From assembly GCA_012959605.1 (NCBI GenBank), contig DUCU01000016.1:5803-43293 (forward strand): a stretch of DNA of 37,491 bases, written 5' to 3'. Both the position numbers and the translations under genes were made by a program. The notes below the pieces were generated by a model. It saw nothing but the letters and a program-made list of their open reading frames with translations, did no database searches and was not told the origin of the DNA. Numbering within the stretch: position 1 is the stretch's first letter; each line of letters starts with the position of its first letter. Below are positions 1 through 37,491 of the stretch, one piece after another. The stretch comes from Dehalococcoidia bacterium. GTDB lineage: Bacteria > Chloroflexota > Dehalococcoidia > Lucifugimonadales > UBA3495.

Positions 1-102
1 GACATCATCACTGCCATCAATGAAACCAAGGATATTTCCGACGAATTGTCGGCGAACCTGACCAAAGCAATCAACGAGTTCAAGCCGACATTCACCGGCT
101 AA
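1..102 (+). CDS. atpA: F0F1 ATP synthase subunit alpha, C-terminal fragment (truncated by window edge)
   Basis: Frame 1 reads DIITAINETKDISDELSANLTKAINEFKPTFTG* immediately upstream of atpG; matches the usual alpha-subunit C-terminus and operon order. Confidence 0.85.
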   Translation, partial: DIITAINETKDISDELSANLTKAINEFKPTFTG

Positions 103-149
103 CCTGATTTCATAACCAGAATTTCCAGCATTGGATAAAAGATAAATAG

Positions 150-1013
150 ATGCCCAGCGTTAGAGACATACGACGACGAATCCGCAGCGTGGATAACACG
201 GCCAAAGTGACCAATGCAATGTCACTGGTTGCCGCGTCCAAGATGCGGCGGGCCCAGAACGCAGTGCTTGAAGGCAGACCTTACTCGGTCAAGATTCAAT
301 CACTCATCGCCAACCTGGCCGCCCAACCAATGGATGACGAAGCAGGAGCCCAACCACTGCTGGCCGTCCGCACGGTGCAAAACGCCACTGTGTTGATGAT
401 CAGCCCTGACCGGGGTCTATGTGGTGGTCTGAACGCCAACCTGTATCGCGCAGTTGGCAACTTCATATTGGTACGTGATGTACCAGTCCAGGCGGTCACG
501 GTAGGCCGAAAGGGTCGCGATTTCATGGCCCGTACCAACCAAGACCTCAAGGCAACCTTCACCGACCTTGGTGAGACGCCGCTTCTGGTGGACACCCACG
601 CCATCTCGCATATGATCATCGACTCGTATTGTGAAGGCCAAACTGACGAAGTCTACCTGGCCTTCACGAAGTACGTCTCAACAATGGCCCAAGAACCCGT
701 TATAGAGAAACTACTACCCATCGAACCTGCGAAGCTAACCTCTGCTGAGAGCGTGGGTTACATCTACGAGCCCGGCAATCTAGCCGTGCTGCAATCCTTG
801 CTTCCTCGCTACATAGAGATGCAGGTCTATCACGCCATCATAGAGTCCATAGCCAGCGAGCAATCAGCTAGGATGGTGGCCATGCGCGCCGCCACCGAAA
901 ACGCCACAGAACTGTCCGGCGACCTCACACTGGTTATGAACAAACTACGCCAAGAAAGCATTACAAACGAACTATTAGATCTGATTGGTGGAGCAATGGC
1001 CTTGGAGGGTTAG
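150..1013 (+). CDS. atpG: F0F1 ATP synthase subunit gamma
   Basis: N-term RDIRRRIRSVDNTAKVTNAMSLVAASKMRRAQ and C-term NKLRQESITNELLDLIGGA are typical of gamma; located between atpA and atpD. Confidence 0.96.
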   Translation: MPSVRDIRRRIRSVDNTAKVTNAMSLVAASKMRRAQNAVLEGRPYSVKIQSLIANLAAQPMDDEAGAQPLLAVRTVQNATVLMISPDRGLCGGLNANLYRAVGNFILVRDVPVQAVTVGRKGRDFMARTNQDLKATFTDLGETPLLVDTHAISHMIIDSYCEGQTDEVYLAFTKYVSTMAQEPVIEKLLPIEPAKLTSAESVGYIYEPGNLAVLQSLLPRYIEMQVYHAIIESIASEQSARMVAMRAATENATELSGDLTLVMNKLRQESITNELLDLIGGAMALEG

Positions 1014-2492
<1,479 letters not shown>

Positions 2493-2939
2493 GTGACAAC
2501 CATGCCAATGAATCTGGAAATAATCACTGCTGAACGCTCCGTCTATTCGGGCGAAGTAGATATGGTGATTGCTCCCGGTCTGGACGGTCAACTGGGCATC
2601 CTCCCAAAACACGCCCCGTTAATGACTGTTCTCAAACCTGGAGAGCTCACCGTTAAGAAAAGCGGCGAAGAAGATATGTACGTGGCCGTGTCTGGTGGCT
2701 TCATGGAAGTCATTGGCAACCGCGTCAGCGTACTGGCCGACGCCTGTGAGCGCTCCGACGAGATTGACGAAGCGCGCGCCGAACAGGCCATGCAACGGGC
2801 GCAAGAACGCCTGGCACAGCGTGGTTCGGACATGGAATTGGAACGGGCGATGTCTTCGCTCCAACGGGCCCAAATCAGGGTCAACCTGGTTAGACGTCGC
2901 AGGCCTCGAACCGGCGGCCAACCACCAATAGGCTCCTAA
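2493..2939 (+). CDS. atpC: F0F1 ATP synthase subunit epsilon
   Basis: MNLEIITAERSVYSGEVDMVIAPGLDGQLGILPKHAPLMTVLKPGEL; follows atpD directly (GTG at 2493 or ATG at 2502). Confidence 0.95.
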   Translation: MTTMPMNLEIITAERSVYSGEVDMVIAPGLDGQLGILPKHAPLMTVLKPGELTVKKSGEEDMYVAVSGGFMEVIGNRVSVLADACERSDEIDEARAEQAMQRAQERLAQRGSDMELERAMSSLQRAQIRVNLVRRRRPRTGGQPPIGS

Positions 2940-2953
2940 TCAACCCAGCAACT

Positions 2954-2992
2954 AAAGGAAGAGGCCCAGACAATGTCTGGGCCTCTTCCTTT
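2954..2992 (+). terminator. Intrinsic terminator-like hairpin after the atp operon
   Basis: Perfect 17-bp arms AAAGGAAGAGGCCCAGA / TCTGGGCCTCTTCCTTT with a 5-nt loop. Confidence 0.85.
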
Positions 2993-3056
2993 ATGAACAC
3001 ACGCACAACGGCTTCTATAGCACAACAATCCACTCACTTCCGAAGCCCAGACGTCT

Positions 3057-3074
3057 TTCCAGCGAATGCTGGAA
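3057..3074. repeat. Short palindrome TTCCAGC-GAAT-GCTGGAA
   Basis: Perfect 7-bp arms, 4-nt loop, intergenic; same sequence family as the hairpin at 3345-3360. Confidence 0.6.
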
Positions 3075-3166
3075 TCCACTACGCCACCAAGTCCCGCGTA
3101 CGTTAGAAGTCTGCCACCTCCGCTGATGGTGAGCCCGTCGAACCATATTCTCAATCTCAGCCAAAC

Positions 3167-3209
3167 CTCATCCGGTGATCCTGAGCTAATCTAAGGATCA
3201 CCGGATGAG
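3167..3209. repeat. Long inverted repeat CTCATCCGGTGATCCT...AGGATCACCGGATGAG
   Basis: 16-bp perfect arms (3167-3182, 3194-3209), 11-nt loop. Confidence 0.75.
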
Positions 3210-3259
3210 TGGAAATATGCATTTGACTAAGACTTTGGTTACGCAGTTTTTAATATTCA

Positions 3260-3392
3260 TTCTGGCCCCACCCGTCATACCTGCTTTCGCAGGAATCCAG
3301 AAATGAGCCTCGTTATGAACTTGTCTTTGACAAAAAACATGGAATCCAGCTTTCGCTGGAATGACGGGACAGCAGGAATTATGGGGCCAGAA
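3260..3392. repeat. Palindromic REP/MITE-like element
   Basis: Outer inverted arms TTCTGGCCCCA (3260-3270) / TGGGGCCAGAA (3382-3392), inner CCCGTCAT (3271-3278) / ATGACGGG (3361-3368), plus hairpins CCTGC-TTTC-GCAGG and TCCAGC-TTTC-GCTGGA. Confidence 0.6.
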
Positions 3393-3419
3393 CGTAGGGC
3401 CAGCAGCAGACGAACGGGG

Positions 3420-4070
3420 CTAGTCGTCGTTGATGTAGTAGGTCATGGACTGGAGTGACAGAACTGGGTCGATGTTTCGGATCCTGATGCCTTCTCGTAC
3501 CTGTGGGGTGATGGGGGCGTAATTCAAGATTGCCTTGACCCCGCAGGCCACCAACTGGTCAACCACGTTCTGGGTGAACTCCACCGGAACCGCGACAATA
3601 GCGATGCTGATTTTCTCCCGCGCCACAATCTGGTCCAGTTCGTCCATCCTGCAAACTTCCAATCCACCAATGGACTCGCCAACGACTCTGTCGTTGAGAT
3701 CGAACGCAGCTACCAAATGGAACCCGTCCGGATTAAACCCTGGATAGCTCAAGATGGCGCGGCCCAAACGACCAACGCCAACCACAGCGACGTTCCAGGG
3801 GGAGTTGATGCCCAATATTTGGCGCAGTCGGTCCAAGAGGTCGTGCACGCTATAGCCGCGGCCCTGTTTTCCGAAACGCCCAAAATAGCTGAGGTCTTTG
3901 CGAATTTGGGCCGGGGTTACCTGAAGTTTTTCTCCCAATTGCTGGGAGCTAACCACTTGAATCCCGTCTTCCAACAGCCGGTTAAGTATCCGCAGGTACT
4001 GCGGAAGCCGACTGATGACGACTTCAGGTACTTCCGAGCGGCTCTGTCGAGATTCGGAATTAGGTGGCAT
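3420..4070 (-). CDS. rex: Redox-sensing transcriptional repressor Rex
   Basis: Winged-helix N-term (SSQQLGEKLQVTPAQIRKDLSYFGRFGKQGRGYSVHDLLDRLRQILG) plus Rossmann NVAVVGVGRLGRAILSYPGF. Confidence 0.95.
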   Translation of the reverse strand: MPPNSESRQSRSEVPEVVISRLPQYLRILNRLLEDGIQVVSSQQLGEKLQVTPAQIRKDLSYFGRFGKQGRGYSVHDLLDRLRQILGINSPWNVAVVGVGRLGRAILSYPGFNPDGFHLVAAFDLNDRVVGESIGGLEVCRMDELDQIVAREKISIAIVAVPVEFTQNVVDQLVACGVKAILNYAPITPQVREGIRIRNIDPVLSLQSMTYYINDD

Positions 4071-4273
4071 GGCGTTTTTGTTCCCTCACCTACAGCTATC
4101 TGTTGGCAAAATCGCCAATTCAGACCGCTTGTGGGTGAACCGGACTTCGAATTAAGTGTTCCACGGCGTTAATTCGGACTGCCGTTGCCTATAATCTATA
4201 ATGTAGGTTCAATGCACGTCAAGAACCCTATCAAGAATTCAAAATTCGTCGCAGGCACAAACCGGAGATTTCA

Positions 4274-4672
4274 GTGCATATAGGCGTCTGCCGAATAATG
4301 CTCCACCTACTTGAATCAGCCAGCCTGAAAGACAAACGTCAGGTCTCCCGGTCTCTTTCCGCTCGTATCCGAAACAGCTTCAACGTTGCCGTGGCAGGAG
4401 TGGAAGACCATGAGCTGTGGCAGCGGCTGACCCTGGCGGTGTGCTGTGTGAGCACCGATTCCGCCCACGCCAACGAGATGATTTCCAAAGTGGTCGAGTT
4501 TATCGAAGAAACGCGCCGAGACTTAGAACTCCTGGATTACGAGACTGAGATCATGGAGTCTGAGTCTGGCCTATTTGTCTTTCAGCTGAAGCTCGCCAAG
4601 AAACTCTTCTATCGCTCCCCAGTACTGCTCGCTACCGACTTCGTAGGTATCGTTGTGCGCCGCGCCCTCTAG
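4274..4672 (+). CDS. DUF503 / YlxP-like protein
   Basis: GTG start; MHIGVCRIMLHLLESASLKDKRQVSRSLSARIRNSFNVAVAGVEDHELWQRLTLAVCCVSTDSAHANEMISKVVEFIEE is DUF503-like. Confidence 0.85.
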   Translation: MHIGVCRIMLHLLESASLKDKRQVSRSLSARIRNSFNVAVAGVEDHELWQRLTLAVCCVSTDSAHANEMISKVVEFIEETRRDLELLDYETEIMESESGLFVFQLKLAKKLFYRSPVLLATDFVGIVVRRAL

Positions 4673-5443
4673 AACCTGAAAGCGCTTTGGCTGGTTGGCC
4701 GCATCGTACAACCTGCGCCCCTGGGACAACGGGACGGTTTCGTCTTGGTCGCCATGAAGCACAAGCAAGGGCACGTTCAACTGGCGGATGCGAGTTAGGC
4801 TGTCGTAATGGTTTCGCACCAGCCAGGCGACTGGAGGGAAGGGTAGCGTGATGCTGGCCATGTCACGCACTGAGGCAAATGGCGAAACCAGCATCATGGC
4901 CATCGGCGGACGGGTCAACGCCAATTCCACCGCCACTGCTGCGCCCAGAGAGTGCCCCAAGTAAACTATCTGATCTTGTGCCACATCATCCCGGCCGGAT
5001 AGGTACTCCATGACCGCCCTGGAGTCCAGATACGTGCCCTGCTCAGAAGGGCTACCTTCACTCTCGCCATAGCCTCGGTAATCAAAGATAAATAGGTTGG
5101 CACCGGTGAGGTGGTGCGCCATTGCCAATTCGTCGATCCGGTAGCCGTTATTCCCGCCATTGCCGTGGAACCAAAGCCACGTGTTGTTGGGGACCATTTC
5201 AGGGTCGCCAGGTATGAACCACCCGTGCAACGTCAGCCCATCTGAAGTTTGGATTCGCACGTCTTCGTATTCAAGACCGGCGTTATTGGGTGTGTACAAC
5301 AACTCAGTCGATGGAAAGAAGACAAACCGTTTTTCCAAATGGGACCAGAGCACGAAGAAGGTTACTCCATAGGCCAGGGAAACGCCGACGAGCACGCGAA
5401 CCAAGAGCCAACGGTCCCGCCCAATCATCAGCTTGGTTAGCAT
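4571..5443 (-). CDS. Membrane-anchored alpha/beta hydrolase (ABHD/BEM46-like)
   Basis: N-terminal TM segment, WFHGNGGNNG, FDYRGYGESEG, nucleophile motif GHSLG, late HGDQDETVP and AHND. Confidence 0.88.
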   Translation of the reverse strand: MLTKLMIGRDRWLLVRVLVGVSLAYGVTFFVLWSHLEKRFVFFPSTELLYTPNNAGLEYEDVRIQTSDGLTLHGWFIPGDPEMVPNNTWLWFHGNGGNNGYRIDELAMAHHLTGANLFIFDYRGYGESEGSPSEQGTYLDSRAVMEYLSGRDDVAQDQIVYLGHSLGAAVAVELALTRPPMAMMLVSPFASVRDMASITLPFPPVAWLVRNHYDSLTRIRQLNVPLLVLHGDQDETVPLSQGRRLYDAANQPKRFQVLEGAAHNDTYEVGSEQYWGAIEEFLGELQLKDK

Positions 5444-5484
5444 TGCAACCTAAGTACGTAGACGAGATTTGCGGCGGATTGGTA

Positions 5485-5865
5485 CTAGCTGGTAGCGGAG
5501 GCTCCGCGGCTGGCTAATAACTCTTGCAGGCCTTCTGAGAAGTCACGTTTAATCAAAACGGCGTCACTGCCCAAATCCCGGGCTTTTCGCAAAATACCCG
5601 GCTCACCGTGGGGGCCGTAGGCAACGACCCTGGTGTTGGGGTCTTTAGTTGCCGCCAGACTCTCCAGAGCTTCAGTCCAGACCGCTTCATCCATTTCCAG
5701 GTCAACCAGCACCAGCGGCACATCGTGGGCCTCTGTGGCCTTCATAAGAGCTTCAGCGGTGGAAGCGCTGACCGTTTCCAGTCCACCGGATTCGGCAGCG
5801 GCTTCAATGCGGGGCATGAAGAACAGGTTGCTGGTCAGGACCAGTACGGTTTCTTTATCGGCCAT
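5485..5865 (-). CDS. Response-regulator receiver-like protein
   Basis: Starting at MADKETVLVLTSNLFFMPRIEAAAE (trimmed from ORF 5485..6003); receiver-like alternation with VPLVLVDLEMD. Confidence 0.6.
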   Translation of the reverse strand: MADKETVLVLTSNLFFMPRIEAAAESGGLETVSASTAEALMKATEAHDVPLVLVDLEMDEAVWTEALESLAATKDPNTRVVAYGPHGEPGILRKARDLGSDAVLIKRDFSEGLQELLASRGASATS

Positions 5866-6103
5866 CGGCTTGGCCGGGAAATGGTTCGGCCGCCACCGCC
5901 TTAGGATAGCTCTGCTGTTCTGCTTCGATGGTCGACAGGCGGCCAGCCACGTCACGTACCTGAGGCCGGTCTGCTTGGCATTTGGAACACCACGCCTGCT
6001 CATCGGTGAAGAGCATCATGTTGTCTTTCTTAACCGTCACAGTCTCAATCAAGGTGCCACACTCACCACAGGAACTAATTATTTCTACTTCTGTAATTGG
6101 CAT
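5855..6103 (-). CDS. Small zinc-ribbon-like protein
   Basis: SSCGECGTLIETVTVKKDNMMLFTDEQAWCSKCQADRP: two CxxC motifs; overlaps the next gene by about 11 nt as in an operon. Confidence 0.6.
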   Translation of the reverse strand: MPITEVEIISSCGECGTLIETVTVKKDNMMLFTDEQAWCSKCQADRPQVRDVAGRLSTIEAEQQSYPKAVAAEPFPGQADGR

Positions 6104-6124
6104 TTAAACATCACTTGGACCGGA

Positions 6125-8155
6125 TTATAAATCTAGACTGTCCGCGAGTAACTCAATTACGTCTTTGGCTTGCTTCTCGGAGTCCAGTCCCTTCGCTTGG
6201 ATTCCTTCAGTCATCATCTGGACGCAGAATGGGCAGGAAACACCCACCATATCGGCTTCAGTCTCAAGGAACTGGTCGGTTCGTACGTGGTTTACCCGTT
6301 CCCCTTGGCTTTCCTCGATCCACATGTGACCGCCGCCAGCGCCGCAGCAGAAGCCACGTTCACGGCAACGGGAACCCATCTCGACCAGCTTGAGGCCAGG
6401 AATCGCCTTGGCCACGTCACGGGGCTCGTCATAGACACCGTTGTGACGGCCTAAGAAACAAGAGTCATGATAGGCCATGGTCACGTCCAGCATCTTCACG
6501 GGCTTGATATTGCCCTTCTTGATGAGTTGGTCCACAAACTGGCTGTAGTGCAGAACCTCAAAGTTGCCTCCCAACTGAGGGTATTCATTCTTCATTGTGT
6601 TGAAGCAATGAGGACAGGTGGTCACCACCTTCTTCACGTTGTAGCCGTTCATGGTGTCGATGTTCTGTTGGGCCAATATCTGGAACAGGTATTCGTTGCC
6701 CATGCGACGCGCCGGGTCTCCGGTGCAGGTCTCCTCGTCGCCCAAGATGGCGAAGTCCACCTTGGCGGCCTTGAGCACCTTGGCCATGGATCGGGCGATG
6801 GCCTGACTCCGTTGTTCCAAAGCGGGGGTACACCCAACCCAAAACAGGACTTCAGCGTCGGGTTTGTCGGCCAGGGTTGGCACATCCAGGCCTTCTGCCC
6901 AATCAGTTCGGGAGTATTGGGTACCACGCCAGGGGTGGCCTCGTTGCTCCAAGCTGAGTAGAGCGTTCATGGCCGACTCCGGTGCTTTGGACTCTTCCAA
7001 GACCAGGTGGCGGCGCATGTCCATGATGGTGGGTACGTGTTCCACCGTCACCGGGCATTCTTCCATGCAGGCACCGCAGTTCAGACAATCCCAGATTGAC
7101 GATTCAGAGATAACCGATGGCACCAGCGGAGAGGGTTCTACGAGATCTACGTTCCGTTCACCCTGATGACCGATGGCCACCATGTGGTCTTTGATTCCCT
7201 CAACAATGTGCATCGGCGAGAGTTGCTTGCCCGTTAGGTTGGCAGGGCAGGCATCGGTGCAGCGACCACAGACCGCGCAGGCGTAGCCATCAAGTAGTTG
7301 CTTCCAGGAGAAGTCCTGGACGCGTCCTGCGCCGAATTTCTCTGTGTTTTCCAGGTCCATCAATGGTAGTCCTCCCTTGGGTTCCAAAGACCTGAAGTAA
7401 GCGTTCACAGGGGCCGCGAACATGTGCATGTGCTTGGTGAACGGGATATAGACGGTAAATATCAGGATGATGGACAGGTGAGACCACCAGAAAACACCCT
7501 GAAGGGTATTGGCAGCGCTGACGCCCACTCCCCAATCTACAAACAAATCTCCCAGAGCCTTGCCGATGTAAACGTCGGCCTCTGGTCCGGTACCGCCCTG
7601 GGCCACCCAGAAGGCATGGGTCAGCAGCGTAGATGCCATTAACCCGGTGATCAGTACCACGATAATCAGAGCGTCGGAATGCCGCGTGAGGTCAAAACGG
7701 AGACGGCTGGGCTTAACGACCCAGCGGCGGACAAACGCCCAGACCAGCACGACCAACATGACGGCCGAAAGTATGTCCAGATAAGCACTGTAGACCCTGA
7801 CGCCAGTCTCAGTTAGCAGCCATTCGGGGAATCCCGCATTTACTGAAGCAGCAAATATGAAAATGCCGTAGCTGAGCATGAAGGTCAGAAAGCCCCAGAA
7901 GATGATGGCGTGGCCGATACCGGCATAGTCGCCGTACTTCACTCGCTGTAAGACTTTCTGCTGGCCCAGGGAAATCAATAATGCGCCCTTGAGCCGCACC
8001 AGCGGTTGGTCAAATCGAGCGGCCTCTTTGCCTTGCAAGACCAGCTTCACCAGTCTGAGGTAAAAAGCGTAATTGAACACCGCCATGGCGACGCCCAACA
8101 ACCCCAATACGCCTATCCAAAGGGGCAACGCCCCTATATCTCCAGGAGGAACCAC
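6125..8155 (-). CDS. Membrane-bound (Fe-S)-binding oxidoreductase, HdrD/GlpC-like with N-terminal TM domain
   Basis: Multiple TM helices, two 4Fe-4S motifs (CAVCGRCTDACP, CLNCGACMEECP) and two CCG domains (..CPHCFNTM.., GFCCGAGGGHMWIEE). Confidence 0.92.
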   Translation of the reverse strand: MVPPGDIGALPLWIGVLGLLGVAMAVFNYAFYLRLVKLVLQGKEAARFDQPLVRLKGALLISLGQQKVLQRVKYGDYAGIGHAIIFWGFLTFMLSYGIFIFAASVNAGFPEWLLTETGVRVYSAYLDILSAVMLVVLVWAFVRRWVVKPSRLRFDLTRHSDALIIVVLITGLMASTLLTHAFWVAQGGTGPEADVYIGKALGDLFVDWGVGVSAANTLQGVFWWSHLSIILIFTVYIPFTKHMHMFAAPVNAYFRSLEPKGGLPLMDLENTEKFGAGRVQDFSWKQLLDGYACAVCGRCTDACPANLTGKQLSPMHIVEGIKDHMVAIGHQGERNVDLVEPSPLVPSVISESSIWDCLNCGACMEECPVTVEHVPTIMDMRRHLVLEESKAPESAMNALLSLEQRGHPWRGTQYSRTDWAEGLDVPTLADKPDAEVLFWVGCTPALEQRSQAIARSMAKVLKAAKVDFAILGDEETCTGDPARRMGNEYLFQILAQQNIDTMNGYNVKKVVTTCPHCFNTMKNEYPQLGGNFEVLHYSQFVDQLIKKGNIKPVKMLDVTMAYHDSCFLGRHNGVYDEPRDVAKAIPGLKLVEMGSRCRERGFCCGAGGGHMWIEESQGERVNHVRTDQFLETEADMVGVSCPFCVQMMTEGIQAKGLDSEKQAKDVIELLADSLDL

Positions 8156-8345
8156 ACTCTACACCCGCTTTACCGGACGGCAAACCGTCCGGACAATTTT
8201 TGCTTTTTCATCATCGACAGCCTGAGACGGCCAGGGACAGGTAAGTTGTCAACGCCGCCATTTTAGCATGATTCAGGTGCGCTCCACAGAGGTGAACCGC
8301 GCCTGAATATAAGTCTTCAATAGGGACGCCCAAAACGGAGGTAGC

Positions 8346-9356
8346 TTAGAATTTCTTGATCCGGGGAATGACCTCACGCCCCAACAATTCTATCTGCTTC
8401 AACACCTGCTCCTGGGGCATGCCGGGCCACTGCATACGACAGACCATATGGTTCACGCCGAGTTCGTCGTGATAGCGGCGGAACTCGTCGACTATATCGT
8501 CCGGGGAACCCAGCAGGAACCGATCCTTGGCCAGGTCCTGGTAGGGCACGCTGAAGCTCTCTTCACCGGGCAAAGCTTTGTCCTGCCCCCAATCGGCATA
8601 GGCTTTGTACTTGGCCTCAAGGAATGGCTGGCTCTCAATGTAGGCGGTCTCCCGGTCTTCGGCCACGTACATCTCACGCATCATTGGCAGTTCATCCGGC
8701 ACGGGGTTTCCAAACTCTTCCAAGGCTGCTTTGTAGCGAGTCCATTGGTCGGCGACCATGGGCACGGTTGCGTGGGGGTTGATCAGCCAGGGATAACCCC
8801 AACGGGCGGCGCGGCGAATTGCCACGTCGTTATTGGCCGCCACCCAGATGGGCGGATGAGGGTTCTGCACCGGCTTGGTGCTGAGCTTGGTCTTGGGCAC
8901 CGTGTAGTACTTGCCATTGAACTCGATCTCGTCTTCAGACCACAGTCGCTTGATCAGGTCCATAGCCTCGTTCATGCGCCCAACACGCTCTCCGCGTTGC
9001 ACGCCAAAAGCCGTGTATTCTTCGTCCCGGTAACCCAGGCCAACGCCAAAGACAAACTTGCCGTTGGTGATGGCGTCCAATGTGGCAATGCTCTCAGCCA
9101 GTTCAACCGGGTTGTGCAGTGGCACCAGGATTACGGTGGCCGCCACCTGCATATCGCCGGCATCAGCAGCCAGGCGAGCCAGCAGAGTCAGTGAAGTACT
9201 CATCTGATAAGGTGCCGCCAAGTAATGTTGGCCGGTGGCAATCAGGCTGAATCCAACGTCCCTTGCCGCCCTGACCTGCTCTGAACTCTCCTCTATCTTT
9301 TCCGACATAGATTCGCCGGGGAGATACTGGTTGGTGACAAAAAATCCTAGTTTCAA
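8346..9356 (-). CDS. LLM-class flavin-dependent oxidoreductase (luciferase-like)
   Basis: MKLGFFVTNQYLPGES..., LARLAADAGDMQVAATVILVPLHNPVELAESIATLDAITNGKFVFGVGLGYRDEEYTAFGV. Confidence 0.94.
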   Translation of the reverse strand: MKLGFFVTNQYLPGESMSEKIEESSEQVRAARDVGFSLIATGQHYLAAPYQMSTSLTLLARLAADAGDMQVAATVILVPLHNPVELAESIATLDAITNGKFVFGVGLGYRDEEYTAFGVQRGERVGRMNEAMDLIKRLWSEDEIEFNGKYYTVPKTKLSTKPVQNPHPPIWVAANNDVAIRRAARWGYPWLINPHATVPMVADQWTRYKAALEEFGNPVPDELPMMREMYVAEDRETAYIESQPFLEAKYKAYADWGQDKALPGEESFSVPYQDLAKDRFLLGSPDDIVDEFRRYHDELGVNHMVCRMQWPGMPQEQVLKQIELLGREVIPRIKKF

Positions 9357-9601
9357 GGGGTCTCCTTATCAGCCTTTCGGCGTCCGATATTATGTGAAAT
9401 CGACACTTGTGAGAAACGCATATCGATCTCACACGTGAAACGGCGTTCAGGCATGTATTTTAGTCCGTGAGCAATTGTCAAACAACCCTAAAAATCCCTT
9501 GCCTCGCCTGGGTATAACAAGTAGAATCCGCGATTGACTCGGGTTGTTTATCCCGGCTCTTTAACTAAACAACCAACTACACAAACATGATTAGGAGCAG
9601 C

Positions 9602-10390
9602 ATGAAAATCGCACGCTTCCGCAGCAATGGACGGACCGCTTATGGGGTGGTCCAGGGTGATGAGGTGGTGGAGATAAGAGGCAGCATCTATACCCGATTC
9701 CGCCTGACCGACACAAAATACCCGCTGCAGGACATCAAGCTCCTACCGCCGACAGATCCGTCTGAGATCTGGTGTCCTGGCCTGAACTTTGCCAACCATT
9801 TGGAATACGCCGCCGGCGTGTTGGGCGACGACGCACCCGAAGTTCCCACTCACCCAAATCCCTGGATTAAAGCCAGGGGCTCGCTCACCGGCACCGGCGA
9901 ACCCATTGTGCTACCCAGTGATTCGACTGACGTCCATTACGAGGGCGAAGCTGTAGCCGTAATTGGGAAGACTTGCCACCGAGTTTCCCCTGAAGATGCG
10001 CCCAAGTACATCCTTGGGTACACCTGCGGAAACGACGTTAGCGACCGCGCTTGGCAGGGGGATGATTGGACATTCTGGCGGGCCAAAGGCTCAGACACGT
10101 TCGCTCCGGTTGGCCCTTGGATCGACACTGAAGTTGACCCGCAAAAGCTGGAGATGATCGTTCGGCTGAACGGTAAAGAAGTGCAGCACGGCTACACCGA
10201 AGAGATGCTGTTCTCCTTCGCTGAGGTCGTTAGCTACATCAGCCAACAGGTGACTCTACATCCGGGAGACCTGCTCTTCTCCGGCAGTACCGGCGTGACT
10301 GTGGCCCTGAAACCCGGCGACTCTGTGGACGTTGAGATTCCAAATATCGGGACACTCAGCAACTCGGTTGAGGCAGAGCCCAGCAAATAA
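9602..10390 (+). CDS. Fumarylacetoacetate hydrolase family protein
   Basis: CPGLNFANHLEYA, VHYEGEAVAVIGKTCHRV, GYTCGNDVSDRAWQ, LHPGDLLFSGSTGVTVALKPGDSVDVEIPNIGTLSNSV; RBS-like AGGAGCAGC before ATG 9602 (ORF track opens at 9587). Confidence 0.94.
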   Translation: MKIARFRSNGRTAYGVVQGDEVVEIRGSIYTRFRLTDTKYPLQDIKLLPPTDPSEIWCPGLNFANHLEYAAGVLGDDAPEVPTHPNPWIKARGSLTGTGEPIVLPSDSTDVHYEGEAVAVIGKTCHRVSPEDAPKYILGYTCGNDVSDRAWQGDDWTFWRAKGSDTFAPVGPWIDTEVDPQKLEMIVRLNGKEVQHGYTEEMLFSFAEVVSYISQQVTLHPGDLLFSGSTGVTVALKPGDSVDVEIPNIGTLSNSVEAEPSK

Positions 10391-10422
10391 CTCACGTTTT
10401 CCAGAGACTTAACCAGCAATTC

Positions 10423-10456
10423 AAAAGGACCTCCCGTTTTAGCGGGAGGTCCTTTT
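10423..10456 (+). terminator. Intrinsic terminator hairpin
   Basis: AAAAGGACCTCCCG-TTTTAG-CGGGAGGTCCTTTT followed by T; lies between convergent genes and could work both ways. Confidence 0.9.
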
Positions 10457-10480
10457 TGTTGTTCGCTATTGGAGTCTAGG

Positions 10481-11758
10481 TTAGAAGTGGAGCATGTCCG
10501 CCAGCGTTTTGGCGCCGCCGCGAGGGCCGACCACTGCCAGTCGCATCTGTTCGTCGTTCAAGACTGACTTAGCTACTCTGGCGATATCGGATGGTTGCAC
10601 CGCGTCCAGCAGACTCACAATCTCGTCTGGGGTCCGCACTTGATTTTGCAACAGTTCCTGCCCTCCAAGCCATGATGCCACCGCCCGAGTGTCTTCCATC
10701 CGCAGCAACAGGGTCCCTTTGGAGTATTCCCTGGCCTTGTTGAGTTCCTGCTCGCTGGGGTCTTCGTGCATACCGTGGAACTCACTGACAATGGTTTTGA
10801 CAGCGTCGTTGGTCTTTTGTGGTTCCACTCCACAATAAACAACCAACGCCCCTGTGTCACGGTAACTGCTGGTTGAACTGCTTACGTCGTAGGCCAGACC
10901 CTGTTCCTCTCGCAGGTTCAAAAACAGCCGGCTGCTCATGCCATCGCCCAAGATGGTGTTCATTAAGTTGAAGGCGTACCGATCCGGGTCGGCCATGGAC
11001 AGCCCGGGCACACCGAGGCACAAGTGGGTCTGGTCGCTGCGTCGGCGTTCTATTTTAACCACTGAACCTGAAGAGCTCGTGACCGGCTCCCAGTCCAGGG
11101 ATTTGAGCGGCTTCCAGTCTTGAGTTGTCTCCACCAGCATGTCCACGATCTCGTCGTGGGTCACGTTACCTGCCACCGCAATCACGGTGTTGGCCGGGTT
11201 GTATTGCTGCGTCATATAGTCGTGGATATCTTTCTGCTGAATATCAGCCACTGTTTCCAGAGTTCCGCCAACGTCACGACCCATGGCCTGGTCCGGCCAC
11301 ATGGCTTCGTCAATCAGCAAGTCCACCCGGTATGACGGCTGGTCGTAGGTCATCCTAAGTTCTTCTTGGATGACCTCTCGCTCCTTCTCAACCTCTTCCG
11401 GGTCGAGGCGAGAATGCAGCACCATATCCATTAACACCGCAAACGCAATCTTGAAGTGGAGTTTGGCTACTTTGACCCAGAAGACAGTCATTTCCCGGTC
11501 AGTGCTGGCGTTCATGATGCCGCCAACGCCCTCGATGGCCTCGCTGACGGCACGAGCGGTTGGCCAGTTCTCCGTGCCCTTGAACGGCAGATGCTCTATG
11601 AAATGCGAGACGCCGGCCAGTTCGTCGGACTCGTATCGGGAGCCCGCACCAACACAGATGACCATGGAGACCGACTGGGTATGGGCCATGGTCGATGTCA
11701 GAACACGCAGTTTGTTATCCAGCACAGAACGTTGGTACATGTACTCCTTGGGGATCAT
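10481..11758 (-). CDS. M16 family metallopeptidase (processing peptidase-like)
   Basis: HFIEHLPFKGTENWPTA is close to the inverted zinc motif HxxEH; ...EKEREVIQEELRMTYDQPSY. Confidence 0.92.
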   Translation of the reverse strand: MIPKEYMYQRSVLDNKLRVLTSTMAHTQSVSMVICVGAGSRYESDELAGVSHFIEHLPFKGTENWPTARAVSEAIEGVGGIMNASTDREMTVFWVKVAKLHFKIAFAVLMDMVLHSRLDPEEVEKEREVIQEELRMTYDQPSYRVDLLIDEAMWPDQAMGRDVGGTLETVADIQQKDIHDYMTQQYNPANTVIAVAGNVTHDEIVDMLVETTQDWKPLKSLDWEPVTSSSGSVVKIERRRSDQTHLCLGVPGLSMADPDRYAFNLMNTILGDGMSSRLFLNLREEQGLAYDVSSSTSSYRDTGALVVYCGVEPQKTNDAVKTIVSEFHGMHEDPSEQELNKAREYSKGTLLLRMEDTRAVASWLGGQELLQNQVRTPDEIVSLLDAVQPSDIARVAKSVLNDEQMRLAVVGPRGGAKTLADMLHF

Positions 11759-11781
11759 TTAAGGTTGTAACCGTACGAGGT

Positions 11782-12423
11782 TTAAGAGTTGAGCCAGTCC
11801 ACGTCGCCGGACATGTTGTCGGCATGCGACTTGGAAGCAAAAACGGTGTAGCGACGGCGGGCTTCACCAATGGTGGTGTCGTCGCCGTGGCCAGGGTAGA
11901 CGTTGGTGTCATCGGGCAGTGCCAACAGCTTGGTCGTGATGCTATTCAGCAGTTGGACAAAGGCCTCCGGACTCCGGGACTTACCGGGGCCACCTGGGAA
12001 CAGGGTGTCACCGGAGAACAGGTGTTTGCCCACCAGGAAACAAGACGCGCCGTCGGTGTGCCCGGGGGTGTTCAGCACCGTTAATTCTTGGTTGCCAAAC
12101 TTGATGACCGTGCCGTCGGTCAGATCCAATTCCGGAGGTCGCGGCAGGGCGTGGGCGTCGGCCGGGGAGATACCCACCGGAGCGTCTACCTTGCCGGTGA
12201 TCTCGCCAAATCCGGCCAGGTGATCGCCATGGTTATGGGTGATGATGATAGCCTTGATATTCTCGTCGCTGATGGCGTCGAGAAGTTTTTCAGGCTGCCC
12301 TGGAGTGTCGATCAAGATGCATTCGTTGGTCTCAGGACAGGTGATGAGGTAGCCGTTGTTCCCCATGGCGCTCATCCCGGCAACTTTGGTGATCTTTACT
12401 TCGCCGTCATAGTGCAATGCCAT
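11782..12423 (-). CDS. MBL-fold metallo-hydrolase (glyoxalase II-like)
   Basis: ITHNHGDHLAGFGEI, LNTPGHTDGASCFLVGKHLFSGDTLFPGG, VYPGHGDDTTIGEA. Confidence 0.93.
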   Translation of the reverse strand: MALHYDGEVKITKVAGMSAMGNNGYLITCPETNECILIDTPGQPEKLLDAISDENIKAIIITHNHGDHLAGFGEITGKVDAPVGISPADAHALPRPPELDLTDGTVIKFGNQELTVLNTPGHTDGASCFLVGKHLFSGDTLFPGGPGKSRSPEAFVQLLNSITTKLLALPDDTNVYPGHGDDTTIGEARRRYTVFASKSHADNMSGDVDWLNS

Positions 12424-12503
12424 ATCGCATCTCCCCAGTTGGTTTTTCAGGTGGTGTATTTAGTATCTGATTTTAGCAGAGCGTGCCGCCTATTGAGTCG
12501 GGC

Positions 12504-15500
12504 TTAATCCCCGGCCGCTGCAACCGCCGGTTCTTTGGTTTTGGACTTGCTGGTTTTCTTGGTCGCCTTGGCTAGTTTGGTAGTCTTGTCTGATTTTGCA
12601 GCGGAAGTTTTGGCTTTCGCCTTGGACGAGCTTGCGCTACGCCCCGACGATGTCAGCAGCTTTTTCAGGTAAATCCCTGTAAATGACTTGAGATTATCCG
12701 CCATCTGCTCCGGTGTGCCGGTGGCAATGAGCTCGCCGCCCTTGTCGCCGGCGCCAGGACCCAGGTCAATCAACCAGTCTGAGTTCTTAATCACGTCCAG
12801 GTTGTGTTCGATCAAGATCACCGTGTTGCCAGTGTCCACCAGCCGGTGCAAAACGCCCAGCAGTGCGGCGGTGTCTGAGAAAGACAGGCCGGTGGTGGGT
12901 TCGTCCAGCAGATAGATGGTCTTGCCGGTGGCCCGTTTTGATAGTTCAGTTGCCAGCTTCACTCGCTGGGCCTCGCCTCCAGAAAGAGTGGTGGCAGGCT
13001 GACCCAACTTGATGTAGCCCAGGCCCACGTCCCGCATGGTCTCTAACTTGGGCTTGATGCGCGGGAAGTTGATGAAAAACTCCAGCGCCTGGGCCACAGT
13101 CATATCCAGCACTTCAGCGATGTTCTTGCCCCGCAGGGTTACTTCCAGCGCTTCCCGGTTGTACCGGGCTCCCTGGCAAATCTCGCAGGGAACCGTCACA
13201 TCGGGCAGGAACTGCATCTCTATCTGGTTATAGCCTTCGCCCTGGCAGGCTTCACAACGCCCGCCCCTGACGTTGAACGAGAACCGGCCCGCCGCATAGC
13301 CCCGGACCTTGGCCTCTGGCAAACTGGCGAACAGGTCTCTGATGGGAGTGAAGGCCCCAGTGTAGGTGGCCGGGTTGCTCCGTGGCGTCCGTCCGATTGG
13401 CGACTGGTCGATGTTCACGACCTTGTCTACACCTTCGACACCGACTATATCTCGGTGCAAACCAGGCAAATCACGCCCCTTGTTAATAACTTGGTTCAAC
13501 TTCTTATAGAGAATCTCGTAGACCAAGCTGCTCTTGCCGGAACCGGAAACTCCGGTAACACTGACCAACCGACCCAATGGGAAGGTCACGTCTATATTCT
13601 TGAGATTGTTCTCTTTAGCGCCTTTGATCTTTATGGAGTGTCCGTTCCCCTTGCGCCGTTTCTCGGGATAGGGCACGATTTTGCGGCCGCTGAGATAGGC
13701 ACCGGTCAGGGAATCGGGGTTGGCTTCAATCTCGGCAACGGTGCCAGTGGCCACTACCTGTCCACCATGCTCCCCGGCTCCAGGGCCAAGGTCAGCTATG
13801 AAATCCGCCGCCCGCATCATGGCTTCGTCGTGCTCAACAACCAATACCGTGTTGCCCAAGTCTTTCAGGCGCAGCAGGGTATTGATCAGTCGGTGGTCGT
13901 CGTGGGGATGCAGGCCCACCGTGGGCTCATCGCAGACGTAAAGCACGCCGGTCAGACCGGAACCGATCTGCGTGGCCAGGCGGACGCGTTGGGCTTCACC
14001 TCCGGAAAGGGTCCGGGCGGTGCGGTCCATGGTTACGTAGTCGAGGCCGATACCCTCCAGGAAGTTGACCCGCCCCTCAATCTCTTTCAAGACCTGGTTA
14101 GCAATGGTCTTCTCTCTGGTGGACAACACCTGTTCGGTATGGGGGCCGGGAGCGTCTGGGTCGATGTCTCTGATCCATTCCGCTGCCTGGCCAATGTTCT
14201 TGGCGCAAACATCCATGATGCTGAGACCGCAGACCTGAACTGCCAATGCTTCTGGCCGCAGGCGTTTGCCGTCACAGGATGGACACGGACGGGCCGACAT
14301 ATAACGCTCTATCTGGGTGCGCATGTAGTCAGACTCGGTCCGCTTGTAGCGTCGCTCCAGGTTGGGAATGACGCCCTCAAAGTTGGTATCCCATTCGTAG
14401 GTTTGGCCGCGGCCAGTGCGGTGCCGCACGGTGACCTTCTTTTCGTCATTTCCGTAGAGAATTAAGTCAATCTGCTTCTGGGTCAGGTCTTTGACCGGGG
14501 TGGTGGCTGAGAAGCCGTTGGCACGGGCCACCGACTCCATCAGGCTGATGTACCAACTACTGGAAGGACCGCCCCTGGTCCAAGGCGAAATGGCGCCTTG
14601 GGACAGAGAAAGTTCTTTATTGGAGATGATTAGGTTGGGGTCTAGACTCAGTTTAAAACCCAGGCCGGTGCAATCGCTGCACGCGCCGTGGGGGCTATTG
14701 AAACTGAATGTCCTGGGCTCGATTTCCGGCAGGCTGGTGTTGCATTTGGTACAGGCAAACTGTTCAGAGAAAACCAGGGTTTCGCCGCCCTCAATGTGGG
14801 CTTCGACCACGCCGTCGCCCTCACGGATCGCCGTCTCCACAGACTCGGCAACACGGCTGATTTCCATATCCGGCCTGATAATCAGCCGGTCGATAACCAA
14901 CTCTATGTAATGCCATTTCTTCCGATCCAGTTCTACGCCGCCCATCTCTTCGAGCATGAGGATATCGCCGTTGACCCGGACGCGGACAAACCCGGATTGA
15001 CGAGCGTTTTCAAAAACGTCTTTATGCTCGCCCTTCTTGCGGCGAATCTTGGGCGCCATCAACGTGATGCGACTGCCCTCTTCCAGCTTCATGATGGAAT
15101 CAACAATCTGGGAAATGGTTTGCCGTTCTACTGGTCGACCGCACTTGGCACAATGGGGCAGACCCACTCTGGCAAAGAGCAGACGCAGATAGTCGTATAT
15201 CTCTGTAACCGTACCCACCGTGGAACGAGGGTTGTGGGAGACACCTTTTTGGTCAATGGAAATGGCCGGGGAAAGGCCTTCAATGTAATCGACGTCGGGC
15301 TTGTCCATCCGGCCCAAGAATTGCCGGGCGTAGGCGGAAAGCGACTCTACGTAACGGCGTTGGCCCTCTGCGTAGATGGTGTCAAAAGCCAGGGAACTCT
15401 TGCCGGAACCGGATACTCCGGTAATTACCACCAGCTTGTCGCGCGGGATGGTAATTTCTATATTCTTGAGGTTGTGCTCGCGGGCGCCTTTAACGTGGAT

Positions 15501-15515
15501 AAAATCCTGGGGCAT
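12504..15515 (-). CDS. uvrA: Excinuclease ABC subunit UvrA
   Basis: [68 protein letters not shown]; two ABC signature regions; zinc fingers. Start trimmed from 15536. Confidence 0.98.
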
Positions 15516-15667
15516 ACAACTCCACCACTCACCCAAATATCGACCTACATTGTACCATCGTTATGACAATCTAATGCCTTTTGGTGTGAATGTTGGGGTA
15601 GTATGATGAGTCTGCAATATCAAAAAAAACGCATTCACATGTATTAAATGTAAAAACAGGCAAAATA

Positions 15668-16156
15668 ATGACACAGCAAAATGGACAACAATACTTAGCC
15701 TCCATTCTTTTGCAACGGCGGATACTTGAAACTATTCCGATTGATCCACCAATCGGCTATTCCCAGCTGCAAGAAAAGACGCACCTTTCCGGGTCTGATC
15801 TTGGTGGTGGGTTATTAGAGCTGGAAGCTCTGGGCGTTATAACCAAGACGCAAACCTCGGATATTGCACTGTATTGCAGGGTTTCCAATGCTTCAGAAAA
15901 AGAGTGGTATTCCGTGACTGAAGCAGCTACCTATCTCTCCGTCTCCAGGCGCACGGTCCAGCAATTGATCCATGACGGCGAAATGATTGCCTATCGCGTT
16001 GGTCGCGGAGGGCACCATAGGATCCGTCGGATGGATCTGGACTCTCCGATGCACCGTAACGACCCTACAGGGTTGACTGAATTATCCGCGGCAGAAGACC
16101 CCGTACTGGCTGAGTTATGGGATAACGAGCAAGATACTGCTTACGACCGACTTTAA
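15668..16156 (+). CDS. Excisionase/MerR-type HTH protein with antitoxin-like C-terminal tail
   Basis: EWYSVTEAATYLSVSRRTVQQLIHDGEMIAYRVGRGGHHRIRRMDLDS (Xis-like HTH); C-terminal DPVLAELWDNEQDTAYDRL resembles type II antitoxin tails. Confidence 0.75.
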   Translation: MTQQNGQQYLASILLQRRILETIPIDPPIGYSQLQEKTHLSGSDLGGGLLELEALGVITKTQTSDIALYCRVSNASEKEWYSVTEAATYLSVSRRTVQQLIHDGEMIAYRVGRGGHHRIRRMDLDSPMHRNDPTGLTELSAAEDPVLAELWDNEQDTAYDRL

Positions 16157-16486
16157 GCGGGGAGACATCGTTCTGGTGAATTTCGTGTCTCGGATGAGAC
16201 CACCAGCAAGCGTCGGCTTGTTTTGCTTCTCAGTTCCGAACGATACATGGAAGGCCGACAAGAAGTGATTGTCGCCGCCATCACCAGCAACACCCTCCGC
16301 TTGCTGGAAGGCGACCACTTGATGTTCGATTGGGAAGAAGCCGGATTTTTGTTTCCGTCGGTCACCACTGGAATCGTGAGGACAATCAAGCAAAACATGA
16401 TTGAACGAAAGATGGGGGTTGTTTCCACAAATGACCTGGTTGAGATAGAGTTTAAGTTGTCCCAATTCCTGGAGTTGAATAGTTAA
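16137..16486 (+). pseudogene. MazF/PemK-like endoribonuclease toxin, probably frameshifted
   Basis: Frame of 16149 reads TTDFKRGDIVLVNFV, then the frame of 16223 continues (V)SDETTSKRRLVLLLSSERYMEGRQEVIVAAITSN...GIVRTIKQNMIERKMGVVSTNDLVEIEFKLSQFL; adding one T in GTGTCTCGG restores NFVFSDETTSKRR. Confidence 0.7.
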
Positions 16487-16489
16487 ATA

Positions 16490-17287
16490 ATGAGCCGCGA
16501 ACTTTTTGGCGTTTCCAAAGCATTTATCGGTGTGGTCCATCTACTGCCCCTGCCTGGTTCTCCCCGTTGGGGCGGCAGTATGCGTGCGGTGATTGACCGG
16601 GCCGAGGAAGAGGCCAACATACTGGAGCAGGGCGGCGTGAACGGGATCATCGTTGAGAATTTTGGCGACGTTCCGTTCCGCACTGGGCGGCTAGACCCAG
16701 AGACCATCGCTGGCATGACGGTGGCGGTGGAGCGGGTGGAAGAAGTGGTCGCCGTTCCCGTGGGCATCAATATGCTGCGGAACGACGCCCTGTCTGCCCT
16801 GGGAATCGCGGCTGTCACCGGCGCCAAGTTCATCCGCGTAAACGTCCACTACGGAGTGATGGCGGCGGAAGAGGGACTGATTGAGGGAGAAGCCTACCAG
16901 ACGATGCGCCACCGCAAAGACCTCGGCGCCGACGTTAAAGTGCTAGCGGACGTTTTAGTGAAGCACGCCGTTCCTCTGGGGTCGGTTGACCTTGGGTTGG
17001 TGTCCCGAGAGACTGTGCAAAGAGGCTTGGCAGATGGGTTAATCGTGTCCGGAGCAGCGACCGGCCTGGAAACAGCCAGCTTTGACGTCTCAGTTGTGCG
17101 CCGCGCGATGCCCGATGGCCTGGTTTTGGTGGGCAGCGGTGTTACCGAAAAGAACATCTGGCGCGTGATCGAACACTCCGACGGCGCAATCATCGGCACG
17201 AGTCTAAAAGAGGGCGGAAACGTCAACAACAAAGTGGATCCGGAGCGGGTCCGCCGCATGGCAGAGATTTTCGACACCCTGCCTTAG
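16490..17287 (+). CDS. BtpA/SgcQ family protein
   Basis: FIGVVHLLPLPGSPRWGG, AEEEANILEQGGVNGIIVENFGDVPF, GAKFIRVNVHYGVMAAEEGLIEGEA. Confidence 0.92.
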   Translation: MSRELFGVSKAFIGVVHLLPLPGSPRWGGSMRAVIDRAEEEANILEQGGVNGIIVENFGDVPFRTGRLDPETIAGMTVAVERVEEVVAVPVGINMLRNDALSALGIAAVTGAKFIRVNVHYGVMAAEEGLIEGEAYQTMRHRKDLGADVKVLADVLVKHAVPLGSVDLGLVSRETVQRGLADGLIVSGAATGLETASFDVSVVRRAMPDGLVLVGSGVTEKNIWRVIEHSDGAIIGTSLKEGGNVNNKVDPERVRRMAEIFDTLP

Positions 17288-17317
17288 AGTGCTTAAGAAA
17301 GGATTGTTCTCCGGGGA

Positions 17318-18223
17318 TTATCCTGAAGATTTCCGCTTTATCTCCACTCCGGCTTCTTTCTCCAACAGCCTAGCGACTCCTGGCATGTCCAGCTCGGCAA
17401 ACCCAGCTTCAGCGGCCTGGGTGAATAGTTTGTAGGCTACGTCACCGGCCGGAGTTGGGGTGTCGATGCTCCGGGCCAGTTCCTGTATCAGACCAAGGTC
17501 TTTCAAAATGGTCTTCACCGGAGCACGGGCATCCTCGTAGGTCTGGTCTAGCATCACTGCTGCATTGCGGTCTAGCATGAAACTCTGCCCCCAGCCCGAG
17601 CTCACCAACTCGTAAACCAAAGCCGGGTCGGCCCCAGACTTAACGCCCATGAGCATGGCCTCGGCTGCTGCCAATGTGTGTACCCCCACCAGCAATTGGT
17701 TCACAAGTTTGACCGTAGTCCCGGTACCAGTAGGGCCGGTATGCCTGACGGTGCCGCCCATGGCGTCGAACACACTGGATGCAGCATCGAACGCCTCTTT
17801 GGGCCCGCCAGCCATGATTACCAGAGTGGCATTCTCGGCTCGCTCGGTTCCGCCACTGATAGGAGCGTCTAGAAACATCGCACCTTTGGAATCGGCCGCC
17901 TCAGCGCAGGCCTTGGAAGTGTTGATTCCAACCGTGCTGTGATCAACGATCACCTGACAAGGTCGGGCGTTGGCCATCACGCCGTCGGGGCCCAGCAGTA
18001 CGGCCTCTGCGGTGGCTATGTCCGGCAGACAGGTCAATATAATGTCGCACTGCTGGGTGATCTCCGCAGTGGACGTGGCGGCGGATGCCCCGGCGGCAGC
18101 AATCTCCAGCACCTTGGGTCGACTGCGATTGTGGACAGTAACGTCGAATCCCGCCTTCAGCAAGTTATAGCTCATGGGCAGGCCCATGCGGCCCAGGCCG
18201 ATGAACCCTATCTTGTTGGTCAT
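17318..18223 (-). CDS. NAD(P)-dependent oxidoreductase, 3-hydroxyisobutyrate dehydrogenase family
   Basis: IGFIGLGRMGLPMSYNLLKAGFDVTVHNRS; FLDAPISGGTERAENATLVIMAGG; GTGTTVKLVNQLL. Confidence 0.94.
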   Translation of the reverse strand: MTNKIGFIGLGRMGLPMSYNLLKAGFDVTVHNRSRPKVLEIAAAGASAATSTAEITQQCDIILTCLPDIATAEAVLLGPDGVMANARPCQVIVDHSTVGINTSKACAEAADSKGAMFLDAPISGGTERAENATLVIMAGGPKEAFDAASSVFDAMGGTVRHTGPTGTGTTVKLVNQLLVGVHTLAAAEAMLMGVKSGADPALVYELVSSGWGQSFMLDRNAAVMLDQTYEDARAPVKTILKDLGLIQELARSIDTPTPAGDVAYKLFTQAAEAGFAELDMPGVARLLEKEAGVEIKRKSSG

Positions 18224-18253
18224 TGTTTTCCTTTTAGGTACTCGTGAAGTTGC

Positions 18254-18958
18254 TTAGGCCATCAATTCTTCAATCAATTTATTGATGTCGTCGGGACGCT
18301 CGGCCATGGGGAAATGACCCGCCTGTTCAAGCTTGACGTACTTGGAACCAGTCACGGCCTCGTGAATTTCAAGTTCGTACTCGGCGGGCTTTCCGGGGTC
18401 GTCCAAACCTCGGACCAATACCAGCGGCGTTTTTAGTTCTGAGATGCGGTCTTGCACATCAAAATTATCGATGGTCACCAGGTCGTTGTATTGGGAGATA
18501 GGCCCGACTATTCGGTGACACTCAATTAGCTGTTCTCTTAGGCCGGATTCGATGAACATCATTGAGTGGCGCATGGCGTCTAGCCACTCCTCGTGAACCT
18601 TCTCATCCTTTGCGGCGTTCAAACGAAATTCCAGACTGCCCGGCGCGCGTTCTTTGGGTCGCATGGCAATGGTCATCAGGAGCAGACCTGCGACCTCATC
18701 GGGGTAATCCAGGGCATATTGCAGCGCCACGCACGCCCCTAGGGTAAACCCGGAGAGCACGACATCGGACGAATGGCCTTGTTGGTGCAGATAGCCGTGC
18801 AGCCACTCGGTGTATTCTTCCACGGTGTCCAGAGAGTCGCCGTCGGGATGTCCGGGCAAGTCTGGTGTCAGGCAATTGGGGAAATGTTCTTTCTGGTACT
18901 TGTAACCTGCCGAGCAACTACCGGCGCCGGGTCCGTGTATGAAAACTAATTGGGACAT
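18254..18958 (-). CDS. Alpha/beta fold hydrolase
   Basis: FIHGPGAGS, LTPDLPGHPDGDS, LSGFTLGACVALQYA, ending QAGHFPMAERPDDINKLIEEL. Confidence 0.88.
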   Translation of the reverse strand: MSQLVFIHGPGAGSCSAGYKYQKEHFPNCLTPDLPGHPDGDSLDTVEEYTEWLHGYLHQQGHSSDVVLSGFTLGACVALQYALDYPDEVAGLLLMTIAMRPKERAPGSLEFRLNAAKDEKVHEEWLDAMRHSMMFIESGLREQLIECHRIVGPISQYNDLVTIDNFDVQDRISELKTPLVLVRGLDDPGKPAEYELEIHEAVTGSKYVKLEQAGHFPMAERPDDINKLIEELMA

Positions 18959-19005
18959 TGGTATCTCACCCCTGGACTATTTGTCCTGCGTAATGCTTGG
19001 ACTAA

Positions 19006-20385
19006 TTAAACAATTGGCCAGCGGGGCGGAAACGACAGGCCGATTCGAGCCAGCATATCCTCGCCGATTCCCTGGACTTTTTGAATCAGCGCCCACTCGT
19101 CAACGAACAACGGTTTGTGGTCTTCCACAACTATCTTTCCATCCACCATCACAAGATGGACGCTGCGACCATCGGCATTGTAGACCAGGTTGTTCACCGG
19201 GTTAAACAGGGTCTGCCATTCCACATTCCGGGTGTCGTACAACACCAAGTCTGCCTTTTTGCCGACTTCCAGAGAGCCAACCTCGGCATCCAAACCCAAC
19301 GCTTCTGCTCCCTGAATAGTGGCCATCTCCAGGGCTGTTTCCGCCGGGATGGTCTTGGAGTCTTGGCGGGCGTCCTTGTACAGCACCGCAATCAGGTACA
19401 TGGCACGGTTGGTCTCCACCAGGTTGGAGTTGTTTCCGGCGTCGGTCGCCAGTCCCACAGCCATCCCAGCATCCAGCATTTCTGGCAGCAGTCCGGTGTT
19501 AGTCATGCCGGCCCCTCCTTTGACGGCGGCGGTTGGAACGACAACTGCTCTGGTCCCGGTACTGGCTAAAACTTCAACCTCGCTTTCGTCCTGCCCCAGC
19601 ATATGGGCCAGGGTCAAGTTGTCGCCCAAGATGCCCAGTTTTTCCAAGTACTGGGTTGGTCGCAGTCCGGATTCATTTAGAGTGGCATCCACATAGTTTT
19701 GCCCATTGTTGTAGTGCAGAGTCATTCCCGTGCCGTACTGGTCGGCCAGGCGTTTGCAGGCTGTCAGGAGTTCGTCAGTGCACATGCTCGGGGCAAAGGG
19801 CATGGCCCAGGCGCTGACGCGGCCGTCCAACTGTCCATCGAATTTCTTGATGGTGGATTCAACGGTCTCGATAGCGTCAGCGGTGGTCGAAACCGGCAAT
19901 CCCAGCGGACCGGGTTTGTCGGTTACGTGGGTGCCAGTGATGATTCTGCAGCCGGCCTGCCTGTAAGCGTCCAGGCACCGGTCAATGTATTTCGTGCTGC
20001 CGGGATCCATGAATGTGGTGGTGCCGTTCTTCAAAAGTTCAGTGATCGCCAGGAGGCTGGTGTTGTATTCCTCCTCTTCAGTCATGATGGCTTGAAGTTT
20101 GAAAACGTTGGGCAGGTAGGCCGAGCCCAGGTCGTCGGGGAAGATTCCCCTGGTGGCGTGAGCGTAGCTGATATGCATGTGCCCGTTGACGAATCCAGGT
20201 GTGATTACCATGTCCGTGGCATCGACCACGCGATCAGCCTGGACTTCGGCTAGCTCGTCAACCTTGCCCACCTGGAGGATCCGCTGGCCTTGAACAATCA
20301 CGAAACCATTGGCGATTATCCGCCGCTGAGGGTCCATGGTGATGATGAAGCGGGCATTCTCGAATTTCACTGTCGTGTCTGGCAT
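19006..20385 (-). CDS. Amidohydrolase family protein (TrzN/AtzA/SAH deaminase-like)
   Basis: VITPGFVNGHMHISYAHATRG, ELLKNGTTTFMDPG, VGLATDAGNNSNLVETNRAM, ALGLDAEVGSLEVGKKADLVLYDT. Confidence 0.92.
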   Translation of the reverse strand: MPDTTVKFENARFIITMDPQRRIIANGFVIVQGQRILQVGKVDELAEVQADRVVDATDMVITPGFVNGHMHISYAHATRGIFPDDLGSAYLPNVFKLQAIMTEEEEYNTSLLAITELLKNGTTTFMDPGSTKYIDRCLDAYRQAGCRIITGTHVTDKPGPLGLPVSTTADAIETVESTIKKFDGQLDGRVSAWAMPFAPSMCTDELLTACKRLADQYGTGMTLHYNNGQNYVDATLNESGLRPTQYLEKLGILGDNLTLAHMLGQDESEVEVLASTGTRAVVVPTAAVKGGAGMTNTGLLPEMLDAGMAVGLATDAGNNSNLVETNRAMYLIAVLYKDARQDSKTIPAETALEMATIQGAEALGLDAEVGSLEVGKKADLVLYDTRNVEWQTLFNPVNNLVYNADGRSVHLVMVDGKIVVEDHKPLFVDEWALIQKVQGIGEDMLARIGLSFPPRWPIV

Positions 20386-20508
20386 TATCTTCCCCCGTTG
20401 GCAGCGTTATTAATTGGTAACCGGAATCGAGCCCTTGAGATGGAGTATTATACCGTGCGCAACCAGGTGCCAACCCCAACACGTTTCCACGTTTTTTTGC
20501 AGGATCGT

Positions 20509-21909
20509 ATGAACAAAACCGATTTACCTTTCCTAAGCATTTCCGAGCTTTCCGGCCTGATGGCCAGCAAAGAGGTTTCCCCTGTCGAGGCAACTGAGGC
20601 CTACCTGGAACGTATCGAGGCTTTAGACGGGCGACTCCATGCCTACGTTACCGTTACCGCCGAAGAAGCATTGAAGGCAGCCAAAGCGGCAGAGCAGGAG
20701 ATTCTCCAAGGCAATCACCGGGGACCGATGCACGGTGTACCCGTTGCTGTGAAAGACCAGATCCAGACTGCGGGAATCTTAACCACGGGCGGCTCGCCGG
20801 TCTTCAGCAGTAATATTCCGACCGAAGATGCCACGGTCATCACCAACTTGAAAGCCGCCGGTGCTGTGTTGCTGGGCAAACTGAACATGACCGAGTTTGC
20901 CACCACTGCCCTTTCTCATCAATTTGATCCGCCTCGCAACCCCTGGGCCTTGGACCGTTCGACCGGTGGCTCCAGCAGTGGCTCAGGAGCGGCCACAGCG
21001 GCATTTCTTTGCGGGTCCGCCTTAGGTGAAGACACAGGTGGTTCAGTGCGCCTACCGGCTGCCTGGTGCGGTCTCGCGGGCATCCGTCCCACCTACGGTC
21101 GGGTTAGTCGCTACGGAGTTATGCCCGGCGTCCGCTCGATGGACACCGTCGGCCCGCTGGCGAGGACTGTTGCCGACTGCGCCATGACCTTGGCGGTCAT
21201 TTCCGGTCGAGACCCCAAAGACAAAATGAGCAGCAGTGAGCCGGTCCCCGACTACCAAGCTGCTTTGACTGGAACTATTCAGGGGCTCAAGATTGGGATC
21301 GTCAAAGAAATGCTCTACGCCGATGTGGTCGAAGAGGAAATACGCCAATCGGTTTTAGATGCAATTGCAACACTGAAGAACCTGGGCGCTGAAGTAGTGG
21401 AGTTGTCCATCCCCTTAGCCGCCAACGCGGGGGCTATCAACGGCGCCATCAGAGTGGAGGCCCCAATCACTCATGGGGAGCTGCTCAGAAATCGGTCCAG
21501 TGAGATTGCTCACGACAATCGCATCGGATATCTGGTCGGCGCCATCATGCCGGCATCGGCCTACTACAAAGGTCTGCGGCTCAGGTCTCTTTTGCGAGAT
21601 CAGGTTTTAGCGGCCTTTGGCAGCGTGGATATTTTGTTGACGCCAAGCAACGGTGTTGCCGCACAACTGCTTGAACCCGACCCGGTGATCGACAGCAAGG
21701 CAAAGGTCAGCCGGACGCCCTGGTTGCTGGCCACCACATTTAGCCTGGCCAATGTCCCTGCATTGAGCGTGCCCTGCGGCTTTACCGCAAACGATCTGCC
21801 GATCGGCCTGCAATTGGCAGGGCGACCCTTTGAAGAAAGTACCGTATTCCGCGTCGGACATTCTTACGAACAGGCCACCGATTGGCATACCCGCAAGCCT
21901 AATATCTGA
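20509..21909 (+). CDS. Amidase (GatA-like amidase signature family)
   Basis: GVPVAVKDQIQTAGILTTGGS, STGGSSSGSGAATAAFLCGSALGEDTGGSVRLPAAWCGLAGIRPTYGRVS. Start trimmed to MNKTDLPFLSISELSGLM. Confidence 0.95.
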   Translation: MNKTDLPFLSISELSGLMASKEVSPVEATEAYLERIEALDGRLHAYVTVTAEEALKAAKAAEQEILQGNHRGPMHGVPVAVKDQIQTAGILTTGGSPVFSSNIPTEDATVITNLKAAGAVLLGKLNMTEFATTALSHQFDPPRNPWALDRSTGGSSSGSGAATAAFLCGSALGEDTGGSVRLPAAWCGLAGIRPTYGRVSRYGVMPGVRSMDTVGPLARTVADCAMTLAVISGRDPKDKMSSSEPVPDYQAALTGTIQGLKIGIVKEMLYADVVEEEIRQSVLDAIATLKNLGAEVVELSIPLAANAGAINGAIRVEAPITHGELLRNRSSEIAHDNRIGYLVGAIMPASAYYKGLRLRSLLRDQVLAAFGSVDILLTPSNGVAAQLLEPDPVIDSKAKVSRTPWLLATTFSLANVPALSVPCGFTANDLPIGLQLAGRPFEESTVFRVGHSYEQATDWHTRKPNI

Positions 21910-21981
21910 AAAACCTGCAAATATCTCCATATTCCTTTCTGGCAATAGATTGCCCTTTTTCAGACGATGTGAGAGATTGAT

Positions 21982-22914
21982 TTGGTGCTAAGTAACTTCG
22001 ACGTAAAAGCATCGTTGCATGGTCTTGTGTTCATTCGCGATAATCGGTTGCCCGTACGGCGTATTCCCCTCAGGGAAAGGCCCTTGCAACGCTATTTTCT
22101 CCCTTATAGGGGGTTGCTGGGCCTTATTCTGATTGGAATAGCCTGGCCTCTTTCGCAACAGACTAGCCAGAATCTCTTCTTCCCTCTGTGGCTTGGCTTC
22201 ATCTTCTTGATGGACGGGGTGGTGCTTCGTCGAACGGGAAGCTCACCCATGGTCCGCAGCCCAAAGGTCATGCTGCTGATGTTCGCCCTGCCTTATTGGT
22301 GGGTGTTTGAAGGCATCAACGGAATCACGCAGAACTGGGTCTACGTTGCCACCGAGTCGGACCGCGGCCTAATTAGTTACGTTGAGGCGACACTTTCGTA
22401 CTCTACGGTCATTCCAGCAATATTTGAAGTTTCAGAACTCATCGGCTCATTGGGTTTCGTCAAAAAGTTCTCAAAGCTCCGGACTTTAATCTTAAGCAAG
22501 AAACAGGTGGTCTTCACAATAATCTTCGGGGTGGTTTCCTTGGGGGCCATGCTTATCTGGCCAACCTACCTGTTTCCGCTAACCTGGTTGAGCTTTTTCC
22601 TCATCTTTGACCCTCTTAATCACCTGGCTGGCAGGCCCAGCATCATCTCTCAGGTAAGCCGAGGCGACTACCGGGTTGTCATTACCTTTGCCTTGGGTGC
22701 ATTGGTGTGCGGTTTCTTCTGGGAGATGTGGAACCGCGATGCTTCGGTTGCCTGGGAATACAGCATCGGTTATTTGGATTTTGCCCGAATATTTGAGATG
22801 CCGCTGCTTGGATACGCAGGCTACCTACCCTTTGGGCTGGAAACCTATGCCGTCTTCCACTTCACCGTTGGATTGCTGGGCTGGTCTTCCGAATCCAATG
22901 TCCCTGTGCGCTGA
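21982..22914 (+). CDS. Polytopic membrane protein of unknown function
   Basis: 310 aa with several hydrophobic segments and conserved-looking motifs (WWVFEGIN, FDPLNHLAGRPSI, GFFWEMWN, GYAGYLPFGLE). Confidence 0.8.
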   Translation: MVLSNFDVKASLHGLVFIRDNRLPVRRIPLRERPLQRYFLPYRGLLGLILIGIAWPLSQQTSQNLFFPLWLGFIFLMDGVVLRRTGSSPMVRSPKVMLLMFALPYWWVFEGINGITQNWVYVATESDRGLISYVEATLSYSTVIPAIFEVSELIGSLGFVKKFSKLRTLILSKKQVVFTIIFGVVSLGAMLIWPTYLFPLTWLSFFLIFDPLNHLAGRPSIISQVSRGDYRVVITFALGALVCGFFWEMWNRDASVAWEYSIGYLDFARIFEMPLLGYAGYLPFGLETYAVFHFTVGLLGWSSESNVPVR

Positions 22915-23085
22915 GATGCCGAGGTAACAGCTAGCTAGCTGCCCCACCCCCAGTCGGTTTCTTGTCCCTGTGCCTGTGTCGGTGTATCCTTGCTCCAACG
23001 ACCTGAGTGCTTGCCCTAAGATTTCTGTGGGCGATTAGCTCGGTCTAACCGAATACCACCTCACCTATGAAAAGGAGATCCACCG

Positions 23086-24168
23086 ATGAAGTTTGGAATC
23101 TTCACCATCGTTCCTTGGCACGAGAGTAAGGGACAACAACAGTCCCTCGACGAGAGCATGGAACAGATCGAACTGGCCGACCAACTTGGCATCGATGAAG
23201 TCTGGCTTGGCGAACACCGTTTCTCCCGCCACGGACTGCTGTCGGGCATATGGTCATTCGCCGGCATGGTAGCCGGCCGCACCAAAAACATCCGCATCGG
23301 CACCGCCGTAATCGTGCTGCCGCTGCACAACCCCATCCTGATTGCGGAAGAAGCTGCGATGCTTGATGTCATCAGCGGTGGACGCCTCAACCTGGGCATC
23401 GGCTCCGGTTACCAACGCCAGGAGTTTGACGGCCTGGGCATTGACATCAACACCAGCCGCGAACGGTTCTACGAGGCTGTGGATGTCATGAAGAAGGCTT
23501 GGACTGAAGAGACACTAACCTACAAGGGCAAGTTCACCGACGTTGAGAACCTCTGGGTTCTACCCAAGCCCTTGCAGTCGCCAATCCCACCGCTGTTCCA
23601 GGCAGTGAGCACCTCCCCGGCCAGCATCGACTTCGCAGCCAAGAACAACATTCAGGTAATTGCCGGTGGTCCCACCGACATCTTGGGTCAGGCTCCCCAG
23701 GTGATTAAGGCCTGGCGCGAAAAGATGGAAGAATACGGCCACCCCCACGAGCATTTGGACCCGCCCATGTCCAAAGGCATCTATATTGCACCCACCCAGG
23801 AAGAAGCGGAGCGGGACGCTGAAGAACTACAGAATTTCTCCTCCCGTATCCTGCGTTCAGAGGGCAACAACGGGGCCATTGGCGCGCCGATGGACAAGAA
23901 CGGAAACATTCCTCCCGGCTACGAGCACTGGGCCAACCGCCAGGCTGACCGAGAACGCCGCGATGATCCGGGCCACGCTGGACTGCCGCCGCTGGTGGGA
24001 ACACCAGAAGTGGTGATTGAGCGCCTCAAGGCAACCCAAGCAGCCGGTATTAACCACGTGTTCGGCAACTTTGGGTTCCCCGGATTGCCTCACGAGAAGG
24101 TCATTCGTTCCATCGAGCTATTCGCCAAAGAGGTGATGCCCGAGTTCCAAGGAGCGCCGGTAGCCTAA
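23086..24168 (+). CDS. LLM-class flavin-dependent oxidoreductase (luciferase-like)
   Basis: MKFGIFTIVPWHESKGQQQSLDESMEQIELADQLGIDEVWLGEHRFSRHG...IRIGTAVIVLPLHNPILIAEEAAMLDVISGGRLNLGIGSGYQRQEFDGLG. Confidence 0.96.
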   Translation: MKFGIFTIVPWHESKGQQQSLDESMEQIELADQLGIDEVWLGEHRFSRHGLLSGIWSFAGMVAGRTKNIRIGTAVIVLPLHNPILIAEEAAMLDVISGGRLNLGIGSGYQRQEFDGLGIDINTSRERFYEAVDVMKKAWTEETLTYKGKFTDVENLWVLPKPLQSPIPPLFQAVSTSPASIDFAAKNNIQVIAGGPTDILGQAPQVIKAWREKMEEYGHPHEHLDPPMSKGIYIAPTQEEAERDAEELQNFSSRILRSEGNNGAIGAPMDKNGNIPPGYEHWANRQADRERRDDPGHAGLPPLVGTPEVVIERLKATQAAGINHVFGNFGFPGLPHEKVIRSIELFAKEVMPEFQGAPVA

Positions 24169-24186
24169 CCGCCACAGCATAGAAAC

Positions 24187-24223
24187 AAAAAGGGACGCAG
24201 CGATAATCGCTGCGTCCCTTTTT
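24187..24223 (+). terminator. Intrinsic terminator hairpin
   Basis: AAAAAGGGACGCAGCGA-TAA-TCGCTGCGTCCCTTTTT, 17-bp perfect arms and T-tract, just after the LLM gene. Confidence 0.93.
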
Positions 24224-24272
24224 TATTTTCACCCATTGCCCCTTTCGTCACCTCGGACTCATGGGCGTAGGT

Positions 24273-24395
24273 ACGGGTTTGTAACCCGTCCTGCTTGCCG
24301 ACAACATGCCTATACCGGAAAATCTCTTTCCGAGAAAGACCCGGAGAGTCCTCAACATTGTTTGCGCAGTGACAGGGTGGGTTGGAAACCCACCC
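24273..24395. repeat. Pair of similar hairpins in intergenic DNA
   Basis: ACGGGTT-TGT-AACCCGT (24273-24289) and GGGTGGGTT-GGA-AACCCACCC (24375-24395). Confidence 0.5.
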
Positions 24396-24447
24396 CTAGA
24401 GGCGTCGTTGCGCATATTTAAATTTCTGGCCCTTTCTACGGTTTCGG

Positions 24448-25866
24448 TTAATCTACGGGGCCGCCTAGGGGTGTGATGGGGCTTTCACTGGTTAGGAACT
24501 TGCCGTAGCCGGGTTTCTGTTCCAGTTTACCGTCGTTCAGCAGAACTTGTCCCCGCAGCAGTGTCATCCACGGTCGGCCGCTCACCTTCCAGCCTTCAAA
24601 CAGGCTGTATCCCGCTGTGCTTAGGTGATCAGCAGCCGTGACGACACGGTCAACACCAGGGGCCAGGATCAGCAGGTCGGCATCGGACCCGGCCTGGATG
24701 ATGCCCTTTCTGGGATAGAGGCCAAAGATACGCGCCGGGTTCTCCGACATCACCCTGGCCAGCCACCAGATGGGGAAGCCGCGCTTGACCACCCCCTCGC
24801 TGTACATTAGCGGGGCCACAGTCTCGATTCCCGGGGAACCAAAGGGAACAGAAGCGCCGTCCGGGGTTACGAATATGTTGTCCCAACCGGGCTTTTTAAG
24901 TTCCTCTGGGTGGGGAGAGTGATCACTGCCGACCAATGATATTTGCCCTTGCCTTAGTCCGTCCCAAAGGGCGTCTTGGTCAGGGCCGTCTTCGGGTCGT
25001 AGTGGAGGTCCGATCTTGGCCATCGGGCCGAATTTAGCCATCTCGGCGTCGGACAAGAGCAGATACTGAGGACAAGTCTCAGTCCAAATCTTCTGACCTT
25101 GAGCCTGGGCCTGCTTGATCCGCTCCAGCCCCAATTGGGTGCTCAGGTGCACAACGTAAGTGGGGCAGCCAGTGGCGGAGCCCATCTTGATGGCCCGGTT
25201 GATGGCCTCTTCCTCAGCCCAATCCGGGCAGGCAGTGGGAAAGTCTTCTGGGTGGGTATGACCATCTGCGATCAGTTTGTTTTCCAGGTACTCAATGATG
25301 TTGCCGCTCTCGCAATGGAGCTGCAGCACCCCGCCGCCCTTGGCCACCAAATCCATGGCCTCGCAGATGTAATCGTCGTCGCACATCCGGCCAGGCCGTT
25401 TCTTATAAGTCATGAACATCTTGAACGACTTGATGCCCAATTCCATTGCCTGGGGCAAAGTTTTTAGGATGTTCGGCCGGTTCTGCAATATGAAGTGGAA
25501 CGCAAAATCCACCACCGCCGATGCCGTGACTTCTTCTTGCGTCCGGCGAACGGCCTGCTCCAAAGTCTCGTCGCCTTCAAGAGCGTAATTGCCAAAGGGC
25601 ACCAGAGTCGTCAGCCCGGCGTGGGCCGCCGCAAGTGCGCCCAGTGCATAGTCATCGTGCCCATCAAGATGCACGTGAGAATCAATCAGGCCGGGTAGGA
25701 CGAACTTGCCCTCGGCGTCGATATAGCGGTCGGCTTTGGGCATTAGATTTTCCGGACCAACAACCGCAATCTTCTCGCCCTTAATCGCCACAGCAGCGTC
25801 AAAAACCTGGGACGAGGTAACCACCTTGCCGCCCCGTATAATCGTGTCCACTCGCTGTTCTGCCAT
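24448..25866 (-). CDS. Dihydropyrimidinase/D-hydantoinase-like amidohydrolase
   Basis: MAEQRVDTIIRGGKVVTSSQVFDAAVAIKGEKIAVVG...FVLPGLIDSHVHLDGH...GSDHSPH...NPARIFGLYPRKGIIQAGSDADLLIL. Start trimmed from 25974. Confidence 0.94.
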   Translation of the reverse strand: MAEQRVDTIIRGGKVVTSSQVFDAAVAIKGEKIAVVGPENLMPKADRYIDAEGKFVLPGLIDSHVHLDGHDDYALGALAAAHAGLTTLVPFGNYALEGDETLEQAVRRTQEEVTASAVVDFAFHFILQNRPNILKTLPQAMELGIKSFKMFMTYKKRPGRMCDDDYICEAMDLVAKGGGVLQLHCESGNIIEYLENKLIADGHTHPEDFPTACPDWAEEEAINRAIKMGSATGCPTYVVHLSTQLGLERIKQAQAQGQKIWTETCPQYLLLSDAEMAKFGPMAKIGPPLRPEDGPDQDALWDGLRQGQISLVGSDHSPHPEELKKPGWDNIFVTPDGASVPFGSPGIETVAPLMYSEGVVKRGFPIWWLARVMSENPARIFGLYPRKGIIQAGSDADLLILAPGVDRVVTAADHLSTAGYSLFEGWKVSGRPWMTLLRGQVLLNDGKLEQKPGYGKFLTSESPITPLGGPVD

Positions 25867-26087
25867 GTCTCGCCTCCCACTCGTAATCAAGCCTGATTCC
25901 AAACTGCCGCGAGTGTAATCTGGGCCGGATAGGCTGTCAACGAATCCGTGTCTAATTACAACCCATATCGACATTCTCTATTTAATAGCTTCGTTGACAG
26001 CTTTAAGCGGGCACGGCTACACTCGCTCCAATCGCTGATTCAGCTTCAAAAAACCCGGAATTTACTCCCGGTAATTAGAGGAAAACA

Positions 26088-26870
26088 ATGCAACTAGAAG
26101 GGAAATTCGCCCTCGTCACCGGCGCTGGCCGGGGCATGGGCCGCGCAATCTCGCTGCAACTAGCCGAAGAAGGCGCCAACATCGCCGTGTCAGACATTGA
26201 TGCCTCAACTGCTGAGGATACGGCGGTGGCCGTGAAACAACTCGGTCGAGAGAGCATTGTGCTGCCTGCCGACATGGGGAACGTGCAAGATATCCACCGC
26301 ATGTTTCAGCAGGCCAAAGACGCTTTCGGTCGACTGGATGTCGTCGTGAACAACGCAGGAATTACCAAGTACCTGGACATCATGGATGTTCAGGAAGATG
26401 ACTGGGATCTGATACACCGCGTCAACGCCAAAGGTGTGTTTTTCTGCATGCAGCGAGCGGCCAGAGTGCTCATTGACCAGGGGGAGGGAGGCCGGATTAT
26501 CAACATTGCCAGCATCGCCGGTAAAGGCTATGCCGGAACGTCAAATGTCGCCTACGCCGCCAGCAAGGGCGCAGTGATATCCATGACCCACATAGCGGCG
26601 CTGCAGCTTGGCCAGTATGACATCAACGTGAACGCCATTTGCCCCGGCTCAACCCTAACGACAATGGCATCCGATACCATGGCCGGCCGTGCCGAGCGAT
26701 CGGGACAGACCATGGCAGAATTGGAGCAAGCACGGGACGCCAAAATCCCCATTGGAAGGCCCAACGAGCCGGAAGACATAGCGGCAATGGCTGCGTTTTT
26801 GGCTGGCCCAGGTGGACGCAACATCACCGGCCAGGCGTTCAACGTGGACGGTGGACTAGTGATGCACTAA
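26088..26870 (+). CDS. Short-chain dehydrogenase/reductase (SDR)
   Basis: ALVTGAGRGMGRAISLQLAEEGANIAVSDID, NNAGIT, YAASKGAV, NVDGG. Confidence 0.96.
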   Translation: MQLEGKFALVTGAGRGMGRAISLQLAEEGANIAVSDIDASTAEDTAVAVKQLGRESIVLPADMGNVQDIHRMFQQAKDAFGRLDVVVNNAGITKYLDIMDVQEDDWDLIHRVNAKGVFFCMQRAARVLIDQGEGGRIINIASIAGKGYAGTSNVAYAASKGAVISMTHIAALQLGQYDINVNAICPGSTLTTMASDTMAGRAERSGQTMAELEQARDAKIPIGRPNEPEDIAAMAAFLAGPGGRNITGQAFNVDGGLVMH

Positions 26871-26981
26871 AAGCGTTTTTATCCACTGCACTCCCGTATT
26901 TGATGCCAAGCCGCATTACGTGTACTTTAGAACCACCTGGTCCGGCTGTTAAAATAACCGAAACAGGTGTCGGGAGGGGCG

Positions 26982-28250
26982 ATGATGGTCTCAAAGCCAA
27001 GGGTCACCTTCCTAATGGTTTTGGCGGTCTTTATTGCGGCGTTTGGTGGCAATGCAACTCCTCCGCCGGTCTCTGCCAATCTGATTCCCGTTCTAAACGT
27101 TACTCCGAAGTTGGCGGTGCCCAACCAAATAGTCACGCTATTCGGTAGCGGGTTCACCCCTGCGGTGGTGGTAAACGGCGAATTACTTTCGCCGACGCAC
27201 CAGATAACCGGAGTTGAGCCTAGCGTTATCTCCATCGACGGCGAGCCTCTCAGTGCGCCCGACGTCACCTATCCCGTTAATTTCGACACCATGGGCAACT
27301 GGGTTGCCTCAATCACCGTGCCCCTGACCCTTCAGACTGTTGCCGGGAATCAATTGGTAATCACAGCAGTGGATGATCTCGGCGTGACCCAGACCACCCG
27401 GTTGGATTTCAAGACTCCAATCATCAGGGTTGACCCGGAAACAAGCAGCCGCAATTCAGACCTGATACTAAGCGGACTGGGTTTCCCTTCTTCCAACACC
27501 GCCACCGCGCCAAACGTGAAGGTATCCATCACCTACTCAGGGGTGGTCCTGGGCGAGATCACGCCAAACTACTTTGGCGAATTGGACGCCGTCTTCACAG
27601 TCCCCGCTGTGACGAACACACCGTCAACCAATATCGTCCAGGCAAGGATCGTAGGTTATAACCGGGTAGCCATTACCACCCACTCTGTGCCTGATGCTAA
27701 CATCGTTGCTTCTCCCACCACTGGCAGGGCAGGTAGCGTAGTTACGATTACAGCGTCAGATTTCCCAACAATAAGCCCTGTCTCTAGCATCAGGGTTGGC
27801 AATACCACGGTGTCCACTTCGCCAGCGCCAATCACCAACCAGGACGGCAGCTTTGTATCTTCATTTAACATGCCGCTGTTGTCCACTGGGGTGCACGCCA
27901 TTACCGCCACGGCCGGCGGCATCTCTGCAGTGGTCCCGTTCACATTGATCGAAGGCGACGCGGTGGTGGACCAAGTCCTGCCCGCGCCCATTCCCGCGTC
28001 GTCATCAGCCCCGGTCAACGCCCTCGGGAATCTTGCAGAGGACGATAATCTGATTCGAGTTTGGACCTTCAATAACGCGGATAAGAGTTGGGCATTCTAT
28101 GATCCACGCCCGGCGTTTTCCAAGGCCAATTCTATAAGAGCCATGGAACCGGGGCGCGTTTACTGGATCAGGTTAAACGAGACCCAGACGACGGCGCTCA
28201 ACGGCAAATCCAGAGTCCTGTTCGTCGGCTGGAACCTGCTCCCCTGGTGA
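26982..28250 (+). CDS. Secreted protein with IPT/TIG-like repeats
   Basis: Signal-peptide-like N-term (MMVSKPRVTFLMVLAVFIAAFGGNA), repeated Ig-like segments (VTPKLAVPNQIVTLFGSGFTP; VDPETSSRNSDLILSGLGFP; ASPTTGRAGSVVTITASDFP), C-term module ending GWNLLPW. Confidence 0.75.
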   Translation: MMVSKPRVTFLMVLAVFIAAFGGNATPPPVSANLIPVLNVTPKLAVPNQIVTLFGSGFTPAVVVNGELLSPTHQITGVEPSVISIDGEPLSAPDVTYPVNFDTMGNWVASITVPLTLQTVAGNQLVITAVDDLGVTQTTRLDFKTPIIRVDPETSSRNSDLILSGLGFPSSNTATAPNVKVSITYSGVVLGEITPNYFGELDAVFTVPAVTNTPSTNIVQARIVGYNRVAITTHSVPDANIVASPTTGRAGSVVTITASDFPTISPVSSIRVGNTTVSTSPAPITNQDGSFVSSFNMPLLSTGVHAITATAGGISAVVPFTLIEGDAVVDQVLPAPIPASSSAPVNALGNLAEDDNLIRVWTFNNADKSWAFYDPRPAFSKANSIRAMEPGRVYWIRLNETQTTALNGKSRVLFVGWNLLPW

Positions 28251-28402
28251 GCCGCGCGGAGTGCTGGCACACTGGCGTCCGTTGATACCCTATGGGATAA
28301 TATTGGCTCAGGCACGAGCCTGGATTAGGAAACCCTGGAAAAATTAATTACGTCATTCACTAAAACTTCCCGGTGAATAACCTTGGGATAGGTGCCCCAC
28401 AC

Positions 28403-28648
28403 ATGGAACTCAACGTCAGGCTCTTTGCCTTATATCGGGAACGCGCCGGTAAGAACATTGTCACAGTAGCCGTGGCTGACGGAGCAACGGTCTCCGATCT
28501 TACTGACGAAGTTCGGCGGCAAATTCCCAACCTGGCCCCACCGGAAGTAAAAATAGTTGTGGCTGTGAATACCGACTACGCCGACTCCGAAGTGGTGCTC
28601 CAGCCTGGAGACGATGTCTGCCTGATTCCACCCGTGAGCGGGGGCTGA
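28403..28648 (+). CDS. moaD: Molybdopterin synthase small subunit MoaD-like (ubiquitin-like)
   Basis: MELNVRLFALYRERAGKNIVTV...DDVCLIPPVSGG with terminal GG; followed by moaE. Start trimmed from 28373. Confidence 0.92.
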   Translation: MELNVRLFALYRERAGKNIVTVAVADGATVSDLTDEVRRQIPNLAPPEVKIVVAVNTDYADSEVVLQPGDDVCLIPPVSGG

Positions 28649-28668
28649 CCAGATACTGGCGAGAAAAT

Positions 28669-29127
28669 ATGATGATAGAACTAACTGAAGACACCCTCAA
28701 TCCAGAAAAAATCACTGAACTGGTGCGTCGCGATACCAACGGTTCAGTTATAACTTTCCTTGGCACCACTCGGGACAACTTCGAAGGCAAGACAGTACTG
28801 ACCCTTGAATATGAAGCCTTTGATGAGATGGCCGTAAAAAAGCTGGAAGAAGTGCGCCAAGAGTTGATGGCTGAATTCGGCTTGGAACAGGTTGCCATCA
28901 GTCACCGCATCGGCACCGTTGGCATCGGCGAAATCAGCCTAGTCGTAGCCATCGGCTCCCCCCACCGCAAAGAGGGTTTTAACGCCTGCCAGAAGGCCGT
29001 GGACCGGATTAAAGAAGTGATACCCATCTGGAAGAAAGAGGTCTACCAAGACGGTTCCCGTTGGGTGGCTTGCGAGGACCACGAATTCTCTCCCGAACAG
29101 GCATCAGGCCAGGGACATTCCCACTAA
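28669..29127 (+). CDS. moaE: Molybdopterin synthase large subunit MoaE
   Basis: GSVITFLGTTRDNFEGKTVLTLEYEAFDEMAVKKLEE...ISHRIGTVGIGEISLVVAIGSPHRKEGFNACQKAVDRIKEVIPIWKKE. Confidence 0.95.
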   Translation: MMIELTEDTLNPEKITELVRRDTNGSVITFLGTTRDNFEGKTVLTLEYEAFDEMAVKKLEEVRQELMAEFGLEQVAISHRIGTVGIGEISLVVAIGSPHRKEGFNACQKAVDRIKEVIPIWKKEVYQDGSRWVACEDHEFSPEQASGQGHSH

Positions 29128-29145
29128 TCCAGTGCCGTCCTTTAG

Positions 29146-30642
29146 CTAATTAGGCTCCGTTGCAGCCTCGGGCGCCCAGTCCAAGTCTTCCGCTCGTTTC
29201 CCTTGATCATCACCATTCCAGCCTTCAGGCAGGCTTTCAGATCGGCCTCGGTTTCGGTCTCTAACCAGCACTGCGTTGATCGCTTGCCGCAGGGTCCTCA
29301 CACCGATGACCTTCATGCCATCGGGAACTTTCAGACCTTCCAAGCACATCTCTGGCAGGACACATTTCTTTAGACCTAAACGAGCAGCCTCATTGACCCT
29401 ACGCTGTGCCTGGGGGACCGCCCGTATCTCGGCGCTCAGTCCAATCTCACCAAAGGCGAACAAGTCAGGATCCAGCGGGCTGTTGTAGAGACTGGAAGCC
29501 ATGGCGAGTACCAAGGGTAGATCGGCCGCTGGTTCAGTGATCTTAAATCCCCCGGCCACATTGGTGATGATATCTTGTCCGGACAATTCCAGACCGGCAC
29601 GACGAGACGCCACCGCTGACAGCATCAGTAGTCTGTTGTAGTCCACACCGTTGGCCACCCTACGCGGAGCCGGCAATTGAGAAGGGGAGGTTAACGCCTG
29701 TACCTCCAGCAGCAACGCACGGCTGCCCTCCACCACCGGAGCTAGGGATGCGCCAATCGCGCCTCCCGCCCGTTGGGACAGCAAAGCCTTTGACGGGTCA
29801 GAAACGTCCATCAAACCCTGTTCCGTCATCTCGAATACGCCTACCTCAGTGGTGGCGCCGAAACGGTTCTTCCCGGCACGTAGCACCCGATAGCCGCCGT
29901 CTTCTTGAGACTCCAGATACAGAACTACATCCACCATATGCTCCAACACCCGCGGGCCGGCCAATGAGCCATCCTTGGTCATGTGTCCGGAGACGAACAC
30001 TGCGATTCCACTAGCCTTGGCCCAACGGAGCAGCCGCAAACCGGCCTCTCGCACCTGGCTAACGCTGCCTGGCCCTGAGGTTTCATCATCGCTGTATAGC
30101 GTCTGGATGGAATCCACAATTGCAAGGCCAGGTCGCACCGAGTCTAGTTTCTCAATGACAGTCGTTAGGTCGGTTTCGGAAAGCATTAAAACTCCCTCTC
30201 CGGCAAACCCCAAGCGTTCTGAGCGCAGTTTGATCTGCTGGGGAGACTCTTCTCCGCTGACGTACAGCACTTCCTCGCCCTTGGCAGCCACGTACTGGGC
30301 CATCTGTAGGAGGAGTGTGGATTTTCCAACGCCTGGCTCTCCGGCAAGGAGTACCACTGATCCTGGCACCACGCCGCCACCCAACACTCGGTTCAGCTCT
30401 GCGGAAGGTAGCGGGTCGCGAGATTGGTCATTGGTAGAGATAGAGGAGAGTTCGACAACCTCAGTCGGTTGAGTGGCGAGCCATCCGGGGCGGCCTTTCT
30501 GTTGCGGGGCCACGGTCATTTCCACCAAAGGGGAGTTGGAGCCGCAACCTTGGGCGGGACAAAAACCCATCCACTTGGCGGTTTCGTTGCCGCAAGAGGA
30601 GCACATGAAAACTGTTCGCCGCGTATCTTTTAACTTAGCCAC
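29146..30642 (-). CDS. radA: DNA repair protein RadA (Sms)
   Basis: Zinc finger FMCSSCGNETAKWMGFCPAQGCG, Walker A GEPGVGKSTLL, RadA motif KNRFG, C-terminal Lon-like domain. Confidence 0.97.
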   Translation of the reverse strand: MAKLKDTRRTVFMCSSCGNETAKWMGFCPAQGCGSNSPLVEMTVAPQQKGRPGWLATQPTEVVELSSISTNDQSRDPLPSAELNRVLGGGVVPGSVVLLAGEPGVGKSTLLLQMAQYVAAKGEEVLYVSGEESPQQIKLRSERLGFAGEGVLMLSETDLTTVIEKLDSVRPGLAIVDSIQTLYSDDETSGPGSVSQVREAGLRLLRWAKASGIAVFVSGHMTKDGSLAGPRVLEHMVDVVLYLESQEDGGYRVLRAGKNRFGATTEVGVFEMTEQGLMDVSDPSKALLSQRAGGAIGASLAPVVEGSRALLLEVQALTSPSQLPAPRRVANGVDYNRLLMLSAVASRRAGLELSGQDIITNVAGGFKITEPAADLPLVLAMASSLYNSPLDPDLFAFGEIGLSAEIRAVPQAQRRVNEAARLGLKKCVLPEMCLEGLKVPDGMKVIGVRTLRQAINAVLVRDRNRGRSESLPEGWNGDDQGKRAEDLDWAPEAATEPN

Positions 30643-30702
30643 AACATCATCACCTCACCCGGAATCACTGAAGAACCCCAAGGGAACGCGGCCATTATAA
30701 CA

Positions 30703-30734
30703 ACAGAAGGCCCCACAATTGTGGGGCCTTCTGT
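30703..30734 (-). terminator. Intrinsic terminator-like hairpin between clpC and radA
   Basis: Perfect 32-nt palindrome ACAGAAGGCCCCACAATTGTGGGGCCTTCTGT. Confidence 0.75.
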
Positions 30735-30769
30735 CAGTAGTTCCTAAGTTTGCCGATTCTTCGCCGGGG

Positions 30770-33295
30770 TTAATCAGCCGACGCTGCTGCTTCCGTTTCC
30801 GGTTCAGCTTTGGCCTTGGCTTTGGGCTTGGCCTTGGCCTTGGCCTTGGCTTTCTTGGAAGTAATCTTGACCTTGCCATCATCGTCCATGTCAACCATGG
30901 CTACGTCTCCGGCCACCAGCCTGCGGCTGAGAACCTCGTCAGACAAGCTATCTTCAATCTCGTCCTGGATGAGTCTGCGTAGCGGCCTGGCACCCAGAAC
31001 AGGGTCGAAACCGTTCTCCCCCAGGTGTATCTTGGCTGCTTCAGTGATCTCCAGTTCGATATCTTTCTCACCAAGTTCGTCCCTGACCTGGTTCATCATC
31101 AAATCAACGATCTGAAGAATTTCAGGCCTGGTGAGCTGGTGGAAAACGACTGTGGAGTCGATACGGTTGAGGAACTCAGGCCGGAAGAAGCGTTTGACCT
31201 CTTCTAAGACCTTGTCCTTCATCCGCCCATAGGCACTTTCATCAGTCTGGGCATCGCTGGTCTTGGCGGAGAAGCCGAGGGCTGTCTCACGCTTGATCAG
31301 GTCCGATCCCAGGTTGCTGGTCATGATGATGATGGAGTTTCGGAAGTCTACCTTCCGGCCTCTGGCATCGGTCAAATGGCCGGCATCAAAGATCTGGAGC
31401 AAGATGTTGAACACTTCTGGATGGGCTTTTTCAATTTCATCAAGGAGCACTGCGCAATAGTTCTTGCGACGAACACCCTCAGTCAACTGTCCGCCCTCGT
31501 CATAACCCACGTACCCGGGAGGTGCGCCGATTAAACGAGCAACGGTATGCCGCTCTTGGAACTCAGACATATCCAGGCGAATCATGTTGTCTTCGTCGCC
31601 AAACATGAATTCGGCTAGAGTGCGTACCAACTCGGTTTTACCAACACCGGTGGGGCCGAGGAACATGAACACGCCGATGGGACGGCGAGAGTCCTTCAGA
31701 CCTGCCCGTGCGCGGCGAACCGACTTGGAGATGCTGATGATCGCTTCGTCCTGACCGATGATCCGCTTGTGCAATTCGGCTTCCATCTGGAGGAGCCGTT
31801 CGGTCTCCTCTTCCGCCAGCCTGGTTACCGGAATACCGGTCCACATGCTGACAACAGCGGCGATATCGTCTTCAGTGACAACACGGCGCTCTTTGTTCTC
31901 GCCCTCTTGCCATTCTTTTTCCAGAGTGTCCAAGTTCTCCGTCTGGCGAAGTTCCCGGTCTCGTAGTTCAGCTGCTGTCTCGTATTGTTGCGAGGCGATG
32001 GCTTCGTCTTTCTCTTTGCGGACCTGCGCCAAGACTTCCATAGCGTCCTTCACGGATGCCGGTGTGGCACTGCCGCGTAGGCGTACCCGTGAGCCAGCCT
32101 CGTCAATGAGGTCAATAGCCTTGTCCGGGAGGAAGCGATCCGGGATGTAGCGCTGGGCCATAAGGGCTGCAGCCTTGATAGCTTCGTCGCTTATATCAAC
32201 CCCGTGGTGATCTTCGTATTTGTGACGGACGCCCATCAAAATCTGTACGGTGTCGTCATTGGACGGCTCTTCAACCCGAACGGGCTGGAGGCGACGTTCT
32301 AGCGCGGCATCTCGCTCAACGTACTTACGGTAGTCATCCAGGGTGGTGGCCCCGATGCATTGAATCTCACCGCGAGCCAATGAAGGCTTAAGGATGTTGG
32401 AAGCATCAACGGCACCTTCGGCGGCGCCTGCTCCGACAATCGTATGTATCTCATCTATGAAAAGGACGCAGTTACCGGCGGCCTTAATCTCTTCAATTAC
32501 TTTCTTCAGCCGCTCTTCGAACTCACCCCGGTACTTGGTGCCGGCAACCAGTGCACCCATATCCAGTGTGACCAATCGCTTACCTTGGAGTGAGTCAGGA
32601 ACGTCTCCGGAGCTTATCAGTTGGGCCATAGCCTCAACGATGGCGGTTTTTCCAACGCCAGGTTCGCCAACAAGAACAGGGTTGTTTTTGGTGCGGCGGC
32701 TGAGGATCTGGACCATCCGCTCAATCTCTTTGGACCGGCCAATGACCGGGTCAAGTTTATCCGCTTTGGCAGCGACGGTTAGGTCGACGCCCAATTGATC
32801 AAGGGTTGGAGTCTTGGAGGTTGACCGGCTACCTTGGGTGCCGGTGCTGGAAGTATGACTCAGTATGCGGTGGGTTTCGGCCCGGACCTTGTCCAAGGTC
32901 ACTCCCAGGCTTTCCAGGACGCCGGCGGCTACGCCTTCGCCCTCACGCAGTAGGCCAATGAGTAGGTGCTCCGTACCGATGTAGGTGTGGTTCATGCGTC
33001 GAGCTTCGTCGACGGCCAGTTCTACAACTTTTTTCGCACGGGGTGTAAGCCCAATCTCGCCTTGTGCTGGTTTCTCGCCGCGGCCAATGATGAATTCTAC
33101 GGCCGATCGGACCTTAGTCAGGTCCACTGACAAACTGGAAAGCACGCGTGCAGCAACGCCTTCAGTCTCGCGAACGAGACCCAGAAGGATGTGCTCGGTG
33201 CCAATGTAGTTATGGTTAAAACGCTGGGCTTCTTCTTGAGCCAGCGATAGTACCCGCCGTGCGCGTTCGGAGAACTTCTCGAATCTACTGCCCAT
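30770..33295 (-). CDS. clpC: ATP-dependent Clp protease ATP-binding subunit ClpC
   Basis: Double Clp_N repeats ([30 protein letters not shown]), two AAA+ Walker A ([18 protein letters not shown]), UVR region. Start trimmed to [16 protein letters not shown]. Confidence 0.97.
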
Positions 33296-33766
33296 ATTAT
33301 CGCTCCTGAAGGGAGTGAGGTAAGGAACCCATTTCACCATGGTTCCTTTTAGATAGAGACACATGCCATTCTTAACGAAACGCCTGCCCAAAGATAAATC
33401 GGAGCAGACTAGACACTATAAGGTATTTTTGCCGCCAAGTTACTGCAAAGACCCTGTAGCGTAAGGGGAGTTAACCTGTGGGGACTCGACCCAACGGTGA
33501 TGGGAACGGGGCCCTTGCAGAGTATTCACCCTCATGACCCTCGTGCATCCAATTATATTAGAGGCTCAACTATGTGTAAAGGCACATTTGAGGAATCAAT
33601 ATAAAGGAAGGGTGTATCCAGCCAAGCCTGGAAAAGATAAGGATGAGCGGCGTGAGCCGAATCCATGCGGGAAGGTTGCCGGAGGGTTACCTGTGGCTGG
33701 AGGCACCAAGGTCGTAGACTGGAAAGGTGCAACAGTGAGGGGGCATCAATAAAGTGTGGAAATACC

Positions 33767-33883
33767 CCCCGGCGGTGACCTATTTTCCCACTCCGTCGCC
33801 AGAGCAGTATCGTAGGCGCTGAAGCGTTTCACTACCGTGTTCGGGATGGGAACGGGTGGGGCCGCTTCGCTAGAACCACCAGG
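33767..33883 (-). rRNA. rrf: 5S ribosomal RNA
   Basis: Reverse strand reads CCTGGTGGTTCTAGCGAAGCGGCCCCACCCGTTCCCATCCCGAACACGGTAGTGAAACGCTTCAGCGCC...GGGAAAATAGGTCACCGCCGGG; terminal helix CCTGGTGG/CCGCCGGG pairs. Confidence 0.96.
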
Positions 33884-34011
33884 AGATACATCAACGCGAT
33901 TAGTATGCACCATTTTTCACAACCTCGCAAGGGCAAATTAGGCTAAATCGCGGGTCAATTTAGAATTGGTGCCAGTCTCATTCTTATATCTAGATACCCA
34001 TTGTATCGCAG

Positions 34012-34049
34012 CCGGGTTTTACCGCACCTTCATTTAACATAAAACCCGG
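34012..34049. repeat. Inverted repeat between divergent 5S rRNA and guaB3-like gene
   Basis: CCGGGTTTTA (34012-34021) and TAAAACCCGG (34040-34049), perfect 10-bp arms. Confidence 0.6.
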
Positions 34050-34115
34050 TTGACTTTTATCTTGGTATACTGATTAAATCATCAAAAGAATCGGTAATGG
34101 AAGAGGTGCGCAGGG

Positions 34116-35252
34116 ATGGGGAGAAGGCTATTTAAGGAACTAGAGCGTTCTTACGGTTTTGACGAAGTAGCAATCGTTCCCGGCCAGGTGACGATTAACC
34201 CCGAATTGACCTCAACCAAGATGAACATCGGGAACTTGTCATTTGAGATTCCGATTATGGCCTCCGCGATGGACGGCGCTGTTTCTCCAGGATTCGCCGC
34301 CTACATGCATGAGATGGGCGGCCTGGGCGTCCTAAACGCCGAGGGTCTATACACCAGATACGAAGACCCCTACTCAGTGTTGGAAGAGATTATCTCCTGT
34401 CCTCAGGATGAAGTCACCAGCTTCCTGCAAAAGGTCTACTCAGAACCGATTCGTGAAGAACTAATTGGCCAGCGCGTCCGTGAGATTAAGAACTCCGGAG
34501 CAACTTGCGCTGTGTCGTTCACCCCTCAGAACACCAAACGCATGTCCCCTGCGGCCGTCGAGGCCGGAGCCGACATGATTGTGGTCCAGTCCACTGTGAC
34601 CACTGCCCGGCATATGTCGAACAGTTACCGTGGTCTGGTCTTCTCCGAACTCATCGATGCCTTGAAGGTTCCCGTGATTGTGGGCAACTGCGTTACTTAT
34701 GAAGTTGCGTTGGAACTCATGGAAACCGGGATTGACGGCCTGTTGGTTGGCGTTGGCCCCGGCGCTGCCTGTACCACCCGCGAGGTGGTTGGCGTCGGCG
34801 TTCCCCAGGTTACTGCCACCCTCCAGTGCGCCGCGGCCAGGGAAGATTACTTCCGTAGGACCGGACGCTACGTATCGGTCATCACAGACGGCGGCTTCCG
34901 CACCGGAGGCGACATCTGCAAAGCCATGGTTAGTGGCGCAGACGGCGTCATGCTGGGCACCCCGTTTGCTCAGGCTAATGAAGCTCCCGGACGCGGGTTC
35001 AACTGGGGCATGGCCAATCCACACCCCGAACTACCCAGAGGAACCAGAATCTCCGTTGGCACCAAGGGCTCCCTTAAAGAGATTCTCTACGGGCCAACCT
35101 CCAAGACCGACGGCACACAGAATTTCATGGGTGCCCTGAAAGTGGCCATGGGCATGTGCGGCGCCTACACCCTACGTGATCTGCACAAAGCCGAGATGGT
35201 CATAGCCCCTTCGATTAAGACAGAAGGCAAATTCTTCCAGATGAGCCGCTAA
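34116..35252 (+). CDS. GuaB3-family IMP dehydrogenase-related protein
   Basis: [42 protein letters not shown]..., [51 protein letters not shown]. Confidence 0.93.
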
Positions 35253-35286
35253 TATCTCCTAGAGTTAACTATCCCTGGAGGCCAAT

Positions 35287-35829
35287 ATGGCACAGGCGAC
35301 CGGCATGATAGAAATCCTTGATCCCACTGCTGAGGATGTCCCCGAGGAACTGGGACTCAGCGACGCCCTCCCCGACCTTAAGGGAAAGGTAGTTGGCCTT
35401 CTGGAAAACCGTAAGTACCACGCCGACGCTTTCTTGGGTGAACTAAAAGATGTGCTGCTTAACGAATACGGCGCAGAAAGGGTGGTATACGCCACCAAGT
35501 TCACCTACAGCGCACCCTGCGCCGATGAGACGATACAGTCTCTATCTGATGAATGCGATGTGGTGATTCACGCCATTGCCGATTGAGGCTCCTGCACAGC
35601 GTGGGGTCTCCACGACACAGTGTTAACCGAGTCCAAGGGCGTACCGTCCGTGAGCGTCATCACCAGCACTTTCACCAGGGCCGCCCACGCCAGGGCCACT
35701 GCCTTGGGAATGCCCGGAGCACGCATTGTAGTGCTGCCCAGCCCGCTGGCCCCGCGCACGATCCCCGAGGTCCAGCAAATGGCTCACGATTATGCACCTG
35801 AGATTGTTGGTCTTCTAACCGGAAAATAA
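35287..35829 (+). CDS. UGSC-family selenoprotein (in-frame TGA at 35584-35586 read as selenocysteine), 180 aa
   Basis: Upstream frame ...CDVVIHAIAD-[TGA]-GSCTAWGLHDTVLTESKGVPSVSVITSTFTRAAHARATALGMPGARIVVLPSPLAPRTIPEVQQMAHDYAPEIVGLLTGK* stays in frame; UGSC motif; SECIS-like hairpin directly downstream. Confidence 0.9.
35587..35614 (+). promoter_or_regulatory. Bacterial SECIS-like element
   Basis: Stem CGTGG (35600-35604) / CCACG (35610-35614) with loop GGTCT (35605-35609), 18 nt between TGA and the loop. Confidence 0.8.
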
Positions 35830-35866
35830 AACCAACACAATCACCACTCCCAATAAGAAAAACAAG

Positions 35867-35887
35867 AGGGCCTTAATGGCCCTTTTT
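35867..35887 (+). terminator. Intrinsic terminator after the UGSC gene
   Basis: AGGGCC-TTAAT-GGCCCT followed by TTTT. Confidence 0.8.
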
Positions 35888-35975
35888 AATTTGAACCCGT
35901 CTTGACTTGGCAAGCTCCTAGTCCGAGAATCCTCTCCTGAGTTCCAACAAATCTTCGCCAAAGAGGTCTAGCGTC

Positions 35976-37043
35976 GTGAGTTCCGTTTCCCTTAATGCCA
36001 GACGGGTAGATGTACCAGATTCATTCCAGGCCATCCAAGACTATTGCTGGGAACAGGGCTGGACCGATGGACTGCCAGTGGTGCCGCCCACGGAACCCCT
36101 GGTGCGAGAGATGCTGGCCGGCTACGGAGGTGCGCCTTCTTTATCTCTGGGAACGATGCAACCGCGAAACGCCCAGGCAACTTTGGAGAAGATCGCCATC
36201 AACGCGGTGATGGCCGGCTGCACGCCGGATTACTTCCCAGTTGTGGTTGCGGCAGTGAAAGCGTCGTTGGGCAAAGACTTCAATCTAGGCGGGAATGCTG
36301 CCACCACCGGCGGAGCTGCCCAGGTCATGATTATCAATGGCCCCATCGCAGCGGAGTTGGAAATAAATGGCGATGCCGCCTGCTTTGGTCCTGGGTCTAG
36401 ATCAAACGCCGCCATTGGCCGGGCTCTGCGGCTGGTAATCCGTAACGTGGGCGGTCTGGTGCCAGGGGAGATGGACAAAGCAACTCTGGCCACTCCCGGC
36501 AGGTACAGCTTTTGCTTCGCCGAGAATGAAGCCCGCAGCCCCTGGGAGCCCCGAAACGTGCAGATGGGCTACCCCGAAGGGTCTAGCACCGTCACGTTGG
36601 TTGCCGTCAGAGGCGTCTACACCCTCATGGAATCAACGTCCCCGACCGGACTAGGTGTGCTACAGACGATTGTTGGGAACATGCAAGCCGTTGGCATATC
36701 CAACTACTATCAGATCGGAACCGGCGCCCAAATCGTGGTGGTCATTTGTCCGGAACACGCCGAGGAGATCGCCGCGTCAGGCCTCTCCAAGTCTGACGTC
36801 CAAGAATTCATCTACCAGAACGCACGGATGCCGCTAAGGATCTTGATGGACCGGGCCCATTACGGCAACCGCAACTGGCCAAGTTGGGTTGACCAGAGCG
36901 ACCCGGAGACGCTGGTGCCCATTGTCCTGTCATCTGAAGATTTGGTGATTATCGTTGCTGGCGGTGACGGTCGTCACTCAGCCTGGTTGGCTGGATGGGG
37001 CGTAACTCGAATGGCCACGGAAGAAATCATCAAGCACGCTTAA
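35976..37043 (+). CDS. Conserved protein of uncertain function adjacent to the UGSC gene
   Basis: 355 aa from GTG; soluble, Gly/Ala-rich motifs (AINAVMAGCTPDYFPVVVAAVKA, GGNAATTGGAAQVMIINGPIA, NAAIGRALRLVIRNVGG). Confidence 0.8.
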   Translation: MSSVSLNARRVDVPDSFQAIQDYCWEQGWTDGLPVVPPTEPLVREMLAGYGGAPSLSLGTMQPRNAQATLEKIAINAVMAGCTPDYFPVVVAAVKASLGKDFNLGGNAATTGGAAQVMIINGPIAAELEINGDAACFGPGSRSNAAIGRALRLVIRNVGGLVPGEMDKATLATPGRYSFCFAENEARSPWEPRNVQMGYPEGSSTVTLVAVRGVYTLMESTSPTGLGVLQTIVGNMQAVGISNYYQIGTGAQIVVVICPEHAEEIAASGLSKSDVQEFIYQNARMPLRILMDRAHYGNRNWPSWVDQSDPETLVPIVLSSEDLVIIVAGGDGRHSAWLAGWGVTRMATEEIIKHA

Positions 37044-37491
37044 CTGGGTCCAATAGACGACGAATCTCCTCATCCGGTCTCATGATTTATCATCTTTGAA
37101 ACTTATCGTCTGAGTGGGACAACAGGCCATTTGCGTCTGTAATCCGCACTTCTGACAAAAACGGCTTGACCGTAATTCCGCCCTATCGGAGAATCTAAAT
37201 AGGGCATATTTTCTTGATTGCACAAGTCAATTCTCATGTACTCGAAACCAAAGAAGAACGCGCGCATCTTAGTAAATGCCAATTACACACGGGTACGAGA
37301 AAGTAACTCCACAGGACCACCGGCCCAATCCGTAAGTCCAACAAACATTCCCATACGTAAGGTTAGTTACAGGTACTAATTTCAACTTACCAAACACTAA
37401 ATTCACACCGCTGGTGACGAATTCTAACAATTTGCCTCATTACGGCTATGCATCACGGCCATCACGCAGAACTAATACGACAATGAAACAA

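Follow-up and report, generated by a model that had tools for sequence, protein, structure and literature searches.

A UGSC-family selenoprotein gene and its conserved partner gene in a Dehalococcoidia genome

Introduction

Near the end of the stretch of DNA analysed here (37,491 nucleotides, in the following the window, whose terminus is also the contig end), two open reading frames lie in the same frame on either side of a TGA, which raises the question whether this codon terminates a first gene or is translated as selenocysteine (Sec) within a single one, and what the product might do together with the gene that follows it. A sequence-only reading had proposed that both halves form one selenoprotein of the UGSC family, hidden from ordinary gene callers. 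The host is a marine bacterium of the SAR202 type, and the closest named contigs are SAR202 cluster / Dehalococcoidia MAGs. A UGSC-containing protein was catalogued as a selenoprotein family in the 2008 GOS survey (PMC2398784), and UGSC is listed among the catalogued selenoprotein families (PMC2398784, PMC9312934, PMC13188914), so that the gene is a further member and not a new kind of selenoprotein. What is described here in addition is a partner gene, a SECIS-like constraint across subgroups of the family, and its multiplication in SAR202-type genomes; neither the partner gene nor a relationship to GrdB/PrdB figured in the sequence-only reading.

One UGSC Gene Across an In-Frame TGA

The gene occupies positions 35287-35829 of the plus strand, from the ATG at 35287 to the TAA at 35827-35829, and direct reading of the sequence places a Shine-Dalgarno-like GGAGG (35277-35281, plus strand) 5 nt 5' of the start codon. 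The same kind of reading confirms the continuous frame of 180 amino acids with the TGA at 35584-35586 (plus strand) as the sole in-frame stop before the TAA. In the readthrough protein Sec is residue 100, and the motif U-G-S-C covers residues 100-103 in the context ...CDVVIHAIAD-U-GSCTAWGLHDTV.... The ORF list indeed contains the two separate ORFs that had been noticed, one ending at 35586 and a same-frame GTG at 35620, which could also mean that translation truly stops at the TGA, or that the codon is an assembly or sequencing error, and that the gene is broken or represents two genes. Same-frame joins across a TGA are common in the window, which contains five that have 75 or more amino acids on both sides; ORF geometry therefore offers some room for such a reading, and it is the family evidence that carries the selenoprotein claim.

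Both halves of the gene match the UGSC models NF041046 (NCBIfam) and PF24696 (Pfam). In the profile search the separate halves have reached 45 and 69 bits against one family, while the joined 180-aa protein scores 135.3 bits with NF041046 (cutoff 125) and 166 bits with PF24696 (cutoff 25), so that the match extends over both halves, lies above the curated cutoffs once they are joined, and identifies them as parts of one protein, as had been claimed. The first residue of the motif is exchanged between Sec and Cys: where the window protein has U100, the homologues of an Archaeoglobi MAG (L115) and of four Sphingomonadaceae (L116-L119) carry CGSC, and their Cys (TGT/TGC) aligns with the TGA, which settles the search for Cys homologues that the sequence-only reading had suggested. 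With its full-length match above the cutoffs, its U-G-S-C motif and this Sec/Cys exchange the window protein agrees with the family, and nothing family-breaking sets it apart. Every UGSC match listed for 47 related genomes contains exactly one in-frame TGA, which falls on the first residue of the motif in the matches that were inspected. The genome analysed here holds six UGSC genes with one TGA in each, and up to 13 copies have been counted in one genome. The term "hidden" is only partly apt, as UGSC is curated in NCBIfam and Pfam and a pipeline using those models could detect the gene; the selenoprotein part of the proposal has stood.

The SECIS-Like Hairpin and the Sec Machinery

Behind the TGA lies a SECIS-like hairpin, CGUGG-GGUCU-CCACG (35600-35614, plus strand), with a loop that begins 19 nt after the TGA and a stem that is conserved in Sec homologues. 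Of 74 Sec homologues, 73 form such a stem (5 bp or longer) around a five-base loop that starts 19 nt after the TGA, as against none of five Cys homologues; these counts do not represent independent events because the homologues are mutually related. With one exception, the loops of the 73 hairpin-bearing Sec homologues read GGTCT or AGTNT, and the Ser loop codon, where present, is always AGT. The observed mean stem amounts to 5.1 bp, compared to 1.3 bp in synonymous-codon shuffles, and the closing pair differs on both sides between subgroups (G-C in 39, C-G in 34). The SECIS of E. coli fdhF has the identical GGUCU loop and spacing. Within the window, a single one of the 1250 TGA triplets on both strands, the one in the UGSC gene, has a [G/A]GTNT loop closed by 5 bp or more at the right distance behind it. 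For 57-76 nt around the TGA of the window gene alone no unusual folding stability has been observed (z about -0.3), and the fixed position of the hairpin across homologues is the sole informative folding signal.

The Sec machinery, for which the sequence-only reading had advised a search of the remaining genome, has been found in full and above curated cutoffs, comprising tRNA-Sec (anticodon TCA), selA, selB and selD. The selD gene of this genome (L049) has an in-frame TGA of its own, so its product is itself probably a selenoprotein. Given the one in-frame TGA in each match listed for the 47 related genomes, the conserved hairpin and the complete machinery, a true stop or a sequencing error can hardly be credited. 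A changed genetic code, with TGA specifying another residue such as Trp, would keep the frame open under any such assignment; yet the homologues have Cys and not Trp at the TGA, tRNA-Sec and selA, selB and selD are present, and this is the only TGA in the window with the hairpin behind it, which makes such a code exceedingly improbable. Insertion of Sec at the UGA 35584-35586 of the UGSC gene is, judged from the sequence comparisons, almost certain.

A Partner Gene Fixed to UGSC

Downstream of the UGSC gene follows a gene for 355 amino acids (35976-37043, plus strand), which we propose to encode a second subunit on account of co-occurrence, adjacency, fusions and co-divergence. Neither alone nor as a family has this partner matched any Pfam or NCBIfam family, and its Pfam matches at loose thresholds have been rejected as scattered singles. 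UGSC and partner occur together in 47 of 60 relatives and are both absent in the other 13, and their copy numbers are near-equal across these relatives, even where these numbers reach 13. In the genome analysed here each of the six UGSC genes has a partner copy beside it, in either order. Of 101 sampled genomes from the phylum, this one among them, six have UGSC, with the partner adjacent or fused in all six. The adjacency is kept in archaea, Alphaproteobacteria and Chloroflexota. In-frame fusions of the two genes have been found in a paralogue of this genome (G000:C60), in the four sphingomonads (L116-L119) and in an acidobacterium (L120). Over 75 pairs the divergence of UGSC and partner correlates with r = 0.975, part of which comes from shared descent of the whole block, while the best of 500 permutations has reached 0.12.

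These relations could in principle also be those of mere syntenic neighbours with separate functions. The order of the two genes is variable and their spacing extends up to about 2.6 kb, and in the window a terminator-like hairpin with a T-run (35864-35886, plus strand; z -3.64 vs shuffles) lies between them, so that UGSC and partner may have separate transcripts here; a pattern scan lists this inverted repeat on the minus strand only. Uncoupled partner copies also exist. One genome of the phylum sample (G132) has a partner without UGSC, and a seventh partner copy of the present genome (G000:C55, L140:2540-3607), which is 68% identical to the window partner, has no UGSC match within the 9 kb taken around it. 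Against separate functions, however, stand the fusions in three lineages, the near-equal copy numbers even at up to 13 copies, the adjacency across archaea, Alphaproteobacteria and Chloroflexota, and the co-divergence, to which block descent contributes, and we regard mere neighbourhood as quite improbable. UGSC and its partner very probably constitute a functional module, as far as gene content and gene order can tell. In another module of the family (C3) a DUF1326 gene (L134:6346-6948) is situated between partner and UGSC.

The UGSC-partner module has not been found in the papers searched. The GOS survey reports a fusion of UGSC with a protein termed Unknown_1 (PMC2398784), which may be the partner described here.

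Genomic Neighbours of the Module

Directly upstream of the UGSC gene lies guaB3, an IMP dehydrogenase-related gene (34116-35252, plus strand; TIGR01304, 439 bits), and in more than 40 related loci the UGSC genes of this subgroup have the same upstream neighbour, at 78-98% identity. Other UGSC modules adjoin catabolic redox genes, namely those of an SDR, a GMC oxidoreductase, a thiolase, a luciferase-like monooxygenase and a flavin reductase. Since the neighbours vary between UGSC paralogues, no single substrate is implied. The catabolic redox genes agree with the picture of SAR202 bacteria in the literature, where they are described as users of diverse organic matter; a paper that joins SAR202 and selenoproteins has not been found among those searched. 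Further upstream in the window, a 5S rRNA gene is located on the minus strand (33767-33883), and no 23S rRNA match has been obtained elsewhere in the window.

Probable Common Ancestry With the Sec Domain of GrdB and PrdB

What kind of chemistry such a module might perform can be approached through selenoprotein B of the glycine, betaine, sarcosine and D-proline reductases (GrdB/PrdB; TIGR01918, PF07355, TIGR04483). GrdB and PrdB-like genes are carried by relatives of the present genome, as confirmed by TIGR01918. In profile-profile comparison (hhalign) the UGSC profile has matched the C-terminal domain of GrdB and PrdB with 93% probability (P 2.4e-7 and 4e-7), Sec being aligned on Sec, whereas reversed profiles have stayed at or below 2.6% and column shuffles at or below 1%. 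With the motif masked, the match still amounts to 83% with a wider set (alignment A3), and it drops to 26-46% under the widest motif masks with a GrdB-only alignment (A4). The homology concerns the C-terminal half of GrdB/PrdB over about 75-93 aligned positions, and both sides share the Sec position, UG[ST] or a comparable motif, and a subsequent E..G[IV]P segment. UGSC differs in having no counterpart of the upstream region of GrdB/PrdB and in being undetected by their models: none of 36 UGSC proteins searched in Pfam has matched the GRDB or PrdB models, and neither has the window protein in an NCBIfam search. For the partner no similarity to GrdB has been detected, which distinguishes the module from the GrdB system. 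To our knowledge, the host lineage is no Stickland fermenter. Based on the profile alignment we consider it highly probable that UGSC and the Sec domain of GrdB/PrdB share ancestry, a homology that has not been found in the papers searched.

Several short PrdB-like proteins (L162-L175) have also been observed in relatives and in this genome; directly behind their GRDB domain they contain an in-frame TGA (U-P-x-C), and they are a candidate for another paralogue-rich Sec family.

The predicted structures add the fold. AlphaFold models UGSC (pLDDT 91.6) as a Rossmann-like sandwich in which Sec sits at the tip of a central strand; Foldseek has returned many weak Rossmann-like matches for it in the PDB, none of them interpretable. 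The partner model (pLDDT 88.3) has no confident PDB match, and its Foldseek matches with cyclic amide hydrolase and fumarate hydratase (TM about 0.2-0.3) have been rejected as chance. A PDB sequence search with the UGSC and partner profiles has yielded nothing significant, and no GrdB/PrdB structure has been found by sequence in the PDB set.

The fold bears on another reading, according to which UGSC would be a thiol/selenol oxidoreductase of the thioredoxin type that reduces peroxides or disulfides through a selenenylsulfide cycle of its UxxC motif, with the partner as electron donor or target. UGSC does contain UxxC, a spacing it has in common with thioredoxin-like selenoproteins (Prx-like, AhpD-like, SelW), a Trx-like fold was put forward for it in the 2008 survey (PMC2398784), and one UGSC paralogue has AhpD/CMD and NADH-dehydrogenase-like genes in its vicinity. 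The predicted fold, however, differs from theirs, as the model is Rossmann-like and no Trx-fold protein occurs among its best 50 PDB matches (Foldseek); profile similarity to these selenoproteins has not been found, and the profile homology of UGSC leads to GrdB/PrdB instead. A thioredoxin-type function hence appears rather unlikely, while a redox role for UGSC in the context of a different fold is possible.

A Candidate Two-Subunit Selenoenzyme

Leaving the chemistry aside, the reading of the locus as a selenoprotein plus its partner is likely to be correct. In the mechanism that we propose, SelB and tRNA-Sec would decode the UGA 35584-35586 as Sec, guided by the hairpin 35600-35614, and UGSC would contribute the nucleophile, as one of two subunits, to an enzyme of which the 355-aa neighbour is the other part. 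The two proteins may form a physical complex. The partner would hold the substrate, and the Sec selenolate of UGSC would attack a carbon of the substrate so held, with the invariant Cys of U-G-S-C being available to resolve Sec. A C-N bond, or one like it, could thereby be cleaved reductively within a catabolic pathway, by an enzyme that has been multiplied in SAR202. For the glycine and proline reductases, selenoprotein B is believed to engage the substrate through its Sec, in an enzyme that also contains a pyruvoyl group (PMC10298544). The proposed use of a selenolate in UGSC is modelled on this Sec action, and the likeness refers to the selenolate step and not to the pyruvoyl step. GrdB-like nucleophilic reductive chemistry by UGSC, suggested by analogy, is accordingly put forward as a tentative assignment that we hold at somewhat less than an even chance.

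A more far-reaching, and rather doubtful, extension would be that UGSC and its partner represent an unrecognised class of two-subunit selenoenzymes derived from the Sec domain of GrdB/PrdB, in which GrdB-like selenolate chemistry, taken over from the anaerobic fermentation of amino acids, would have reached ocean heterotrophs and would have been multiplied in SAR202-type bacteria (up to 13 copies) against different, possibly recalcitrant, organic compounds.

The fixed partner, the fusions and the homology to GrdB/PrdB turn an "unknown redox protein" into a concrete hypothesis of a two-subunit enzyme, which is testable in the Cys fusion form of the sphingomonads with no need of selenium machinery. 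If it is true, the carbon catabolism of SAR202 would be linked to the supply of selenium.
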